From: Pandoraea capi
GTDB lineage: Bacteria > Pseudomonadota > Gammaproteobacteria > Burkholderiales > Burkholderiaceae
Assembly (NCBI RefSeq): GCF_902459735.1
Contig: NZ_CABPRV010000005.1
Span: 337,083-401,082, forward strand
DNA length: 64,000 bases
Direction of reading: 5' to 3'
Shown here: in pieces, positions 1 through 64,000 of the stretch
Layout of the letters: every line of letters starts with the position of its first letter
How positions within the stretch are numbered: the stretch's first letter is position 1
The notes under the pieces: model-generated
What the model saw: only the letters and a program-made list of their open reading frames with translations
Told to the model about the DNA's origin: nothing
The model's database searches: none
Made by a program: the position numbers and the translations under genes

Positions 1-170
1 TTCTCTTGCAGTTGAAGCGCGGCGTTTGTGATCTCGAAGATCTGTTCATTCAGCATTTGCTTCACCTCAGCGAGCTTCAGATCGTCATGCGCTCCTACGG
101 CAAATTTTGCAAGGTCGATGGTGGTTCGAAATGCGGCGAGCGCGGTACTCAGTGCGGTAATCGGTTCCAT
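1..170 (-). CDS. Hypothetical prophage protein, partial (3' end outside window)
   Basis: This is a leftward open frame whose start codon is the complement of 168-170 and which runs off the left edge, so only the first 56 residues are visible. They begin MEPITALSTALAAFRTTIDL and form an alpha-helical, soluble-looking segment with no motif I recognise. It would be the next leftward gene after the 469-696 gene and could belong to a leftward early operon. Function is unknown. The reading frame is supported by its normal amino-acid composition; the Shine-Dalgarno signal is weak. Confidence 0.55.
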   Translation of the reverse strand, partial: MEPITALSTALAAFRTTIDLAKFAVGAHDDLKLAEVKQMLNEQIFEITNAALQLQE

Positions 171-211
171 GGTTTTAGCGCAAATGAACTGGCGGTTAGG
201 GGGCGGCGCTG

Positions 212-505
212 ATGGAGATGGCGATGGCAAGTGAAACCACGGTCTTCAGTCTCGACTACGTGCCAAGTGAATGCCGAGTGAGCATTGCTTCGGCTACTCG
301 GCGTCCCGCTGTGCATGTGTTCGAGCAAATCGGTGAGGTAGCGCGGCTTGCCGATAGTTATTTCTGCCGATCGCCCGAAGCTGCGGCTTTTGTTGTCGAG
401 TGCCTCGCGCGTGGCGTGGCTGTTCCGCGTGGAGTAGAAAGCGCTCGAGTTCGTGAGCGCTACCGCACTCAGGCGTTTTCTTCGGGGTCCTCGAGCACTT
501 CGTAG
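212..505 (+). CDS. Hypothetical protein, doubtful
   Basis: This rightward frame gives a protein of 97 residues with ordinary composition in its first 85 residues and no family that I recognise. Two starts are possible: 212, preceded by AGGGGG, and 224, preceded by GGAG at 6 bases. It overlaps the 3' end of the convergent gene at 469-696 by 37 bases and lies opposite to the leftward genes on both sides, which counts against it. No better frame fills 171-468 on the other strand. It may be a small phage gene or non-coding. Confidence 0.35.
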   Translation: MEMAMASETTVFSLDYVPSECRVSIASATRRPAVHVFEQIGEVARLADSYFCRSPEAAAFVVECLARGVAVPRGVESARVRERYRTQAFSSGSSSTS

Positions 506-696
506 ACCTGATTGAACTCGATTTGCACGACTTTCGGAGACATGTCGTCCGCGCGGTACTCGCGGTTCTTCGTGCGGTAGAAGGATAAATCTCCGCTGCC
601 AAAGGTGATTTCGGTGTCGTCTGGAAGGTTCTCTAGGCGCCTCCATATCGAGGTCCTGAAATCGGCCAACGTCATTTTGTACGGTTTGTCGCTCAT
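469..696 (-). CDS. Hypothetical phage protein
   Basis: This leftward gene encodes 75 residues beginning MSDKPYKMTLADFRTS. The start at 696 is chosen over a longer frame because AGGAG lies seven bases upstream of it. The sequence contains repeated acidic and aromatic residues (ENLPDDTEITFGSGDLSFYR, then a C-terminal DPEENA) and looks like a small soluble protein. It lies directly downstream of the CII-type promoter at 798-830, so it would be the first gene of a leftward lysogeny-associated transcript. I do not recognise the family. Confidence 0.6.
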   Translation of the reverse strand: MSDKPYKMTLADFRTSIWRRLENLPDDTEITFGSGDLSFYRTKNREYRADDMSPKVVQIEFNQVYEVLEDPEENA

Positions 697-797
697 GAGC
701 ACTCCTAGATTGAGTGAACTGGTTGTGTGGAAACACCATTCTCGCATGACGGTGAGTGCTCATTTTTATCTCGCAGGGTGTGGTTTTCATGCCTTGC

Positions 798-830
798 ATC
801 GTAGGTTTTTCGTCGTGCAACAGCACGCAA
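798..830 (-). promoter_or_regulatory. CII-activated promoter, pRE-like
   Basis: Read on the minus strand the segment has TTGC, six bases, TTGC (complement of 817-830), which is the lambda CII recognition pattern. After exactly 13 bases comes a -10-like TACGAT (complement of 798-803). Lambda pRE has the same 13-base spacing, as I recall its sequence, and shares TTGCG followed by a TTGCACGA stretch with this site. It lies immediately upstream of the cII-like gene and points leftward, the position of pRE in lambda. Activation by the neighbouring CII-like protein is inferred. Confidence 0.7.
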
Positions 831-852
831 CTTGAATTGAAGGAGATTGGAC

Positions 853-1161
853 ATGGCTGAACGTCCGAATATCGAAAAGTCTCTGCGCTTGCTGCTGACT
901 GGCGACCAGAGGAAGGAGGCGATGGAGGCGCTTGACTGGGACAACTCGCAGGTGTCGCGTTTTCTGTCTGGGCAGACCGGTGTGCTGATCGACAAGCTTG
1001 ACGCCGTTGTCAATCTCATTGGCTTCGTGATGGTGACGCCGCGCTACTTGGAAGGTCTGGCCTCGATGGCTGAGACCGGAGTGGGCTGCCGTTGTGCACG
1101 CGAGGGCGGCGGGGAGTGCGGGTTCGAGCGCCGCGTAAAGGTGGTGGCCCGTGCAGCCTAA
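853..1161 (+). CDS. CII-like phage transcriptional activator
   Basis: The protein has 102 residues. Residues about 5-50 (IEKSLRLLLTGDQRKEAMEA, then DNSQVSRFLSGQ) match the helix-turn-helix of the phage CII family, in which lambda CII has DKSQISRW. CII activates the promoter that establishes repressor synthesis. GGAG stands before the ATG at 853. The C-terminal third contains a CRCAREGGGEC cysteine cluster that is not typical of lambda CII and may be degenerate or bind metal. A TTGC-N6-TTGC site lies 23 bases upstream, so self-linked control in the lambda manner is likely. This is the first gene of the rightward early operon. Confidence 0.75.
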   Translation: MAERPNIEKSLRLLLTGDQRKEAMEALDWDNSQVSRFLSGQTGVLIDKLDAVVNLIGFVMVTPRYLEGLASMAETGVGCRCAREGGGECGFERRVKVVARAA

Positions 1162-1390
1162 CGCAACCGCACCCACTCTGAATCAAGCGGCGGAAGTGCG
1201 CTTTCGCCTCAACGTCGAGGTCGATAAAACCGCTGTCGACAAGGCTACCGATGCATACCTCGACGCTTATATCACCTATCGCTCGGCAACTCTGGGGGCG
1301 ATGCGAATCGAGACTGAACGCGTCGTGCCGGTGTGTCTGTCCTGCGGCGCATGCCAGAACGACGACGGCACCTTGCCGTGCGATCACTGA
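1151..1390 (+). CDS. Hypothetical small phage protein with a CxxC pair
   Basis: The protein has 79 residues and its start overlaps the end of the CII-like gene by 11 bases, which implies translational coupling. Its middle is helical and alanine- and aspartate-rich (VDKTAVDKATDAYLDAYITY). The C-terminus has three cysteines (CLSCGACQNDDG plus a final CDH), which could bind a metal. I recognise no family. Position after cII and before the replication genes fits a small early-operon accessory protein. Confidence 0.6.
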   Translation: MQPNATAPTLNQAAEVRFRLNVEVDKTAVDKATDAYLDAYITYRSATLGAMRIETERVVPVCLSCGACQNDDGTLPCDH

Positions 1391-1400
1391 GTGCGCGTCG

Positions 1401-1511
1401 ATGACTGCCGCCGACTGGATTGCCCTTGTCGTGTTTTTTGCGGTCGCTGTCCCGACGGCGCTCATGTTCTGGCCGTGCCGCGGCCGCGCTCACCCGGAGA
1501 CCACTGAATGA
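1401..1511 (+). CDS. Small single-pass membrane protein
   Basis: This short frame encodes 36 residues: an N-terminal MTAADW, a hydrophobic segment (about residues 6-22, IALVVFFAVAVPTALMF), then a basic and polar tail (CRGRAHPETTE). It starts ten bases after the previous stop, and its TGA overlaps the ATG of the next gene as ATGA, the same coupling seen through this operon. Function is unknown. Small membrane proteins of this sort are common in phage early operons. Confidence 0.5.
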   Translation: MTAADWIALVVFFAVAVPTALMFWPCRGRAHPETTE

Positions 1512-1771
1512 GCTTCCATCGCGTAAATCAAGCGTGGGGCATCGAGTTGCGCCACACCGAGAAGATCGTTCTGCTGGCCCTCAGCCATCACGCGGTCTTG
1601 TCGACGGGTGAATCGTCCCCGAAAGTCAGCCGCTTGGCGCGTGACTGCGGCATGTCAGAGTCGGCCGTCCGCGAGTCCATCAAGGCGCTGGAAGCGGCAG
1701 GACACGTCCAGTCGACCCCCATCCGTCGCGGAGTCACGTGCTATCGCGTCAAGGTCGGGGCAACCGCATGA
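1508..1771 (+). CDS. Winged-helix DNA-binding protein of the replication region
   Basis: The protein has 87 residues and overlaps both neighbours through ATGA junctions. Residues about 16-75 form a helix-turn-helix (HTEKIVLLALSHHA, then VSRLARDCGMSESAVRESIK and a wing GVTCYRVK), the arrangement found in phage replication and MarR-like winged helices. A similar fold starts the next protein, so the pair may be a duplicated DNA-binding module. Its role could be origin binding or control of the replication genes; this is inferred from position. Confidence 0.65.
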   Translation: MSFHRVNQAWGIELRHTEKIVLLALSHHAVLSTGESSPKVSRLARDCGMSESAVRESIKALEAAGHVQSTPIRRGVTCYRVKVGATA

Positions 1772-2568
1772 GTCTCGACGCAATCACATGGGCGCGCCAC
1801 CAGAAGGTGGGGAAGGGCCCGACGAAATCGGTGCTGATGGCGCTGGCTGATTTTGCCAGTGAGGAGTTCATCTCGTTTCCGAGCATCGACACGTTGATTG
1901 CTTGGACTGAGCAGGACCGCAAAACGGTTCTCGCGAACATCGATCGCCTGAAAGAGGCTGGCTGGATCACCGACACGGGGGAGCGTACTGGTCGCACGAA
2001 GCAGATCGTCGTCTACCAGATCAATGCAGAGCGTGGTGTTGAGGTGAAGGTTGGCCCGAGAAGTCAAAGCATCCCGAAATCGGAACAGTTCCATAAACGG
2101 AACCATTCCGAAAACGGAACAGTACCGAAAACGCCCGCAAACAGTCCCAATTCTGCCTCCGAACAGTCCCAAATTTCACCGGAAACAGGCCCGAATTCGG
2201 TACCCGTAACAGTAGTTAACAGTAATGAACAGGTAAGGAACAGTGGAGCGCGCGGAACGCGCTTGCCCGAAAACTGGATTCTCACCAAGGCTCTCGGCGA
2301 TTGGGCGCTGCAAGAGCAACCGACGTGGAATGCCGATCACGTCCGACGCGTTGCCGAGAAGTTCCGAGATTACTGGACTGCCAAATCTGGGCATCAAGGA
2401 CGCAAGACAGATTGGGACGCTACCTGGCGCAATTGGGTGCGCAACGAGAAGGCTCTGGCTGGCGGTGCTGCCGGTGTCGGAATGAACAAGCAGGAGCAGC
2501 TTGAGCAGCGTAACCGCGAAATCGCTGCCGCCCAGGCAGCTCGCGTCATGGCAGGGGAGCGCGCATGA
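1768..2568 (+). CDS. Phage replication initiation protein, O-like
   Basis: The protein has 266 residues from the ATG at 1768, which overlaps the preceding stop. Residues about 10-90 form a winged helix (SVLMALADFASEEF, SIDTLIAWTEQDRKTV, RLKEAGWI) of the kind that begins phage O-type initiators. A serine-, asparagine- and glutamine-rich linker (about 100-165) follows. The C-terminal part (LPENWILTKALGDWALQEQ through TDWDATWRNWVRNEKAL) is a domain often found in phage replication proteins. As in lambda O, the linker region carries a DNA repeat array at 2084-2244 that is probably the origin. It should bind the origin and recruit the host replicative helicase with the product of the next gene. 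Confidence 0.75.
   Translation: MSLDAITWARHQKVGKGPTKSVLMALADFASEEFISFPSIDTLIAWTEQDRKTVLANIDRLKEAGWITDTGERTGRTKQIVVYQINAERGVEVKVGPRSQSIPKSEQFHKRNHSENGTVPKTPANSPNSASEQSQISPETGPNSVPVTVVNSNEQVRNSGARGTRLPENWILTKALGDWALQEQPTWNADHVRRVAEKFRDYWTAKSGHQGRKTDWDATWRNWVRNEKALAGGAAGVGMNKQEQLEQRNREIAAAQAARVMAGERA
2081..2244 (+). repeat. Iteron-like array, candidate prophage replication origin
   Basis: AACAGT occurs at 2084, 2118, 2140, 2162, 2208, 2218 and 2239, and the near-copy AACAGG at 2184 and 2228, all in the same orientation. Spacings are 34, 22, 22, 22, 24, 10, 10 and 11 bases, close to whole helical turns. The copies fall in all three reading frames of the host gene, so the repetition is of DNA and not of protein. 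Some copies sit in small inverted repeats such as GGAACAGTTCC. By analogy with lambda ori inside gene O, this is a candidate origin. Confidence 0.65.
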
Positions 2569-3221
2569 GACCGGAAGATTCCGCCGAGTTCTTCTCGCTC
2601 ATCAGCAACGTCTATGCCTTCTACCGGCAGGACTACTCCGACTTTGTCGGGCAGGTCTGGTGGGGCGCGATGAAGGTCTTCGATATCGCCGCGGTGCGAG
2701 ACGCGCTCGGACGCCACGCCGCAAACCCCGATGCCGGCCAGTTCCTTCCGAAGCCCGCCGACGTCGTGAAGATGCTCGAAGGCTCTACGCAGGACTCAGC
2801 GCTTCTGGCGTGGCACAAGGTCGACAAGGCGGTGCGCGAGGTCGGAACGCATGTTTCGGTCGTGTTCGACGACGCGTTGATCCACCGGGTGATTTTCGAA
2901 ATGGGCGGCTGGGTGCTGATGGGTACGAAAGAGGACAGCGAATGGCCGTTCGTGCGCAACGAGTTCGTCAACCGGTATCGGGGTTATCGCACCCGCAGCC
3001 AGGCGCCGGAGTATCCGCCGGCGCTGGTTGGAATCGTCGAGGCATCGAACTCCCGCAACAACTTCGAATCGGCGGCCCCTGTTCTGATTGGCAACGCGAC
3101 CACTGCCCGCGCGGTTCTCTCGGGTGGCAGTGTCACGCCGTTGGTCGGATACACGCGGATGACGGCTGACGAATTTAAGAAGATCGCGCACAACGGAGAG
3201 CCGCCACGACTCCGCGCATGA
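2565..3221 (+). CDS. DUF6475-type phage replication-region protein
   Basis: The protein has 218 residues and is coupled to the O-like gene through an ATGA overlap. It matches in outline a family of phage proteins that follow the initiator (MRPEDSAEFFSLISNVYAFY, then DALGRHAANPDAGQFLPKPA and a WPFVRNEFVNRYRGY segment); I recall the name DUF6475. By position it corresponds to lambda P, the helicase loader, but there is no sequence proof of that role. No Walker motif is visible, so it is not itself a DnaB- or DnaC-type ATPase. Confidence 0.65.
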   Translation: MRPEDSAEFFSLISNVYAFYRQDYSDFVGQVWWGAMKVFDIAAVRDALGRHAANPDAGQFLPKPADVVKMLEGSTQDSALLAWHKVDKAVREVGTHVSVVFDDALIHRVIFEMGGWVLMGTKEDSEWPFVRNEFVNRYRGYRTRSQAPEYPPALVGIVEASNSRNNFESAAPVLIGNATTARAVLSGGSVTPLVGYTRMTADEFKKIAHNGEPPRLRA

Positions 3222-3400
3222 CACGCGCCGAGTGCTGGCGGCGCTTCGAGGAAGCGGCGAGCGCTGCGAAGGTCGGAAATGGCGATCTCGCACGGGCATT
3301 CATCGCTAGGGTGCGAAGGGGCTGCGGTGACGAGGTAGCAGAGAGGCAAGAGAAAGAACTGAGGGCATACATCGCCTACCTGCATAACAAAGGGAAATGA
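3218..3400 (+). CDS. Hypothetical small helical protein
   Basis: The protein has 60 residues, begins MTRAECWRRFEEAASAAKVG and overlaps the preceding stop as ATGA. It is basic and wholly helical, with an amphipathic heptad-like distribution in its second half (DEVAERQEKELRAYIAYLHN). No family is recognised. The overlap and normal codon use make it a probable translated member of the early operon. Confidence 0.55.
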   Translation: MTRAECWRRFEEAASAAKVGNGDLARAFIARVRRGCGDEVAERQEKELRAYIAYLHNKGK

Positions 3401-3403
3401 CGA

Positions 3404-3904
3404 ATGACCCCGAGTCGATTTGAAAGTAAGTTGCGCGGCCAGACGGCTATTGCACAGAAGGTGTTTGAGGCCGTGCCGATTCAGGAATGCTGGACGTTGG
3501 CGCAGATCGGCTCGGCGCTGATTCGAACGACGCGAGCGAGCATCGATATGCGCATCTTGCAGGGCTGCTTGGCGGCGCTGCGCGATGCCGGACTGGTGCA
3601 GGAGGTGAAGACGGGGCACTACCGCCGCGTTCAGGTCAAGCCGACCGCCATCGCAGACAAGGCGGTTGTTAGCGAAACGAAGGAGAAAGTAGTGGTGACG
3701 AACGAACCGAAATCGCCGATCGACCTGCTGTCTGCCATCACGAAGCGTCTGGCGGCGCTGCACAAGCACGTCGAGACCGAGACCAAGGCCATTGCATCGG
3801 AAATTGAAACGGCGGCGCTGTCGATTGAAGAGGGCCTCGAGAAGATGGCCGGCGAGGCGGCGAAGTTCAAGCAGTTGCAGAAACTGCTGGTCGACGTGGC
3901 CTGA
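3404..3904 (+). CDS. Hypothetical protein with winged helix and coiled coil
   Basis: The protein has 166 residues. Residues about 10-70 resemble a winged helix (QKVFEAVPIQECWTLAQIGS, ALRDAGLVQEVKTGHYRRV). The C-terminal half is a long alpha-helical region (SAITKRLAALHKHVETETKA onward) likely to form a coiled coil. This pairing suggests a dimeric DNA-binding protein of the early operon. Function is not known. Confidence 0.6.
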   Translation: MTPSRFESKLRGQTAIAQKVFEAVPIQECWTLAQIGSALIRTTRASIDMRILQGCLAALRDAGLVQEVKTGHYRRVQVKPTAIADKAVVSETKEKVVVTNEPKSPIDLLSAITKRLAALHKHVETETKAIASEIETAALSIEEGLEKMAGEAAKFKQLQKLLVDVA

Positions 3905-3913
3905 CAGAGCGAT

Positions 3914-4396
3914 ATGGCACGCAAGGGACTAACGTTTCCGGAGAGTGTGGTTGCGAATGGGCGCGTTGGCACGGCCCGAATTCGATCGCAGGTCGGCGCG
4001 GTTGCGCTGACCCCAGCGGAACCGGCGCGCGCACCTATCGTGCCCCTGCCGAATGGAGCGGTTGAAGAGAGGCGCTCGAAGTACGGCAATAAGAAATGTG
4101 AGGTGGATGGCATTCAGTTCGACAGTCGCGCTGAAGCGCGACGATGGTCGCAGCTAATGGCAATGCAGGAGCGCTGCGAAATTCACGAGCTTGAGCGGCA
4201 GGTTGTTTATTTGCTGGCCCCCGGAGTTGTAATCAATGGACGCAAGGCTCCTCCTCTGCGCTACGTGGCCGATTTTGTATACGAGCGCGGCGAGGAAACC
4301 GTGATCGAAGACGTTAAAGGGGTGATTACGCCGGAATATCGGATCAAGCGTCACCTGATGGCGTTGAAGGGTTTGTGCATCGTGGAGATCAAATGA
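3914..4396 (+). CDS. DUF1064 putative nuclease
   Basis: The protein has 160 residues. From about residue 55 it shows the DUF1064 pattern: SKYGNKKCEVDGIQFDSRAE, then a beta-rich region and YVADFVYERGEETVIEDVKG, with the E, D and K (or D-xK) arrangement of a restriction-endonuclease-like or resolvase-like fold. The first 50 residues are a variable, proline-rich leader. DUF1064 proteins occur in phage recombination and nuclease modules. A role in branch resolution or DNA processing is inferred. Its stop overlaps the next start. Confidence 0.75.
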   Translation: MARKGLTFPESVVANGRVGTARIRSQVGAVALTPAEPARAPIVPLPNGAVEERRSKYGNKKCEVDGIQFDSRAEARRWSQLMAMQERCEIHELERQVVYLLAPGVVINGRKAPPLRYVADFVYERGEETVIEDVKGVITPEYRIKRHLMALKGLCIVEIK

Positions 4397-4710
4397 AACA
4401 CGACATTCTGGAATCGATGGATCGAGGTATTTGGTACTGCGTCGAGACGCTTACTGCGCTCGCAGGCCACACGAACCGAGAAACACGTGAAGCTTGCCTG
4501 TTGCTGGTTGGCGAGGGACTGCTTGATATGGATACGATCAACGAGAAGCGCCGATTTCGTTTGGCGATGACCAAGGGCGCTTCGCGTCAACCGGATTATT
4601 CCTGCGTTCCGACGACTGCTACGGCACCGTATTACCCGAGCTGGACGCCCCTCCGTACATATGATCAATACGTCAAATCGCACCAGCAACTTTGTGAGGA
4701 GCGGCGATGA
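4393..4710 (+). CDS. Hypothetical protein with helix-turn-helix-like N-terminus
   Basis: The protein has 105 residues starting at the ATG that overlaps the preceding TGA. Residues about 5-60 (DILESMDRGIWYCVETLTAL, TNRETREACLLLVGEGLLDM) resemble a small winged helix. The C-terminal part is aromatic and proline-rich (YSCVPTTATAPYYPSWTPLR). Its stop overlaps the next gene. It is probably a regulatory or DNA-binding early protein; function is unknown. Confidence 0.55.
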   Translation: MKHDILESMDRGIWYCVETLTALAGHTNRETREACLLLVGEGLLDMDTINEKRRFRLAMTKGASRQPDYSCVPTTATAPYYPSWTPLRTYDQYVKSHQQLCEERR

Positions 4711-4979
4711 GCGGCGGATATCGCCCGACAGGGCGGACGACCAGTTCGCCGCCAGGGTCGGCGCAGCCGGCGGGTGACGCTGTGAATAGCCCGGCGCATT
4801 ACACCAAGCACCCGAGCGGTGTCGAGTGCATCGCGATCACGGAGCATATGGGATTTAACCTCGGCAATGCGATCAAGTACATCTGGCGCGCAGACCTGAA
4901 GAATGACGCGATCGAGGACCTGAAGAAGGCCGAGTGGTACATCCGTCGAGAAATCCAGAAGCGTGAGCGGCAAGCGTGA
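4707..4979 (+). CDS. DUF3310 protein
   Basis: The protein has 90 residues. From about residue 25 it matches the DUF3310 signature: VNSPAHYTKHPSGVECIAIT, then GFNLGNAIKYIWRADLKN and EDLKKAEWYIRREI. DUF3310 domains occur widely in phages, sometimes fused to nucleotide kinases or thymidylate-related enzymes; the biochemical role is unsettled. The first 24 residues are a disordered serine- and proline-rich leader. It is coupled by overlapping start and stop codons to both neighbours. Confidence 0.8.
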   Translation: MSGGYRPTGRTTSSPPGSAQPAGDAVNSPAHYTKHPSGVECIAITEHMGFNLGNAIKYIWRADLKNDAIEDLKKAEWYIRREIQKRERQA

Positions 4980-5386
4980 TGCAACGGAAAAAGCCGATGG
5001 TGCGAACGTCGTTCAAGCGCAAGGCCAAAACGCCGATCAATCCACATAGCGGCGCAGCCGTGCTCAAAGGCGCGACGCACAAGAAAAAGCCCAAACCCGG
5101 CAAGGACAAGAAGATGCTGGAAGCGTGCCGCGGCGAGCGTTGCTATTTGATTGTGCCTGGTATCTGTCTACCAACGGCTGAGACCGTGGTGCCGTGCCAC
5201 TCGAACGAACAGCGGCACGGAAAGGGGATGGGGGTCAAGGCGCACGACAAATATACGGTGCCTGGATGTGCGGCATGTCACGCATGGCTTGACCAGGGGC
5301 GGGCGACGAAAGAAGTGAAATTTGGCACTTGGCGATCGGCATATCGGGAGTGGGAGCCGATTCGCGAAGCGAAGTTCGCGACGTAG
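4979..5386 (+). CDS. YbcO-like (DUF1364) phage nuclease
   Basis: The protein has about 135 residues. The last 85 match YbcO: ACRGERCYLIVPGICLP, then VVPCHSNEQRHGKGMGVKAH and VPGCAACHAWLDQG. The cysteines and histidines form the HNH-like zinc and active site of this family of phage recombination-associated nucleases. A basic leader (KKPMVRTSFKRKAKT) precedes them and may bind DNA. A GTG three bases earlier (4976) is an alternative start. It is coupled to the DUF3310 gene. Confidence 0.8.
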   Translation: MQRKKPMVRTSFKRKAKTPINPHSGAAVLKGATHKKKPKPGKDKKMLEACRGERCYLIVPGICLPTAETVVPCHSNEQRHGKGMGVKAHDKYTVPGCAACHAWLDQGRATKEVKFGTWRSAYREWEPIREAKFAT

Positions 5387-5436
5387 GGTGATGGACAAAC
5401 GAGTCAACGAATTTTATTGATGGAGCAGGCCGCGCA

Positions 5437-5838
5437 ATGACGAGAGACCAATCTGACCAGATCGAAGAGCTGCTCCGGGACTGGTACCGCTGGCAGATTC
5501 GCCAGTCGCATGCGGAGACGCTGTCGCATTTCTATCGCCCCACCGATATGACGTGTCGTCAGTATGTGACTCCGCAATGGGATGGAGATGATGAGACTGA
5601 TTACCAATGGGCGGATGATCGCGTGGCCGAGCAGGTCCAACTTTGTGTCGACCAATTGCCGGCCGAACAACGTGCCGCGATCTCGGTGAGCATGCGAAAC
5701 AAGGAATGTGGCGCTCAGGTCTGGCGTAGTGCCCGTGCGATAACCCCTCATGAGACTTATCATGCGGCGAAAGTGGCATTGCTTCCTAAGTTCGTTGCCA
5801 AGCACTTGATATCCCAGCAAGAACTGTTGGGCGCATAG
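5437..5838 (+). CDS. Putative late-gene regulator, antiterminator Q-like
   Basis: The protein has 133 residues and is the last gene before the late operon. It starts MTRDQSDQIEELLRDWYRWQ and has a helical core (DDRVAEQVQLCVDQLPAEQR), then MRNKECGAQVWRSARAITP and YHAAKVALLPKF, a layout like the sigma-region-4-type antitermination proteins that I have seen at this place in Burkholderia prophages. Two terminators follow within 180 bases and several more lie in the late operon, which fits a need for antitermination. Family assignment rests mostly on position and general resemblance. Confidence 0.5.
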   Translation: MTRDQSDQIEELLRDWYRWQIRQSHAETLSHFYRPTDMTCRQYVTPQWDGDDETDYQWADDRVAEQVQLCVDQLPAEQRAAISVSMRNKECGAQVWRSARAITPHETYHAAKVALLPKFVAKHLISQQELLGA

Positions 5839-5918
5839 ATATTTCCGATTTGGGGCTTGTAAACTGAGAAAAGTTGGTCTACTATTCTTCGCAAGCCTCG
5901 CTCGTCCAGCGAAAACGA

Positions 5919-5946
5919 AAGCCCGCCACTGTGCGGGCTTTTTGCA
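5919..5946 (+). terminator. Rho-independent terminator after the early operon
   Basis: AAGCCCGC and GCGGGCTT form a hairpin at 5919-5942 around CACTGT or similar loop bases, followed by a run of T. It stands 80 bases after the Q-like gene and would stop early transcription. Confidence 0.8.
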
Positions 5947-5980
5947 TTTCTGCATGTCTCCTCCTCGCCTAGCGGCGTTA

Positions 5981-6016
5981 GCCCGCATCACTATGTGTGA
6001 TGCGGGCATTTCTTTT
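5981..6016 (+). terminator. Second tandem terminator before the late operon
   Basis: A perfect 11-base-pair hairpin (GCCCGCATCAC, loop TATGT, complement; 5981-6007) is followed by ATTTCTTTT. It lies only 35 bases after the first terminator and 20 bases before the first late gene. Tandem terminators at this point recall the lambda tR' site that Q overcomes. Confidence 0.75.
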
Positions 6017-6026
6017 GCGAGTTTCC

Positions 6027-6302
6027 ATGGCGCGTCCTTCAAAGATCACCGATGCGGACGCCCTGTTGGGGGAGATCGCGCTAGTTCGATCCGCAATCTG
6101 GCAAAACGGTGCGCGCCGAGTGGCTTCGTTGATTACTGCGGCCACAACTGATGCAGCGCTACTGCCCGAAGGGGCTTTCGCTCTCGTATGTGTAACGGCG
6201 TTCCCGGCCGGGGCGCCGTCGCGCTTGATGATCGATGTCCCGCTTTATCCCCGGGAGCCCAAGGACGGAGGTCTTCCTGCGGCATGGCTTAAGCGAGGGT
6301 GA
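6027..6302 (+). CDS. Hypothetical protein at the head of the late operon
   Basis: The protein has 91 residues from the ATG at 6027 (MARPSKITDADALLGEIALV). The middle is alanine-rich and hydrophobic (LVCVTAFPAGAPSRLMIDVP) without a clear membrane helix. It lies 7 bases before the gpZ-like gene. I do not recognise a family. A longer in-frame start at 5997 would lie inside the terminator stem and is unlikely. Confidence 0.5.
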   Translation: MARPSKITDADALLGEIALVRSAIWQNGARRVASLITAATTDAALLPEGAFALVCVTAFPAGAPSRLMIDVPLYPREPKDGGLPAAWLKRG

Positions 6303-6309
6303 CCGGAGA

Positions 6310-6891
6310 ATGCTGAGCCTGAATGTTCGATCTGATCTGCGCGGCATATCTGCTGATCTCTCGCGATACCTTGGCGAAGAGAAAAAGGCAGTAGTGCGGG
6401 CTCTGAATAAGACGGCCACCCAAGCCCGAACGGAGGCCTCTAAGGAGGTCCGGGCTGTCGGATACAACATCAAGGCCAGCTCGATCAAGAAATCGTTTTC
6501 GATCAAGCGCGCTTCTGTCGCGAATCTCGTTGTCACGCTAAAGGCGACAGGACGTCCCATTGGCCTGATCAACTATGGTGCGCGTCAAGGTAAAGGTGGT
6601 GTGAGCGTTCAGGTCAAATCCGGCCGGAAAGTGCTTAAGCACGCATTCATCGCGAACATGCCGAACGGCCACCGTGGTGTGTTCGAGCGTGCCGGTCGAG
6701 GGCATAAGAAAGTCGTACGCAACGGAAAGGTGATGCGATCAGGGTTGCCGATCAAGGAGTTGTTCGGTCCTTCGATCCCTCAATCACTTGCCAACGACGC
6801 CGTTGAGAAGGCGGTGATGGCGAAGATCCGCCAGAAATTCCCGCAAATCCTTCGGCATGAGTTGGCCTTCGTCGCCAGCCGTCGGCGGTAA
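6310..6891 (+). CDS. Minor tail protein Z-like
   Basis: The protein has 193 residues. The N-terminal half (MLSLNVRSDLRGISADLSRY, AVVRALNKTATQARTEASKE, SIKKSFSIKRAS) matches the prophage minor tail protein Z family. It is strongly basic. Start 6310 has GGAG four bases upstream and avoids a long overlap. In lambda, Z acts in tail completion; here it is placed before the terminase genes, apart from the other tail genes, and the tail is of Mu type, so its role in this virion is uncertain. Confidence 0.75.
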   Translation: MLSLNVRSDLRGISADLSRYLGEEKKAVVRALNKTATQARTEASKEVRAVGYNIKASSIKKSFSIKRASVANLVVTLKATGRPIGLINYGARQGKGGVSVQVKSGRKVLKHAFIANMPNGHRGVFERAGRGHKKVVRNGKVMRSGLPIKELFGPSIPQSLANDAVEKAVMAKIRQKFPQILRHELAFVASRRR

Positions 6892-6939
6892 CCACTCCCT
6901 GGCACGAGTGCACAAAAAATGAGCGCGGGTCCTTCCCCG

Positions 6940-6985
6940 GGGATCATGCAGGGCGGGAGCGAAGACTCGCGGAATTCGCCCAGCG
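6940..6985. other. Candidate cos (packaging) site
   Basis: The 134-base gap before the Nu1 gene holds GGGCGG at 6951-6956, then CTCGCGG at 6966-6972 and TTCGC at 6975-6979. Lambda cos contains GGGCGG, CTCGCGG and TTCGC in the same order over a slightly shorter distance. The central bases include a GCGA, four bases, TCGC inverted repeat (6959-6970), in keeping with symmetric nicking. The site is at the expected place for a lambda-type terminase. Exact ends cannot be read from sequence alone. Confidence 0.4.
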
Positions 6986-7001
6986 CTGAGTTTTGAAATT
7001 T

Positions 7002-7255
7002 GGGTAACAGGTAACAGATCCATACATGAATCAAAGCGAGTTCGCGACACTCCACGGGGTCAGTCGAAAGACGGTCACGAAGTGGAAGGAGCGCGGCTGG
7101 CTTGTGTTTTCGGGCGATGACATCGACGTCGACCAGTCGAATGCGCTTCTGAAAAGATACCGCCGCGACGGGATTTCGGTTGTTACCCAAACTGTTACCC
7201 AAGCCCCAAAGGGTAACAAACGAAAGACTGTTACCCAGGCGGCGTCAGAGGTAAC
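7002..7255. repeat. GTTACC/GGTAAC repeats, candidate terminase-binding (cosB) sites
   Basis: GGTAAC or its complement GTTACC occurs at 7003, 7010, 7182, 7194, 7212, 7230 and 7250, four of them extended to GTTACCC or GGGTAAC with the same flank (7002, 7182, 7194, 7211, 7230 cover the extended copies). Two copies lie upstream of the Nu1 start and the rest inside its coding sequence, in both orientations. The array begins just after the candidate cos site. In lambda, Nu1 binds three R sites beside cosN, so these are plausible recognition sites. Confidence 0.5.
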
Positions 7256-7619
7256 ACTTGAAGCTGGCGAGAGTGCTGGCGACGCAGCGAATCGGATCCT
7301 CTTGGGCAACGTTGAGTTGCTCGACTTTGACGAGGCGCGGTGCTTCAAGGAGAACTATCTCGGGTTGATGGCTCAGCTCGAGTACGAACGAAAGTCTGGC
7401 TCCCTCGTCGAGCTGGATACCGCAACAGCAATCCTCTTCGAGGAGTTCCGGGCGCAGCGCGATGCGTGGCTTAACTGGCCGACCAGGGTAGGGCCGATTT
7501 TGGCTGCCGAGCTGGGCGTCGAGGCCGACCGAGTTGTCGAGGCCCTAACTGCGCATGTCCACAAGCAAATCGCCCAACTCGGCGAACCTGAAGCCAATTT
7601 CTCTGAAAGGGAAGGCTGA
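7026..7619 (+). CDS. Terminase small subunit, Nu1-like
   Basis: The protein has 197 residues. The first 45 form a winged helix-turn-helix (MNQSEFATLHGVSRKTVTKW, then KERGWLVFSGDDIDV) typical of Nu1-type subunits that bind cos. A linker holds VTQ repeats encoded by the GTTACCC DNA repeats. The C-terminal half is helical (FKENYLGLMAQLEYERKSGS) and should contact the large subunit. Its 3' end overlaps the large-subunit gene by 65 bases in another frame, as in lambda-like phages. It acts in DNA recognition during packaging. Confidence 0.85.
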   Translation: MNQSEFATLHGVSRKTVTKWKERGWLVFSGDDIDVDQSNALLKRYRRDGISVVTQTVTQAPKGNKRKTVTQAASEVTLEAGESAGDAANRILLGNVELLDFDEARCFKENYLGLMAQLEYERKSGSLVELDTATAILFEEFRAQRDAWLNWPTRVGPILAAELGVEADRVVEALTAHVHKQIAQLGEPEANFSEREG

Positions 7620-9708
7620 GCGGCTGCGGGCGTCTGTTCGGCGCGCATGGACACCTCCACCGCGAATTAGCGTGCCAGCATGGGCGGACAAGTACCGCAA
7701 GCTGGCAAAGGAAGCTGGGAGCACGTCCGGGAACTGGGAGACGTCGACGGTTGAGGTCGCTCGCGGCCCTATGCTCGCGGTGACTGAGCCGGGTGTGCAT
7801 GTCGTCACGACGATGGTGAGTACGCAGTTGTTGAAGACGGCTCTGCTGGAGAACGTCTTTGGCTATTTTGCTCACCTTGATCCTTGCCCCATTCTGCTGT
7901 TGCAGCCGAAAGAGGACGCGGCCGAGCAGTTCAGTAAGGAGCGAATCAGCCCATTGATTCGTGTGACGCCGGCACTGCGCGAGCTCGTGGGAACGAGCAA
8001 GACGCGTAATGCTGATGAGACGCTGCTATTCAAGGCGTTTCCCGGCGGATTCTTGGCGCTCGCGGGTGCAGGCAGTCCTGACAACCTTGCTCGCCGTCCG
8101 GTGCGGGTGATCCTTGCCGACGAGGTGGACAAATACCCGGTGACCCGAGAAGGTGAGCCGATCGCTCTGGCGGAGGAGCGGACGGCGACATTCGGCGTCA
8201 ACTGGCTGTCGATTCGAGCGTGCTCGCCTACGGTTGAGGACGAAAGTCGCATCGAAGCAAGTTACAAGGAGTCGGATCAGCGTCGCGCTTCGGTCGCTTG
8301 CCCACACTGCGGGCACCGCATGTTTCCCGACTTCTTTAAGCATGTCGATTGGGATAAGCGCCGCGACGAAGGCGGAACGGTCGTCGAACACTACCCGAAA
8401 ACCGCTAGGATTTCCTGCGAGTCATGCGGCCAAATCTGGTCTGAAGGAGATCGACTGCGTGCGCTTCAAACAGTGCGTTGGCACCAGACGAAGCCATTTG
8501 AATGCTGCGGATCTCGACACGTTCCGCTTGACGACTACGAGCGTGCTTGGCGAGGCCCGGATGATTCGCGTGAGCCTTCCACCGACTCAGCAATCGCTCA
8601 GGTTTGGGACTGGTGGGAGAGCGACCGCCACGCGGTCTACCGCGCCAAGTGCCCAGAGTGTGGTGACTGGAAGGTTGATAACGAGCACGCCGGATTCCAG
8701 GCGAGCAAGCTCTATAGCCCATGGCAGAAGGATAAGCCTGCTGATATCGCTGCGAAATGGCTGAAGGCCGAGGGCGACGAAGAGAAGAAGCAAACCTGGT
8801 GGAACACGCAGGCGGGCATGCCGTATCGCCCGAACTCTGGCAAGGTCCTGCGCCTTGAGGCGCTCGTCGCTCGCGGTGAGAGCTGGGCGGCTCAAGTCCC
8901 CGACGGTGTTGCGGTGGTAACGGTTGGCGTTGACGTGCAGGACTATCGATTTGAAATCGAAGTCGTCGGTTGGGGGCGCAACGAAGAAAGCTGGTCGATC
9001 GACTACGAGGTCATCGAGGGCGATCTGGAGACCCCGGGACCGTGGGAGCAGCTCGACGCATTTCTCGATCAGATTTGGCATCGCGCAGACGGTCGACCAT
9101 TCGAGGCCATGGCGGTTTGCATCGACTCGGGTGGGCACCATACGCAGAAGGTCTATGAGTTTTCCAAAGCGCGACTGGGTCGGCGAATCTGGGCGATCAA
9201 GGGCGAATCTGCGGTAAGCGGCAAGCGAAACCCGGTTTGGCCGGTCAAAAAGCCGTCCCGGCGGACGAAAGCGTCATTCCGCCCGGTGATTCTCGGCGTG
9301 AACACGGCCAAAGACACGATTCGTAATCGGCTTCACGTTGAGGAGCCTGGGCCGGGCTTCATGCACTTTCCGAGCGATCGGGATATCGGCTACTTCGAGC
9401 AACTCACGTCCGAACGCTCCGTCGTGAAAGTATCCGGTGGACAGAAGTATCGAGTGTGGGAGCTGCCTTCTGGCCGCGCGAACGAGGCGCTTGATTGCCG
9501 CGTGTATGCGTATGGAGCGCTTTGCGGGCTGATGCATCTGGGTTTGAAACTCAATCGACGTGTCGATCTCGTGACGCAGCCTTTCGAGCGCAGCGCTCAA
9601 CAGAACGAAATCGCACCTCAGCCCGTCGCGGATATGTCAGAACAGTCGCCACCGACGCCGGCGGATACTCAAACGCCTCGGAGGAAACTCACGGGCCGAC
9701 TTGCTTAG
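7555..9708 (+). CDS. Terminase large subunit, GpA family
   Basis: The protein has 717 residues, the usual length of GpA. It has a deviant Walker A-like region (STQLLKT, about 89-95), Walker B ILADEVD at about 186-192, and cysteine clusters (CPHCGH, CESCG, then CPECGD) characteristic of the family. The C-terminal part (GVDVQDYRFEIEVVGWG onward) is the nuclease domain with acidic residues. It should cut concatemers at cos and drive DNA into the prohead with the Nu1-like subunit. Confidence 0.92.
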   Translation: MSTSKSPNSANLKPISLKGKAERLRASVRRAWTPPPRISVPAWADKYRKLAKEAGSTSGNWETSTVEVARGPMLAVTEPGVHVVTTMVSTQLLKTALLENVFGYFAHLDPCPILLLQPKEDAAEQFSKERISPLIRVTPALRELVGTSKTRNADETLLFKAFPGGFLALAGAGSPDNLARRPVRVILADEVDKYPVTREGEPIALAEERTATFGVNWLSIRACSPTVEDESRIEASYKESDQRRASVACPHCGHRMFPDFFKHVDWDKRRDEGGTVVEHYPKTARISCESCGQIWSEGDRLRALQTVRWHQTKPFECCGSRHVPLDDYERAWRGPDDSREPSTDSAIAQVWDWWESDRHAVYRAKCPECGDWKVDNEHAGFQASKLYSPWQKDKPADIAAKWLKAEGDEEKKQTWWNTQAGMPYRPNSGKVLRLEALVARGESWAAQVPDGVAVVTVGVDVQDYRFEIEVVGWGRNEESWSIDYEVIEGDLETPGPWEQLDAFLDQIWHRADGRPFEAMAVCIDSGGHHTQKVYEFSKARLGRRIWAIKGESAVSGKRNPVWPVKKPSRRTKASFRPVILGVNTAKDTIRNRLHVEEPGPGFMHFPSDRDIGYFEQLTSERSVVKVSGGQKYRVWELPSGRANEALDCRVYAYGALCGLMHLGLKLNRRVDLVTQPFERSAQQNEIAPQPVADMSEQSPPTPADTQTPRRKLTGRLA

Positions 9709-9715
9709 GAAAAAC

Positions 9716-9961
9716 ATGGCAATCACGGATGGAATGGGCACTTTCGATATGCAGTCGAGACTGGCGGCGCTGCAAGCAGCCTATTTCGATCTTTCATCCG
9801 GCTCGAAGATCGTGACGGCCACTTACAACCAGGGCGATGGGACCAAGTCGGTTACGTACCAGCAAAGCGATCTTGCACAGATCATGCGCAGCATTCAGAT
9901 GCTGCAAAAGGCCCTAGGGATCATTCCGAACTTCCACCGCGCACGCAGGATTCTGTTCTAA
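9716..9961 (+). CDS. Head-tail connector, gpW-like
   Basis: The protein has 81 residues and begins MAITDGMGTFDMQSRLAALQ. It has the gpW pattern of an N-terminal helix, a beta hairpin (VTATYNQGDGTKSVTYQQ) and a second helix (AQIMRSIQMLQKALG). AGGA at 9707-9710 supports the start at 9716. gpW stabilises packaged DNA and forms the attachment point for the tail. Its stop directly abuts the portal start. Confidence 0.85.
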   Translation: MAITDGMGTFDMQSRLAALQAAYFDLSSGSKIVTATYNQGDGTKSVTYQQSDLAQIMRSIQMLQKALGIIPNFHRARRILF

Positions 9962-11644
9962 ATGCCATCTCTCATCGTCGATACGTCTGGCAAGCCCTTC
10001 GGGGATGCGTCAGGCGGGGGACGCGTGCGCGCTGAATCTGGGATGGGCGGGTCTACGGGCTTCGCACGCCCACCGTACGCGAACAGCTTCCCGTACGAGG
10101 CAGCGTCGCTCACGTCCCCAGAAATGGGGAGTTGGTATCCGTGGATTCGCTCTCCCGACTCGGAGATCAACCTCTATCGCGACCAGATGGTCGCGCGCTC
10201 GCGTGATCTCGCCCGGAATGACGGCTGGGCCAGCGGCGGCGTCACGCGCATTCTCGATAACACGGTGGGTGCGCACCTACGGTTGTCGACGAGTCCCGAC
10301 TGGCGCGTATTGCGGCGGTTCGCGAAGGGATTCGATGCTAGTTGGGCGAAGGATTTCGGACAGGCGGTTGAAGCGCTGTGGCGCTTGTATTCGGAGGATC
10401 TTGGCCGATACAACGACGTATCTCGCCAGTTGACGGTTTCGCAGCAGTTGCGCCTTGCTTTGCGTCACAAGCTGGTCGATGGCGAGGCGCTTCTCGTTTC
10501 GTACTGGAAGCCGGAGCGAGTGGGGCGCGGTGCCGCTCAGTACGCGACGTCGTTCCTCGTTGTAGATCCCGATCGTCTGTCGAACCCGTATCAAATGATC
10601 GATACGAAGTACTTGCGCGGTGGCGTTGAGATCGATGACGACGGTGTGCCGTTGGCCTATCACATCCGCAAAGCCCATCAGAACGACTGGTACAACGCGG
10701 TCGAATCGATGGAGTGGGAGCGTGTCGAGCGTGAGGACGAAGACGGTTGGCGCCGCGTGATTCACGATTTCGAACGCGATCGTGCCGGCCAAAGCCGTGG
10801 AATCGGCGTGTTCACGCCGGTGCTCGCCCACGCAAAAATGCTCGCCCGCTACTACGGGGTTGAGTTGCAAGCTGCTACGGTAGCCACGATCTTCGGCACC
10901 TATGTCACGAGTCCTTATGATCCGGCGATGATTGAAGCCGCGATGGACTCGCAAGGTAGCGATCAGGAGATCGGTTACTACCAGGAGCTTCGTGCCGACT
11001 GGGCGAAAGAGCGGCCGGCAATGCTCAACGGCGTTCGAGTTCCGACGCTTGCCCCCGGCGAAGAAATCAAGCAGGTTGCCGCAGCCCACCCGCACAGCGG
11101 ATTCGGGGAATTTGCGCACGAAATGCTTCGCTCGATCGCTGCTGCAATGGGGGTTTCGGCGGAGCAGATTACCCAAGACTGGAGCAAGACCAACTATTCG
11201 AGTGCGCGAGCAGCGCTTCTAGAAAGCTGGAAAACGCTTAGTCGCCGCAATGCGGAGTTCAAAGTTGGTACGGCGACCCCGCTTTTTGCCACATGGTTGC
11301 AAGAGGCAATGGAGAACGGCGAACTGGATGATGTCCTGCCTGTGGGCGCCCCCGACTTTATCGAGGCGGCAACAGCTTATTCGCGCTGCGATTGGCTCGG
11401 CGTCGCCCGCGGTTGGGTCGACCCGGTTAAGGAAAAGCAGGGCGCTGTACTTGGTATGGACGCTGGTTTGTCGACTCTCAAGCGTGAGTGCGCGGAGCAG
11501 GGCCTCGATTGGGAGGAAGTCCTCGCCCAACGAGCGATAGAGCTGGACGCATTCAAACGTCTCGGAATGAAGCCCCCGAGTTGGTCTGGCGTCGAGAGTG
11601 CCGAGGAGGCATCGGAGCCGGAAGAGGAACCTCAACCCCAATGA
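9962..11644 (+). CDS. Portal protein, lambda gpB family
   Basis: The protein has 560 residues. It shows the family order: an N-terminal arm, YRDQMVARSRDLARNDGW, GGVTRILDNTVGAHLRLS, then the central wing and HPHSGFGEFAHEMLRSIAA and TQDWSKTNYSSARAALLESW near the C-terminus. The last 25 residues are acidic (EEASEPEEEPQPQ). It forms the dodecameric channel at one head vertex. Its TGA overlaps the ATG of the S49 protease gene. Confidence 0.92.
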   Translation: MPSLIVDTSGKPFGDASGGGRVRAESGMGGSTGFARPPYANSFPYEAASLTSPEMGSWYPWIRSPDSEINLYRDQMVARSRDLARNDGWASGGVTRILDNTVGAHLRLSTSPDWRVLRRFAKGFDASWAKDFGQAVEALWRLYSEDLGRYNDVSRQLTVSQQLRLALRHKLVDGEALLVSYWKPERVGRGAAQYATSFLVVDPDRLSNPYQMIDTKYLRGGVEIDDDGVPLAYHIRKAHQNDWYNAVESMEWERVEREDEDGWRRVIHDFERDRAGQSRGIGVFTPVLAHAKMLARYYGVELQAATVATIFGTYVTSPYDPAMIEAAMDSQGSDQEIGYYQELRADWAKERPAMLNGVRVPTLAPGEEIKQVAAAHPHSGFGEFAHEMLRSIAAAMGVSAEQITQDWSKTNYSSARAALLESWKTLSRRNAEFKVGTATPLFATWLQEAMENGELDDVLPVGAPDFIEAATAYSRCDWLGVARGWVDPVKEKQGAVLGMDAGLSTLKRECAEQGLDWEEVLAQRAIELDAFKRLGMKPPSWSGVESAEEASEPEEEPQPQ

Positions 11645-12507
11645 ACAATCTGCCTTTCCTCGCTCAGCGGCTATTCAACACTCCGCTTGCCATTACGCCA
11701 GCAAAGGCGGAGATGGTGATGGCGGCGCTTGCCGATCGCTTTGGCATTACGAAGCTGTTTCGCACAAGCGGTCAACCCCTTGCGATCAGCGAATTCGGGC
11801 TCGAAGACGAAGCTGATGAGCCCGACTACCGCTACTACGAGGTCGTGCGTGGCGTCGCGATTATCCCGATCACGGGCACGCTGGTGCACAAGTCGGGGTA
11901 CATGCGCCCGACTTGTGGCATGACGGGCTACGACGGAATTCGGGCGAATCTCAGCATGGCGTTGGACGACCCCGCAGTGCGCGCGGTGATGCTCGATATC
12001 GAAAGCGGTGGTGGTGAAGTGGCCGGTTGCTTTGACCTGGTCGACGCCATCTACAACTCGCGCGGCAAGAAGCCCATTTGGGCAGTCCTCTCCGAATCCG
12101 CATTTTCGGCGGCTTACGCGATTGCAAGCGCGGCGGACAGGATTACGGTTCCTCGCACCGGCGGCACCGGTTCAGTGGGCGTCATTTGTGCGCACGTGGA
12201 CTTTTCCCAGGCACTGGCGAAAGACGGCATCACTGTCACGATGATCCACTACGGCGCTCGCAAAGCTGATGGCAACGAGTTCAATCCATTGTCGGATGTG
12301 GCGCTGGCGCGATATCAGGCGGACGTCGATGCAATGGGTGAGTTGTTCGTGAAGACCGTCGCTCGTAATCGCAAATTGTCGGTGGCCTCTGTGCGCGGCA
12401 CGCAGGCGACGACTTTCCTTGGCGCCGAAGGCGTCGAGATCGGTTTCGCCGATGCCGTAATGGCACCTGACGAAGCTTTTCGCTCACTGCTCGCCGAGCT
12501 GGGCTGA
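11641..12507 (+). CDS. S49 family prohead protease, lambda gpC-like
   Basis: The protein has 288 residues and matches the SppA/S49 fold: VVRGVAIIPITGTLVHKSG, LDIESGGGEVAGCFDLVDAI, SESAFSAAYAIASAADRI with the probable nucleophile serine, GGTGSVGVICAHVDFSQALA and the lysine region YGARKADGN. It would cleave the portal, scaffold or its own product during head maturation. The start at 11641 overlaps the portal stop. In lambda the scaffold Nu3 is made from the 3' part of gene C; here a separate acidic gene follows. Confidence 0.88.
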   Translation: MNNLPFLAQRLFNTPLAITPAKAEMVMAALADRFGITKLFRTSGQPLAISEFGLEDEADEPDYRYYEVVRGVAIIPITGTLVHKSGYMRPTCGMTGYDGIRANLSMALDDPAVRAVMLDIESGGGEVAGCFDLVDAIYNSRGKKPIWAVLSESAFSAAYAIASAADRITVPRTGGTGSVGVICAHVDFSQALAKDGITVTMIHYGARKADGNEFNPLSDVALARYQADVDAMGELFVKTVARNRKLSVASVRGTQATTFLGAEGVEIGFADAVMAPDEAFRSLLAELG

Positions 12508-12534
12508 CATTCCCAACCCCAAGAGGTTTCACTT

Positions 12535-13185
12535 ATGAAGAGTATTCGCACCCTCGCGGCGCGCGGGCTTTCGTTCGCCCATCTCGCTGGGATTTCCAGC
12601 CGCGCAGCGCGCGCTGAAGACGACGATCGACGTGATGACGATCAAGCCGAGGACGACGAGATGGACGATCAAGATCGCGATGATCGAGATCCCGGCGATT
12701 CGAAAGGCAAGAAGGGGCGCCGCGCGGAAGAGCGTGAGGATGACAAACCTGACGCCGAAGAGGATCCCGCCGACGAAAAGGACAAAGGTGCGCGTCGCGC
12801 AGAAGACGACGACGTCGACCCGGACGCCGAAGATGATGACGCAGACCCCGATGCGGAAGATGACGAAGGCGAAATGCGCGGCAAGAGTTCTGCCGCACGT
12901 GCCCGTCGCCGAGAACAAGCCCGCTGCGCCGCCATCATGGGTTCGAAGGCCGCGGCTCGCAATCCCGTCCTCGCGGCGAACCTGGCTTTCAAAACGCGTA
13001 TGACACGGGCCGAAGCCATCGATACGCTTGAAGCGACTCCCGCCGCAGCGTCAGCAGCCCATTCGTCGCGCGCCGCTCGAAACCCGAGCCTCGGCGGAGA
13101 CGGCGGTGCCAAACCGTCTCGTCAACAGGCTCTTGCGGCGCGCTGGGATGCAAACCTTAAGGCCGCGAATCCGGGCCGTCGCTAA
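12535..13185 (+). CDS. Highly acidic putative head scaffold
   Basis: The protein has 216 residues. After a basic start (MKSIRTLAARGLSFAHLAGI) residues about 28-116 are dominated by aspartate and glutamate with scattered arginine and lysine (for example DDRRDDDQAEDDEMDDQDRD). The C-terminal 100 residues are alanine- and arginine-rich and look helical (FKTRMTRAEAIDTLEATPAA). Position between the protease and the decoration gene matches a scaffold. The N-terminus plus acidic low-complexity part could be a signal for the protease. No clear family is seen. Confidence 0.6.
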   Translation: MKSIRTLAARGLSFAHLAGISSRAARAEDDDRRDDDQAEDDEMDDQDRDDRDPGDSKGKKGRRAEEREDDKPDAEEDPADEKDKGARRAEDDDVDPDAEDDDADPDAEDDEGEMRGKSSAARARRREQARCAAIMGSKAAARNPVLAANLAFKTRMTRAEAIDTLEATPAAASAAHSSRAARNPSLGGDGGAKPSRQQALAARWDANLKAANPGRR

Positions 13186-13217
13186 TAAACCCTCAGCCTT
13201 CAAGGAACTGAACCATC

Positions 13218-14147
13218 ATGGGTAACCCGACCTACACGCCGTTTCAAGAAAACTGGCACAACGGTGGCTTCCTCGTCTCCCAGGCGAATGGCCACCAATC
13301 GATCGAACAAGGCATTCTGACTGGCGGTGGCAAGGTGTTGGCAGGCACGGTACTTGGTACTGTGCTCTCTGCATTGACAGCGACCGCAGCGGCACTGGGC
13401 ACGAACACCGGCAACGGCACGTTCGGCTCCGTTGCGGTTCAGTCTGCGCCGGCCACGATGATCGGCACGTACAACGTGGCCCTTACGAGCGCGACCGCTT
13501 TTTCGGTGACTGCGCCGGACGGGCAAACTGCCGTTGGTGCTGTCGGCTCGGCATTCAGTGGCCTGGGCATCGGATTCACCGTCACTGCCGGCGGAACGCC
13601 TTTCGTGTCTGGCGACACGTTCGCCCTCACGACCACGGCGGCGCCCGGCAATCCGACGATTACGTCCGCCGCCGGCACGAACACCGGCAATGGCACCGTA
13701 GGCTCGCTTAGCGTGCAAGGCTACGCAGCCAAGGTCGGCGTCTACTCCGTCGAGTTCGACGATGCGACGCACTTCGTGATGTCTGATCCGGCGGGTGCCG
13801 AGGTCGGCCACGGCACCACCGGCACGGCGTTCAAGGCTGGGGGCCTTTCGTTCACGATCACTGCTGGTGGTACCGCGTTCGCGCCTGGCGACAGTTTCTC
13901 CGTGACCGTGGCGGCTGGTTCCGGCAAATACAAGCCGTTCGACCCGGCCAACGTCGATGGATCGCAGGTGCCCAGCGCGATCCTGTTCGCGTCGAAGGAC
14001 GTAACGACGGCGGATAAGGCGTGCGCGGTCGTTGTGCGACTAGCCGAGGTCAACGCATCGGAACTGGTGTGGCCGACAGGTATGAGCGGCCCCGCGATTG
14101 CAGCCGCTCTCGCGCAGTTGAAGGCGCTGACCATCATCCCGCGCTAA
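13218..14147 (+). CDS. Head decoration protein, gpD family with two inserted repeat domains
   Basis: The protein has 309 residues where gpD has about 110. Residues 1-58 (MGNPTYTPFQENWHNGGFLV, then GTVLGTVLSALT) and 237-309 (YKPFDPANVDGSQVPSAILF, then EVNASELVWPTGMS) are the two halves of gpD. Between them stand two related beta-rich repeats, about 60-143 and 152-236, both beginning GTNTGNGT and ending with a TVTAGGTPF or TITAGGTAF then GD-F motif. The protein should trimerise on the capsid surface, with the inserts displayed outward. Confidence 0.8.
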   Translation: MGNPTYTPFQENWHNGGFLVSQANGHQSIEQGILTGGGKVLAGTVLGTVLSALTATAAALGTNTGNGTFGSVAVQSAPATMIGTYNVALTSATAFSVTAPDGQTAVGAVGSAFSGLGIGFTVTAGGTPFVSGDTFALTTTAAPGNPTITSAAGTNTGNGTVGSLSVQGYAAKVGVYSVEFDDATHFVMSDPAGAEVGHGTTGTAFKAGGLSFTITAGGTAFAPGDSFSVTVAAGSGKYKPFDPANVDGSQVPSAILFASKDVTTADKACAVVVRLAEVNASELVWPTGMSGPAIAAALAQLKALTIIPR

Positions 14148-14200
14148 TCCGCCCCCTAAAAAAGGCCGCCTGTCGGCGGCGCTTTCGTGAACGCATTGAG

Positions 14201-14230
14201 GCCGCCAGCAAGGCGGCTTTTCTTTTTTCT
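14201..14230 (+). terminator. Rho-independent terminator before the capsid gene
   Basis: GCCGCC, loop AGCAA, GGCGGC (14201-14217) is followed by TTTTCTTTTTTCT. A second GC hairpin (GCCGCC, TGTC, GGCGGC at about 14165-14180) lies just before it. It separates the decoration and capsid genes within the late operon. Confidence 0.8.
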
Positions 14231-14242
14231 AAGGAATAAGCC

Positions 14243-15307
14243 ATGGCCGGCGAAATCATCGACATTTTCAACAGCGACGCGTTTAGCGCGCTGACGCTCA
14301 CGCAGGGCGTGCAACGCAATCCCTACCAGCCCGGCGCTCTAGGCCGACTGAACATCTTCGATCCGAACCCGATCCGAACGACGGCCGTGTCCGTCGAAGA
14401 ACGCACCGGCACGCTCAAGTTGATCGGTTTCAGCGAGCGTGGCACCGAGGGTACGCAGCGCACGACGGAAAAGCGCAAGATGCGCTACTTCGACGTGCCG
14501 CGCCTGATGCACGACGATACGATTCACACCTACGAAATCCAGAACATCCGCGAATTCCCGGAAGGGCCGACGGGGCAGATCATTACCGTCCCCATGCAGC
14601 TCGAACGAGAAGTCGCGCGCCGCCTCGCCGGTCCGACCGGACTTTTGGCGAGCGTCGAATACACCAAGGAATACCTGCGTCTGGCCGCCGTTCAGGGCCT
14701 GGTGCTGGATCCGAAGGACGGTTCTGTTCTGTACAACTGGTTCGACGAATTCCAGATCACGCAAGCGACCGAGACGCCGTTCAACCTGTCGGCGGGAACG
14801 GCAAATAGCCTGCGCCCGATCATCAACGGGATCAAGCGCTATATGGCTCGCAAGGCGCAGGGGGCGTTCACGAACCAAACCCGCATCATGGCGCTCTGTG
14901 GTGACACGTTCTACGACCAGTTCTCGAACCACCCGGACGTCATCCGCACGTTCCTCAACTGGGAGGGTGCTCGCGACATTCGTGACGACTCGTTCGGTGA
15001 CGCGTTTTCGTCGTTTGAGTTCGACGGTGTCACGTGGGTGAACTACCGCGGCTCGGACGACAACACGTCCGTGAAGATCGCCGACGATAAGGTCAAGTTC
15101 TTCCCGGTCAACGCCCCCGGCATCTTCCAGGAAGTGATGGCGCCGGGCGAATCCGCCGAATTCATCAACCAACCCGGCGCTCCGGTCTACGTGCTGCCGA
15201 TCATCGATCGCGATCGCCGCATGTGGTGGAAGATGGAGGCGTACGCCTACCCGTTGTATCTCTGCACTCGCCCCGAAGTGCTCGCCAGCGGTCGCGCGGA
15301 AGCGTAA
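14243..15307 (+). CDS. Major capsid protein, lambda gpE family
   Basis: The protein has 354 residues, near the 341 of lambda E. Recognisable parts include IIDIFNSDAFSALTLTQGVQ, VSVEERTGTLKLIGFSERGT, the middle DGSVLYNWFDEFQITQ and the C-terminal FINQPGAPVYVLPIIDRDRR with PLYLCTRPEVLASGRAE. It forms the HK97-fold shell. It is followed immediately by the FII-like gene through a TAATG overlap. An AAGGA sequence precedes the ATG at 14243. Confidence 0.92.
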   Translation: MAGEIIDIFNSDAFSALTLTQGVQRNPYQPGALGRLNIFDPNPIRTTAVSVEERTGTLKLIGFSERGTEGTQRTTEKRKMRYFDVPRLMHDDTIHTYEIQNIREFPEGPTGQIITVPMQLEREVARRLAGPTGLLASVEYTKEYLRLAAVQGLVLDPKDGSVLYNWFDEFQITQATETPFNLSAGTANSLRPIINGIKRYMARKAQGAFTNQTRIMALCGDTFYDQFSNHPDVIRTFLNWEGARDIRDDSFGDAFSSFEFDGVTWVNYRGSDDNTSVKIADDKVKFFPVNAPGIFQEVMAPGESAEFINQPGAPVYVLPIIDRDRRMWWKMEAYAYPLYLCTRPEVLASGRAEA

Positions 15308-15639
15308 TGCCGATCAATTGGGGCGCGGAAGTTCTGGGGCCGCTGATGGGCGTGTTCGGCGAGCCAGTGCAATACCGGCCGCGAGCTGGCGCGCCGCTTA
15401 CGATCAACGGGGTATTCGACGACGCATATCAGAAGGAGATGCTTTTCTCCGATGCGTCTGTTGAACTGACGACCGTGCAGGCGGTGCTCGGCGTCCAGTT
15501 GTCCCAGTTCGACGTGCCGCCGGTGCAAAACGATCAACTGACGGTGGTGCGTACCGGAGCGTCATACGTTGTGAAAGACGTGCGAGTTGATAGTCATGGC
15601 GGCGCTAAGTTGGTTTTGAGTAAGATGGTGATGGCATGA
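15307..15639 (+). CDS. Head-tail joining protein, gpFII-like
   Basis: The protein has 110 residues from the ATG at 15307, which overlaps the capsid stop. The beta-rich pattern (PVQYRPRAGAPLTINGVFDD, DASVELTTVQAVLGVQ, DQLTVVRTGASYVVKDV) is that of the lambda FII / ATP-binding sugar-transporter-like family. FII completes the head for tail joining. The gene is coupled to the next by ATGA. Confidence 0.75.
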   Translation: MPINWGAEVLGPLMGVFGEPVQYRPRAGAPLTINGVFDDAYQKEMLFSDASVELTTVQAVLGVQLSQFDVPPVQNDQLTVVRTGASYVVKDVRVDSHGGAKLVLSKMVMA

Positions 15640-16199
15640 CGACATCTGCTGATATTCGAGCCCTATTCGTTCAGGCACTCAAAGGGGCGACTGATGCCGG
15701 GCAATCGGTGTTCTCGCCGTTCGACTGGCCGACGATGGACGGGGCGTACCCTTGCATTCTTGTCCGAAACCCTCGCGAGCGGAAGGAATCGCAGGGGCCG
15801 TTTCAGCCGGGATATGACGTCTTCGCTACGATGCAAATCGTCGTGAGGACGACGTCACCGGCATTGGTGGGTGATGAGGGTTCTGCTGTCGCCTTAGCAG
15901 CGGCAGAGCGGCTGCGGGCGCAGATCGAAGCCTCGTTGATCAACAACCCGCTTATCTGGAACGACTCGGCTGGCGGTGCCCTGATTGAACAGTTCACTTC
16001 CATCGATTCCGAGATTTCGACGTCGTCGGAGGGCGAAATGCCCATGGGCGAATTGATCATGAACATCGAGGTCAAGTTCTACCAAGGCCCCGAGGACTTC
16101 TTCCAGATTCCGACCGTCCCGATCGATGAAGTGCAGATTGCTGTGTCGGTCCCCGATGGCACCCCGCAATCCGGAATCATCATTCACCCCCAACTCTGA
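15636..16199 (+). CDS. Putative tail terminator/completion protein
   Basis: The protein has 187 residues beginning MTTSADIRALFVQALKGATD. It contains ALAAAERLRAQIEASLINNP and GEMPMGELIMNIEVKFYQGP, which resemble minor tail proteins of the terminator type that measure tail length at the head-proximal end. It overlaps the upstream stop. Assignment rests on position between FII and DUF2635 plus general resemblance. Confidence 0.6.
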   Translation: MTTSADIRALFVQALKGATDAGQSVFSPFDWPTMDGAYPCILVRNPRERKESQGPFQPGYDVFATMQIVVRTTSPALVGDEGSAVALAAAERLRAQIEASLINNPLIWNDSAGGALIEQFTSIDSEISTSSEGEMPMGELIMNIEVKFYQGPEDFFQIPTVPIDEVQIAVSVPDGTPQSGIIIHPQL

Positions 16200-16208
16200 G
16201 GAGCGGCA

Positions 16209-16397
16209 ATGTTCATCAAGCCTGCGCCGGGGATCAAACTTCGTGATCCCGAGACGAAACAATTCATCCCCGAGTCCGGATTGGAGGTCGGGGATTTTGA
16301 CCTGTACTGGATCCGTCGCATCAACGACGGTGACGCCATTCGTGTGACCGCAGAAATACCCGAGCCTGCCTCGGCAAAGCCGGCCAAAAGCGCCTGA
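16209..16397 (+). CDS. DUF2635 phage protein
   Basis: The protein has 62 residues: MFIKPAPGIKLRDPETKQFI, then PESGLEVGDFDLYWIRRIND and a short alanine-rich tail. This is the DUF2635 signature, a small protein found directly before the sheath gene of Mu-like phages. Its role is unknown. GAGG precedes the ATG at about 9 bases. It marks the switch from lambda-type head genes to Mu-type tail genes. Confidence 0.8.
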   Translation: MFIKPAPGIKLRDPETKQFIPESGLEVGDFDLYWIRRINDGDAIRVTAEIPEPASAKPAKSA

Positions 16398-16419
16398 ACA
16401 ACTTTCGAATTGAACAACG

Positions 16420-16446
16420 ACCCCGCTTCGGCGGGGTTTTTGTTTT
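16420..16446 (+). terminator. Rho-independent terminator before the sheath gene
   Basis: CCCCGC, loop TTCG, GCGGGG (16421-16436) is followed by TTTTTGTTTT. It lies in the 61-base gap between the DUF2635 gene and the sheath gene. Confidence 0.82.
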
Positions 16447-16458
16447 GGAGAACGCCAA

Positions 16459-17952
16459 GTGACTGTTCCCTTTCCAAATATTCCGCAGAATCTGCGTGTC
16501 CCCCTGTTCCATGCCGATCTCGACAATAGTCAGGCAAACAGTGGGGCTTCGACGCAGCGAGCGCTGATCATCGGGCAGATCACGTCCGCTGGAACTGGAA
16601 CGCCGGGCGTTCCCCAGATCTCGCAAGGCGCGACAGAGGCGAAGTCCATCGGTGGTGCTGGCTCGATGCTGGCACTGATGACTGCTGCCTATCGAAATGC
16701 CGATCCGTTCGGCGAGGTCTGGTATCTGCCGCTGGCGGACGACCCGAGCGCCGTCGCGGCCACTGGCACGATCGCCGTCACGTCTGTACCGACGGCGACG
16801 GGCGTCGTGTACCTCTACATTGCCGGGATCAACGGCGTGCCTCCGGTCACATTGACGGTCACTGCCACCCAGACGACCGCACAGATCGCCACGGCGCTCG
16901 CCGCCGCGATCAACGCTCAGTCGGATCTGCCGGTAACGGCGACAGCATCGACGTCGACCGTGACGGTCACAGCGAAGAACAAGGGGTTGGCGGGGAACGA
17001 CATTGACATCCGCCTGAACTACCGAGGGGCCGCGAGTGGCGAAGCAATGCCGGCCGGTCTCGCACTGACGATCACGCAGATGTCCGGCGGCGCCGTCAAT
17101 CCCGCGCTGACGACAGGGCTCGCAAACTTGCTCGACCAGGAGTTCGACTTCATTGCGTTCCCGTACACCGACGCGAACTCTCTGGACGCCATAAAGGCGT
17201 TTCTGAGTTCCAAGACCGGTCGGTGGAGCTGGAGCAAGCAGATTTACGGCCATGCCTTCTGTGGCTACCGTGGAACCCTCGGGGCGCTCACGACGTTCGG
17301 TAACGGGCGAAACGACGAGCACGTCTCGGTGATGGGTTTCAACGATTCGCCGACGGCGGCGTGGATTCTCGCTGCGGATATCGCAGGCACTGTCGCGACG
17401 TCGGTGCGTGCGGACCCGGCACGGCCTGTCCAGACGTTAGCGCTTTCGAGCTTCTTCGCGCCGCCGTTGGCGTCCCGCTTTGCGCTCAATGACCGCAACA
17501 CGTTACTGTGGGATGGTATTTCGACGTTCACGGTCGCCAGCGATGGCACCGTTGCTATCGAAAACCTGATCACGACCTATCAGGTGAACAGCTTCGGTCA
17601 ACCCGACGACAGCTATCTGGAGGTGGAGACGCTTTACACGCTGGCCTTTGTGCTGCGTGCGCTGCGCTCGGTCGTGACGAGTAAGTACGCCCGCATGAAG
17701 CTGGCCGCCGACGGCACGCGCTTCGCGCCGGGGTCGTCCATCGTGACGCCGGCCATCATCAAAGCGGACCTCATCGCGCAATATCAGCAGCTCGAATATG
17801 ACGGGTTCGTGCAGCAGAGCACCGTGTTTGCTCAAGGGCTCGTCGTTCAGCAGAACAGTACCAACCCGAACCGTGTGGACGTGATCTATCCGGCAGTGCT
17901 GATCGCGCAATTGCGCGTCTTCGCGCTATTGATGCAGTTCCGATTGAGCTAA
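16459..17952 (+). CDS. Tail sheath protein, Mu gpL-like
   Basis: The protein has 497 residues and starts with GTG at 16459 (GGAG 8 bases upstream). It has FPNIPQNLRVPLFHADLDNS, a central beta domain with alternating threonine and valine (VTLTVTATQTTAQIATALAA) and a C-terminal sheath domain (VNSFGQPDDSYLEVETLYTL, VDVIYPAVLIAQLRVFALLM) like Mu gpL. It forms the contractile tube that drives the inner tail into the cell, so the virion should be a myovirus. Confidence 0.9.
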   Translation: MTVPFPNIPQNLRVPLFHADLDNSQANSGASTQRALIIGQITSAGTGTPGVPQISQGATEAKSIGGAGSMLALMTAAYRNADPFGEVWYLPLADDPSAVAATGTIAVTSVPTATGVVYLYIAGINGVPPVTLTVTATQTTAQIATALAAAINAQSDLPVTATASTSTVTVTAKNKGLAGNDIDIRLNYRGAASGEAMPAGLALTITQMSGGAVNPALTTGLANLLDQEFDFIAFPYTDANSLDAIKAFLSSKTGRWSWSKQIYGHAFCGYRGTLGALTTFGNGRNDEHVSVMGFNDSPTAAWILAADIAGTVATSVRADPARPVQTLALSSFFAPPLASRFALNDRNTLLWDGISTFTVASDGTVAIENLITTYQVNSFGQPDDSYLEVETLYTLAFVLRALRSVVTSKYARMKLAADGTRFAPGSSIVTPAIIKADLIAQYQQLEYDGFVQQSTVFAQGLVVQQNSTNPNRVDVIYPAVLIAQLRVFALLMQFRLS

Positions 17953-17970
17953 TCCCCCCCCGATTTAACC

Positions 17971-18000
17971 AGGCGCCCCGAAGGCGCCTTTTTCATTTTT
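17971..18000 (+). terminator. Rho-independent terminator after the sheath gene
   Basis: AGGCGCC, loop CCGAA, GGCGCCT is followed by TTTTCATTTTT. It lies between sheath and tube genes. Confidence 0.82.
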
Positions 18001-18011
18001 GGAGATTCCTC

Positions 18012-18386
18012 ATGGCAGGTAATCCGAATCGGCTGGCGGGAACCGCCAGTCTCACCGTTGACGGGACGAATTACCTCCTAGTGGGGGATTTCGAATACAA
18101 CCCATCGTCGGTGACGCGTGAGACGCTCTCGGGTCAGGATGGTGTGCATGGTTTCAGTGAGAAGCCGCGTCCGGGAACGATCTCGGCGAGCCTGCGGGAC
18201 GCCGGCAACCTCACGGTCGCGGATTTGAACGCGATGGATAACGTCACCGTCGTCACGCAACTCGCCAACGGCAAAACCATCATCGGCCGGAACATGTGGA
18301 CTGTCGAAGACCAGACTGCGAAGTCCACGGACGCCACCATCGAAGTTAAGTGGGAAGGCCCCCAAGTTTCGGAAACGACGAGCTGA
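18012..18386 (+). CDS. Tail tube protein, Mu gpM-like
   Basis: The protein has 124 residues with the tube-family pattern: NRLAGTASLTVDGTNYLLVG, FEYNPSSVTRETLSGQDGV, GFSEKPRPGTISASLRDAGN, then NGKTIIGRNMWTVEDQT. It polymerises into the inner tail tube. GGAG lies upstream of the ATG at 18012. It stands in the standard sheath, tube, chaperone, tape-measure order. Confidence 0.9.
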   Translation: MAGNPNRLAGTASLTVDGTNYLLVGDFEYNPSSVTRETLSGQDGVHGFSEKPRPGTISASLRDAGNLTVADLNAMDNVTVVTQLANGKTIIGRNMWTVEDQTAKSTDATIEVKWEGPQVSETTS

Positions 18387-18388
18387 AC

Positions 18389-18691
18389 ATGAATCAACCT
18401 GACGAAAAAACAATCCCCCTGCGCAAGCCGGTAAAACTCGGCAGCGGCGAGAGCGAAGTTGTCTACGACAAGGTCAACCTGCGCGAGCCCACGGCCGGCG
18501 AGCTGGATAAAGCAACGTCGACTGGCGGATCGAACATCGGCATCGGGATCACGCTGATCCACCTGGTTTCGGGACTGCCGAAGTCGGCCGTCGAGAAGCT
18601 CTGTCAGCGAGATTTCGCGGAGGCGAACGAGTATCTCGCGGGTTTTACCGACGATGGCCCGACGGAGTCGGCGACGCAATCGCCGACGTAA
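18389..18691 (+). CDS. Tail assembly chaperone, Mu gp41-like
   Basis: The protein has 100 residues and matches the tail assembly chaperone family (Phage_TAC): KTIPLRKPVKLGSGESEVVY, KVNLREPTAGELDKATSTGG and a helical region (SGLPKSAVEKLCQRDFAEAN). It should coat the tape measure before the tube forms. Near its 3' end, at 18640-18646, lies GGGTTTT, an XXXYYYZ slip sequence in the right frame, allowing a longer -1 product (see the next entry). Confidence 0.85.
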   Translation: MNQPDEKTIPLRKPVKLGSGESEVVYDKVNLREPTAGELDKATSTGGSNIGIGITLIHLVSGLPKSAVEKLCQRDFAEANEYLAGFTDDGPTESATQSPT

Positions 18692-18801
18692 CGTATTTTT
18701 TCCGTTGGGGCCCGTGTGAGGCCGAGCGCCTCGCACTTTCAAAACTTGCTTGGTGGAGAGATCAGGCCAAGCGCATTCGTCAATCACAGATGGAGGACTG
18801 A
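18640..18801 (+). CDS. GpE-like extension made by -1 frameshift from the chaperone gene
   Basis: After a -1 slip at GGGTTTT (18640-18646) the frame continues without a stop to TGA at 18799-18801. It passes through DAIADVTYFFRWGPCEAERL and KLAWWRDQAKRIRQ, which is the GpE-type phage tail signature. The extension has no start codon of its own in a good context, and its stop overlaps the tape-measure ATG. The same frame lacks stops between slip site and signature. The longer product would be 137 residues. This mirrors lambda G/GT and the P2 and Mu chaperone frameshifts. Confidence 0.85.
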   Translation, partial: GFYRRWPDGVGDAIADVTYFFRWGPCEAERLALSKLAWWRDQAKRIRQSQMED

Positions 18802-20792
18802 TGGCTGGTAACGCGTATCAGATCACCATCACGGCCGCTGATCGAGCGTCGGCGGTGGCGAAGCGCATCGAAGCCTCGATGCAACGGATCACGAAGCCAA
18901 TTGATCGGGTGACCGCGTCTTCGAAGAAGATGAACGAAGCGGCCTCAACGCTCCGGAAGCCGTTCGCCGATGTCGGTCGGTCCTTGAAGGCTCTCGGCGA
19001 TGAAACCGGTGTGACCAAGGTTGCACGTGGCATTCGGCGCATTGGTTACGCGGCTGCCGATGCTGGCCGCAGCCTGCTGAGTATCGTCGCTCCGCTGGCA
19101 GGTATTGCGGGCCTCGGTTCGATCGCAGGCATTGCCTTGATGACGAACGAGTGGGGCAAGATGGGCGCCGAGGTTTTGAAAACCTCGGCGGCTATCGGTG
19201 TGTCTGCGGCGGATCTTCAGGCGTACCGGGGTGCCGCGAAGCTTGCCGGCCTCTCGGCAGATGAGATGACTGGTTCACTCAAGACGCTCGGCAAGACCAT
19301 CGAGGATGCCACCTACGGCCGAAATCAGGACGCGTTCGTGATGATGCAGAAGTTCGGCATCAGCCTGCATCGCACGAAGGACGGAGCCGTTGACGCGACC
19401 CGAGCGCTCAAGGACGTAGCGAATGCGATCGTCAAGCAGAAGGGAAATGTTCAAACGCAGGCTTTGATCGCTGATGTTTTCGGTGTCGGGTCGCTGCTGC
19501 CGATGCTGCAAAAAGGCGAATCGGGCATCAATGCGTTTGTTGAGAAGGCAAAGAGCATGGGGCTCGTGCTCAGCGATGAGCAGTTGCGGCGCGCGGCGGC
19601 GTACAACGAGCAAATGATCCAGCTTGAGGCCTCCGGAACGAAGCTGAAGTATTCGTTCGGCGAGGCCATGGCACCGGCGCTCGAACGGGTGATCGGCGTC
19701 GTGCAACGCCTTGTCGATCAGTACGGAGATATCGTGGCGACGAAGGTTGCCGAGTACGTCGAGCGATTTGCCAAGTGGCTGGAGACGGTGAACTGGGATG
19801 AGACTACCCAGAAAATCACTAACTTCATCGATGCGATTGGCGGAGTGAAGGGCGTGGCAATAGCGCTCGCCGCAATCACCTTTGCGGCGCCGACCGCGGG
19901 CATTGTTTCGATCATCGCGAATCTCACATCTCTCACGGCGGTCGCCATTCCCGGGGCTGTCGCCGCGCTTGGCACTCTTGGGGTCGCAGGGCTCGCCGCA
20001 TGGGGTGCGTTGAAAGTGGCGAAAGCCGCAGGATTGCCGGACACGAATTCGGCCAAGGGGGCGAGCGATGTTGCCGCCGGTAACTGGTGGGCCGCATCAA
20101 CGAGCCTGCCCGCGCTGAGCTTCATTGGTGCCGGTTGGGATCGGCTCACGGGGAAGTCGAATGCAGATATCGCCGCCGGCCTTCGCCAGCAATCCGGTGC
20201 CGGCCGTGCGACGAACGAGTCGAATGCCCTGTTTTCACGGCTCGAATCGCAGTATGGATTGCCGAAGGGGCTGCTGGACAGCGTTTGGGCGCAAGAGTCG
20301 GGCCGAGGGACGAACATGCGTTCGCCTGCCGGTGCCAAAGGGCATTTCCAGTTCATGGATGCCACGGCGAAGCAATACGGCCTGGAGGATCCGGACGACC
20401 TGACCAAGTCAGCCACGGCGGCAGCGCAGATGTATCGGGATCTGTTGAAGCAGAACGGCGGTGATCTCAGTAAGGCCTTGGCGGGTTACAACTGGGGCCA
20501 GGGCAATTTGCAACGTAAGGGCATGGAGAATGCCCCGAAAGAGACGCGTAACTACGTCGATCAGGTGCAAGCCCGCATGGGCGGCACGGGCCTATACGGT
20601 AATTCTCCGCGGATCGCCGCTGCCAACCTTCCGGGGCAGTCGCCGTCGACGGTGACCGCCGACGCCGGTCGGGTGCACGTCGACGTGGTCATCCATCAGG
20701 ACGGGCGTCCGGCGACGGCAAAGGTGCGATCGCAAGGCAACACAACGGCATCCGCCAAGGTGACGACGTCAAAAATGGAGGCGTTGGTGTGA
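18801..20792 (+). CDS. Tail tape measure protein with lysozyme-like domain
   Basis: The protein has 663 residues from the ATG that overlaps the frameshift stop. The first third is helical (ASMQRITKPIDRVTASSKKM, TLRKPFADVGRSLKALGDET). Hydrophobic segments at about 85-110 and 350-415 (GVAIALAAITFAAPTAGIVS) could form membrane-spanning helices on injection. Residues about 472-600 are a transglycosylase-like domain (YGLPKGLLDSVWAQESGRGT, SPAGAKGHFQFMDATAKQYG, KALAGYNWGQGNL) that would cut peptidoglycan. It fixes tail length. Confidence 0.88.
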   Translation: MAGNAYQITITAADRASAVAKRIEASMQRITKPIDRVTASSKKMNEAASTLRKPFADVGRSLKALGDETGVTKVARGIRRIGYAAADAGRSLLSIVAPLAGIAGLGSIAGIALMTNEWGKMGAEVLKTSAAIGVSAADLQAYRGAAKLAGLSADEMTGSLKTLGKTIEDATYGRNQDAFVMMQKFGISLHRTKDGAVDATRALKDVANAIVKQKGNVQTQALIADVFGVGSLLPMLQKGESGINAFVEKAKSMGLVLSDEQLRRAAAYNEQMIQLEASGTKLKYSFGEAMAPALERVIGVVQRLVDQYGDIVATKVAEYVERFAKWLETVNWDETTQKITNFIDAIGGVKGVAIALAAITFAAPTAGIVSIIANLTSLTAVAIPGAVAALGTLGVAGLAAWGALKVAKAAGLPDTNSAKGASDVAAGNWWAASTSLPALSFIGAGWDRLTGKSNADIAAGLRQQSGAGRATNESNALFSRLESQYGLPKGLLDSVWAQESGRGTNMRSPAGAKGHFQFMDATAKQYGLEDPDDLTKSATAAAQMYRDLLKQNGGDLSKALAGYNWGQGNLQRKGMENAPKETRNYVDQVQARMGGTGLYGNSPRIAAANLPGQSPSTVTADAGRVHVDVVIHQDGRPATAKVRSQGNTTASAKVTTSKMEALV

Positions 20793-22264
20793 GCGTAGCT
20801 GATGTGGTGAATGTCGCCGGAAGTATCGGCGGCGTGGCGTCTGCCGCCAAGGGAATCGCCTCGTCCGCGCAGAATCTGCTGAGCCTGTTCGGCAGCGGTG
20901 ACTATGCCAGCAAACTGCGCAAGGCGAGTTACAACGGCGTGCCGTTTGCCGTGTTGTCGGAGAGTGGAGTGTTCGGGCGAAATGTCGTCGTCCACTCTTA
21001 CCCGAAGAAGGAGACGCGCCCGTGGATTGAAGACAACGGTCTGAAGACTAACGTCCTACAGGTCACCGGTTTTCTCGTCGAGAATAGTTTGATCTACGGC
21101 GGAGGGGATGTCACCACCCAGAAGATCAACCTGCTCAACGTGATCCGTGGCGGATCGGTCAACAACACCAAGCCGCCGGGCATCGGAAAGCTGGTTCACC
21201 CGACGTGGGGTGAGATCAAGGCTAACTGCACCGAGGCCGAGATCGGCACGTCGTGGGATCGTGGTCGGGTCGTCGAGTTGCGGCTGACATTCGTGCTGGG
21301 TGGCGATCGTCTATACCCAAGCGCCACTTCCGCGACAAAGGACGCCGTAAGCACGGCCTCTTCGGCACTCACGGCAGCCTCGCTCCTCAGTTTCATCAGC
21401 AACACGCTCGACGCTATCAAGACCGGTGTGGCCGTCATTAAGGCGGCCGTGAGCGTCGCTGTGGGCTTTTACCAGATGGTGAATGGTCTGGTGCATAGCG
21501 TGCGGCGGTTCTTCAATGCGATTTCGACGCTCTCCGGAAACTTCGGGCGCCTGTTTGGCGGCGGGAACAGCGGCTACTCTGGATCTAACGGCAAAGCTCC
21601 GAAGACGGCAACGGTTGTAAGCCTGCTGGCGCAAGATTCTCAGAACGTTGCGACTGTGGCGGTCGCGGGGGCGGCGCTATCTGCGGCTGCGGTGAACGCT
21701 GGCATCAACCCGGCGGGTTTCAGCAGTGCGGCGCAAAGCTTGATGGTCGCCACGGCCAATACGGCATCTTCGCCGGCCGATGCAATTCGATTGCTCACAC
21801 CGTTGGCGCGTTACACACCTCCGGCTGTTCCAGCGGGATCTGCGGTGGCCTCGGCCCAGGCCGTCGTTGCAGGCGCGACGGGAGATATTCTCCGACGGGC
21901 TGCGATAGCGCAGGTAGCCACGAGTTCGACGGCATATCAGCCGGCGTCAGCCGACGATGCCATCGATGTCCGTAACGTCATCGTGGGCCTCATCGACGCC
22001 GAGATTCAATTGGCGGCCGATCAGGGCGAGGACGATGTCTATATGTCCCTTCGGACCCTGCGAGATGCCGTTGTTACGGATTTCGACAGCCGTGGTCAAG
22101 GGCTGGCTGCTGCGACGACCTTTCAGTTCAATGGATCGATCCCGTCTCTGGCGCTCGCGAATCGAATTTACCGCGACATCGGGCGCGAAGGCGAGTTGGT
22201 GACGCAGGCGAACCCGATTCACCCGGCGTTTTGTCCTACAAGTTTCAAGGCGTTGGCGACATAA
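20789..22264 (+). CDS. DNA circularisation/baseplate protein, Mu gpN-like
   Basis: The protein has 491 residues and starts with GTG at 20789, overlapping the tape-measure stop. Residues about 38-135 match the DNA_circ_N domain (LRKASYNGVPFAVLSESGVF, VVVHSYPKKETRPWIEDNGL, TGFLVENSLIYGGGDVTTQK, HPTWGEIKANCTEAEIG). The rest is alanine-rich and helical. In Mu, gpN belongs to the baseplate and is linked to DNA circularisation. It ends 70 bases before an inserted cargo gene. Confidence 0.85.
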   Translation: MSVADVVNVAGSIGGVASAAKGIASSAQNLLSLFGSGDYASKLRKASYNGVPFAVLSESGVFGRNVVVHSYPKKETRPWIEDNGLKTNVLQVTGFLVENSLIYGGGDVTTQKINLLNVIRGGSVNNTKPPGIGKLVHPTWGEIKANCTEAEIGTSWDRGRVVELRLTFVLGGDRLYPSATSATKDAVSTASSALTAASLLSFISNTLDAIKTGVAVIKAAVSVAVGFYQMVNGLVHSVRRFFNAISTLSGNFGRLFGGGNSGYSGSNGKAPKTATVVSLLAQDSQNVATVAVAGAALSAAAVNAGINPAGFSSAAQSLMVATANTASSPADAIRLLTPLARYTPPAVPAGSAVASAQAVVAGATGDILRRAAIAQVATSSTAYQPASADDAIDVRNVIVGLIDAEIQLAADQGEDDVYMSLRTLRDAVVTDFDSRGQGLAAATTFQFNGSIPSLALANRIYRDIGREGELVTQANPIHPAFCPTSFKALAT

Positions 22265-22333
22265 CTTTGGGCATTCGGTGGTCGGTGGAAATTACCACGT
22301 ATACTGGCTGCCAAACTGAATGGGCGGAGAGGA

Positions 22334-22825
22334 ATGGAAAAAGATCGCATCGATTGGATCGAAAAAGCTGCCGTCGAAAATTTCAAAGCTCATCAAAGTG
22401 CGACGGAAGCAATCGAGAAGCAATGCACAACGACACTGACCGTTTTCTTCGCTGGTATCGGCGGAGGATTAGCTTACGGGGCAAAGGCGCTGGAGCTGCA
22501 TCACTGGACGTGGCTATCAATCGGAACCTTGACTTTTACTGCGTACATCGTCGTACTCGCGGGGCTTCTAATCTGCGGATGCATGACGATTGGGGAGTAC
22601 CCGCAGTTGCATAATGAGCCGGGAAACTTGCTTAATGTGCCTTCGCAATACTCTTTCGAGCAGATCAGGGTGTTCGAATTGGAGAATATGCAATCCAGAA
22701 TTCAGCAGGCCATCGACCGAAATGCGAAGGTCGCTGACCGGCTGAATTGGATTAGGCTGGCAGCGATTGCCAGCCCGCTCATCTTTATTGCTTCGGCGGC
22801 TTGCTCGGCGGCGTTGGGCGCTTAG
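22334..22825 (+). CDS. Membrane protein of unknown function, prophage cargo
   Basis: The protein has 163 residues. It has a soluble N-terminal 33 residues and three hydrophobic segments: about 34-52 (LTVFFAGIGGGLAYGAKAL), 57-81 (WTWLSIGTLTFTAYIVVLAG) and 141-163 (AAIASPLIFIASAACSAALG). The middle is polar and helical. It is inserted in the tail operon between gpN and hub genes and followed by a terminator. TATACT at 22300 may be its own promoter -10. Codon use is less GC-biased than the neighbours. It may be a lysogenic conversion or exclusion gene; this is inferred. Confidence 0.65.
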   Translation: MEKDRIDWIEKAAVENFKAHQSATEAIEKQCTTTLTVFFAGIGGGLAYGAKALELHHWTWLSIGTLTFTAYIVVLAGLLICGCMTIGEYPQLHNEPGNLLNVPSQYSFEQIRVFELENMQSRIQQAIDRNAKVADRLNWIRLAAIASPLIFIASAACSAALGA

Positions 22826-22951
22826 AGTTGTGGTCGTGTGTATCACGCCTAATTGGCTGTGGATTCGGAACAGGGTTCTTAGAATTACTCACGTTTTCCC
22901 CAGTATGGAATGTTAAGGGTGTAGGAGCCGGTAAACATACCAGAGAAACAT

Positions 22952-22981
22952 AAAGCCCCTCTCAGCGGGGCTTTTTCTTTT
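22952..22981. terminator. Bidirectional terminator between two cargo genes
   Basis: AAAGCCCC and GGGGCTTT form a hairpin around CTCAGC at 22952-22974 with T-rich sequence to the right and A-rich sequence to the left, so it can end transcripts from both sides. It separates the rightward gene at 22334 and the leftward gene at 22997. Confidence 0.78.
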
Positions 22982-22996
22982 GGGGAGTATCGAAAC

Positions 22997-23500
22997 TCAG
23001 TTTAGCGGCTGATAGATCTGCCGCATTTCCCCGTTCACGCATTTGATAGTGACCTTGCCTTGCTTCAGATAGAGCTTTCCATCTGGGCCGGCAAGGAGCT
23101 TGCTCGTCACGTAACTTTCGGGGTAGTCGCATGAGGGTTGGACGTAGTTGCCTTTCGAGTCCCGGGCTGCCTCCACGGTGTCTGCGTTCACCCTGAAATA
23201 GGATGGCTGGCCCCGCTCATTTGAAGTTGCCAAGGGGCGGCCGGAGACGATTCCCAGTATTGGCTCACTCTGGTCCTTCGGGACATACGTCAGAGACCGA
23301 TTCATGGCTTCAAATGCGGTGCCGGGCTGAAGTCTTCCGCAATTGTTCGGTAGCGGCGCGTCGGGGTGCGTTGTGGCTTGATATACGCCCTCCGAAGTAG
23401 TGCATGCAATTGACCCACCGTCCTTCACTTTGAAAATTGGCTCCGCACTTGCGTTTGTAAGAGCGAGCGCCATCCCTGACAGAAAAAGAGTGAAATTCAC
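22997..23500 (-). CDS. Secreted/periplasmic protein of unknown function, prophage cargo
   Basis: The protein has 167 residues, read leftward against the late operon, with a GTG start at 23500 only 16 bases from the divergent hub gene. Residues 1-19 (MNFTLFLSGMALALTNASA) are a probable signal peptide cut before EPIF. The mature part has four cysteines (IACTTS, NNCGRL, PSCDYP, IKCVNG), enough for two disulfides, and no motif I know. Opposite direction, own terminator and tail-operon position mark it as a moron. Confidence 0.7.
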   Translation of the reverse strand: MNFTLFLSGMALALTNASAEPIFKVKDGGSIACTTSEGVYQATTHPDAPLPNNCGRLQPGTAFEAMNRSLTYVPKDQSEPILGIVSGRPLATSNERGQPSYFRVNADTVEAARDSKGNYVQPSCDYPESYVTSKLLAGPDGKLYLKQGKVTIKCVNGEMRQIYQPLN

Positions 23501-23516
23501 TGGTTAATTCTCCGAT

Positions 23517-24608
23517 ATGTCGACTGAAAACATAGCTCTAAGCATCAACAGGACCCGGTTGTCGGGGTGGACGCGTTTGCGGGTGACACAGGGAATTGAG
23601 CGGTGTCCAGGCGATTTTGAGCTGGAAATGACCGAGATTTTCCCGGGGCAGGCTCAAGACATTATCGTAAATCCCGGCGAGGCATGCGTGTTGGCGTTGA
23701 ACGGCAAACCCGTTGTGACGGGATTTGTCGACCGAGTCGTTCCGAGCATCTCCGCAGACGGCCACGATATCCGGGTGACGGGGCGCGGGCAATGCCAGGA
23801 CCTTGTTGACTGCGCCGCCGTCTGGCCGAACTACCAGATGAGCAACGTCACTGCATATTCGATGGCTCAACAACTGGCCGAAAAGTACTCGGTGAGCGTC
23901 AAGTGCGAAGTCGAAAACCTATTGGTGATTCCCCAGATCAATATCCTGCCGGGTGAGAGCACCTTCGATATCGTCGAGCGGACAGCCCGCTACAGCGCGC
24001 TGCTGGTCTACGAGTCGGCCGACGGCAGTCTTGTGCTGGCTCGCTCTGGTACCGAGGTGATGGCAAGCGGTATTCACGAAGGTATCAATCTCGAAGCGGC
24101 AACGGTCGAGCGATCGATGGATCGGCGGTTTTCTGAAATCGTCGTGATGTTGACCGGTACGAACAACATGCAGGATCTGAGTTCGATCAACGATCCGCAT
24201 TTCGTTGCGGAAGATCCGAATGTCCCTCGTTTCCGCCGCCGCGTCATCATCGCTGAGTGCGGTGAACTTGGTTGGGAAGTGGGCAAGAAGCGCGGGTTGT
24301 GGGAAGTTGCCCGTCGCCGTGGACGCGCCGAGACGATCCACCTCACGGTCGACAACTGGCACGACGTGGCCGGCAACCTGTGGGAGCCGAATAAGCTCGT
24401 CGATGTGTTGATTCCGAGCCTGAAAGTCTCGGGTGACCAAGCGGGTACTGTGCCTGTCCGGTACCTGATTGCCGAAGTCACGTTTTCTCTGGATGAGTCT
24501 GGCACGCACGCCAATCTCACCCTGATGCCGCCGGAGGCTTTCGAGCCTGAGCCGATTTTGCTTTACCCGCAGTTCGGCGACCTCGTTGGTACCGTATTCG
24601 GTCGATAG
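23517..24608 (+). CDS. Baseplate hub protein, Mu gpP-like
   Basis: The protein has 363 residues. It has LSGWTRLRVTQGIERCPGDF, GEACVLALNGKPVVTGFVDR, DIRVTGRGQCQDLVDCAAVW and LPGESTFDIVERTARYSALL, the order seen in gpP / late control D-type hub proteins. These form the trimeric base on which the spike sits. It resumes the tail gene order after the cargo cassette. Confidence 0.85.
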   Translation: MSTENIALSINRTRLSGWTRLRVTQGIERCPGDFELEMTEIFPGQAQDIIVNPGEACVLALNGKPVVTGFVDRVVPSISADGHDIRVTGRGQCQDLVDCAAVWPNYQMSNVTAYSMAQQLAEKYSVSVKCEVENLLVIPQINILPGESTFDIVERTARYSALLVYESADGSLVLARSGTEVMASGIHEGINLEAATVERSMDRRFSEIVVMLTGTNNMQDLSSINDPHFVAEDPNVPRFRRRVIIAECGELGWEVGKKRGLWEVARRRGRAETIHLTVDNWHDVAGNLWEPNKLVDVLIPSLKVSGDQAGTVPVRYLIAEVTFSLDESGTHANLTLMPPEAFEPEPILLYPQFGDLVGTVFGR

Positions 24609-24616
24609 GGGGCGAT

Positions 24617-25231
24617 ATGGGTGACATTTTCGGGCGCCTTTCGCAGCGAATCCTCCTCGGCATTGCGCGTGCGCTTGTGGCCGTCGTGCGCGATTCCGGG
24701 GGAATCCAAATCATGCAGATGAAGCTCAGTGCTTCTGAGGTGCGCGACGGCCTTCCTCGCTTCGCAGAATTCGGCTTCTCCTCGAACCCGCCAGTGGGCT
24801 CAGATGCAGTGGTAGCGTTTCTTGGCGGCGACCGATCGAAAGGGATCGTCATTGGAACGTGCCACCAGCCATCTCGCCCGCAGAATTTGAGCCCCGGCGA
24901 AACGATTCTCCACAGCCAGGACGGGAAATCGGTGTACCTAACGGCCACCGACGGGATCGTCGTGGAAGCGAAAGGTCAGCCGGTTGTCGTAAACGACGCG
25001 TCGGACGTGACGTGGAACTGCTCCGGAAAATTCACTCTGGTGGCGCCGGGTGGTGTCGAGATTGATGCGCCGTTGGTCAAGTCGAGCGGACATATGCAGG
25101 ACAACTTCGGCAGTAACCCGCATACGCTGGCGGACATGCGCCAAATCTCAAATACGCACACCCATCCGGTGAAGAATGTGCAGGGTGGAAGCTCGACGGT
25201 TACAAGTGACCAGCCGAGCCAGCAGCAATAA
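24617..25231 (+). CDS. Baseplate spike/assembly protein, Mu gp45-like
   Basis: The protein has 204 residues. The N-terminal part (FGRLSQRILLGIARALVAVV, EVRDGLPRFAEFGFSSNPPV, SDAVVAFLGGDRSKGIVIGT) is the gp45/gpV OB-fold region. A beta-helix-like stretch follows, and the end has THTHPVKN, an HxH motif that in such spikes coordinates iron at the tip. It pierces the outer membrane on sheath contraction. Confidence 0.87.
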   Translation: MGDIFGRLSQRILLGIARALVAVVRDSGGIQIMQMKLSASEVRDGLPRFAEFGFSSNPPVGSDAVVAFLGGDRSKGIVIGTCHQPSRPQNLSPGETILHSQDGKSVYLTATDGIVVEAKGQPVVVNDASDVTWNCSGKFTLVAPGGVEIDAPLVKSSGHMQDNFGSNPHTLADMRQISNTHTHPVKNVQGGSSTVTSDQPSQQQ

Positions 25232-25251
25232 TCGTCTCGTGTTTCCTTCTT

Positions 25252-25281
25252 CAGGCCTCCCCAGTGGAGGCCTTTTTGTTT
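25252..25281 (+). terminator. Rho-independent terminator between spike and gp46 genes
   Basis: AGGCCTCC, loop CCAGT, GGAGGCCT is followed by TTTTGTTT. Its T tract ends about 8 bases before the next start codon. Confidence 0.85.
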
Positions 25282-25288
25282 GGTGCGA

Positions 25289-25732
25289 ATGGATACCTCA
25301 ACCGTATGGGACTCCGCTGCGAACCGAGGTGATTGGGTTCTCGATGGAGCGTCGCTGGAGACTGGCAATGATGTCACCACCGCATTGCTGATCAGTCTGT
25401 TCACGGATCGCATGGCCGACATCGACGACATCATTCCCGACGGCACGACGGATCCGCGCGGGTGGTGGGGTGATGACGCAAATGCAGGTTCGATCGGTTC
25501 TCGGCTGTGGCTGTTGTTCCGTGAAAAGCAGACGAAGGAAACTTTGCAGCGCGCCTATGACTACATCGTCGAAGCCATCCAGTGGATGATCGACGACAAG
25601 GTCGTGGCGCGCTTCGATATCAACGTGTCTTGGATTGCTCGTGGGCAGATGGGCGCCCAAATCACGGCATACAAGCAGGACGGAGCAATTGTGCCCAACA
25701 CTTTCACGTGGGCCTGGCAGGGGAATGACTGA
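25289..25732 (+). CDS. Baseplate protein, Mu gp46-like (GP46)
   Basis: The protein has 147 residues: RGDWVLDGASLETGNDVTTA, LLISLFTDRMADIDDIIPDG, DPRGWWGDDANAGSIGSRLW and EAIQWMIDDKVVARFDINVS. This is the GP46 signature. A GTG three codons earlier at 25280 is an alternative start, but it falls in the terminator tract. It is a wedge component of the baseplate and is coupled to the J-like gene by a one-base overlap. Confidence 0.88.
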   Translation: MDTSTVWDSAANRGDWVLDGASLETGNDVTTALLISLFTDRMADIDDIIPDGTTDPRGWWGDDANAGSIGSRLWLLFREKQTKETLQRAYDYIVEAIQWMIDDKVVARFDINVSWIARGQMGAQITAYKQDGAIVPNTFTWAWQGND

Positions 25733-26844
25733 TGCCGTATCAACGACCAACGCTGACCGATCTAGAGAATCAGGTTGCGTCCGACATTGCCTCGAATGTG
25801 CCGGGCTCGAACCCACTGCTACGGTTCGCAAACCTCAAGATCACTGGAAGGGTGCAGGCCGGCCTGGCTCACCTCCATTACGGATATGTGGACTACATCG
25901 CGAAGCAGGCAGTTCCCTTTACGTCGACGGGTGAGTATCTCGCCGCCTGGGGGGCGCTACGAAATACCTTCCAGAAGCCTGCGACCGCTGCATCAGGCAT
26001 CGTGCCGTTTTTAGGGGTGCCTGGAACGATCATTCCGGATGGAACGTCAGGGGCGCGGCAGGATGGTGTCACTTACACCAGTCAGGGGGACGTAACTATC
26101 CAGTCGACCGGTATAGGATCGGTATCGCTTCTCGCAGATGAGGCAGGCGCCGCAGGGAACTGCGACGCAGGTACCGTGATCACGTTGGGGATTGCGATTC
26201 CGGGTGTGCAGAGCAGTGGCACCGCTGCTGCGGCGATTACCGGGGGCGCGGACGCTGAACAGGAAGACGACTTTAGCGAAAGAGTGATGGGTGCCTACCA
26301 AGCGACACCGCAAGGGGGTGCCGCTGGCGATTACTCGACGTGGGCGCTTGATGTGCCTGGCGTGACGCGAGCGTGGGTAACTCGTAACGGATTTGGCGCG
26401 GGCACCGTCGTCATTTACGTGATGTTTGACGACGCGCAAGCGTCTCATGGTGGCTTTCCGCAAGGGACGGACGGCGTAGCGGCCGGCGAGGGATCCAGAG
26501 GAGTCGTGGCGACGGGCGATCAGCTTGCCGTAGCGAATGCGATTTATCCGTTACAGCCGGTGACTGCCCTGGTCTATGTGTGCTCGCCGATCGCGAACGC
26601 CATAAATTTCACGATAACGGGCTTGTTGACTGCATCGGCTGCTACGAAGACCGCTGTTTCAAACGCGATCGTCGGTGTCTTTCGGGGCAATGGGATGCCC
26701 GGAGGCACTATCGATATGTCGGACATCAATTCGGCCATTGGAGCGATTCCCGGAACGAGCGGATTCGTCATCACCAGTCCTGCGGGAAATATCGTGAACT
26801 CGACGGGGCAACTTCCGACACTCGGCACCGTTACCTATCTGTAA
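25732..26844 (+). CDS. Baseplate J-like protein, Mu gp47
   Basis: The protein has 370 residues. It has RPTLTDLENQVASDIASNVP, ADAEQEDDFSERVMGAYQAT, GDYSTWALDVPGVTRAWVTR and GTVVIYVMFDDA, the standard order of J-like baseplate proteins. It forms the wedge that links spike complex and fibres. Length is normal. Confidence 0.92.
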   Translation: MPYQRPTLTDLENQVASDIASNVPGSNPLLRFANLKITGRVQAGLAHLHYGYVDYIAKQAVPFTSTGEYLAAWGALRNTFQKPATAASGIVPFLGVPGTIIPDGTSGARQDGVTYTSQGDVTIQSTGIGSVSLLADEAGAAGNCDAGTVITLGIAIPGVQSSGTAAAAITGGADAEQEDDFSERVMGAYQATPQGGAAGDYSTWALDVPGVTRAWVTRNGFGAGTVVIYVMFDDAQASHGGFPQGTDGVAAGEGSRGVVATGDQLAVANAIYPLQPVTALVYVCSPIANAINFTITGLLTASAATKTAVSNAIVGVFRGNGMPGGTIDMSDINSAIGAIPGTSGFVITSPAGNIVNSTGQLPTLGTVTYL

Positions 26845-26854
26845 AGGAGTTGCG

Positions 26855-27451
26855 ATGGCAGTCCCGTCACTGACGACTGACGATTTTCTTCGGGCGTTTC
26901 AGGGGCTTCTTCCGCGAGGGGCGGTGTGGCCGCGAGACCCTGATGCTTTACAAACGCGGGTTTTTCGAGGGATGTGTGGTGTCTACGCACAGAACACCGC
27001 TCGTGCAAATAACCTTCTGATCGATGCCTTTCCAGGGACCACGTTCGAACTCTTGCCAGAGTGGGAGGCAACGCTGGGGCTGCCAGACACGTGCGCCGGC
27101 GCGTCTCCGACCGTCGAAGCACGACGTGCGCAGGTGGTCGCGCGGCTGGCTGCTGTTGGAGGACAGTCCGTTGCCTACTTTACCCAGTTGGCCGCGAATC
27201 TTGGCTATGCGATCACGATCGACCAATTCGCGCCGTTTCGCTTTGGTCAGTCAACGTTCGGGTCCCAGTTCGGACGGGATGACTGGCTCTTCGCATGGCG
27301 CGTCAATGCGCCATCGTATTCGATTCGATATTTCTCTTTCGGCGTAAGCAGCTTCGGCGAGCCATTTGCGTCATGGGGAAACAACGTACTTCAGTGCGAG
27401 ATTCTGGCGTACGCGCCGGCTCACACAATCCCGCTGTTCAACTATTCCTGA
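26855..27451 (+). CDS. Tail protein, Mu gp48 / YmfQ family
   Basis: The protein has 198 residues. The pattern FLRAFQGLLPRGAVWPRDPD, TTFELLPEWEATLGLPDTCA, ARRAQVVARLAAVGGQSVAY is that of the gp48/YmfQ family (DUF2313), which connects the baseplate wedge to tail fibres. AAAGGAG precedes the ATG at 26855. Confidence 0.88.
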   Translation: MAVPSLTTDDFLRAFQGLLPRGAVWPRDPDALQTRVFRGMCGVYAQNTARANNLLIDAFPGTTFELLPEWEATLGLPDTCAGASPTVEARRAQVVARLAAVGGQSVAYFTQLAANLGYAITIDQFAPFRFGQSTFGSQFGRDDWLFAWRVNAPSYSIRYFSFGVSSFGEPFASWGNNVLQCEILAYAPAHTIPLFNYS

Positions 27452-27461
27452 AGCAAATCCC

Positions 27462-28436
27462 ATGGACCGATTGATTGCACCGAATACCGTTCCGACCGGT
27501 AGCGGCGATGCTGCGCCAGCCACTGGTACGCCGGGGCAAGCCACCGACGGAAATCCGGCCACGAACGTACCTGCAACGCGTTTTCCGTCATACGCGTTTA
27601 ACGCCATCCAAGAGGAACTGGTCGCCGCAATTCTTGCGGGCGGCCTTACTCTCGATCGTACGAACAATGGGCAGTTGGCCGCTGCCATCAAGGCTATCGC
27701 GCAAAAGCAGATATCCGGCGTAGTTGGCGTCGCTCGAAACTTGTTGATTTTGGTGCCTACGGCGGCGACGTCTACTACGGTCACCGCTGACGAAGTCATC
27801 ACCGAAACTGCACTCGGTGGCCTTCGGTATTGCGTCAAGAGCCTGAATGCTGCGCTGGACCTGACAAAGACAGGTATTGGTGGAATGGACACCGGTGCCG
27901 CGCCTGCCAATGGCGCAATCGCCGTGTATGCGGCGACCAATCCGTCGACGGGGGCATCCGGCGTCTTCGCGGTCAATGCAACTAGCGTGCTCGCACCCGA
28001 GGTATATGGTGGCGCGAATGCGCCGGCAGGCTATACGTCGACTGCGCTGGTGTCGATCCTTCGCACGAATGCCTCGGGCCAGATCATTCCGTGTCTTGCG
28101 CGATATCGGAGTGTCTCGATTGCGGCGATTTCACTCGCGACGTTCACTACGATCCCAGCGAGCCCGACAGCGCTTCCCATCTCAAACGTCAGCCCTAACG
28201 TGAAATCGCTGTCTGTCGCTTCGCAGACGAGCACGGGGGCGAACTCGGCCGCGAATTTTACGCTGAGCGCGAGTGCCGGTGGTATTGGCGGCGCGTCGTA
28301 CTTTGCGCCGATCGCCAATTCACTGAACCCGGACACGAAGCCGGTGCCGTTGCAAAGCAGCGCGTCTATCTACTATTCCGGCACCGTGACCGGCTCGATC
28401 TCGTGCGGCCTCACCTACACCGGTTATACCTTCTGA
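27462..28436 (+). CDS. Tail fibre protein
   Basis: The protein has 324 residues from the ATG at 27462. The N-terminus (RLIAPNTVPTGSGDAAPATG, RFPSYAFNAIQEELVAAILA, LDRTNNGQLAAAIKAIAQKQ) is the conserved attachment part of Burkholderia phage fibres. The remainder is alanine-, threonine- and serine-rich and beta-structured, and should vary between phages as it binds the receptor. The short gene that follows may help its assembly. Confidence 0.78.
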   Translation: MDRLIAPNTVPTGSGDAAPATGTPGQATDGNPATNVPATRFPSYAFNAIQEELVAAILAGGLTLDRTNNGQLAAAIKAIAQKQISGVVGVARNLLILVPTAATSTTVTADEVITETALGGLRYCVKSLNAALDLTKTGIGGMDTGAAPANGAIAVYAATNPSTGASGVFAVNATSVLAPEVYGGANAPAGYTSTALVSILRTNASGQIIPCLARYRSVSIAAISLATFTTIPASPTALPISNVSPNVKSLSVASQTSTGANSAANFTLSASAGGIGGASYFAPIANSLNPDTKPVPLQSSASIYYSGTVTGSISCGLTYTGYTF

Positions 28437-28443
28437 GGTCCAT

Positions 28444-28641
28444 ATGATCACGACCATCTGGATGGAATTTTCCGACTCGGAAATGCAGCACGCTATCGCT
28501 TGCTGTGGTGAGCCGCTGCCGCCTGATTTATACGAAGAGCGGCACTTCGCGTCGATGCCGTCGGACGATCCGCGCTACGACGCCTGGTTCAACATGCTGC
28601 CCGAGCCGCTGCGCGTTGGCATGGTCGTCCCGGGGGAGTAA
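28444..28641 (+). CDS. Hypothetical small protein after the tail fibre
   Basis: The protein has 65 residues, acidic and methionine-rich (MITTIWMEFSDSEMQHAIAC, then FASMPSDDPRYDAWFNMLPE). It starts 8 bases after the fibre stop with GAGG upstream. Position suggests a fibre-assembly helper or a small accessory protein; I recognise no family. Confidence 0.6.
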   Translation: MITTIWMEFSDSEMQHAIACCGEPLPPDLYEERHFASMPSDDPRYDAWFNMLPEPLRVGMVVPGE

Positions 28642-28644
28642 CCG

Positions 28645-29130
28645 ATGCCGAGAATCTCGTTCATTCAAGCGGGAAGTGTGCCGAATCTGTTGGCCGCTCT
28701 GGACATGATCGCGTGGTCCGAATTTACCTCTCGCATTTCTGCGTCGGACGATGGCTACAACGTCATCGTGGGCGGCGGGTTGTTTCAGGGATATGCCGAT
28801 CACCCGAGGCAATCGGTATGGATCAAGCGCTTCAATGTCTGGTCGACAGCGGCGGGCCGGTATCAGGTGCTCTCGCGATACTACGACGCCTATAAGGCAC
28901 AGCTTGCGCTGCCCGACTTCTCGCCCATCAGTCAGGACCGCATCGCAATCCAGCAGATCAAGGAGCGTGGCGCGCTTGCCGACATCGGGGCAGGGCGAAT
29001 TCAATCGGCAATTTCGAAATGCCGAAACATCTGGGCGAGCCTGCCCAACGCTGGCTACGGCCAACACGAAAACACACTCGACCAGTTGCTCGATGCCTAT
29101 CGGCGTGCGGGTGGCGTCATTGCTTCGTAA
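28645..29130 (+). CDS. Endolysin, lambda R-like lytic transglycosylase
   Basis: The protein has 161 residues and closely resembles lambda R along its length: LLAALDMIAWSEFT with the catalytic Glu, DGYNVIVGGGLFQGYADHPR, STAAGRYQVLSRYYDAYKAQ, DRIAIQQIKERGALADIGAG and IWASLPNAGYGQ. It lacks a signal peptide, so it needs a holin to reach the peptidoglycan. It cleaves the MurNAc-GlcNAc bond to form 1,6-anhydro ends. It precedes the holin, the reverse of the lambda order. Confidence 0.92.
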   Translation: MPRISFIQAGSVPNLLAALDMIAWSEFTSRISASDDGYNVIVGGGLFQGYADHPRQSVWIKRFNVWSTAAGRYQVLSRYYDAYKAQLALPDFSPISQDRIAIQQIKERGALADIGAGRIQSAISKCRNIWASLPNAGYGQHENTLDQLLDAYRRAGGVIAS

Positions 29131-29144
29131 CCGGGGAACGATCG

Positions 29145-29438
29145 ATGGAAGACCACAAGACAGCCTGGACGATTCTGGGCCTGTTGGTGTTAGGGGCTGC
29201 TATGGGACTCGGGAAACTTCTCGTCAGCGACGAGGTATTGACGTGGCGGCTGGTCATCGGCCGCGCGATCTTGGGGGCCGGTGCATCGATGATCGCCGGA
29301 GTAGCGCTTATCCAGATCCCGGACATTCCGCCGCTCGCGCTGCTGGGTATCGGCAGCGTGCTCGGCACGGTGGGCGCGCAGTTCATCGAACTTCAGTTGA
29401 AGCGTCGCGCGGGCCTGTTCCGCGGCGACCGGGGGTAA
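29145..29438 (+). CDS. Holin
   Basis: The protein has 97 residues from the ATG at 29145. Three hydrophobic stretches are visible: about 8-25 (TAWTILGLLVLGAAMGLG), 37-57 (LVIGRAILGAGASMIAGVAL) and 61-80 (PPLALLGIGSVLGTVGAQFI), followed by a basic tail (LKRRAGLFRGDRG). This is the layout of class I-type phage holins of the LydA-like group. It should open the membrane for the endolysin. Confidence 0.82.
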   Translation: MEDHKTAWTILGLLVLGAAMGLGKLLVSDEVLTWRLVIGRAILGAGASMIAGVALIQIPDIPPLALLGIGSVLGTVGAQFIELQLKRRAGLFRGDRG

Positions 29439-29441
29439 GCG

Positions 29442-29954
29442 ATGTCGGTCACCGATACCCATGAAGAGAAAGAAACGCTCGCCATCGACGTGCTGTTGCC
29501 GGGGCACGATCCACGCACGACAACGCCGTTGTTCACGCACACCCGTCTTACGCTCATCGAGCGCGAGGGTGGCCGGTGTTTCGTGTGCGGCGGCACCGAG
29601 CAGGATACGGGCCATCCGCTTGAGGCCCATCACCATCCGATCGAGCGCTGCACCGCCAACATGATCGACTGGCCGCGCCTGGCCGAGGACTGCCGCGCGG
29701 GAATCTGGGGCGAGCATGCTCGGGCCTTCGACTGGGACGGATTCCTCGCGGTAACGCCGCTCGACCCGTACCGGTTCGTCGACGACATGACCGTCAACGG
29801 GATGCTGCTGTGCAAAGAGCATCACGTCGGCAAGGGGGAGGGCATCCATATGCTGCCGCTTCCTTTGCTGATCGCTCAGAAATACGCCGTCGAGGGCTAT
29901 CAGTTTACCCCCACGGAAATCATCCACCACCACGAGAAGGACGAATCAGCATGA
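29442..29954 (+). CDS. HNH-like endonuclease domain protein
   Basis: The protein has 170 residues. It has CFVCGG, then LEAHHHPIERC and MLLCKEHHVGKGEGIHMLPL, giving two Cys pairs and the HH-N/H arrangement of an HNH zinc finger. Similar proteins sit in lysis regions of Burkholderia prophages. HNH nucleases often assist terminase, but here the terminase genes are 22 kb away, so its role is uncertain. It ends by overlapping the next gene. Confidence 0.68.
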   Translation: MSVTDTHEEKETLAIDVLLPGHDPRTTTPLFTHTRLTLIEREGGRCFVCGGTEQDTGHPLEAHHHPIERCTANMIDWPRLAEDCRAGIWGEHARAFDWDGFLAVTPLDPYRFVDDMTVNGMLLCKEHHVGKGEGIHMLPLPLLIAQKYAVEGYQFTPTEIIHHHEKDESA

Positions 29955-30175
29955 GCCAGACATCCAGCGTCGTTACCGGCGGCATCACGATCAGCGCCGC
30001 AACCCTTCAGCCCGCGGTGAGCTGGCTGCTCAGTCAGACGTTCCATACACCGGTGCCGGATACCGTGTCGGCACTCGTCACCGGCCTCGTTGCCGCCGCT
30101 GTGCATGTCGCGCTGAATGAGCTTTCGCGACGTTACGGTTCGGCCAGCACGCCGCCGATGGGCGCCGCGCAGTGA
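29951..30175 (+). CDS. Small membrane protein of the lysis region
   Basis: The protein has 74 residues, with a hydrophobic helix at about 38-56 (VSALVTGLVAAAVHVALNEL) and a weaker one near 10-30. It overlaps both neighbours by four bases. It may be a second holin, an antiholin or an inner-membrane spanin partner for the lipoprotein that follows; none of these is shown by sequence. Confidence 0.6.
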   Translation: MSQTSSVVTGGITISAATLQPAVSWLLSQTFHTPVPDTVSALVTGLVAAAVHVALNELSRRYGSASTPPMGAAQ

Positions 30176-30486
30176 TTCGCGTCGCGCTCGGGTGCGCCGT
30201 CAGCGTCTCATTGGTCGCGTGTGCGGGTAACGCGCGCTACGAAATACGGCCGTTCTACGACTCAGCCGGCCGGCTCGTCTGCTGCCAGGCGTCTGTCTCA
30301 AGCAGCAAGGATGTCGGCGCCGTCACCGTGCGCGTCAGTAACACCGCAGACGGTTTCACCCTCGATTTCGCCGAGACCGGCGTATCGGCCAGCGCGCCGA
30401 TCACCGCCGGCGGTGGCATCGCTTCGAGCATCACCTCGGCAGTAACCAGTGCGGCAGCCGCCGCCGTCAAACTCACCACCCCGTAA
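30172..30486 (+). CDS. Lipoprotein of the lysis region
   Basis: The protein has 104 residues with a GTG start at 30172. The N-terminus (MIRVALGCAVSVSLVACAG) is a lipoprotein signal with lipobox LVAC. The mature part is beta-rich and ends in an alanine-rich helix. Overlap with the preceding membrane-protein gene suggests a functional pair. It is longer than a typical Rz1 and not proline-rich, so spanin function is only a possibility. Confidence 0.65.
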   Translation: MIRVALGCAVSVSLVACAGNARYEIRPFYDSAGRLVCCQASVSSSKDVGAVTVRVSNTADGFTLDFAETGVSASAPITAGGGIASSITSAVTSAAAAAVKLTTP

Positions 30487-30496
30487 GGATTCCACC

Positions 30497-30934
30497 ATGA
30501 AGCGTTTTGCCTTTGTGGCCGCACTCGCGGCCATGCTTTCGCTCGCCCTCGGCGCTTGCTCGACTACCGGTCAGTCGGTCCAGACGCCGGCGCAAGTCGC
30601 CGCGCGCGTATGTCCCCCGGTTCAGATCGCCATCACCTCTCTCGGCCAGATCAACGGCCTGTCGGACGCCGCGCTGCGAGCGCTCGATGATGCGCAACCC
30701 GTTGTGTCGGCGGTGTGCGCGGCCGGCGCAACCGCCGACGCGGTGAATTTGCAGGTACTGGCAACGACTGGCTTGCCCGCGATCATCGCGGTCGTGAAGG
30801 CGTCACCGCTGTCGGCACAAGATCAGGACCGCATCATCATCGGCGTGACGACGGCCCAGATCTTGCTGACGGCCGCGATTGCCGCGTGGCCGGCCGACGT
30901 GCCCACGGCGAACGGCGGGGCGGCGTCGCAATGA
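30497..30934 (+). CDS. Second lipoprotein of the lysis region
   Basis: The protein has 145 residues from the ATG at 30497. Residues 1-21 (MKRFAFVAALAAMLSLALGA) lead to a lipobox LGAC. The mature domain is alanine-rich and helical (QVAARVCPPVQIAITSLGQI, AALRALDDAQPVVSAVCAAG) with two further cysteines. Similar lipoproteins are found in Burkholderia prophage lysis cassettes, but the role is unknown. Confidence 0.7.
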   Translation: MKRFAFVAALAAMLSLALGACSTTGQSVQTPAQVAARVCPPVQIAITSLGQINGLSDAALRALDDAQPVVSAVCAAGATADAVNLQVLATTGLPAIIAVVKASPLSAQDQDRIIIGVTTAQILLTAAIAAWPADVPTANGGAASQ

Positions 30935-31308
30935 GCCGTTTCCTGTCGAAGCTCGTAATGGAAAACGCCACCGGCTGCGATGACGGCCGGTGGCGTTTGG
31001 CGCGAGCGCTCGTGTATGAGTCGGATGTAGCCGAGCAGACGTTCGTCGTGCCGCGTGGTTTCGTCACCGATCTTGCCTCGGTGCCACGCCTTCCCCTCGT
31101 TTATCTGCTGACGGGCGGCACTTCCAACGAGGCGGCCGTCGTGCATGACTGGCTTTATTCGACGCAGCCGGTATCGCGCGCGATCGCTGACAAAGTGCTG
31201 CGCGAAGCGTCGGCGGTCACATGCGTCCCTGCGTGGCGTCGATGGCTGATGTACTGGGGCGTGCGCCTCGGCGGCGCGAGCCACTGGAACGTGCCACAGC
31301 GGAGTTGA
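30931..31308 (+). CDS. DUF1353 protein
   Basis: The protein has 125 residues. It shows the DUF1353 signature: VPRGFVTDLASVPRLPLVYL, then AAVVHDWLYSTQPVSRAIAD and a C-terminal WRRWLMYWGVRLGGASHW. The HDWLY histidine and aspartate look like a metal or catalytic centre, and the family is often associated with phage tails or lysis genes. Function is not established. It overlaps the lipoprotein stop by four bases. Confidence 0.8.
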   Translation: MSRFLSKLVMENATGCDDGRWRLARALVYESDVAEQTFVVPRGFVTDLASVPRLPLVYLLTGGTSNEAAVVHDWLYSTQPVSRAIADKVLREASAVTCVPAWRRWLMYWGVRLGGASHWNVPQRS

Positions 31309-31358
31309 AGAGTTACCGGCTATTCCTGTATATTCGAAAAAAAAATGGATAAATCGGG

Positions 31359-31745
31359 ATGCTTAATAATCAAAAACAGAAGACTTCAGCGCGAAAGCTG
31401 GCATTTTTTCTGATATCTTCATGCGTAAGCGGACTTGGCTTTGCGCAATCACCGAACGATTCGGCGATCTGTACAGGGATGACCGCTATCGTGGCTACCT
31501 GGCAATGTGGCGAAGCTGCCGACGGTGCAACGTGCACGTTATGGGGCGTTGATGCCGCACGAGCGGGGAAATGGACCGAAAAAGGCCTTTTCGTTATCGA
31601 GGGACCAAAGTCTGTGAAGCAAGTCAGTTACGCTGAGGCATGTAAAAATGGTCGCTGCTCGCGGCCAGTGTATGCCATCTGTTCAACACCCGTCATATCG
31701 GGGAAGCCGACTGCGTTCGACGCTCTTCTACACCCCGGCTCATAA
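31359..31745 (+). CDS. Secreted cysteine-containing protein, prophage cargo
   Basis: The protein has 128 residues. Residues about 12-29 (RKLAFFLISSCVSGLGFAQS) form a signal peptide. The mature part has six cysteines (AICTGM, TWQCGEA, ATCTLWG, EACKNGRC, YAICSTP), suggesting disulfides in the periplasm. Upstream lies an AT-rich patch (31320-31350) that may hold its promoter. It is the last rightward gene before a leftward SOS-linked operon, so it is a likely lysogenic conversion gene of unknown role. Confidence 0.65.
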   Translation: MLNNQKQKTSARKLAFFLISSCVSGLGFAQSPNDSAICTGMTAIVATWQCGEAADGATCTLWGVDAARAGKWTEKGLFVIEGPKSVKQVSYAEACKNGRCSRPVYAICSTPVISGKPTAFDALLHPGS

Positions 31746-31766
31746 GGCGCGCGGCGCCAACACCTA

Positions 31767-31792
31767 GGCGGCCCTCAAATCTGAGGGCGCCG
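31767..31792. other. Hairpin between convergent genes
   Basis: GGCGGCCCTCA, loop AATC, TGAGGGCGCC form a strong stem with one bulged pair, between the rightward gene ending at 31745 and the leftward gene ending at 31808. There is no clear T tract, so it is only a possible terminator. Confidence 0.45.
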
Positions 31793-31807
31793 GCCGATCG
31801 CGAAATC

Positions 31808-32587
31808 TTATCGTCTTACGTCGCGGGCATTTTCTCGTGGCTTCTCCCACCACTCGTCCCAATCCGCACCGTAGCGGATGTCGCTCATCTTTGGTGCCCG
31901 TTTGAGTAAAGCGGGGCCGTCCATCCTCGGGTTCACGGCATGCTTCGTAACCTGTGCCCACTCGAAGGCATTGCCCATCATCGTTCGATTGGCGAGCACA
32001 AATTGTTCGTGCGGTACCAACCCAGGATCGAGCCAGAAACGGGCGTGCTCACCGGGAACGGTGACGGGCACGCGCGGCGCCAATTCGGCCAACATCCCGG
32101 GCGCCGGGGCGAGCAATACGGCGACCTTCTTCACGGTGCAATGCACGACCGGGTCACCGAGCGCCAACAGGAACACCGGCTTTCCGTCGCGCGGACGAAC
32201 GTGCCATGCTTCCTGGTCATCGCCTTTTCCCCGAATGACAGTCCACCCGCACGCACATACCAACCGGCGTCGCGTCAGCCATGCCTCGCTGAAGTAGGGC
32301 TTATCAGGCGCTGTTTCGACCTGCGCGAATGGCTGCGGTCCGAATTGCTTCCCGAGCTCGTTATCCGGAGCGTAGCCCCAATTCGACCAGCCGATTTCCA
32401 CTTTCCCGGATTCTGCTCGATATACGGTCATCAGGCTTTCACCGGGCATGCGGTTGAATCCGGGCCACGTATCACCCTGATAGTCCTTTGTGACACTCCC
32501 CGTCGCGCCCAGCGCTGCCGCGTAATCGGCCCGACTGCGTGCGCAAACGATCCGGATGTCCGGTGCGTCGCCGCTATGCCGTCGCAT
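31808..32587 (-). CDS. SRAP (YedK/HMCES-like) family protein with degenerate active site
   Basis: The protein has 259 residues from the ATG at 32587, which overlaps the preceding gene. It aligns with the SRAP fold: VCARSRADYAAALG for the N-terminal MCGR helix, WGYAP, FAQVETAP where active enzymes have NARVET, RRLVCACGWTVI where they have the GWFEW glutamate, and GKPVFLLALG. The key Cys is internal (about residue 15) with no start codon before it, the Asn is replaced by Phe, and the Glu by Val. It probably cannot crosslink abasic sites but may still bind DNA. It is the second gene of an operon with a LexA box. Confidence 0.7.
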   Translation of the reverse strand: MRRHSGDAPDIRIVCARSRADYAAALGATGSVTKDYQGDTWPGFNRMPGESLMTVYRAESGKVEIGWSNWGYAPDNELGKQFGPQPFAQVETAPDKPYFSEAWLTRRRLVCACGWTVIRGKGDDQEAWHVRPRDGKPVFLLALGDPVVHCTVKKVAVLLAPAPGMLAELAPRVPVTVPGEHARFWLDPGLVPHEQFVLANRTMMGNAFEWAQVTKHAVNPRMDGPALLKRAPKMSDIRYGADWDEWWEKPRENARDVRR

Positions 32588-32831
32588 GTTCGTCGAGCAG
32601 CGGCACGCTGCCGTGCTGAAAGAGGATCTTCGGCGAGTCCATGCCGCCTGTGTCCGGGTCGATCTGGACTTCGTAGGCCGCGACGCCTGCATGCCGTGTT
32701 CGCATCGAGTGCGCCACACGCACGGCGCCAACGCTCGTGCCGGCTGGCCGCACCTCTATGGGCAGCAAATCGCCGCCAGATCCTTTACGGAAGGGGACGA
32801 CGACAAATCGGGTGGTGTGTGGATCTCGCAT
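32574..32831 (-). CDS. Hypothetical protein, first gene of a LexA-box operon
   Basis: The protein has 85 residues (MRDPHTTRFVVVPFRKGSGG, then SMRTRHAGVAAYEVQIDPDT). The start at 32831 follows a GGGAGG Shine-Dalgarno at 7 bases. A LexA-type box lies 46 bases upstream. Its stop overlaps the start of the SRAP-like gene. I do not recognise the family; operon structure ties it to an SOS-induced function. Confidence 0.65.
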   Translation of the reverse strand: MRDPHTTRFVVVPFRKGSGGDLLPIEVRPAGTSVGAVRVAHSMRTRHAGVAAYEVQIDPDTGGMDSPKILFQHGSVPLLDEHATA

Positions 32832-32841
32832 GGTGGCCTCC

Positions 32842-32899
32842 CTCGTGGTGCTGGTGAGGGGGTAAACTAGCATAAATACTGTATAAAAACACAGTATTT
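32842..32899. repeat. Duplicated promoter segment, copy 1
   Basis: About 58 bases from CCCTCGTGGTGCTGG to the LexA box ending ACAGTATTTT have a near copy at 33951-34009 (CCCTAGTGGTGCTGG to ACAGTATATT) with a few changes and one or two gaps. Both copies have ACTAGCA about 6 bases before the box. The rest of the surrounding sequence does not match, so this looks like duplication of a control region. Confidence 0.75.
32877..32896. promoter_or_regulatory. LexA (SOS) box 1
   Basis: TACTGTATAAAAACACAGTA fits CTGT-N8-ACAG perfectly and agrees with the E. coli LexA consensus at most positions. Read leftward it lies 46 bases before the 32831 start, with TATGCT as a possible -10. It predicts DNA-damage induction of the leftward operon with the degenerate SRAP gene. 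Confidence 0.85.
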
Positions 32900-32943
32900 T
32901 GGGTTTTCAATTTTCCCGCTATCTTTTGAACCGCAGCACTGGC

Positions 32944-32963
32944 GGACGCGTACACACGCGTCC
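32944..32963. other. Perfect hairpin upstream of a small gene
   Basis: GGACGCGT, loop ACAC, ACGCGTCC is a perfect 8-base-pair stem followed by GGTCGTTTTC. It may be a weak terminator or a protein-binding palindrome between the LexA box and the gene at 33062. Confidence 0.45.
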
Positions 32964-33061
32964 GGTCGTTTTCAGTAGTACGCAAATTGCGGCGTTGAGT
33001 AGGGGCCACCAATGTTAGAGGACCGGCCTGCCGACGTGATGTACGCGAGGAGTGATGACAG

Positions 33062-33298
33062 ATGGCAGCCATTCTTTCTTTCCCGTATAAGGGCTATCGA
33101 ATTCTCTGTACAGCCATGCCTGCACCGAGTGGTGACTACCGAGGTGTGGCTGAGATACTGAGGGTGGCCGACGCCGGGGCTATAGGTGATGGTGCGAGCC
33201 GGGTGAGCAAAGTGGGCGGCGCTGTTCACAGCAATGAGGCGACAGCGATGGAATCGGCGGCGAAACTGGCGAAGGAATGGATAGATGAAGCTTGGTAA
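33062..33298 (+). CDS. Hypothetical prophage protein
   Basis: The protein has 78 residues (MAAILSFPYKGYRILCTAMP, then NEATAMESAAKLAKEWIDEA). It has a beta-rich N-terminal half and a C-terminal helix, as in small nucleic-acid or protein-binding folds, but no family that I can name. It lies 50 bases before another small gene with the same direction, probably one transcript. Confidence 0.6.
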   Translation: MAAILSFPYKGYRILCTAMPAPSGDYRGVAEILRVADAGAIGDGASRVSKVGGAVHSNEATAMESAAKLAKEWIDEAW

Positions 33299-33322
33299 CC
33301 GCGCCTACTTACCTAGAGAAAC

Positions 33323-33646
33323 ATGAAAGTCGTCGCTGTTCAAGCAAACCTCGACGAGACGGTCGATCTCGTTCGAAAATACGCCCACGATGAATTTGCT
33401 CGTGCCATTGGCGTTGAGATGCCGTCGGAGCAGGATGTTCGTTGCTTTCTCCTTGACCGCTTGCGCTCGATGCAATTTACGGTTGCGGAAGCAGGAAGCG
33501 AGCTAACCCTTCAACGGGTATACGGCTGCGCGTATGTCCTGCCAATATGCATTCGATCGGAAGGGCTTCAGGTCGTCGAAGCGCGGCTCGTTGTCATGCC
33601 GGAAGCGCGTCACACGATGAAGACTTACATCCCCATTTCGGAGTAG
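33323..33646 (+). CDS. Hypothetical prophage protein
   Basis: The protein has 107 residues (MKVVAVQANLDETVDLVRKY, then LLDRLRSMQFTVAEAGSELT). No signal peptide or membrane segment is visible, and the amino-acid composition is ordinary. The gene is convergent with the small basic protein gene at 33660-33884. Function is unknown. Confidence 0.6.
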   Translation: MKVVAVQANLDETVDLVRKYAHDEFARAIGVEMPSEQDVRCFLLDRLRSMQFTVAEAGSELTLQRVYGCAYVLPICIRSEGLQVVEARLVVMPEARHTMKTYIPISE

Positions 33647-33659
33647 GCAATTCCCGGGC

Positions 33660-33884
33660 TCATTCACCCTGGCGGACTTTGAGCCATCTGGCGATGGCTG
33701 CCGCTCGGGCGAGAGCTGAGCGCTCCTCCTTTGACAGCTTCGAGACACGCGCTTGGCCGCCGGTTGGCGAGATTTCACTTCGCTGCTCTGGCGTCAGCGC
33801 AATTGCTCTTGCATTACCACCTTTCTTCGCCCGTTCTTTTCTTTCATGGCTCACTCTACTGCTCGTCGCGGTCTGGATAAGCAT
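33660..33884 (-). CDS. Small basic protein with two GARAL/AR-W repeats
   Basis: The protein has 74 residues, or 65 if the GTG at 33857 is used. It contains KKGGNARAIALTPEQRSEIS and RVSKLSKEERSALARAAAIA ending RW, a repeat type (LTPExRSEIA-xxAAxARW) found in many small basic phage and bacterial proteins that may bind nucleic acid. It lies leftward of the second duplicated promoter segment and could be its leftward target. Confidence 0.6.
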   Translation of the reverse strand: MLIQTATSSRVSHERKERAKKGGNARAIALTPEQRSEISPTGGQARVSKLSKEERSALARAAAIARWLKVRQGE

Positions 33885-33950
33885 GATCGCTCTTCTCGAA
33901 CACTTAGATCAATCGGGAGCAGAAATCGAAGGGTGTCCTGTCTGCGGTCT

Positions 33951-34009
33951 CCCTAGTGGTGCTGGGGGAGGTGAACTAGCACAATACACTGTATAAAAAC
34001 ACAGTATAT
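33951..34009. repeat. Duplicated promoter segment, copy 2
   Basis: This is the near copy of 32842-32899. Here the sequence next to the repeat lacks the ATG that starts the 32574-32831 gene, so only the control region is duplicated. Confidence 0.75.
33987..34006. promoter_or_regulatory. LexA (SOS) box 2
   Basis: CACTGTATAAAAACACAGTA differs from box 1 at one base and keeps CTGT-N8-ACAG. It lies 68 bases before the gene at 34074, with TATATT at 34005 as a possible -10, and upstream of the canonical SRAP gene in the same direction. Leftward control of 33660-33884 is also possible. Confidence 0.85.
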
Positions 34010-34073
34010 TTTTGGCGCTGATGAGATCGGTTCCGGTGGCATGATTGCGTTGTTTGAATCTCAAGGGGCGGGT

Positions 34074-34592
34074 ATGAGACGATTCACTCACGCAATAGGG
34101 CTTTCTTTAGCAGTTGAGGACTGGTATGGGGCATTGGCGCTGGCATTGACTATGCCGGATGTGTGTGGGCGCCTGTCCGAGCCCGACGCGAATTCGCGGT
34201 CACGCTACGTGCGATGGTTCGACCAGTGGCTACTGGCAAGTTTCACAGTGAATGTCGGCCCGCATCAGGAGCGAGTGGTGTTCCTTAGTGGCTCAGACTG
34301 CTATGCACTCAGGTGCTCGTACCTACATGAAGGCGCTGGCAATATCGAAGAGCAACATGCGAGGGAAGCACTCCGGTCGTTTCACTTCATTACGCCGCCG
34401 AATAGCGGGGTGATGCATAACAATCGCGTAAATGACGTCCTTCAGTTGCAGGTAGATATTTTTTGCCGTCAGATTGCCGCTGCGGTGGACAGGTGGTCTG
34501 ATCACATCCGAGCCGACGAAGCAATTCAAGGTCGTATTGCGAACCTGCTCGTTATTCACGACGGGGATACACAAATGGCGATCGGGCTGTGA
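34074..34592 (+). CDS. Hypothetical protein of an SOS-linked operon
   Basis: The protein has 172 residues from 34074, chosen because AAGGGG lies 7 bases upstream; an ATG at 34041 has no such signal. Conserved-looking parts are LALTMPDVCGRLSEPDANSR, VRWFDQWLLASF, VVFLSGSDCYALRCSYLHEG and VNDVLQLQVDIFC. I have seen similar proteins of unknown function in many bacteria. DCYALRCSYLHEG recalls a HEPN-like or Abi-type helical domain, but I cannot confirm this. It lies 21 bases before the SRAP gene. Confidence 0.6.
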   Translation: MRRFTHAIGLSLAVEDWYGALALALTMPDVCGRLSEPDANSRSRYVRWFDQWLLASFTVNVGPHQERVVFLSGSDCYALRCSYLHEGAGNIEEQHAREALRSFHFITPPNSGVMHNNRVNDVLQLQVDIFCRQIAAAVDRWSDHIRADEAIQGRIANLLVIHDGDTQMAIGL

Positions 34593-34613
34593 TGCCGAAT
34601 ACGGGGGACCATC

Positions 34614-35246
34614 GTGTGCACGAACTACCGAGTACCTGACCGCCAGCTGTTCAGCGACAAGTACGGCGTCGCCGCGCCTTCGGGTGAGTGGCGAGACGAG
34701 GTCTACAAGGACTATTTCGCCCCGATCATTCGTGGGGACGGCGACGGGCGGCGCTCAGACCTTGCGTCATTCGGGATGGTGCCGCGCGAGAAGATCCCGC
34801 AGGGCGTTAGGGTGTTCGACACGATGAACGCGCGAGCGGAGACGGTTGGGGAGAAGCGCAGCTTCAGCGGCGCCTGGAAAAAGCAGCAGCTCTGCCTGAT
34901 CCCGGTGCAGGTGTTTTACGAACCTGACTACGAGACAGGGAAGGCGGTGCGCTGGGCTATCGGCATGGCCGATGGCGACCCATTTGCGATTGCGGGACTG
35001 TGGCGGGAATGGGAGGGCGAAGGCGGTTCTCGGCTGTCGTTCACGATGCTGACGCTGAGCGCGGATAACCACCCGCTGATGAAGCGCTTCCACAAACCGG
35101 GAAGCGAGAAGCGGTCGGTGATCATCATCCGCCCCGACGACTATGATGACTGGTTGGCGGCGCGCTCGATCGACGAGGCGCGGTCGTTTGTAGTACTGCC
35201 GGATGCAAAAGAGATGTCCGCGCACGCCTCACCGAAGGCGGTGTGA
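34614..35246 (+). CDS. SOS response-associated peptidase (SRAP), YedK/HMCES-like
   Basis: The protein has 210 residues and starts GTG-TGC, giving Met-Cys, with GGGGGA upstream. After Met removal Cys2 forms the thiazolidine crosslink to abasic sites in single-stranded DNA. Further active-site parts are NARAET, a Glu in PVQVFYEPDY and a His in ADNHPLMKRFH. It should protect stalled forks or phage DNA from abasic-site breakage. It is cotranscribed with the 34074 gene under LexA box 2. A second, degenerate SRAP gene lies 2 kb away. Confidence 0.9.
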   Translation: MCTNYRVPDRQLFSDKYGVAAPSGEWRDEVYKDYFAPIIRGDGDGRRSDLASFGMVPREKIPQGVRVFDTMNARAETVGEKRSFSGAWKKQQLCLIPVQVFYEPDYETGKAVRWAIGMADGDPFAIAGLWREWEGEGGSRLSFTMLTLSADNHPLMKRFHKPGSEKRSVIIIRPDDYDDWLAARSIDEARSFVVLPDAKEMSAHASPKAV

Positions 35247-35299
35247 GCGATAGCGTTGGACGAAGGTATTCATGCTAACGTTACTCACAAGCAAACGAG

Positions 35300-35390
35300 C
35301 GAAGTGATAGCAGAAAACCGTCCCTTAGCGGGAAAATCCAAAAATCAGCGGGAAAATTTAGTGCTCGCTAACCTGCGGAGCATTGAATTT
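35300..35390. other. Right prophage end with possible integrase arm sites
   Basis: AGCGGGAAAAT occurs twice in direct orientation (about 35327-35337 and 35347-35357), and TGCTAAC / CGCTAAC motifs lie nearby. No gene fits here. Short direct repeats next to an attachment site are what integrase arm-binding sites look like. The left end and the integrase gene are outside the window. Confidence 0.45.
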
Positions 35391-35467
35391 TGGGGTGACC
35401 GATGGGACTCGAACCCACGACGACTGGAATCACAATCCAGGACTCTACCAACTGAGCTACGGCCACC
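35391..35467 (-). tRNA. tRNA-His (GTG)
   Basis: The complement reads GGTGGCCGTAGCTCAGTTGG at its 5' end, with anticodon stem CTGGA/TCCAG around TTGTGAT (anticodon GTG), TTCGAGTCC in the T loop, and a templated CCA. It has the extra G at -1 pairing with C73 that marks tRNA-His. The 3' end borders the prophage, so the 3' half is probably the att core rebuilt by integration. Confidence 0.97.
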
Positions 35468-35509
35468 GCCGTGATCAGCGCTTTGACTTGCTCGCTGAAC
35501 AGAAACAAG

Positions 35510-35539
35510 AGTATAGCGACATTTTTATCGTGTTGCCAA
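35510..35539 (-). promoter_or_regulatory. Promoter of tRNA-His
   Basis: On the minus strand TTGGCA (complement of 35534-35539), 18 bases, TATACT (complement of 35510-35515) lies about 43 bases before the tRNA 5' end. Confidence 0.7.
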
Positions 35540-35734
35540 CACTTTTTTCACTTCTTCGAAATATTTCTTGGCTCTCGTGCGTGATCGATGCGCAACCCCG
35601 TCACCTCACGCGGCGAACGCTCATTGACGATACGCGCAAAGTCGTCAATAGACTGCGTCGTTTCGTCAATCAATCCCGGGAATTTCCGGGGTGGGTTCCA
35701 GAATCGATCGGCGACATGGACCGCAGTCGGATTG

Positions 35735-36130
35735 TCACGCCGTCATCATTTCATGTTGCGCCGCGAGTGCAAGAAAAGCGGAGCGCGACATGTGACGCTT
35801 TTCCGCCGCCGCATCGATTTGGTGAACAAGGCGTTCGGGCAGGCTGATGTTCAGACGGATGGCGCGGTTGCTCACCTTCGATAAATCGATATCGACAAAC
35901 ATCCAACTGCCGTTGCCGTCGTCAACCTCATTTTCACGGAGTTTGCGAAGGTCATGCGTAGGAGATGGGATGACGTAATCGCCGTCGCCATACATCAGTT
36001 CCACCGCTTCCTGTGCATTGCGCTGCAGATCATCGAGCGTATCGGCGGCGGTATGAACGCCCGGCAAATCCGGAAAGACACCGCCGAAGGCACTTTCCTC
36101 GTCCTGCCATACATAAATTGGATATTTCAT
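35735..36130 (-). CDS. hicB: HicB antitoxin
   Basis: The protein has 131 residues. The N-terminal half (MKYPIYVWQDEESAFGGVFP, DLPGVHTAADTLDDLQRNAQ, EAVELMYGDGDYVIPSP) is the HicB partial RNase H-like fold that neutralises HicA. The C-terminal half (AIRLNISLPERLVHQIDAAA, RHMSRSAFLALAA) is a ribbon-helix-helix DNA-binding domain. Its ATG overlaps the original hicA stop codon, and a palindrome upstream of hicA is a likely operator. The partner toxin gene is broken, so HicB is an orphan antitoxin or regulator. Confidence 0.9.
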   Translation of the reverse strand: MKYPIYVWQDEESAFGGVFPDLPGVHTAADTLDDLQRNAQEAVELMYGDGDYVIPSPTHDLRKLRENEVDDGNGSWMFVDIDLSKVSNRAIRLNISLPERLVHQIDAAAEKRHMSRSAFLALAAQHEMMTA

Positions 36131-36318
36131 AGGCTGCTCCGATCAATACCGGCCTGTTTGAGAATCGAGCGCAGTGTGCCAATGGGCAAATCTCGTTAGG
36201 GATGAGGAACGATCACCGCGCGACCATTGGCATGGCGGAACTTGGGGTGACTTCCTTTTACGGCAACCTCAGTGAACCCAACCGCTCTCAACTGCCTGAT
36301 GACGTCTGCGCTTTTCAT
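36127..36318 (-). pseudogene. hicA: hicA toxin with premature stop
   Basis: The frame starts at the ATG complement of 36316-36318 and matches HicA: MKSADVIRQLRAVGFTEVAV, KGSHPKFRH with the catalytic His, RAVIVPHP. Codon 41 is TAA (complement of 36196-36198), where family members continue with Lys or a similar residue. Beyond it the frame keeps the family ending DLPIGTLRSILKQAGI and stops with TGA overlapping hicB. Thus 40 of 63 codons remain readable and the last helix is lost, which should inactivate this mRNA-cleaving toxin. Confidence 0.85.
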
Positions 36319-36333
36319 GTGCGAAATGCATTT

Positions 36334-36349
36334 TACACAATATTGTGTA
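36334..36349. promoter_or_regulatory. Palindromic operator of hicAB
   Basis: TACACAATATTGTGTA is a perfect 16-base palindrome 16 bases upstream of hicA, where the ribbon-helix-helix domain of HicB would bind. The surrounding AT-rich bases probably also form the promoter. Confidence 0.75.
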
Positions 36350-36660
36350 GTATTGATGGGAGGCTTGACCGGGATGGCAAGGGCGATTCGCGTCTGAGTT
36401 TAGGAAGCCGCGCCGGGCGAGAGCGGCATGCCTGTGCTTTGGCGGGCGGAAAGGCCGGCGCCGTCGTGAGCGTGTGAAGAGCGCAGTTGGGAAATTCGGT
36501 GAATGCCCATTCGTTTTGCCGGAGAGAACGGCCTCTGCGTAGGGGGCGACGTCCCGGACGCGAACTGAATCCCAATCTCATGCGAACGCGCCAGGGCGGC
36601 GGAGTCGAGGCGACGTGGGGACATGCGTAAAGTTTGATCTACGTCTAACTCGTGGTTCGC
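36350..36660. other. Intergenic region without a supported gene
   Basis: About 310 bases between the hicAB operator and the candidate small RNA. Open frames here are short and arginine- or proline-rich on both strands, and none has a convincing ribosome site. No repeats were seen. Confidence 0.5.
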
Positions 36661-36701
36661 GGCTTCACGCCAGGCCGGGCAGGGCCGCCCATAATGGGTT
36701 C

Positions 36702-36793
36702 GTCATGTGTTCATGACCCTGTCTTCCCGGGGAAACATGGTGCCCCATGCCACCCGGTTCTTGAGCCCACCTCCCTCAGGTGGGCTTTTTTTC
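36702..36793 (+). ncRNA. Candidate small RNA with rho-independent terminator
   Basis: CATAAT at 36690-36695 could be a -10. A transcript starting near 36702 would open with the perfect hairpin GTCATG, TGTT, CATGAC. Smaller hairpins (TTCCC/GGGGAA; ATGG/CCAT) follow, and the end is AGCCCACCT, CCCTC, AGGTGGGCT plus seven T. No open frame of note is present. I have a weak memory of similar RNAs in betaproteobacteria (an Rfam family of toxic small RNAs) but cannot verify it. Confidence 0.5.
36764..36792 (+). terminator. Terminator of the candidate small RNA
   Basis: A 9-base-pair stem (AGCCCACCT with AGGTGGGCT, loop CCCTC) is followed by TTTTTTT. It lacks an upstream protein gene, so it supports a non-coding transcript. 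Confidence 0.85.
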
Positions 36794-36916
36794 GTGCGCG
36801 TCGTGGTCGACGAGCACTTTGAGTGTCGCCGCGATGTCACTCATGGAATTCGAACGTGCTAGGATTTTTGGCAGCGCAGTGCGTTTTTCGATCCTCGGAA
36901 CATCGCGGAGGCAGTC

Positions 36917-37171
36917 ATGAGCACTTTTCTGCATGGCGGGCTCGGTCTCGGCAGTGATGGCGAGTCCGTGCACTTCAAGGTAAGCGTCGACGGCAAGGTC
37001 TGGACCTGTCAGATCGGCCGCGCGTCGCTCAATCGCTTGTCGGGCGTCGAAGCCGGCGGCGAAGCGCTCTTCGATCAGTTCGTCGAGTTTGAGGACGACA
37101 TCGTAGAGTTCGCCGCGCGAGCTATCGCCGACGGCGCCGATACCGAACCGGTCGACGTTCGGGCGCCCTGA
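36917..37171 (+). CDS. DUF1488 protein
   Basis: The protein has 84 residues (MSTFLHGGLGLGSDGESVHF, KVSVDGKVWTCQIGRASLNR, then DDIVEFAARAIADGADTEPV). The order beta strands, VDGKxWxCxI, helix and a C-terminal helix fits DUF1488, a family of small proteins of unknown role common in Burkholderiaceae. GGAGG lies 10 bases before the ATG at 36917. Confidence 0.72.
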   Translation: MSTFLHGGLGLGSDGESVHFKVSVDGKVWTCQIGRASLNRLSGVEAGGEALFDQFVEFEDDIVEFAARAIADGADTEPVDVRAP

Positions 37172-37250
37172 CGCCATCGCGGCCCCTGCGTTCGCATGAC
37201 GTCGGTTGCCGTTGCCGTCTCTCGCCATTACTCGAACCACGGAGTCTGTC

Positions 37251-37499
37251 ATGAGCTACGCGTCGCATGAGCAGGTCTACGATTACCGCGCGGGCTATCG
37301 CATCCGCGTGCGTGCGTTTCAGAACGAGTACGCCGGGCCGTGGGACTATCTGGTGCAGGTGCTCAGGCACGATAAGCCGGAAGGCCCGGAAGTGCGCTCT
37401 CCGGACGGCCATCGCGACAATCGCCTCGATGCTGAAATGGCGGGACGTAAGGCAGGGGAGCGAATCGTCGATGAATTGCTGGGGGATGGCGGCGCCTGA
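37251..37499 (+). CDS. Hypothetical small protein
   Basis: The protein has 82 residues from the ATG at 37251 (MSYASHEQVYDYRAGYRIRV, then EYAGPWDYLVQVLRHDKPEG and AEMAGRKAGERIVDELLGDG). Likely a small beta-sheet domain followed by a helix. It lies after the DUF1488 gene with the same direction. No family is recognised. Confidence 0.6.
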   Translation: MSYASHEQVYDYRAGYRIRVRAFQNEYAGPWDYLVQVLRHDKPEGPEVRSPDGHRDNRLDAEMAGRKAGERIVDELLGDGGA

Positions 37500-37621
37500 G
37501 CGTTTGCGTATTCCGCGTTACGCGCCGGATGCCGTTTGATGCGTTTGATGCGTTACGCCCGTGCGGCGTCAAGGCGTCATGACGTCAAGCCACCATGGGC
37601 GTGGAACGTCAGAAGCCCCCC

Positions 37622-39349
37622 TCAGTCGGTGCTCCCGTCGTGCAGCGAGCGCCACACGCCCTCGGACGATACCGCCGCGCGGCCGTCCTCCGCGAGCTTG
37701 TCGAGATGTGCACGCAGCGAGCGTCGGGCGACCCCGTGACGCGCAGCAGGCACATCGGCGTAGACGACCGGAGTCAACGTCTCCACCGTTGCCGGACCGA
37801 CCTGCCGCAGGGCTGCCAACGTACTCGCTTCCCGGGCGAGCCGATGCGCAATGAGCCGCGCGATCCGCTGTGCGGGCCGATCCATCACGAACCCATGTCC
37901 CGGCGCCAGCCATTGCGGACCCAGCGCGGCTAGCGTCTCCAGCGACGCCAGATAGGTCGCCATGTGCCCATCCGGCGGATTGATGACGACCGTCGACCCC
38001 TGCATGACGTGATCGCCGGTGAAGACAAGCTTCACCTCATCGAGTCCGTAGCACAGGTGATTGGCGGCATGCCCCGGCGTATGAATTGCGCGCAGGCGGC
38101 GGCCGTCCGGCAACGTTACCTCGTCGCCATCCGTCAGGGTGACGTCTGGCACAAAGCCCGTGTCTTGCCCTTCATCGTGGACGGCAGGCATGCCGTAAGT
38201 CGTCGCACCCGTCTTCTCCTTCAATGACTGCGCGCCGGGCGAGTGATCGCGATGCGTATGCGTGACGAAGATTTGTCGCACGACACCGGACGTGGCGCGC
38301 AGGATCGCGTCGATATGCGCGGCGTCGTCGGGGCCGGGGTCGATGACGGCCCAGGCGTTCTGTGGACCGCCGCCCACAAGATAGGTGTTGGTGCCGGGCC
38401 CGGTCATCATGCCCGGATTCGAAGCGGTCAACCGCAATACGCCCGGCATGAGTTGCACGACCCGTCCGGGAGCGATGTCGTAGCTGCCCGTCCCTTGTTC
38501 CTCCGGATCGATCAGCGTGAGTTCGGCCCAGGCCGGTTCGTCCGGCGTGACCGGCCATCGACCACGTTTCCCGTTGGCGAGCCGAGGTTGAATGCGCGGG
38601 ATATCCTGCAACGCACTGGCCGTCGCGATGGTCTGTGTGGCGGTGCCCATGCCGTCGAGCCATTGGAGCAGCTTGCGTGTGGGCGGCAACAGACGCAACT
38701 GATCCGCGTGCGCGAGCGCGTATTGCGGACGCATCCACCGATGGGCCGCCGTCTCGATCTGATCCACTTCGACGAGTTGGTCCGCCGGCAGCATCGCAAG
38801 AAAGAAGCGCGTATCGAAGCGTTTGGGCAATGCCAGCGGTGTGACCCAATGACTCAGGTAATGCAGATGACGAGGTGTGAGCCGCACGTTCGACGTCTGG
38901 CAAAACGATGCGATGTCGATCGTTCCATCGTGGAGTGCTTCGCGTTGCGCGCGCAACGCATAGAGGCGCGGTTCGTCGAGTTTGGTGTCGGCAATGTCGA
39001 CGTCCTGCGCAAACAGCACGCCGGTTTCTTCGAAGCATTCCCGGATGGCGGCGACGTAGTAATCGAGGCCGCCCTCCGGAAGCTGGAGACGTGCGCTCGC
39101 TGTCTTGTCGTCGAGATCCTCGCAGACGGCATGGCCGCGGCGGTCGGCGGCGTCGACCACACCGCCGGGAAACACGTAGGCGTTGGAGCTGAAATCGTTG
39201 GCGCGAACGGCGCGTCGTAATAACAGCACTTCCATGCCGCTTGCGCGCTCGCGCAGCAGTACCAGACTTGCCGCCATGCGCAGCGACGAGCGAGGCGCTT
39301 CGCCGGAGGGGGACGGTGGCGTTTCGGTGCGACCGGGTCGATCTGCCAT
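37622..39349 (-). CDS. NUDIX hydrolase fused to a metallo-beta-lactamase-fold hydrolase
   Basis: The protein has 575 residues. Residues about 22-240 are a NUDIX domain of the NUDT8/19-like type (AASLVLLRERASGMEVLLLR, VFPGGVVDAADRR, AAIRECFEETGVLFAQ: the RExxEExG core is RECFEETG). Residues about 300-480 are a metallo-beta-lactamase domain (NTYLVGGGPQNAWAVIDPGP, FVTHTHRDHSPGAQ, IHTPGHAANHLCYGL, FTGDHVMQGSTVVI). A winged-helix-like C-terminus follows, as in LACTB2. The two activities may act on a CoA-like or nucleotide-linked substrate, then on a thioester or RNA; the substrate is unknown. Confidence 0.85.
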   Translation of the reverse strand: MADRPGRTETPPSPSGEAPRSSLRMAASLVLLRERASGMEVLLLRRAVRANDFSSNAYVFPGGVVDAADRRGHAVCEDLDDKTASARLQLPEGGLDYYVAAIRECFEETGVLFAQDVDIADTKLDEPRLYALRAQREALHDGTIDIASFCQTSNVRLTPRHLHYLSHWVTPLALPKRFDTRFFLAMLPADQLVEVDQIETAAHRWMRPQYALAHADQLRLLPPTRKLLQWLDGMGTATQTIATASALQDIPRIQPRLANGKRGRWPVTPDEPAWAELTLIDPEEQGTGSYDIAPGRVVQLMPGVLRLTASNPGMMTGPGTNTYLVGGGPQNAWAVIDPGPDDAAHIDAILRATSGVVRQIFVTHTHRDHSPGAQSLKEKTGATTYGMPAVHDEGQDTGFVPDVTLTDGDEVTLPDGRRLRAIHTPGHAANHLCYGLDEVKLVFTGDHVMQGSTVVINPPDGHMATYLASLETLAALGPQWLAPGHGFVMDRPAQRIARLIAHRLAREASTLAALRQVGPATVETLTPVVYADVPAARHGVARRSLRAHLDKLAEDGRAAVSSEGVWRSLHDGSTD

Positions 39350-39611
39350 GGGACGTGCGCACGCAAGCCGCGCGAATTCAGAAAGTCCTTAGTGTGCCAT
39401 CGGAAAGCGTCGGCCGCAGGCCGGGCGACTCCCGATGGGCGGCGTGCCGGCCGTTCGGTTAGCAAAGTAATGAAATCGAGACGCTACGACGCGGCGAAGA
39501 GAGGCCGGAAGATCCGGGCGGGCTAGGGAGGAACGCCAACTGGTCATGTCGCGAGGTCGTTTCATGCGGTCGTGCGACATCGCGAACGATGCCGCAACCC
39601 TTTGCGCTACA

Positions 39612-40666
39612 TCACGCTGCGTCGTTAGCGGCTTGCGTCGGTACGGTCATGACGTCGTTGCGGGGACGGTAGTCATGCGTGGACGGCATCCGCGCGGCCA
39701 CCTCCTGAAGCCATTGCATCGTCGCTTCGGGTTGCGTCACGGGCAGCATGTGGCCGCCGTCGACGAGCGCCAGACGTATGCGAGGGTTGGCGACCGGCAT
39801 GCGCTCACCATGCTGACGGTAGTCGAGAATGCGGTCGCCGCGTCCATAAAGAATGTCGACCGGCACCGTCAACTCGGCGTAGTGTGCGGCAAGCCCGGAC
39901 ATGTCGCGCTCGGCCGCAAGGATGTCGCCGCTACCGGCCTCGAAGTTGCCCGGCCGAAATCCCAGCACGCCACCGCCGCGAATCAGGAAGTCCTTGGGGG
40001 CGTCCTCCGGGCCGAAGACGTAAGTGAGCGTCGTGCGTCCCGTCATCATGCCGACCGGAACGGCGAGCGTGCGCCCGACCCAGCGACGCCACCACGCACT
40101 ACGGATGGCGAGCGCCCGAAACGGGGCAGGGACGTCGGATACCGGTTGCGTGAGCGGCGCGATCAATGCGAGCGCGCCCACCCGTTGCGGATGATCGAGC
40201 GCGAGCCTCAGCGATACTGCACCGCCGAGCGAATGCCCGACGATCAGCGGGCGATCCAGCGCGAGCTTGTCGATCACCTGGGCGACGACGTTGGCTTGCC
40301 ATGCGATAGCGGCGTCACGCCCCGATGCGCGAGTGGAGTAACCCGACCCCGGCCGGTCGATGAGCACGATGCGGTGTGTGTGGGCGAGCGCCGCGAGCGG
40401 CAGATAGGCAAAGTTGCGTAACTGACCGCAAAGCCCATGAATGAATACGATCGCCGGGCCGTGTCCAAAGTCGACATAATGCAGTCGTTCTCCGTCGATC
40501 TCGAGAAACTGGCCATCCGGCGGCACGCTCGCTTCGGCGCGGTGCGCCACGCGCCGCGTGAACCGCATCAGAACGAACACCACGGCCGCGAAAGCGATGA
40601 CGAGGCAGGCAAGCAGATAGGCAATGAGCATGGGGGCGTGTCGTAGCGCTGGATGAGGGAAGGGCG

Positions 40667-40670
<4 letters not shown>
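39612..40670 (-). CDS. Alpha/beta hydrolase, membrane-anchored
   Basis: The protein has 352 residues, or 339 if the ATG at 40631 is used. A hydrophobic N-terminal helix (MLIAYLLACLVIAFAAVVFV) anchors it. The fold shows VFIHGLCGQLRNFAYLPLAA (oxyanion HG), LIVGHSLGGAVSL with nucleophile Ser in GHSLG, an acid near YGRGDRILDY and the final His in VDGGHMLPVTQPE. Its start overlaps the stop of the monooxygenase gene, so they form an operon. It could hydrolyse the ester or lactone made by that enzyme. Confidence 0.85.
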
Positions 40671-42253
<1,583 letters not shown>

Positions 42254-42280
42254 GACGAGATCCTCGGACAGGTGATGGCG

Positions 42281-43195
42281 TCAGTGCGTGGACGATTCGG
42301 TCGTGGTGGAGTGCGCGCTGGTGGCGCCGGTCGCACGCTTGCCCGACATGGCGGAGCGACGATAGAACCAGACGACCAGGGCCTGATAGCTCGCCCCGAG
42401 CAGACGCGCCAGCTTGTCGACCCGGCGCGCATCGGGGCCCACGAGCACGCGCCGGGCATTGCGCTGGACACCCGCCAGGATTTGCCGCGCGGCCGCCTCT
42501 GCACTTGTCACGTCGATGAGCTTGTTGGCGCGACGGCGATGGGTCTGTGCGTCGATGCCGGTGAACGCGGCGATGCTGTCGTCGATGCGCGACGTCGTCA
42601 CGATGTTGGTGGCGACGCCGCCCGGATGCACGCACGTACACGATACGGGCGAGCCCGCCAGATCTAGCTCCATGCGCAGGGCTTCGGTGAAGCCGCGTAC
42701 GGCGAACTTGCTGGCGTTATAGGCCGATTGCGTGGGCATCGCGATGATGCCGAAGAGGCTCGACGTGTTGACGATGTGACCGTCGCCCGAAGCGCTCAGG
42801 TAGGGCAGGAAGGCCTGCGTGCCGTGCACCACGCCCCAGAAGTTGATGTTCATCAGCCATTCGAAGTCTTCCTGACGCGCCGTTGCCGCAGGCACCGACA
42901 GCGATACGCCTGCATTGTTGAACACGAGGTTCACCTTGCCGTGGACTGCCGCCGTATCGCGTGCCCACGCGAAAACGGCGTCGCGCTGGGCCACGTCGAG
43001 TTGTTGCGACGTAACGCGTACACCGAGGCGTACGCCGAGCGCGCGACAGGCGATGGCTGTGTTGGCGACGCTGGCCTCGTCGATATCCGAGAGTGCGAGA
43101 TGCGTACCTCGGCGGGCGAGTTCGAGCGCGAGCGAGCGGCCCATGCCCGAACCGGCACCGGTGATCGCGGCGACCTTGTCCGTGAACGTCTTCAT
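42281..43195 (-). CDS. Short-chain dehydrogenase/reductase
   Basis: The protein has 304 residues from the ATG at 43195 (GGAGAC upstream). It has the cofactor motif TGAGSGMG, DIDEAS after beta-2 (NAD preference is plausible), NNAGVS, the catalytic Ser in VNTSSLFG and YxxxK in YNASKFAVRGF. It is the first gene of the leftward SDR-monooxygenase-hydrolase operon, divergent from the TetR gene. The longer start at 43246 would overlap the tetR promoter. Confidence 0.9.
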   Translation of the reverse strand: MKTFTDKVAAITGAGSGMGRSLALELARRGTHLALSDIDEASVANTAIACRALGVRLGVRVTSQQLDVAQRDAVFAWARDTAAVHGKVNLVFNNAGVSLSVPAATARQEDFEWLMNINFWGVVHGTQAFLPYLSASGDGHIVNTSSLFGIIAMPTQSAYNASKFAVRGFTEALRMELDLAGSPVSCTCVHPGGVATNIVTTSRIDDSIAAFTGIDAQTHRRRANKLIDVTSAEAAARQILAGVQRNARRVLVGPDARRVDKLARLLGASYQALVVWFYRRSAMSGKRATGATSAHSTTTESSTH

Positions 43196-43240
43196 TGCGC
43201 TGTCTCCGTCTGGGGTGCGTCGTCGCCCATCCGTCTCGTC

Positions 43241-43268
43241 TTGCAAGGGCGCCCGCGCTACCTATAAT
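43241..43268 (+). promoter_or_regulatory. Promoter of the TetR-family gene
   Basis: TTGCAA (43241-43246), 16 bases and TATAAT (43263-43268) point rightward. GGTG, eight bases, CACC (43285-43300) just downstream is an imperfect palindrome where a TetR-type repressor could bind to control both directions. Confidence 0.65.
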
Positions 43269-43370
43269 GAGGTCATGCAAATTTGGTGTTGAGTGTCACC
43301 ACTTTAGTTTTCCGTCCGGGTGATGTCAAATAGCGAAATGGAACAAGGACTCGAATCGAGGGATGCTGCG

Positions 43371-44006
43371 ATGTCGGATGCAGTGGCGAAGGCGCCGGCC
43401 CGGGGGCGGCGCTACGGCGGTGTAGGTCAGGCGCAGCGTGAGCAGGCACGCCGTACGGCTTTGATCGACGCCGCGACCGAGGTGTTCGGCACCGTCGGCT
43501 TTCGCCGCGCCACCGTGCGGGCGGTGTGCGGGCTGGCCAGGCTCAACGACCGGTATTTCTACGCGGCGTTCGCCAACATGGAAGATCTGCTGCGGGCGAC
43601 CTATGCGCATCACGCGCAATCGTTGCTCGCACAGTTGCAGGCGGCCATCGCGGCGAGCGCCCCGACGCTCGATGCGCGTCTCGATGCCGGTCTCCACGCG
43701 TTCTTTTCTTTCCTGCGCAATCCGCATGCGGCGCGTGTGCTGCTACTCGAAGTGATGGGCGTGAGTCCGGAGACGGACCAGACCTATCAGCGCTACATCT
43801 TCGAATTCGCGAAACTGATTCTCGGCATGGCGTCGACCCCCGAGCCGGAAGGCGATGAGGCGCAGGCGCAAGCGCGCATCGTCGGCCTGGCGCTTGTGGG
43901 CGCCATGACCAACGCGGGGACGGCATGGGTGCTCATGGGCTATCACGACACGGAAGCCTGCATGGTGGCGAGCTGTCGTCGCGTGTTGCGCGGCGCGCTG
44001 GCCTGA
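43371..44006 (+). CDS. TetR-family transcriptional regulator
   Basis: The protein has 211 residues from 43371, chosen for GAGGG eight bases upstream; an in-frame ATG at 43323 has no such signal. Residues about 25-70 are the TetR helix-turn-helix (ALIDAATEVFGTVGFRRATV, RAVCGLARLNDRYFYAAFAN). The rest is a helical ligand-binding domain. It is divergent from the SDR-monooxygenase-hydrolase operon and probably represses it until a substrate-like ligand is bound. Confidence 0.87.
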   Translation: MSDAVAKAPARGRRYGGVGQAQREQARRTALIDAATEVFGTVGFRRATVRAVCGLARLNDRYFYAAFANMEDLLRATYAHHAQSLLAQLQAAIAASAPTLDARLDAGLHAFFSFLRNPHAARVLLLEVMGVSPETDQTYQRYIFEFAKLILGMASTPEPEGDEAQAQARIVGLALVGAMTNAGTAWVLMGYHDTEACMVASCRRVLRGALA

Positions 44007-44203
44007 CGCACGACGCTTTCGTCCTGTCGTCCTTTTGACCTTCCGTTCTTGGGTCTCTCGCCCCTGCGATTGTCGAAGGCCGCCGCAGCGGAGGGCAGGC
44101 TCGCTACAATACGTCTTTCCCGTACGACGCCCGTGAGGTGAGATCGTCCCGCGCTCACCTTCCCCGTCGTCGCCCCTAATTCCTCACTCTTCAAAGGTCG
44201 CAA

Positions 44204-45406
44204 ATGACCACTATCGGAACCCCGCTGTCGCCGAGCGCGACGAAGGTCATGTTGTTGGGCGCTGGCGAACTCGGCCGTGAAGTGCTCATCGCGTTGCAGC
44301 GTCTCGGTGTCGAGACGATTGCCGTCGATCGGTACGAGAATGCACCGGGCCAGCAGGTGGCGCATCATGCGCGCACGATCGCGATGACCGATCCCGAGCA
44401 ACTCAAGGCGCTGATCGAGGCGGAGAAGCCGGATCTGGTCGTGCCGGAGATCGAGGCGATTGCCACGCCGATGCTCGAAGCGCTGGAGGCCGACGGCGTT
44501 GTGCGCGTGATTCCGACCGCGCGCGCCGCGCGTCTGACGATGGACCGCGAGGGCATCCGCCGTCTGGCCGCCGAAACGCTGGGTCTGCCGACGAGCCCGT
44601 ACCAGTTCTGCGACTCGCTTGAGCAGTTGCAGGCAGCCATCGACGGCGGCATCGGGTATCCGTGCATCGTCAAGCCGGTCATGAGCAGTTCGGGCAAGGG
44701 GCAGAGCAAGATCGACAGCGCGGCCGATGTGAAGGCCGCCTGGGACTATGCGATGGCGGGCGGGCGCGTGAGCCATGGCCGCATCATCGTGGAAGGGTTC
44801 ATCGACTTCGATTACGAGATCACGTTGCTGACGGTGCGCGCGCGCGGCGCCGACGCCCAGGTCGAGACGCACTTCTGTGCGCCGATCGGACACAAGCAGG
44901 TGAGTGGAGACTATGTCGAGAGCTGGCAGCCGCACCCGATGTCGTCCGTCGCACTGGAACGGGCGCGTCTGATTGCACGCGAAGTGACCAACAATCTTGG
45001 CGGGCAGGGCATCTTCGGTGTCGAGTTGTTCGTGAAGGGCGACGACGTGTGGTTCAGCGAAGTCAGCCCGCGTCCGCACGACACGGGCATGGTGACGATG
45101 ATCACGCAGTGGCAGAACGAGTTCGAGCTGCACGCGCGCGCGATTCTGGGGCTACCGGTGAACACCACGCTGAAGACGCCGGGTGCGAGTGCCGTGATTT
45201 ACGGCGGCGTGGATGCGAAGGGCATCGTGTTCGACGGTGTCGATCAGGCGCTGCAAGTGCCGCAAACGGACATTCGTCTGTTCGGCAAGCCGGAGAGCTT
45301 CGTCAAGCGCCGCATGGGCGTGGCGCTCGCTTACGACGATGATCTCGATGTGGCGCGCAGTCGTGCGGTGGAAGCCGCCAGTCGCGTGAAGCCGCGCGCG
45401 GTCTGA
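44204..45406 (+). CDS. purT: Formate-dependent phosphoribosylglycinamide formyltransferase
   Basis: The protein has 400 residues, close to the 392 of E. coli PurT. It shows ATP-grasp features: [51 protein letters not shown] and [20 protein letters not shown] with [14 protein letters not shown]. It uses formate and ATP to formylate GAR in the third step of purine synthesis, independent of folate. It stands alone and ends with a terminator. Confidence 0.95.
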
Positions 45407-45431
45407 CGCAGCGCAGTATCGCCCAGCCATG

Positions 45432-45457
45432 AAAAAACCCCGCCTCGGCGGGGTTTT
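45432..45457. terminator. Bidirectional terminator between purT and the cold-shock gene
   Basis: ACCCCGCC, loop TC, GGCGGGGT is flanked by A run on the left and TTTT on the right, so it can end both convergent transcripts. Confidence 0.85.
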
Positions 45458-45538
45458 CAGTTCGGGCGGCGGCTAGGGTTAGCGCACCGCCCGAGGCGCG
45501 TCGATCGCGGGAGCGATCGCTCAGCCAGTCACCAGACC

Positions 45539-45742
45539 TTACAGCGGCTGGATTTGGCTAGCTTGACGGCCCTTCGGTCCCATCTTCACTTCGAAGCTGA
45601 CCTTCTGGTTTTCTTGCAGCGACTTGAAACCCTTCGATTGGATTTCCGAGAAGTGGGCGAAGAGATCTTCACCACCTTCGTCCGGCGTAATAAAACCAAA
45701 ACCCTTGGCGTCGTTGAACCACTTGACGGTACCAGTTGCCAT
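45539..45742 (-). CDS. Cold-shock protein, CspA family
   Basis: The protein has 67 residues: [20 protein letters not shown] with RNP1 KGFGFI, then LFAHFSEI with RNP2, and the usual end [13 protein letters not shown]. It binds single-stranded RNA and melts structures at low temperature or generally. TTTAAGGA precedes the ATG by about 10 bases. The leader of about 100 bases (45743-45850) is AT-richer and may carry the translation control typical of csp genes. Confidence 0.95.
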
Positions 45743-46831
45743 TTCTTAAATCCTTAAAGTTTTCAAATGAGCGAGCGAGATGCTCAGCGAGCGCATGACA
45801 TTAAAGCTGATCAGGTACAACCGAGTTGACGCAGAGGGCGACATTAGATGACACAAGACTCGCCATACAACGTTCATGCACCCGTTTTTTTACGGGAAAG
45901 GTGGGAAGGTGTCAAGCAGGGAAACTGTGGGATTGTTGATCCACGCCAGTTTCCAGCCATTTTTCGCTGCGATGCGACATGCGTTCGGCATTGCCGGACG
46001 GCCGGTCTGCGAGATTGCGCCACATCGCGCCTTCGCCTGCATTCGGCGCCATCTGCATGGCATCGAAGTCTTTGATCGTCCAGCAATCGTTACCCGCCAG
46101 CATGTCAGATTTTCCCGCTTACCGGGAAGTGTGGTGACGGGAGTGAGACATGGCGATGCGTCGTTTCCCAAGCGCGTGCGATGAAAAAATGCAGGGCGAC
46201 GCGGTGCGCACAGGTGGCGTTGTGGTGCAGACACAACGAGCACATCGTCAACTCGACGTTTCATGCTTGCGTCATCGCGGTGTGCGCCGAAGTTAGCGCG
46301 CTCAATAGCTTATGCCGACCTCATGCATGACTTCATGCCGGTGCGCTTCCTGTCTCCGACAGCGCAATGCGTACCTGATGCTTTTGATAGGTGTGTCGAT
46401 GCGATGGCGGCTGGCGTCCGGTGATTGTGAAGTGGCCGCTGGCGAGTCGTTTCGTTGCATCGCGACGGATCTGCGGCGTAAGGGTGACGTCTGCGATGTT
46501 GTGTGCCAGCCTCGCCCGGCACGGTGGACGACTGCCCGCCCGGACATCGTCATGCACCACGATGGGCGGATTTTGTGCGTCGCCGCATAGTTTTCATGTG
46601 AAGTTGGTATTTTCCCTAGCACCGCGGAAAGCACGCACCAGTGCTCGATTTCGCGACGGCAAAATAGATTCTCATCACCCTTAAATTTGATGGGCATGTG
46701 CCGTTAACGGCCTCATGATGGCCGCGTGGTCGCTTCACGATGGCATTGCAACATGCGTCGTCATGAAGTCATCATGGTGGGGCAAGCACGCTAGGCGGCC
46801 GCGCAGTGCCGCGTGTCTTTCGAGACCTTAC
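45743..46831. other. Long intergenic region with few supported genes
   Basis: This stretch of about 1.1 kb holds the cold-shock gene leader (45743-45850) and otherwise only short, conflicting open frames. The best is at 45912-46103 on the minus strand and is listed separately. Frames between 46300 and 46700 are cysteine- and arginine-rich on both strands and unconvincing. No repeats or RNA genes were recognised. Confidence 0.5.
45912..46103 (-). CDS. Possible small hypothetical protein
   Basis: The frame encodes 63 residues (MLAGNDCWTIKDFDAMQMAP, then MWRNLADRPSGNAERMSHRS). Composition and third-position GC in the first half look protein-like, and it contains three tryptophans, but the ribosome site is weak and nothing similar is recognised. 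It should be treated as tentative. Confidence 0.3.
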   Translation of the reverse strand: MLAGNDCWTIKDFDAMQMAPNAGEGAMWRNLADRPSGNAERMSHRSEKWLETGVDQQSHSFPA

Positions 46832-47914
46832 GTGGCAACCAATCAGGCACCGACGCTCGACGCATTGCAATCGCTGCTGGAAACCGTCCAGCGCAACGAG
46901 CGCTCGCTAAAACGTTTCCAGGACATCGAGCTGGCGCTCATGGGCGCGCCGGACTTCGGTCAATTCCTCGAAGTGGTGCTCAATCGTCTGCGTCACGATT
47001 TCGATCTGTCCGGCGTGCGCCTGATGCTCGCGGAAGTCGATGACACGTTGCGTGACCTCATCGATACTGCCGAAGGCATCCGTGCGCTGGATGCCGGTCT
47101 GTGCATTGCGCAGGATGCCGGCACTTTCAGCGCCGTATGCGGCAACGGGCAACTCTGGATCGGGGCGCCGCGTGAGCGCCACGCGGCGCTGTTCGGCGCG
47201 CGTCCTCCCGCGAGTGCGGTCGTCATGCCGCTCGCCCGCAACGGGCGTCACATCGGCGCGATCGCGCTGGGCAGTCGCGATGCACGACGTTTCGCGCCTG
47301 AAATGGCGACCGATTTCCTCGAACGTTTCGGCGCGGTCGTCGCCGTGTGTCTCGAGAACATGTGGAATCGCGAACGTCTCAAGCGCATCGGCCTGACCGA
47401 CCCGCTGACGGGCCTGTCGAATCGGCGCTACTTCGATCAGCGTTTGCGTGAGGAGGTGGTGCGCGGCGCACGTTATGGCGCGCCGCTCGCGTGTCTGCTC
47501 ATCGATATCGATCATTTCAAGCGCGTCAACGACAGCCACGGCCATGCCACGGGTGATCGCGCCTTGCGTGCGGCGAGTGCGTGCATGCGTGCGCAGCTTC
47601 GCGTGACGGATACGTTGGCGCGTTACGGCGGCGAGGAGTTTGCCGCGTTGCTCGTGCAGACCGAACAGAACTGGGCGGGGACGGTGGCGGAGCGCGTGCG
47701 ACGTGCGGTGGCGCGACTGGAGGTGCCCGACGACGAGGGTGCGCTCGTGCCGCTCACGATCTCGATCGGGTTGGCCAGTATCGATCCGCGCGACACTGCG
47801 GATCCGGAAACGCTGCCGATGCGCTTGCTCGGTGCTGCCGACGCGGCGCTATACACCGCGAAACGTTCGGGCCGGGATCGCGTGGTCGTCGCGCCGTCGG
47901 TGAGTCTGCGCTAG
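46832..47914 (+). CDS. Diguanylate cyclase with GAF-like (DUF484) sensor domain
   Basis: The protein has about 360 residues from the GTG at 46832; longer in-frame starts to 46715 would add an arginine-rich leader. Residues about 40-185 are a GAF/DUF484-like domain (VRLMLAEVDDTLRDLIDTAE, AVVMPLARNGRHIGAIALGS). Residues about 195-355 are GGDEF: DPLTGLSNRRYFDQRL, LLIDIDHFKRVNDSHGH and YGGEEF, the active GGEEF form. RVTD five residues before it is a product-inhibition I-site (RxxD). It should make cyclic di-GMP in the cytoplasm. Confidence 0.9.
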   Translation: MATNQAPTLDALQSLLETVQRNERSLKRFQDIELALMGAPDFGQFLEVVLNRLRHDFDLSGVRLMLAEVDDTLRDLIDTAEGIRALDAGLCIAQDAGTFSAVCGNGQLWIGAPRERHAALFGARPPASAVVMPLARNGRHIGAIALGSRDARRFAPEMATDFLERFGAVVAVCLENMWNRERLKRIGLTDPLTGLSNRRYFDQRLREEVVRGARYGAPLACLLIDIDHFKRVNDSHGHATGDRALRAASACMRAQLRVTDTLARYGGEEFAALLVQTEQNWAGTVAERVRRAVARLEVPDDEGALVPLTISIGLASIDPRDTADPETLPMRLLGAADAALYTAKRSGRDRVVVAPSVSLR

Positions 47915-47987
47915 CGCGGCCATCCCGCACGCCTGTCGTGCATCGCCTGACGCTCGCCCGTCCCCGAACGCGATGGCGATTCGCCGA

Positions 47988-48935
47988 TCACCGAAGGCTG
48001 AACCAGCCGATCAGCAACGATACCGTCACCACCGAAAGCACCGTCGAAATCAGAATCGCGCGTGATGCGACGGCGGCTTCACGTCCATACAGTTGCGCAA
48101 GCATGAACGGTCCGGTGCCGATGGGCAGCGCCGAGAGCAGTAGTGCGCTATGCGCCCAGATCGCTGGCAGGTCGAACACGCGGAATGCCAGAAACGCGGT
48201 GATCGCCGGCTGGAACACCAGCTTCAGCCCCACGAGACGCCCCACCGCGTGAGCGATGCGCGGCTCCTTCGCAGCGCCCGTACTTTGCGCGAGAAACATG
48301 CCGATTGCGACCAGCGCGCATGGGCTGGCGGCACCGCCGAGCAGCGTAGTGAAGTGCAGCACCGGGGCGGGCAGTGCGACGCCGGCAGCCGCGAACGCCA
48401 TACCGGCGAACGGCGAGACGACCAGCGGATTGCGGATCAGCGCCCGTATCACGAAGCCGGCGGTCCGACGCCAGTCGGGTGTCGCTTGCAGATCTGTCTC
48501 GATGATCGCGATCGAGATCGCGAAGAGCACCGTCGCGGTAAGCAGCATGGCGACGACCACGGCCGGCACGCTCGCCGGGCCGAACGCGACGAGACACAAC
48601 GGGAAACCCATGAACCCGGCGTTCGGATAGGCCGCGCCCATGCCTTCGATGCTCGCGTCGGTCAGCCGGCCCCGGGCTGTGCGGTCGAGCAGGAACGACA
48701 GCGCGAACGTGGCCGCCATCCCGCCGCCGAAAGCGCCCAGGAACCCGGGATTGAAGAGTTCCGCCCAGGTGATTTGCGCCATCGACTGGAACAGCACGGC
48801 GGGCAGCGCGAGGTAGACGACGAAGCGATTGAGCGCGTCGAGCGCGGTGGCGCCGAGCCAGGCGCGACGTGCGCAGAGGTAGCCCAGGAAGATCAGGCCG
48901 AAAACAGGAAAGGCGGCGGAGATGACGGCTTGCAT
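47988..48935 (-). CDS. AEC-family transporter
   Basis: The protein has 315 residues from the ATG at 48935; the longer frame to 49022 adds a polar leader. About ten hydrophobic helices are visible (ISAAFPVFGLIFLGYLCARR, GFLGAFGGGMAATFALSFLL, SVPAVVVAMLLTATVLFAIS and others), with the family motif PNAGFMGFPL. AEC (auxin efflux carrier-type) proteins export organic anions such as malate or malonate. The GntR gene upstream in the same direction probably regulates it. Confidence 0.87.
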   Translation of the reverse strand: MQAVISAAFPVFGLIFLGYLCARRAWLGATALDALNRFVVYLALPAVLFQSMAQITWAELFNPGFLGAFGGGMAATFALSFLLDRTARGRLTDASIEGMGAAYPNAGFMGFPLCLVAFGPASVPAVVVAMLLTATVLFAISIAIIETDLQATPDWRRTAGFVIRALIRNPLVVSPFAGMAFAAAGVALPAPVLHFTTLLGGAASPCALVAIGMFLAQSTGAAKEPRIAHAVGRLVGLKLVFQPAITAFLAFRVFDLPAIWAHSALLLSALPIGTGPFMLAQLYGREAAVASRAILISTVLSVVTVSLLIGWFSLR

Positions 48936-48991
48936 GATGGCGGGTCGGTGCGATGCCACCAGTTCGACGGCATCAGGTCCAGTCGGTCGAT

Positions 48992-49735
48992 TCAGTTCGA
49001 GGGTGTCAGGCGGGCGAGCCATTCACGACGCGCGTTCCCGCCGTCCGCCTCGGTGTGTTCGCGGGCCGCGGATTCCGCGCCATCGGCGTCGCCTGCCGCA
49101 ATGCGCGCCACGATTTCGCCATGCTCGTGCCAGACGACTTCCTGCATCGGCAGCGCGTCGAGCGTCGCTGCCATCGCGCGCATGATGTGCGGCCATTGCG
49201 GCGCCACCGTCTGCGCGATCAGCGGATTGCCCGACGCATCGTGCAGTGCCGTGTGGAACGCGACTTCGACACGCACCTGACGCGCCACCGGCGTACCCCG
49301 TGTCATCGTCATGCCCGCCGCGACAGCGTCCTGCAAGCGGCGCAAGTCGGGCGCAGGCAGCGTGCCGTCGACCACGCGATGCGCGGCGAGTCGGGCGGCC
49401 AGTCCGTCGAGTGCAGTGCGCACCTGATAGAGCTGACGCAAGTGATCCGGGTCGATCGGCGCGACTTCGAGTCCCTGACGTCCGCTGTCGCAGACCAGGC
49501 CGTCGCGCTTGAGCAACTGCAACGCATGGCTGACGGGTTGACGCGACACGCCGAGCGAGTCCGCCAGTTCCGCCTGCCGGATGCGTTCGCCCGGGGGGAG
49601 CGTGAGGTCGGCGATGGCGTCGCGCAGGCGCGAGTAGACCTGATCGATGAGGACCGGCGAACTGGCCAGCGGCGCAAGCGAGGGCTGTGCGCCCAGCGAG
49701 TTGCGCTGGGCGTCGGAATCGGCGGGAGACGGCAT
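48992..49735 (-). CDS. GntR-family regulator, FadR type
   Basis: The protein has 247 residues. Residues about 25-95 form the winged helix (VYSRLRDAIADLTLPPGERI, QAELADSLGVSRQPVSHALQ, LLKRDGLV). Residues about 105-235 form an FCD ligand domain with metal-binding-type histidines (VAFHTALHDASGNPLI, HEHGEIVARIAAGDADGAES). It lies 56 bases upstream of the transporter and likely controls it in response to an organic acid. Confidence 0.88.
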   Translation of the reverse strand: MPSPADSDAQRNSLGAQPSLAPLASSPVLIDQVYSRLRDAIADLTLPPGERIRQAELADSLGVSRQPVSHALQLLKRDGLVCDSGRQGLEVAPIDPDHLRQLYQVRTALDGLAARLAAHRVVDGTLPAPDLRRLQDAVAAGMTMTRGTPVARQVRVEVAFHTALHDASGNPLIAQTVAPQWPHIMRAMAATLDALPMQEVVWHEHGEIVARIAAGDADGAESAAREHTEADGGNARREWLARLTPSN

Positions 49736-49837
49736 GTCATTCCGGCCTTCGCCGGGGATCTGTGATATCTGGAATTCCGAATTCTACGCGTAACGACGGA
49801 CGACGGCGCGATTTTTTCGTAATAGCGCAGGGCGGGG

Positions 49838-50149
49838 TTAATCCAGCTCCGGCGGCCAGACAGGTGCTGATGAGGTGGGAGAAGTCGGAGAGGCCGTACG
49901 CGCAGGCGTCTGCAAAAGTGCCTGCATGGTGGTGCGCATGCGCTGGAGGCGCCGCGCGAGCGCCCAGGCTTCGGCTTCGGTTTCGAACAGCCCCACGATC
50001 AGGTGCGGTTCGGCGGCGAACCCGTCCGAAAACAAGCCAACGTTCTTGGCGATCATTTCGCCGGCGCGTTCGACGGAGACCGTGTACTGGCGCGGCGAAC
50101 GATACTGGTTGACGACGACGGCAAAGGCGCGGGAGAACGCGTCGGACAT
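49838..50149 (-). CDS. Hypothetical protein
   Basis: The protein has 103 residues from 50149, chosen because AGGAGG lies 8 bases upstream; a longer frame lacks one. It has a beta-alpha pattern (FAVVVNQYRSPRQYTVSVER, LIVGLFETEAEAWALARRLQ) and ends in a proline- and serine-rich tail. I do not recognise the family. Confidence 0.65.
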   Translation of the reverse strand: MSDAFSRAFAVVVNQYRSPRQYTVSVERAGEMIAKNVGLFSDGFAAEPHLIVGLFETEAEAWALARRLQRMRTTMQALLQTPARTASPTSPTSSAPVWPPELD

Positions 50150-50592
50150 GCGGAAACCTCCTCTGTCGGCACGGCGCGATCCCTGCTGATGTTGCGGCGG
50201 GAGCACGCACACGGCGTTGCACTTCCGGTGATTGTAGGCGATGGCGCGCCGCATGGCAGAACAAAACGGGACAACGCGCGAGACGGCGCGATAGCGGCAG
50301 AATCCAGAGGGTGTGTCGCTCGGCAACGCCACAAAAAAAGCCGCCGAGCGGGTCGGCGGCGCAACAGAGAGGGTGACAGCGCAACCGAAGTTGCCGTAGA
50401 TCAGCGTAGGCCGCGGCGATGACATCATCATGACCGCCGAAAGGATTCGAAGGGAATACGCATCCTCTGCCGCGCACTAGGTTCACACGCGGCGCAGGCA
50501 TCGAAAGTCGCGAGAAAAAGCCGCTCACTGCGTGCTAGGCACGCTGTCGACCTTCCTCGTTCGACGTGGGTCTTTCTGAAGTGCGACGCCGG
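50150..50592. other. Intergenic region with one terminator
   Basis: Apart from the terminator at 50332-50360 nothing was recognised in these 443 bases. Open frames are shadows without ribosome sites. Confidence 0.5.
50332..50360 (-). terminator. Rho-independent terminator of the leftward small genes
   Basis: On the minus strand GCCGCCGACC, CGCT, CGGCGGC-type pairing forms a strong hairpin followed by TTTTTTTGTG (complement of the A run at 50331-50339). It ends transcription of the 50593-50781 gene. Confidence 0.8.
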
Positions 50593-50781
50593 CTATACGA
50601 GCACCGGGAGCGCCTCCACGACCAGGAACGCGACGAGCGCACCGACCACCGCGCCGGCCGCGCGCAAGCTATAGCGCGTGGTGCGGGTGGCGACCGGGAT
50701 GCCGCCAACGAGTAGCGCCCCGGCCACTGCCATCGGCAGGAACAAGGTCAGGTCGTAGAGATTGAAGTGGAATGCGGGCAT
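50593..50781 (-). CDS. Small membrane protein
   Basis: The protein has 62 residues from 50781, with GGAGAGGAGA about 8 bases upstream. Two hydrophobic helices (LYDLTLFLPMAVAGALLVGG; AAGAVVGALVAFLVVEALPV) are joined by a basic turn (TRTTRYSLR). The first residues are MPAFHFN. Function is unknown. Confidence 0.68.
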   Translation of the reverse strand: MPAFHFNLYDLTLFLPMAVAGALLVGGIPVATRTTRYSLRAAGAVVGALVAFLVVEALPVLV

Positions 50782-50871
50782 CGTTCTTATCTCCTCTCCT
50801 ATGTGCCTTTCCACTATAGGACGCTGTTCGAGGATGCCCAAATTTGGTGCGACGCAGCATGTTGCTGCCTT

Positions 50872-51078
50872 TCAGTCCTCCTGACGGACCGCGTGCATCT
50901 TGCGGCGTGCGTTCCACATCGCCATGTCTTTGCGCGTACGTACGCGTTCGCTGATGTTGATGCCGGTCGGTTGCGCTTGCGATTTGGAGACGGCGACGTC
51001 ACTCGCCTCGCTGCGCGCCTGCACCATCATGACGAGCGTAAATAGCGAGGCGGCTAGCGCCAGCAGGATCAGCTTCAT
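50872..51078 (-). CDS. Small secreted or membrane-anchored protein
   Basis: The protein has 68 residues. Residues 1-22 (MKLILLALAASLFTLVMMVQ) form a signal anchor or signal peptide; the rest is polar and basic (RSEASDVAVSKSQAQPTGIN, then RVRTRKDMAMWNARRK). Upstream lie four 10-base-phased repeats at 51109-51148. No family is recognised. Confidence 0.62.
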   Translation of the reverse strand: MKLILLALAASLFTLVMMVQARSEASDVAVSKSQAQPTGINISERVRTRKDMAMWNARRKMHAVRQED

Positions 51079-51108
51079 AAGGCCCCCGGTGAATCCCTGG
51101 TGAATCTG

Positions 51109-51148
51109 GTCGTTATTGATCGTTATCGGTCGTTATCAACCGCTATGG
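51109..51148. repeat. Four 10-base-phased CGTTAT repeats
   Basis: GGTCGTTATT, GATCGTTATC, GGTCGTTATC and AACCGCTATG follow each other without gap. The exact 10-base period puts each copy on the same face of the helix. The block lies 30-70 bases upstream of the 51078 start and could be a regulator-binding array, or a simple slipped repeat. Confidence 0.6.
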
Positions 51149-51602
51149 CCATGATGGCCCGACAGGATCGTTGTGATCGCCATCGTGCGTCGTCGTGCTC
51201 GTTCGGGTCAGCCCTTTACAAGGGCCGTGCCGACGGGCGTTTCGCGACGCGTCTTTCATGCACTGCTGAGGGACGTCGCTGCCACAACTGCCTGACAGGC
51301 GCGTGCCGGGGCCTCGGGGTGTCACTACCATTGGCATCGCCGGCATCATAGCGGGCGAATGTGACATCTTTCCGGGGTTTCCCAAAACCTGGCCGCGCGA
51401 CGCAGCGCAGCAAGGCGTGACGTGTCCTCTACCGTATAGCGACGCGTGCAGCGAAAAGTTTAGAAATCGTGACGATTTTTTCCTGACATGGGCCGTGAAC
51501 GCTATATCGATGCGCTCACGGCCCGTGCTTAGCGGGCACAGCGGCAGGCAGGGCTGTCGACGTTGTCCACGTTTTCTACGCTTGCTACGTCCCAGAACGG
51601 AC
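51149..51602. other. Intergenic region without a supported gene
   Basis: About 450 bases between the repeat block and the holin-like gene. Open frames are arginine-, serine- or proline-rich and lack ribosome sites. No endolysin or spanin gene was found, which matters for the chitinase export idea. Confidence 0.5.
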
Positions 51603-51803
51603 TTACGGTTGCCCGGAAATGTCGTGGTTTTGCCGACCGCGCGCGGCATTCTCCGGAAGCGCCATCGCCGCGAGCGATGCGATTGCCGCCCCTGCCTGCG
51701 CGAGTTCGTGCATGACGTCCGGCGACATGCCGAGCGACACCGAAAGCCCTGTCAGGCCGGCCCACGTCGACGGTTCCAGCAGTCGCGACAGGAGAAAGCG
51801 CAT
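51603..51803 (-). CDS. Small holin-like membrane protein
   Basis: The protein has 66 residues (MRFLLSRLLEPSTWAGLTGL, then LGMSPDVMHELAQAGAAIAS LAAM split over two helices). RLLEPSTWAGL is a motif that I know from the N-termini of many short phage holins, followed by two hydrophobic segments. The ATG at 51803 comes 2 bases after the chitinase stop with GGGAG seven bases upstream, so the two are cotranslated. It may form pores for export of the chitinase, as holins do in type 10 secretion. Confidence 0.6.
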   Translation of the reverse strand: MRFLLSRLLEPSTWAGLTGLSVSLGMSPDVMHELAQAGAAIASLAAMALPENAARGRQNHDISGQP

Positions 51804-51805
51804 GA

Positions 51806-53416
51806 TCATTCTCCCGTCGACTCGTCGAGCGACGTCTTCCCGCTGAAGTAGAACGGCGTCATGTCGATGTGCGACACCGTCGCCTTCTGCCCGAGGCCTT
51901 CGTGCGCGGCGTTCGCCAGCACCCCGTTGTCCTGGTCGATGGTCCATGTGAAGAGACCGCCGAGGCCGTTGCGTTTGACGTAATCCCCCTTGGCCCGCAC
52001 CGTGCGTGGCGTGTCAAGCGACATGAACAGACCGCTGGACGGTTGGTACAGAAAGTCCGCGTCGGCGACCGGATCGGTGTAGAGCGTGAAGCCATTACGC
52101 GCCGTGCCGTCCTCCAGATCGAGGTAATTGCGCAGCACGTCGTAGTACTCCGTCGTGCCCGATTCGAACGTACCGGCGGTGATGTCGTCGCCCGGCGAAT
52201 AGGTGCCCGACAGGGCGCTGACCTGTGCGATTTGCGCCTGAAGCGCGTTACGCGAGTAGGCTGCGTAGCCGATATGCACCTTGGCGAGCGGCACGCCGGC
52301 CTGCCGCAACCAGTTCACGGCACGGTCGATGGAGAAGCCACCGGCGTCGGCCGGGTTCGTGTCGTGCAGATTGGTTTGATGGGCGAGCGTCGGCGCCCAC
52401 GGCGTGCCGAAGAAGTCATACGTCATCAGGTTGATGCGCGACACGCCGGCAGCGATCAATCCCGGCAGATTCGCGTGACGCATGTCGGCCACGTCGGCTG
52501 ATGCGGCGACCGAGATCTCCACGTCTTTGCGTCCTGCGGCCACGAGGGCTTTTTTCAGATCGCTAACGAGCGCTGCGTAGTTCGGACCGTCCGTATCGTC
52601 ATACACGTTGCCGTCGTTGCCGGGCGAGCCGGGATACTCCCAGTCGAGATCGATTTCGGTAAACATCGGGAAGCGCTTGAGCAAGTCGACGACGCTCGCA
52701 CAGAACGTCTTGCGTCGCGCGCTGGTGCCGGCCATGCCGTGAAACGCCTGACTCATGGTCCAGCCACCGATGGCGAGGGCGAGTTTGAGCGCCGGATTCT
52801 TCGCGTGCAACAGACGCAATCCGCCGAGCACTCCCTGCGCGCGTGACTGCTGGAACATCGGAATGACATCGTTGCTGACCCATCCCGGAAAGCCGCAGTT
52901 GCGATAGGCGAGCACGTCGCCCCAACTATCGACGAAGGTGGCCTGATCCGGCTTGCGTACGAAGTCGGTCGCCGCGCGTGCAATCGTTTGTGCTTTCTCA
53001 CCCTGATCGCCGACGATGCCCGCGAAGCCCACGATCAATCGGTCGTAGGCGAAGGGGTCGAGCAGCATCAGATCGACGCCGCGTCCGGCGGCCTCGTTGC
53101 TGAAGTCGCCGTCGAGACGTCCGTCGTATTGCGACCAGTCGGTGTAGTAACCGGAGACCTCGAATGCGTTCTTTGCGTAGCGGTTATAGACACGTCGGGC
53201 GACCCGCGCCGAGGTGTACGACAGTTGCGTCGTGCTGGTTGCGGGATCGAAGCCGTTCTGCGCGTAGGTCGTTTCGGTTGCGCCGTCTTGCGGGTCCGTC
53301 GGGTAGACGAGTTCGCTTTGCGCGGTGGCCGTTGCGGCCTGCGGGGCAGTCGCGGTGGTCTGTGATGTTTGTTGAGGCATGCGGGGCGTCGGGATGTTAC
53401 GCATGGTATCGGACAT
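51806..53416 (-). CDS. GH18 chitinase without an evident signal peptide
   Basis: The protein has 536 residues. The N-terminal 50 are polar (NIPTPRMPQQTSQTTATAPQ), with no signal peptide. The GH18 barrel begins near FEVSGYYTDWSQYDGRL and has LALAIGGWTMSQAFHGM, the catalytic FTEIDLDWEYPG (DxDxE, about residue 255), RINLMTYDFFGTPW and GLGGLFTWTIDQDNG. It resembles the chitinases that accompany insect toxin complexes. It would hydrolyse chitin. It is followed by a holin-like gene and preceded by a two-domain winged-helix regulator. Confidence 0.9.
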   Translation of the reverse strand: MSDTMRNIPTPRMPQQTSQTTATAPQAATATAQSELVYPTDPQDGATETTYAQNGFDPATSTTQLSYTSARVARRVYNRYAKNAFEVSGYYTDWSQYDGRLDGDFSNEAAGRGVDLMLLDPFAYDRLIVGFAGIVGDQGEKAQTIARAATDFVRKPDQATFVDSWGDVLAYRNCGFPGWVSNDVIPMFQQSRAQGVLGGLRLLHAKNPALKLALAIGGWTMSQAFHGMAGTSARRKTFCASVVDLLKRFPMFTEIDLDWEYPGSPGNDGNVYDDTDGPNYAALVSDLKKALVAAGRKDVEISVAASADVADMRHANLPGLIAAGVSRINLMTYDFFGTPWAPTLAHQTNLHDTNPADAGGFSIDRAVNWLRQAGVPLAKVHIGYAAYSRNALQAQIAQVSALSGTYSPGDDITAGTFESGTTEYYDVLRNYLDLEDGTARNGFTLYTDPVADADFLYQPSSGLFMSLDTPRTVRAKGDYVKRNGLGGLFTWTIDQDNGVLANAAHEGLGQKATVSHIDMTPFYFSGKTSLDESTGE

Positions 53417-53503
53417 GCTGTGGCTCCTGAGAGTCTATGGACAGGTGCCGTCGCCGGGCGGCGCTGGCCGCTGCGGCATCGGCGTAACCAGCGTCGCGTT
53501 CGC

Positions 53504-54385
53504 TCAGCGGTCGCGCCAGCGCAAACGACGTGTCAGCGCGCGCAGTGCGTGAAGTGCGAGGCGAGCGCGATGCCACGTCGCCGACATCCCCGTGCCGGCG
53601 CGTTGCGATGCGCCTGGCGTTTGCGCCGACACGTCTGTCGGATCCGGGGTGGGCGTAAGCGCGGTATCGCCAGACGCGAACCGATAACCGACGCGTGGCA
53701 CCGTGACGATGTGCCGGTGCAGCCCGAGCGGAATGAGTTTGCGTCGAAGGCGGGAGACGACCTGCATCAGGTTCGTGTCGTCCTGATCGGGACGCGCCGG
53801 CCAGAGCATCGCGATGAGCGTACGTTTGTCATGGACGACATCGACGGGGGAACGCAGTGCACACAGCAGGCGGTACTCAATCTGCGGAATCTTCACGATG
53901 ACGCCGTGGCGTCGCACCTCGCCGTGCCCGTCGCGGGCGACGCCATGCTGAAGCGGCAACGCAAGCGACGTGGCGCCCGTCGAATCGTCAATACATAACG
54001 CGTCGGTCACGGCATGAGGACGTTCGCTACCGCGGTCCGCTATCGACGGCTCGGTGGTGGGCTCGGCGGTGGGCGTAGCGGGCGAGGGCGACGGCATCTC
54101 GAAGCGATACCCGACGCGGGCGACGGTGACGATGGCGCGTTGCAGACCGAGCGGGGCAAGCGAGCGCCGCAGACGCGAGACGAGTTGCACGAGCGCGGCG
54201 TCTTCCATCCATTGGGCACGCCGTCCCCACAGCGCTTGCATCAACGCATGCTTCTCGAACGCCGTGCCCGCACGCCCGGCGAGCAGCACCAACAAACGCT
54301 TTTCCTGCTCCGACAGACGTGCGGCAATGCCGTTGTGGTGGACGAGATTGGTCACATCGTCGAGATCGAAAGGCGACTTCGGCAT
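53504..54385 (-). CDS. Regulator with two OmpR/ToxR-type winged-helix domains
   Basis: The protein has 293 residues from the ATG at 54385; the frame extends to 54445 without a better start. Two Trans_reg_C domains are visible: about 10-100 (ARLSEQEKRLLVLLAGRAGT, VQLVSRLRRSLAPLGLQRAI, VARVGYRFEMP) and 160-245 (VKIPQIEYRLLCALRSPVDV, MQVVSRLRRKLIPLGLHRHI, VPRVGYRFASG). They are clearly related, so this is an internal duplication. No receiver or membrane domain is seen. It lies 87 bases upstream of the chitinase in the same direction and probably controls it. Confidence 0.8.
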   Translation of the reverse strand: MPKSPFDLDDVTNLVHHNGIAARLSEQEKRLLVLLAGRAGTAFEKHALMQALWGRRAQWMEDAALVQLVSRLRRSLAPLGLQRAIVTVARVGYRFEMPSPSPATPTAEPTTEPSIADRGSERPHAVTDALCIDDSTGATSLALPLQHGVARDGHGEVRRHGVIVKIPQIEYRLLCALRSPVDVVHDKRTLIAMLWPARPDQDDTNLMQVVSRLRRKLIPLGLHRHIVTVPRVGYRFASGDTALTPTPDPTDVSAQTPGASQRAGTGMSATWHRARLALHALRALTRRLRWRDR

Positions 54386-54717
54386 GGGGCGCTCCTGGTA
54401 ACGAGTAAGGGACGCCAACCGTAGCGACGCGTATTCGCCTGTCACAAGGCATCAAGCGAGCGCAAGCCCATCACAGCACGCCATAGCCCGACGGATGCGG
54501 GGCGGGTGCCGGAGGCATGGCAGACGATGCGTCGGCCATGGCGCGTGTCGACAGCTACGCTGTTCTCGTCGAGTGCCTAGGCGATGTCACGCATCGCGCC
54601 CGCAAGGTAAGATAGCAGCCATATGTCGCCACAGGCGGCCGGTCGGGCTCGACGCATGAGAGACCGCGTCACCGCCGGATGCCATGGCCGACGCCCCGTA
54701 CACTCCCGGATCCCGTC

Positions 54718-55572
54718 ATGCTCGAACTCCTTTCCGAACATCGCTGTTTCGGCGGCACGCAGCGTTTCTATCGTCACACGTCGTCGACCATCGGCCTGCC
54801 GATGCGTTTTTCGGTCTTCATCCCGCCACAGGCGCGCGACGGCCGCGCTGTCCCCGCACTGTTCTATCTCGCGGGTCTCACGTGTACCGAAGAGACGTTC
54901 ATGATCAAGGGCGGCGCGCAATGGCTTGCCGCCGAGCACGGTGTGGCGCTGATCACGCCCGACACGAGCCCGCGAGGTGCCGGTGTGCCGGGCGAGACCG
55001 ATGCGTGGGACTTCGGCGTAGGGGCAGGGTTTTACCTCGACGCGACCCAGGCGCCGTGGTCGACGCACTACCGCATGTACAGCTACATCGTCGAGGAGTT
55101 GTATGGCCTCGTGACGCAGTCGTTGCCGGTCGATGCCGAGCGCATCGGCATCTTCGGGCATTCGATGGGTGGCCATGGCGCCTTGACGCTCGCGTTACGC
55201 AACCCCGACAAGTTCCGGTCGGTCTCGGCGTTTGCGCCGATTGCCGCGCCGATGCATTGCCCATGGGGCGAGAAAGCGTTCACCGGATATCTGGGCGCAG
55301 ATCGCGAGTCGTGGCGTCAGTACGACGCGAGTGAGCTGATCGCAAAGGCGGGCAAAGCCGTGTTCCCGGGCGGCATCCTGATCGATCAGGGGCTAAACGA
55401 TCAGTTCCTTGCAGCGCAACTGCATCCGGACATCTTCGAGCGCGCCTGCCGCGAGGCGGGGCAGCCGCTCAATCTGCGTCGTCAGGACGGCTACGACCAC
55501 GGCTACTACTTTATCCAGACCTTCATGGCGGACCATCTGTCGCATCACGCCGAGCATCTGCGCGCTTACTGA
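54718..55572 (+). CDS. fghA: S-formylglutathione hydrolase
   Basis: The protein has 284 residues from 54718. It shows the esterase D pattern: LELLSEHRCFGGTQRFYRHT, PALFYLAGLTCTEETFMIKG, DTSPRGAGVPGETDAWDFGV, the nucleophile in GHSMGGHGALTLAL and the end GYDHGYYFIQTFM with the catalytic His. It hydrolyses S-formylglutathione to formate and glutathione in formaldehyde detoxification. The usual partner, class III alcohol dehydrogenase, is not adjacent here. Confidence 0.93.
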   Translation: MLELLSEHRCFGGTQRFYRHTSSTIGLPMRFSVFIPPQARDGRAVPALFYLAGLTCTEETFMIKGGAQWLAAEHGVALITPDTSPRGAGVPGETDAWDFGVGAGFYLDATQAPWSTHYRMYSYIVEELYGLVTQSLPVDAERIGIFGHSMGGHGALTLALRNPDKFRSVSAFAPIAAPMHCPWGEKAFTGYLGADRESWRQYDASELIAKAGKAVFPGGILIDQGLNDQFLAAQLHPDIFERACREAGQPLNLRRQDGYDHGYYFIQTFMADHLSHHAEHLRAY

Positions 55573-55607
55573 TCCGCCACCCGCTCACCGTCTTCCGACT
55601 GACGACG

Positions 55608-56468
55608 TCACACCGCCCGTGCTTCGTAACGGCGCGGCGGCGTGACGATCTCGTCCTGCGCGCGGACGATTTCCAACTCGTAGCGCCCCGCCAGATGCGT
55701 GACGGACAGCACCGCATCGACAGCGGCGAGCGTATGCTCGAACGCCGCGCGAACCGTATCGCCCTTGAGCAGCCGCGCGAGAAACACGCCTGAAGTCAGA
55801 TCGCCCACACCGACCGGGTGACGCGAGAACGGATAGAGCGGGCGCGAGCCGTGCCATGCTTCGTCGTTCGTCACGACGAGCATATCGAAGCGGTCTTGCG
55901 GCTTGCCTGCGTACTCCAGATGTTTGACGAGCACCATCTTCGGCCCGCGCGAGAGCAGGGCGCGGCAGGCGGCAACGGCATCGTCGAACGTATCGATCGG
56001 ATGCTGCGAGAGCTTTTCCAGTTCGAGATGATTCGGCGTCATGATGTCGGCGATGCCGGGCATGTGCTCGACGAGATCCTGCTCGATCCCCGGTTTGACC
56101 TGACATCCCTTTTCCGGATGCCCCATCACAGGGTCGCAAAGATAGATCGCGGCGGGATTGGCCTGTTTGACGCGTTGCACCGCCGCACGCACGAAGCTCG
56201 CCTGCTCGGGGGCGCCCAGATACCCGGAGAGGACAGCGTCGCAATTACCCAGTTCACCGATGTCCGCGATGCCGTCGACCAATCGCAGGATTTCCTCGCT
56301 CGGCAGGGCCTGGCCCGTCCATTTGCCGTACTGCGTGTGGTTCGAGAACTGGACAGTGTTGATCGGCCACACGTTGACACCGAGGCGTCGCATCGGAAAG
56401 TCGGCGGCGCTGTTGCCGGCGTGGCCGAAGACGACGTGGGACTGAATGCTGAGGACGTTTTTCATCAT
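55608..56468 (-). CDS. pdxY: Pyridoxal kinase
   Basis: The protein has 286 residues, as in E. coli PdxY (287). It has [50 protein letters not shown] and [19 protein letters not shown] with the catalytic Asp in GVGD. It phosphorylates pyridoxal in the vitamin B6 salvage pathway. The start is one of two adjacent ATG codons (56468 or 56465). It lies downstream of fusA but beyond a strong terminator, so it needs its own promoter. Confidence 0.95.
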
Positions 56469-56523
56469 GATGTTGCGGGGGGAGGGAAGACGAGGGGGAC
56501 TTCTCGGGACTGTCAGGGACTCG

Positions 56524-56591
56524 CAAAAAACAACGCCCGCTAGCGATACGCCCCCGATCCTGAGACAAAGGCGCTGGCGCTGCGGGCGTTG
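56524..56591 (-). terminator. Terminator downstream of fusA
   Basis: On the minus strand CAACGCCCGC (from 56591) pairs with GCGGGCGTTG (ending 56531), with further inner pairing (AGCG/CGCT), and TTTTTTGCG follows. The long stem and T run mark a strong terminator 110 bases after fusA. Confidence 0.8.
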
Positions 56592-56702
56592 GTCGCGGGT
56601 GACGCAGGCGACGGCGCATGTTGCGCCGCCATTCCTGCACATCGGCGCTTTACTCCAACGTGACGTCGCTCCGACTTCGACTACGAAGGCGACGCAACGT
56701 TG

Positions 56703-58799
<2,097 letters not shown>

Positions 58800-58973
58800 A
58801 GTACACCTCTTCTCAGACGGTGGGGAAAAAGCATAGCAAGCAGCCATCATACTCCAATGTCGCACTGCCGCGCTGAGCGCCCCATCGCCCGCCAGACCAG
58901 CGTTGACGGGGCTTTGCAGCGATGTGCGACAGCGCGTCGCGCGGTGCGATGGCCAGGCGTGAGGCGAAAGACA

Positions 58974-58999
58974 ACGCCCCGGCGAACGGGCCGGGGCGT
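58974..58999. other. GC-rich hairpin between fusA and the chemoreceptor gene
   Basis: CGCCCCGGC, loop GAACG, GCCGGGGCG-type pairing forms a strong hairpin about 70 bases after the chemoreceptor stop on the minus strand. A T tract is absent, so it may be a terminator of a different kind or an mRNA end stabiliser. Confidence 0.5.
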
Positions 59000-59065
59000 C
59001 GGGGCATGCGAGAACTCAGACGATGCTGCGCGTGGTCGTCGCGTGCTTCATGAGCCTCATGGGCC

Positions 59066-60709
59066 TTATGCGACCTGCCGTTGACGCGAGAACGCCAGCA
59101 CGGCCCCGCGCGGGCCGTTCGCGGCCAGATCGGTGTTGTCGTCTGCGGCCGTCATGGCATCGCCGCCGGGCAACCGGAAGACCGCCACGGCCTCGCGCAG
59201 GTTGCGCGCCTGATCTTCGAGCGAGCCGGCGGCGGCCGTGGCCTGCTCGACGAGCGCGGCATTCTGCTGTGTGACCTGATCCATCTGCATGACGGCGGTA
59301 TTGACCTGCTCGATGCCACCCGATTGCTCGCTCGACGCTGCCGAGATTTCTCCCATGATGTCGGTCACGCGCTGCACGGCCTGCACGATATCCGTCATCG
59401 TGCGCCCGGCATCGCGCACTTGCGAGGAGCCGTCCTCGACCTTGCCCACAGACGTCTCGATGAGCGACTTGATCTCTTTGGCGGCCGCCGCGCTGCGTTG
59501 GGCCAGTGTCCGGACCTCGCCGGCGACGACGGCGAACCCGCGTCCCTGTTCGCCTGCACGCGCGGCTTCCACGGCGGCGTTGAGCGCGAGAATGTTCGTC
59601 TGGAAGGCGATGCCGTCGATCACTCCGATGATGTCGTTGATCTTGGTCGAGCTCGCAGCGATCTCCTGCATCGACGTCACCGCACGCTCCACCACGCGCC
59701 CACCTTCACCGGCGATCTCCGAGGCGTTCGACGCAAGTTGGCTGGCCTGACGCGCGTTGTCCGCATTCTGTTTGACGGTCGCCGTCAGTTGTTCCATGGA
59801 CGATGCGGTTTCTTCGAGCGATGCGGCTTGTTCCTCCGTTCGCGAGGAAAGGTCGGTATTGCCCGCGAGCAACTGGCCCGATGCCGAAGCGATGGCGGCA
59901 GTGCCGCTGCGTACGCGTCGCACGATCTGGTCGAGGCTTTCGTTCATGTGTTTGAGGGCGGCCATCAACTGACCCGTCTCGTCGCGGCTCGTCACGTCGA
60001 TACGGCTCGTGAGATCGCCCTGCGCGACGCGTTCAGCGACCTCGACGGCGCGCGCGAGCGGGCGCGTGATGCTGCGCGTGACCGACCAGGCGGCCAGAAT
60101 GCCGACGAAGGCTGCAACCGCACCCAGCCCGACGAGCAGCCACTTCGCAAAGGCGATGTCGGCACTCGTGGCGGCCCCCGTCTCATCGAGAATCTTCTTC
60201 TGGAACGTGACCAGCTCGGCGGCCTCGGTCTGCATCGTGTCGAGCGCCGGTAGCGCTTGCTGCTGCGTGATGCCGAGTGCGATATCGCGCTGATCGTTAT
60301 CGAGCTCAGCGATGATCGCGGCGCGCGCCTTCTTGAAGGCTTCGTTCTGCTCGCGAATGCCGGCGATCAGCCGCTTGCCGTTCTCCGTCGTGACGTACTT
60401 GTCGAGCAGGGCCTGCGCTTCGCCCATGCGTGCGAGGTTCGCGTCGATGCGCTCGTTGTATGTCGAGCGCTGTGCCGGATTCGTGGTGGTGAAGAACTCC
60501 AGGAGACGCCGCCCGTTGCCGCGCACCATGGCGTCGATGGTGTGGGCGGCGTCGGCCTTGGCCCACGCGCTGGTGAGCAGTTCCTCGTTGGCGCGTTCTA
60601 TGGCAACGAAGCGCACCAACGCGATGACCAGCATGCTGAGAAGCAGAACGAGCAACGTGCCGAAACCGATGGCCAGACGGGTTCGGATCTTGAGGTCGGC
60701 GATGCGCAT
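59066..60709 (-). CDS. Methyl-accepting chemotaxis protein
   Basis: The protein has 547 residues. Residues about 10-33 ([20 protein letters not shown]) and 190-212 ([20 protein letters not shown]) are membrane helices flanking a four-helix-bundle sensor. HAMP follows ([20 protein letters not shown]), then the signalling domain with the hairpin [20 protein letters not shown] and [14 protein letters not shown]. Methylation-type helices flank it; no CheR-binding pentapeptide is seen at the end. It controls CheA in response to an unknown ligand. Confidence 0.93.
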
Positions 60710-61058
60710 AGAGAATGACTCCTTTTAGAGATTTGATGCCGGGCAACACGGGTGGCGTGTCGCCGATGGCGTTTCGAGGAGTGGTCGCCGGTTTGCCGTA
60801 GTACGCGTCGATACCGGGTTGAGGCGCGACGCAACGTTGGCTCACGCGCCAGGCTCGGCAAGTGTGACATGTCCGGCGACGCGTGACGGGGGGATTCGAT
60901 GAAGCCAGTCCGTCTCATTTCGTATACGACACGAAATACCCGAACTGAAGGTTTCCTACAGCGAAACGGGGTAAACGACGAGATGAGCGAGGTGGTCGAT
61001 TCCGACGCAATCGTTGGTACGAGCCGAGGGGCAAGGCTCGCACGTCGATTTAGAGGTA
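60710..61058. other. Intergenic region without a supported gene
   Basis: These 349 bases hold the promoter region of the chemoreceptor gene and the 3' flank of the BNR-repeat gene. No convincing open frame, RNA or repeat was seen. Confidence 0.5.
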
Positions 61059-62213
61059 TCAGACAAAACGAACGGCATAGATCGGCGGCAGGTGCGTCGA
61101 CAGGCTTTGCCACTGCTCGCCGGCGTTTTCTCCGATCCAGAGCGCGCCCGTGGTGGAACCCATGGCGAGCGTACTGCCGGTGGCATCGATGTCGAGGCCG
61201 TGACGATAGATGAGGTCGTAGGAGGGCACGTCCGGCAATCCCTGCGAGAGGGCGGTGAACGACTCGCCGCCGTCGCGCGTACGCGTGACGACCAGCCGTG
61301 CATCGACAGGGATGCGGCAGGCGTCACACTGTGCCGGTGCGAACCAGGCGACGTCCGGATCGTGCGGGTCGACCGCCACCGCGAAGCCGAAACTCGACGG
61401 TGCGGCCTGAATACGTCGCCATGACGTGCCGTAATCGAGCGTGCGGAAGATGCCATTGTGATGCTGTGCCCACAGGGCGTTCGGCGCGTCGCGACACTGG
61501 ACCAGACGGTGAACGTCTTGCGCGTTCGGATCGAGGCGGCGTTCGGGCGGCATGTAGTCGGCTTCCATGCCGGTTGCCGCCAGCGCCCACGTATCGCCGC
61601 CGTCGCGCGTTCGCCAGACCCCGCCGGTCGACACCGCGACCATCACCTGACGGCTGTCGTGCGGGTCGATGCAGATCGAATGAATGCCCGCGTGATCGTA
61701 GCCGCCCCCCATCCATTCGGCACGTTCCGGGCGATCCCACAGGCTCTGCACCAGTTGCCAGTGACGGCCATGATCGTCCGAGCGGAACAGGCCGCCGGGG
61801 ATCGTGCCCGCCCAGAGCACGCCGGGGGCATCGAGGCCGGCGGCTTCGAGTGACCAGAGCAGATCGACCGACGGTGCTTGCGCGTCGGTGGTGGCGGTTG
61901 CGGTGACGGCAGTGGCAGTGGTGGTGTCGGTCGGGGCGTCAGACGACGCCGCTTGCGGCGCAAAGGCGGGCGGCGGGAGTTCCGTCCATTCGTTTGCCTC
62001 GCGTGCGCGGCACCACAGCTTCACGCCGAAATGTCCGAGATTGAGCGCTGCGTAATCCGTGCCGTCGCGTGCATCGTGCAACACCATGCTGACCGGTTCG
62101 CCCGGAAAATCCGGCGTGCTCGACGCCAATCGCCATGTGTCGTTATGGCGTTGCCACGTGAACAACCCCTTGCGCGTCGCGACCAGTAACGTCGCACCGG
62201 TGACGTGTTCCAT
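61059..62213 (-). CDS. BNR-repeat beta-propeller protein (sialidase/YCF48-like fold)
   Basis: The protein has 384 residues from the ATG at 62213, with AGGAGG upstream. Repeats with the SxDxGxxW (Asp-box) pattern are visible: RSDDHGRHWQLV, RTRDGGDTWALA, RTLDYGTSWRRI and RTRDGGESFTAL. No signal peptide is present, so it is cytoplasmic. A serine- and threonine-rich insert (TDTTTATAVTATATTDAQ) interrupts the first half. The adjacent MoaD-like gene suggests a shared function, not a secreted sialidase. Confidence 0.85.
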   Translation of the reverse strand: MEHVTGATLLVATRKGLFTWQRHNDTWRLASSTPDFPGEPVSMVLHDARDGTDYAALNLGHFGVKLWCRAREANEWTELPPPAFAPQAASSDAPTDTTTATAVTATATTDAQAPSVDLLWSLEAAGLDAPGVLWAGTIPGGLFRSDDHGRHWQLVQSLWDRPERAEWMGGGYDHAGIHSICIDPHDSRQVMVAVSTGGVWRTRDGGDTWALAATGMEADYMPPERRLDPNAQDVHRLVQCRDAPNALWAQHHNGIFRTLDYGTSWRRIQAAPSSFGFAVAVDPHDPDVAWFAPAQCDACRIPVDARLVVTRTRDGGESFTALSQGLPDVPSYDLIYRHGLDIDATGSTLAMGSTTGALWIGENAGEQWQSLSTHLPPIYAVRFV

Positions 62214-62290
62214 GTTGCTCCTCCTTGGCTGGCGCCGGGCTGTCCGTGTTGTCGTGGCCGGCGTGGCTTTCGCGATGGTGATCGCTGACG

Positions 62291-62560
62291 TCATCCCCCC
62301 GAGAGCGCTTGCGCGACGTAGACGCTGCTGGCACTTGTCAGTCCATCGCCCAGCGTGCGTCGGTCGCGAATCAATCGTCCGTCTACGAAAACGGCGACAT
62401 GCGGGCGCAGGGATCCCTGATCGTTGAAGAGATAACCGCGCAGCTCGGGCATGCGCGATACGCACTGCGTCAACGCTTCACGCACGCTAGCGCCATCGAC
62501 GTGCTGCTCGTCGATGGTGACATGACGTTGGATGGCGGGGGCGAAGGTCACAGTCGCCAT
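62291..62560 (-). CDS. MoaD/ThiS-like ubiquitin-fold protein
   Basis: The protein has 89 residues and ends SGG; the terminal Gly-Gly is the mark of MoaD and ThiS sulfur carriers. The core (MATVTFAPAIQRHVTIDEQH, then DGASVREALTQCVSRMPELR and RDRRTLGDGLTSASSVYVAQ) fits the beta-grasp fold. No MoaE, ThiF or other partner enzyme lies nearby. It is the first gene of an operon with the BNR-repeat protein, 77 bases apart. Confidence 0.82.
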   Translation of the reverse strand: MATVTFAPAIQRHVTIDEQHVDGASVREALTQCVSRMPELRGYLFNDQGSLRPHVAVFVDGRLIRDRRTLGDGLTSASSVYVAQALSGG

Positions 62561-62959
62561 GGCGTGCGGGGCAGGCGCCGTCCGGGCAAACGTCCGTCAG
62601 ACCTGCGGAGATCGTCGTCAATGGGACTTCCAGTGTAGACAATGAGGATCATCTGCATAGCGAGCATCCCGGAATCGTTGTCGATCTGTTGTGTGTGCGC
62701 CGCGCTATGTATGCCGGGAAATAGCGCAAGTCAGCCGAAATCAGTGCAAATCGAACGCACATTGCGTGGGTGCGCTGAGTGCAGAGCGCTATTTGGTGTC
62801 CTTTGCATGACGCACGACGAGTTTCGAGGCGCGTGAAGCGTGATCGTAGGGTGTGGCATCGCATATCGGACACTCCCCAACCCCATTCCCCCCGTTATTG
62901 GTCACCATTATCAGAGTGCCCGCGCGCGAGGTGCCGCAGGCAAACACCAGGAGGGAGTG
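62561..62959. other. Intergenic region without a supported gene
   Basis: About 400 bases between the divergent MoaD-like and hypothetical genes. Small open frames on both strands are unsupported by ribosome sites. No repeats were seen. Confidence 0.5.
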
Positions 62960-63322
62960 ATGGCAAGACTCAAAGGAAAAGACATCGGAATGGGGCGTTG
63001 GTCGGACGCGGCGATCAAACGTCAGTGGCGTTTGCATCGGGATGGCGAGGCGTCGCACACGGTCGACCCGACGGTGCGGCGTCCGCCGGAGATTTCAAAG
63101 TGCGAGGGGCATTTCGTGTGGAGTGTGCGGCAGGCGGCGTTCATCGGCCGTCACGATGACCCGGCCCGGGGCGGAGGGCGCCATTATGCAACGTGCACCG
63201 CGCAAGCGAAGCGTTACGAAAGCGTTGCTCAGGCGAGAGCTGCGGGCGATGCGCTGGTCGGGGACGTGCTCATCATGTACGGCTACGCACCGAATAGTCC
63301 GCTGTACGTGGTGGGCCGTTGA
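62960..63322 (+). CDS. Hypothetical protein
   Basis: The protein has 120 residues from 62960, with AGGAGGGAG directly upstream. It begins MARLKGKDIGMGRWSDAAIK and is basic with a histidine and arginine pattern (CEGHFVWSVRQAAFIGRHDD, YATCTAQAKRYESVAQARAA). I do not recognise the family. It stands alone between the MoaD-like and lipoprotein genes. Confidence 0.62.
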   Translation: MARLKGKDIGMGRWSDAAIKRQWRLHRDGEASHTVDPTVRRPPEISKCEGHFVWSVRQAAFIGRHDDPARGGGRHYATCTAQAKRYESVAQARAAGDALVGDVLIMYGYAPNSPLYVVGR

Positions 63323-63453
63323 CGGCATCGATCGCACTGCGCCAGCCGCGTTGTGAATGCGCACATGCCGCGGAGCGCCGCGCGCGACGTACCACGTACT
63401 ACTACCCGGCCGGTCGACATGACAGGTCGGGTAGCAACGTCAATCCTGCGGGA

Positions 63454-63642
63454 TTACTTACCGAGTTCGTGGCCGATCACGCCGCCGACGACGGCGCCGC
63501 CGATGGTCCCGGCCGTGCTGCCGCCGGTGGCTTCGTGACCGATGACGCCGCCCGCTGCTGCGCCACCCAGCGTGCACCCGAGGATGGACGAACCCATCGC
63601 GAGCGCTGTGATGACCACGAGTATCGACTTCGCCATTTTCAT
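63454..63642 (-). CDS. Small glycine-zipper lipoprotein
   Basis: The protein has 62 residues. The signal peptide (MKMAKSILVVITALAMGSSI) leads to a lipobox LGC. The mature part has two glycine-zipper segments (GGAAAGGVIGHEATGGSTAG; GTIGGAVVGGVIGHELGK), as in outer-membrane glycine-zipper 2TM lipoproteins. Such proteins insert in the envelope and often respond to stress. The gene stands alone. Confidence 0.8.
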   Translation of the reverse strand: MKMAKSILVVITALAMGSSILGCTLGGAAAGGVIGHEATGGSTAGTIGGAVVGGVIGHELGK

Positions 63643-63888
63643 GATGCGTCTCCTGTAGCAAATGCCAGCTACGCGCCGCGCAGCGACATGAGTTCAGCTT
63701 AGGGCGCGGCTGCCTTGTGCACTATCGGTTGCGGCTGAATTGACTGTAGGAATTGGACGACAGCGTATCCATGCAAAGGAGACGTTGATCTCGGCGTGGC
63801 GGCGCGAGACAGCGGCATTGGATAGCCGTGCGAGATGGCCATGGCAGGTGCAAGCGAGCGCTGCGCAGAAAGCACGCGCACAAACGAC

Positions 63889-63913
63889 AAGGGCCGCACA
63901 TCGTGCGGCCCTT
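63889..63913 (-). terminator. Terminator of tRNA-Lys
   Basis: AAGGGCCGCAC, loop ATC, GTGCGGCCCTT form a perfect 11-base-pair stem. On the minus strand it follows the tRNA by 10 bases and is followed by a T-rich stretch (GTCGTTTG). Confidence 0.75.
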
Positions 63914-63923
63914 GCGAGGCATC

Positions 63924-63999
63924 TGGTGGGGCGTGAGTGACTCGAACACTCGACCTACGGATTAAGAGTCCGCTGCTCTACCAACTGAGCTAACGCCCC
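63924..63999 (-). tRNA. tRNA-Lys (CTT)
   Basis: The complement begins GGGGCGTTAGCTCAGTTGG and has the anticodon stem GCGGA/TCCGT around CTCTTAA (anticodon CTT, reading AAG), TTCGAGTC in the T loop and a templated CCA. It is a second host tRNA, unconnected with the prophage in this window. Confidence 0.97.
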
Positions 64000-64000
64000 G

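Follow-up and report, generated by a model that had tools for sequence, protein, structure and literature searches.

A conserved chitinase locus of Pandoraea with a holin-like gene and no adjacent endolysin gene

A cluster of three minus-strand genes in Pandoraea capi, encoding a regulator, a GH18 chitinase and a 66-residue holin-like protein, is probably a reduced, holin-only, type 10-like locus for chitinase release, whose cell-wall step would be supplied from elsewhere or would be absent. We assign this reading, which is drawn from sequence comparison, a probability of roughly 0.6. The initial annotation of the window (the whole 64,000-nucleotide stretch of DNA that was analysed) had offered such a "reduced version" of an export locus as one option, and this is the option that fits best: the cargo, the regulator and the holin-like gene are kept, and no endolysin of six families lies within 19 kb.

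Architecture and conservation of the locus

The positions of the three genes and their common strand agree with the initial annotation. The features are as follows.

53504..54385, minus strand: transcriptional regulator, 293 aa (two stretches matching Pfam Trans_reg_C; domain and hydropathy scan)
51806..53416, minus strand: GH18 chitinase, 536 aa, the presumed cargo (Pfam Glyco_hydro_18, E 1.1e-56)
51603..51803, minus strand: 66-aa holin-like protein of the phage RLxEPSTW family, the presumed membrane-permeabilising component (conservation, dN/dS, phage relatives)
51811..51815, minus strand: likely ribosome-binding site of the small gene, GGGAG, within the end of the chitinase gene (by eye)
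53424..53428, minus strand: likely ribosome-binding site of the chitinase gene, AGGAG (by eye)
54392..54396, minus strand: likely ribosome-binding site of the regulator gene, AGGAG (by eye)

As initially described, the ATG of the small gene lies 2 bases past the chitinase stop codon and has its own upstream ribosome site. A consensus scan of positions 51000-54700 yielded no promoter-like site and, on the gene strand, no terminator-like site; the two terminator-like sites that it did return are both on the other strand and do not exceed chance expectation. In some relatives, terminator-like hairpins were seen by eye right after the small gene, most clearly at locus L033. A 68-aa gene downstream (50872-51078) was considered as a further partner and rejected because it is present with or without the trio (28 of 32 Pandoraea genomes, including 7 of the 11 that lack the trio).

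In 21 of 32 Pandoraea genomes the trio is intact with its gene order kept, and a full-length chitinase is likewise found in 21 of 32. Every full-length chitinase gene is followed directly on its 3' side by a complete small gene (21/21), with a spacing of +2 in 11 genomes, an overlap of 4 in nine and a spacing of +24 in one. The median dN/dS of the small gene was 0.079 (190 pairs from 20 genomes, L043 being left out); it is under strong purifying selection. The idea that it is a chance open reading frame was rejected on this value and on its conservation, and a lack of conservation of the chitinase-small gene pair, which would have refuted the initial reading, was excluded within the genus. These 21 cases are not independent, owing to common descent and a single genomic place. 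In genome G013, the chitinase and the regulator are gone and the small-gene frame is still open; this copy has no start codon at the usual place, and its last residue is altered.

The chitinase, its regulator and related loci

No signal-peptide-like stretch was found in the chitinase by a crude hydropathy test of the region ahead of the catalytic core. The peak value there was 0.55 (11 residues), compared with 2.51 and 1.92 for two approximate control signal peptides, which bears out the earlier impression that no signal peptide is visible. The highest value among the 21 Pandoraea chitinases, 1.77 (L039), occurred upstream of the chosen start and is near that of the weaker control; among 68 chitinases from outside the genus, just two exceeded 1.7, the signal-like L240 and L236, which is cut off. 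A cryptic signal peptide is not favoured, judging by hydropathy only.

The enzyme is 51% identical to the chitinase of Salmonella diarizonae locus L241, which is a Salmonella-type ChiA operon. A scan of chitinase relatives retained 80 of 116. In a tree of 73 rows, gathered by pattern and tblastn search (L180, L195, L206, L236 and L244 omitted), the Pandoraea chitinases form one clade with support of 100/99. By this sequence analysis, the chitinase shares a clade with the cargo enzymes of Salmonella-type operons for a type 10 secretion system (T10SS). Its closest solved relatives are Chitinase 2/Chi2/Chi1 (E about 1e-112); Chi1 and Chi2 are those of Yersinia entomophaga, which we take to belong to its Tc complex.

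The regulator carries tandem winged helices of the OmpR/ToxR type at residues 11-98 and 157-237, as had been proposed. It has the winged-helix domain of the ChiR-type profile and lacks the C-terminal transmembrane segment of ChiR-type regulators: hydropathy revealed no such segment anywhere in the protein (top 19-residue value 0.97). Values stayed below 1.6 in 20 of the 21 Pandoraea regulators (P. terrae, 2.27) and reached at least 1.6 in 20 of 25 from Enterobacterales, L241 itself scoring 1.59. Profile similarity identifies the Pandoraea protein as a homologue of the ToxR-like regulators at other chitinase T10SS loci; 39 of the 68 non-Pandoraea chitinase loci contain a match. The double form, found in 21/21 Pandoraea and 13/14 other Burkholderiaceae loci, is a Burkholderiaceae feature.

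These 68 loci (69 less L180, which is from Pandoraea; 57 of them with 4.5 kb or more to either side) were also searched with holin and endolysin profiles seeded from loci among them. A holin was found within 5 kb in 25, an endolysin in 23 and both in 22; 42 had neither, and 43 had no nearby holin, of the classes searched. All 15 Photorhabdus/Xenorhabdus loci and 11 of the 14 from other Burkholderiaceae were without a holin. The chitinase-holin link that the initial annotation suggested thus holds throughout the chitinase-bearing Pandoraea and extends only partially beyond the genus. Where holins do occur beside chitinases of this clade, they vary: Phage_holin_3_3 in S. diarizonae; Phage_holin_3_1 in Yersinia proxima and Rosenbergiella; and Phage_holin_8 in Paraburkholderia xenovorans, Trinickia and Paraburkholderia sp. 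Ac-20340. In all, one chitinase clade is combined with four different holin-type families, which indirectly suggests that these chitinases work with holins as partners rather than having them as chance neighbours, even with most of the non-Pandoraea loci having none nearby.

The small protein and its phage relatives

With modest confidence (mean pLDDT 72), helices were predicted in the 66-aa protein at residues 2-8, 11-24, 28-48 and 52-59. Hydropathy over 17 residues is 0.94 in the first segment and 1.52 in the second, and the protein may pass the membrane once, twice or not at all. Searches against named families returned nothing up to E 1 from Pfam or NCBIfam and no holin PHROG, the best PHROG match (E 0.12) being of unknown function. 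Nothing good came from tblastn against GenBank phages (best E 0.9), and Foldseek comparison of the model with viral structures gave no match. A PDB profile search with alignment A1 gave two 25-residue hits to helix constructs from spike proteins, at E 0.0011 and 0.088, which we judged spurious.

The protein does have the RL-x-EPST start and the glycine/alanine-rich helices of a phage family, as seen in alignments A1 (omitting L026, the same protein as L027) and A4 (36 of 57 distinct phage and family copies, together with L045 and 10 Pandoraea rows). The phage-holin-like N-terminus noted initially was thereby upheld as membership of the RLxEPSTW family. A gene of this family lies directly 3' of the cargo in 21/21 genomes; its holin role is assigned by homology and synteny only.

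Relatives are encoded on 71 viral contigs, found partly with RL[LR]EPSTW, one of two search patterns. An ORF with an endolysin motif lay within 2.5 kb of the small-protein gene at 26 of 79 phage and prophage loci, which represent 19 and 57 distinct small proteins, respectively. Ten candidate ORFs were hand-picked from the 26 loci, and nine matched an endolysin PHROG (L140 failed). The phage family thus appears often to reside near endolysins. One relative, of 54 aa, is encoded by the last gene of a tailless-type prophage in Pandoraea genome G015 (L045). It shares the RLREPSTWAG start and the LPE after the second helix. However, it lies after a lambda-R-like endolysin, and it lacks the C-terminal SxQP-type tail that is conserved on the 66-aa protein. 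The best match of this prophage copy to a named holin had an E of 0.05, and tblastn against GenBank phages produced none at E 1 or better.

The wall step, known systems and alternative readings

None of the nine genes tested around the trio encodes an endolysin by profile search, and for six endolysin families the nearest match on the trio's contig, over all 21 genomes, is 19.8 kb away (G001); in the present genome, the closest is 22.5 kb away. The annotated absence of an adjacent endolysin gene, here extended to 19 kb for the six families, was therefore correct. Across the 32 genomes, matches were found in 15 for R-like enzymes, nine for PF11860, seven for GH24, five for GH19 (four over the cut-off), two for GH108 and none for M15_4. 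No spanin candidate was found at the locus, where we looked without a spanin profile; spanins belong to some T10SSs but not to all.

The published Salmonella ChiA T10SS is one close parallel. The Salmonella-type operon contains a holin, a GH108 endolysin, a ToxR-like regulator and the chitinase, the genes being LysR STM0014, holin STM0015, peptidoglycan hydrolase STM0016, ChiR STM0017 and ChiA STM0018. Common to both systems are a GH18 chitinase of the same clade, a regulator of the same profile and a holin or holin-like gene near the cargo. Among the nine genes tested at the Pandoraea locus, in contrast, there is neither an endolysin nor a LysR gene; the holin-like gene there is of another family and is placed 3' of the chitinase, and the regulator has a second winged helix but lacks a membrane segment, whereas that of Salmonella has one winged helix and a membrane segment. 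Secretion of Salmonella ChiA is reported to need both the holin and the hydrolase (excerpts of PMC10109510), and a holin with a dedicated peptidoglycan hydrolase is described as the core pair of all characterised T10SSs (excerpts of PMC13284979). The Pandoraea locus has no dedicated hydrolase of the six families searched and, by strict definition, is not a T10SS.

Other loci offer partial parallels. Those of P. xenovorans LB400 and Trinickia terrae, from the same bacterial family, encode a tandem winged-helix regulator, a chitinase 59-60% identical to ours and, directly 3' of it as in Pandoraea, a Phage_holin_8 protein. They differ in having a PF11860 muramidase between regulator and chitinase, larger chitinases (875 and 917 aa), another holin family and a divergent regulator. 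In Y. entomophaga, a cassette of holin, endolysin PepB and spanins Rz/Rz1 is reported to lie apart from the cargo (excerpts of PMC10847048) and to be controlled by the PhoB-like regulator RoeA (excerpts of PMC10101115); in Pandoraea, only the holin-like gene was seen, and it adjoins the cargo gene. Clostridioides difficile TcdE is, like the Pandoraea protein, holin-like and encoded beside its cargo with no defined working endolysin partner, according to excerpts of PMC12150058. That system is Gram-positive, with an unrelated cargo and no outer membrane to cross, and the likeness drawn here concerns gene arrangement. Our literature search found no paper joining Pandoraea with chitinase and holin, and nothing relevant for holin, chitinase and Paraburkholderia; a Burkholderia review, in its excerpted text, names T10SSs only in Salmonella, Yersinia and Serratia.

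How, then, might the wall be breached? The holin could pair with an endolysin encoded elsewhere, such as the lambda-R-like enzyme of this genome's own prophage (28645-29130), making the locus an ordinary T10SS with a split cassette. R-like enzymes are indeed present in 13 of the 21 trio genomes as opposed to 2 of the 11 others. Yet no one of the six families occurs in all 21, G002, G018 and G031 have none of them, and G028 has only a sub-cut-off GH19 match. The prophage R-like enzyme, put forward in the initial annotation, is therefore rejected as the general partner. Prophage lysis genes are, moreover, normally repressed, and we consider a split cassette quite improbable. Somewhat doubtful, and the likeliest of the rivals, is lysis by the holin alone: the small protein would kill or depolarise a few cells, general autolysins would finish them and the chitinase would spill out, much as with colicins and their lysis proteins. 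Holins are able to kill without an endolysin. The T10SSs of Y. entomophaga and Serratia are reported to lyse a subpopulation, there with endolysin and spanins (excerpts of PMC10847048); Salmonella ChiA secretion, however, is reported to be non-lytic (excerpts of PMC10109510 and PMC13284979). Both of these rivals are special cases of the wall step in the reading that we prefer.

Alternatively, the small protein may not be an export holin at all; it could come from a phage-derived gene retained for some other role, such as that of a membrane anchor, a chitinase regulator or an immunity-like factor, with the chitinase exiting otherwise or acting inside the cell. Its weak hydropathy, the lack of a named holin family or fold match and the many chitinase relatives with no nearby holin of the classes searched all speak for such a role, and the conserved tail, which the prophage copy lacks, points to an additional one. 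Nevertheless, different recognised holin families adjoin related chitinases, and the small-protein family is found near endolysins in phages, which leaves this option unlikely. The points against the preferred reading are the missing named holin family, the lack of a viral match to the model, the weak hydropathy, a holin link that is not universal in the clade, the non-independence of the 21 Pandoraea cases and the negative consensus scan for promoter-like sites and for terminator-like sites on the gene strand.

Under the preferred reading of a reduced, holin-only locus, the tandem winged-helix regulator, a homologue of Salmonella ChiR, would activate the chitinase gene and the small gene jointly. 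Because no signal peptide is seen, the chitinase would be made, and presumably folded, in the cytoplasm. The 66-aa protein, homologous to the phage family, may derive from a phage, probably of a small tailless kind, and would permeabilise the inner membrane so that the chitinase exits the cytoplasm. The dedicated peptidoglycan hydrolase of many related loci appears to be missing, as judged from the six families, and the peptidoglycan and outer-membrane steps must therefore be met otherwise; a general cell-wall enzyme, a strain-varying enzyme or the death of a fraction of the cells might serve. That the locus represents Gram-negative export of a folded, signal-less enzyme by a holin alone, through a phage-derived 66-aa protein with a new tail and no dedicated endolysin or spanin, we regard as doubtful.

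There is open dispute over whether T10SSs export protein through the death of a few cells or from cells that stay alive (excerpts of PMC10847048 and PMC13284979). The Pandoraea locus has the look of a known export system pared down, without the wall-cutting partner that usually goes with it. As a natural locus with cargo, regulator and holin-like gene but no endolysin, it asks what a holin does alone, without artificial overexpression.

The chitinase locus in Pandoraea

The locus that the initial annotation read as a possible holin-dependent chitinase export system consists of three genes (hereafter the trio), and its description was correct in the details that we checked:

53504-54385, minus strand: regulator, 293 aa, with two OmpR/ToxR-type winged helices
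51806-53416, minus strand: GH18 chitinase, 536 aa
51603-51803, minus strand: small holin-like gene, 66 aa, its ATG 2 bases past the chitinase stop

As far as hydropathy shows, the chitinase does lack a signal peptide, as had been claimed. We found a full-length chitinase in 21 of 32 Pandoraea genomes (the window's assembly among them); one genome, G009, has a 51-residue remnant. The initial reading depended on conservation of the chitinase-small gene pair, and each of the 21 genomes has an intact small gene immediately 3' of the chitinase, with a gap of 2 bases in 11, an overlap of 4 in nine and a gap of 24 in one. The trio is placed after the same esterase gene (Pfam Esterase; presumably an S-formylglutathione hydrolase) in 20 of the 21. 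The median dN/dS of the small gene is 0.079 (codons 2-50; 190 pairs from 20 genomes). This value and the 21 intact pairs indicate that the gene is real and retained alongside the chitinase; because of linkage and common descent, the 21 cases are not independent. Genome G013 has neither chitinase nor regulator, and there the small-gene frame is still open, with its last residue altered and without a start codon where one usually lies. Another gene, of 68 aa with a hydrophobic N-terminus (50872-51078), occurs in 28 of the 32 genomes, independent of the trio.

The small protein and its phage relatives

The small protein matched nothing in Pfam, NCBIfam or the named PHROGs, and GenBank phages gave no match of note. 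A profile built from the Pandoraea copies and one from a prophage yielded 71 relatives in viral contigs; RLxEPS is present in each of the 79 copies examined, 71 of them viral and 8 genomic, a sharing that arises partly by construction of the search, RL[LR]EPSTW being one of two viral-contig search patterns. Outside Pandoraea, 17 of 398 family genomes held profile matches, some of them weak. An ORF with an endolysin motif lies within 2.5 kb, invariably on the same strand, at 26 of the 79 loci (19 distinct small proteins), and nine of the ten such ORFs tested matched endolysin PHROGs. Eleven of the 15 closest copies adjoin homologues of genes from one prophage, six of them homologues of its capsid or packaging ATPase:

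Genome G015, C1:2926000-2945999: Pandoraea prophage L045, of a small, tailless type

L045, which we take to be a PM2/PRD1-like tailless virus, encodes a capsid (phrog_8536) and a packaging ATPase (phrog_2666); after these, its lambda-R-like endolysin precedes a small protein of 54 aa bearing RLREPSTWAG. Relatives of its capsid or ATPase occur in viral contigs L078, L082, L086, L088, L097, L098, L128 and L131. The prophage in the window has a lysis region of its own (28645-29438 and 29810-30175), in which two small ORFs, hydrophobic and holin-like by eye, come after a lambda-R-like endolysin.

The model of the small protein has helices at residues 2-8, 11-24, 28-48 and 52-59 (mean pLDDT 72); its hydropathy is weak, and a structure search with the model found nothing. 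Given the phage relatives, the nearby endolysins and the L045-type neighbours, "phage holin family" is the best label, by position and shape only. In the small-protein alignment, chitinase-linked copies end, after a variable linker, in an SxQP-like tail, which the aligned prophage copy lacks; QP is present in all 20 distinct Pandoraea rows, and its codons vary silently.

Related chitinases, their neighbours and their regulators

A chitinase-alignment scan of 84,980 species genomes returned 116 relatives, and we kept the 80 best. Among these, identity was 56-63% for Cupriavidus, Paraburkholderia, Trinickia and Pararobbsia, 63% for Citrobacter amalonaticus and about 47-56% for many other Enterobacterales; two actinobacteria and one cyanobacterium also carry relatives. 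The Pandoraea chitinases form one clade (100/99) beside other Burkholderiaceae, C. amalonaticus and Nocardia. Since the enzymes of two distant genera (Nocardia panacis, L182; C. amalonaticus, L176) nest in or beside the Burkholderiaceae group at 57-63% identity to the window's chitinase, their horizontal transfer is likely. Across the GH18 active site, the window's chitinase reads IDLDWE. The first Asp of this stretch, which we take to be a catalytic-motif position, is retained in the window and P. terrae and is Asn in eight of ten aligned Pandoraea rows; chitinase activity may thus be altered in most species.

We counted neighbours of the searched classes within 5 kb at 68 non-Pandoraea loci: a holin at 25, an endolysin at 23, both at 22 and neither at 42, the last counting against a universal chitinase-holin link. 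Three loci have a holin without an endolysin (the flanks are complete at L178 and L232, and cut off early at L212), one has the reverse, and 39 have a regulator. Holins of the searched classes were absent from 15 of 15 Photorhabdus/Xenorhabdus loci and from 11 of 14 loci of other Burkholderiaceae.

In Salmonella enterica subsp. diarizonae (L241) and many Enterobacterales we found a LysR-like gene (a label taken from the Salmonella ChiA paper), a PF16083 holin, a PF05838 (GH108) endolysin, a single winged-helix regulator and the chitinase. This order matches the published ChiA operon, for which that paper reports that secretion needs both holin and peptidoglycan hydrolase; it describes ChiR as a ToxR-like regulator that carries a membrane segment (PMC10109510). 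P. xenovorans LB400 and Trinickia terrae have a divergent tandem winged-helix regulator, a PF11860 muramidase, the chitinase and a PF16931 Phage_holin_8. Yersinia proxima has the chitinase, a PF05106 holin and a PF13539 endopeptidase; in Rosenbergiella the chitinase and a PF05106 holin are joined by an ORF of 136 aa that matches nothing in Pfam and was scored as endolysin on position. Instead of a holin, L152-L159 (mostly Cupriavidus; 8 of 8) and L181 (Paraburkholderia) have, past the chitinase, a lipobox-type protein of roughly 80-110 aa (CTVISVEGDHNRIRDAGGHGG-like, the lipobox read by eye), without a Pfam match at L152-L159. A protein of ~1000 aa (cluster c10), possibly a second cargo, follows the chitinase at the Enterobacterales loci L202, L203, L205, L215, L231, L234, L237 and L241.

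Enterobacterales regulators have a single winged helix as a rule, and hydropathy gives 20 of 25 a membrane segment. Two winged helices occur in 21 of 21 Pandoraea and 13 of 14 other Burkholderiaceae loci. A membrane segment lies C-terminal of the two in P. terrae (L043), P. xenovorans (L174) and Paraburkholderia sp. Ac-20340 (L178), and hydropathy detects none in 20 of the 21 Pandoraea regulators. Fused in this way and soluble, the two helices may recognise tandem sites with no sensing at the membrane.

Endolysin supply and a candidate export route

No endolysin was found among the nine window genes tested, in keeping with the initial annotation, which had seen none adjacent. The relatives' genes flanking the trio fall largely into the same clusters as the window's, and the result extends to these shared clusters. 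Genome-wide, we searched for six families. Matches occurred in two of the 32 genomes for GH108, seven for GH24, none for M15_4, 15 for lambda-R-like, nine for PF11860 and five for GH19; the lambda-R-like enzyme is present in 13 of 21 trio-bearing versus two of 11 trio-less genomes. The nearest match on the trio's own contig lies 19.8 kb away (G001), and 22.5 kb away in the window's genome. Three trio-bearing genomes (G002; G018, in five contigs; G031, in two) have none of the six families, and G028 has solely a sub-cut-off GH19 match. The holin-like gene thus has no conserved companion among endolysins of these families, nor can the prophage R-like enzyme (28645-29130), which had been suggested as a partner, be the general answer.

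The strongest argument for a holin role is that differing holin families swap beside one cargo type; against it, the small protein is only weakly hydrophobic and belongs to no named family, and many relatives have no holin next to the chitinase. According to PMC13284979, type 10 secretion systems comprise a holin and a peptidoglycan hydrolase in every characterised case. No such hydrolase of the six families was found paired with the trio, which is thus not filed as one; Clostridioides difficile TcdE offers an earlier example of a holin that has no defined endolysin (PMC12150058). Our literature search found no paper combining Pandoraea, chitinase and holin.

What is kept together across the genus is a chitinase with no visible signal peptide, a phage-type small gene closely coupled to it on the same strand, and a winged-helix regulator ahead. 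Judging from these sequences, the trio probably works like a type 10 system: the regulator would switch on cargo and holin, the holin would release folded chitinase from the cytoplasm, and general or strain-specific enzymes, or else the lysis of a few cells, would take care of the wall step.
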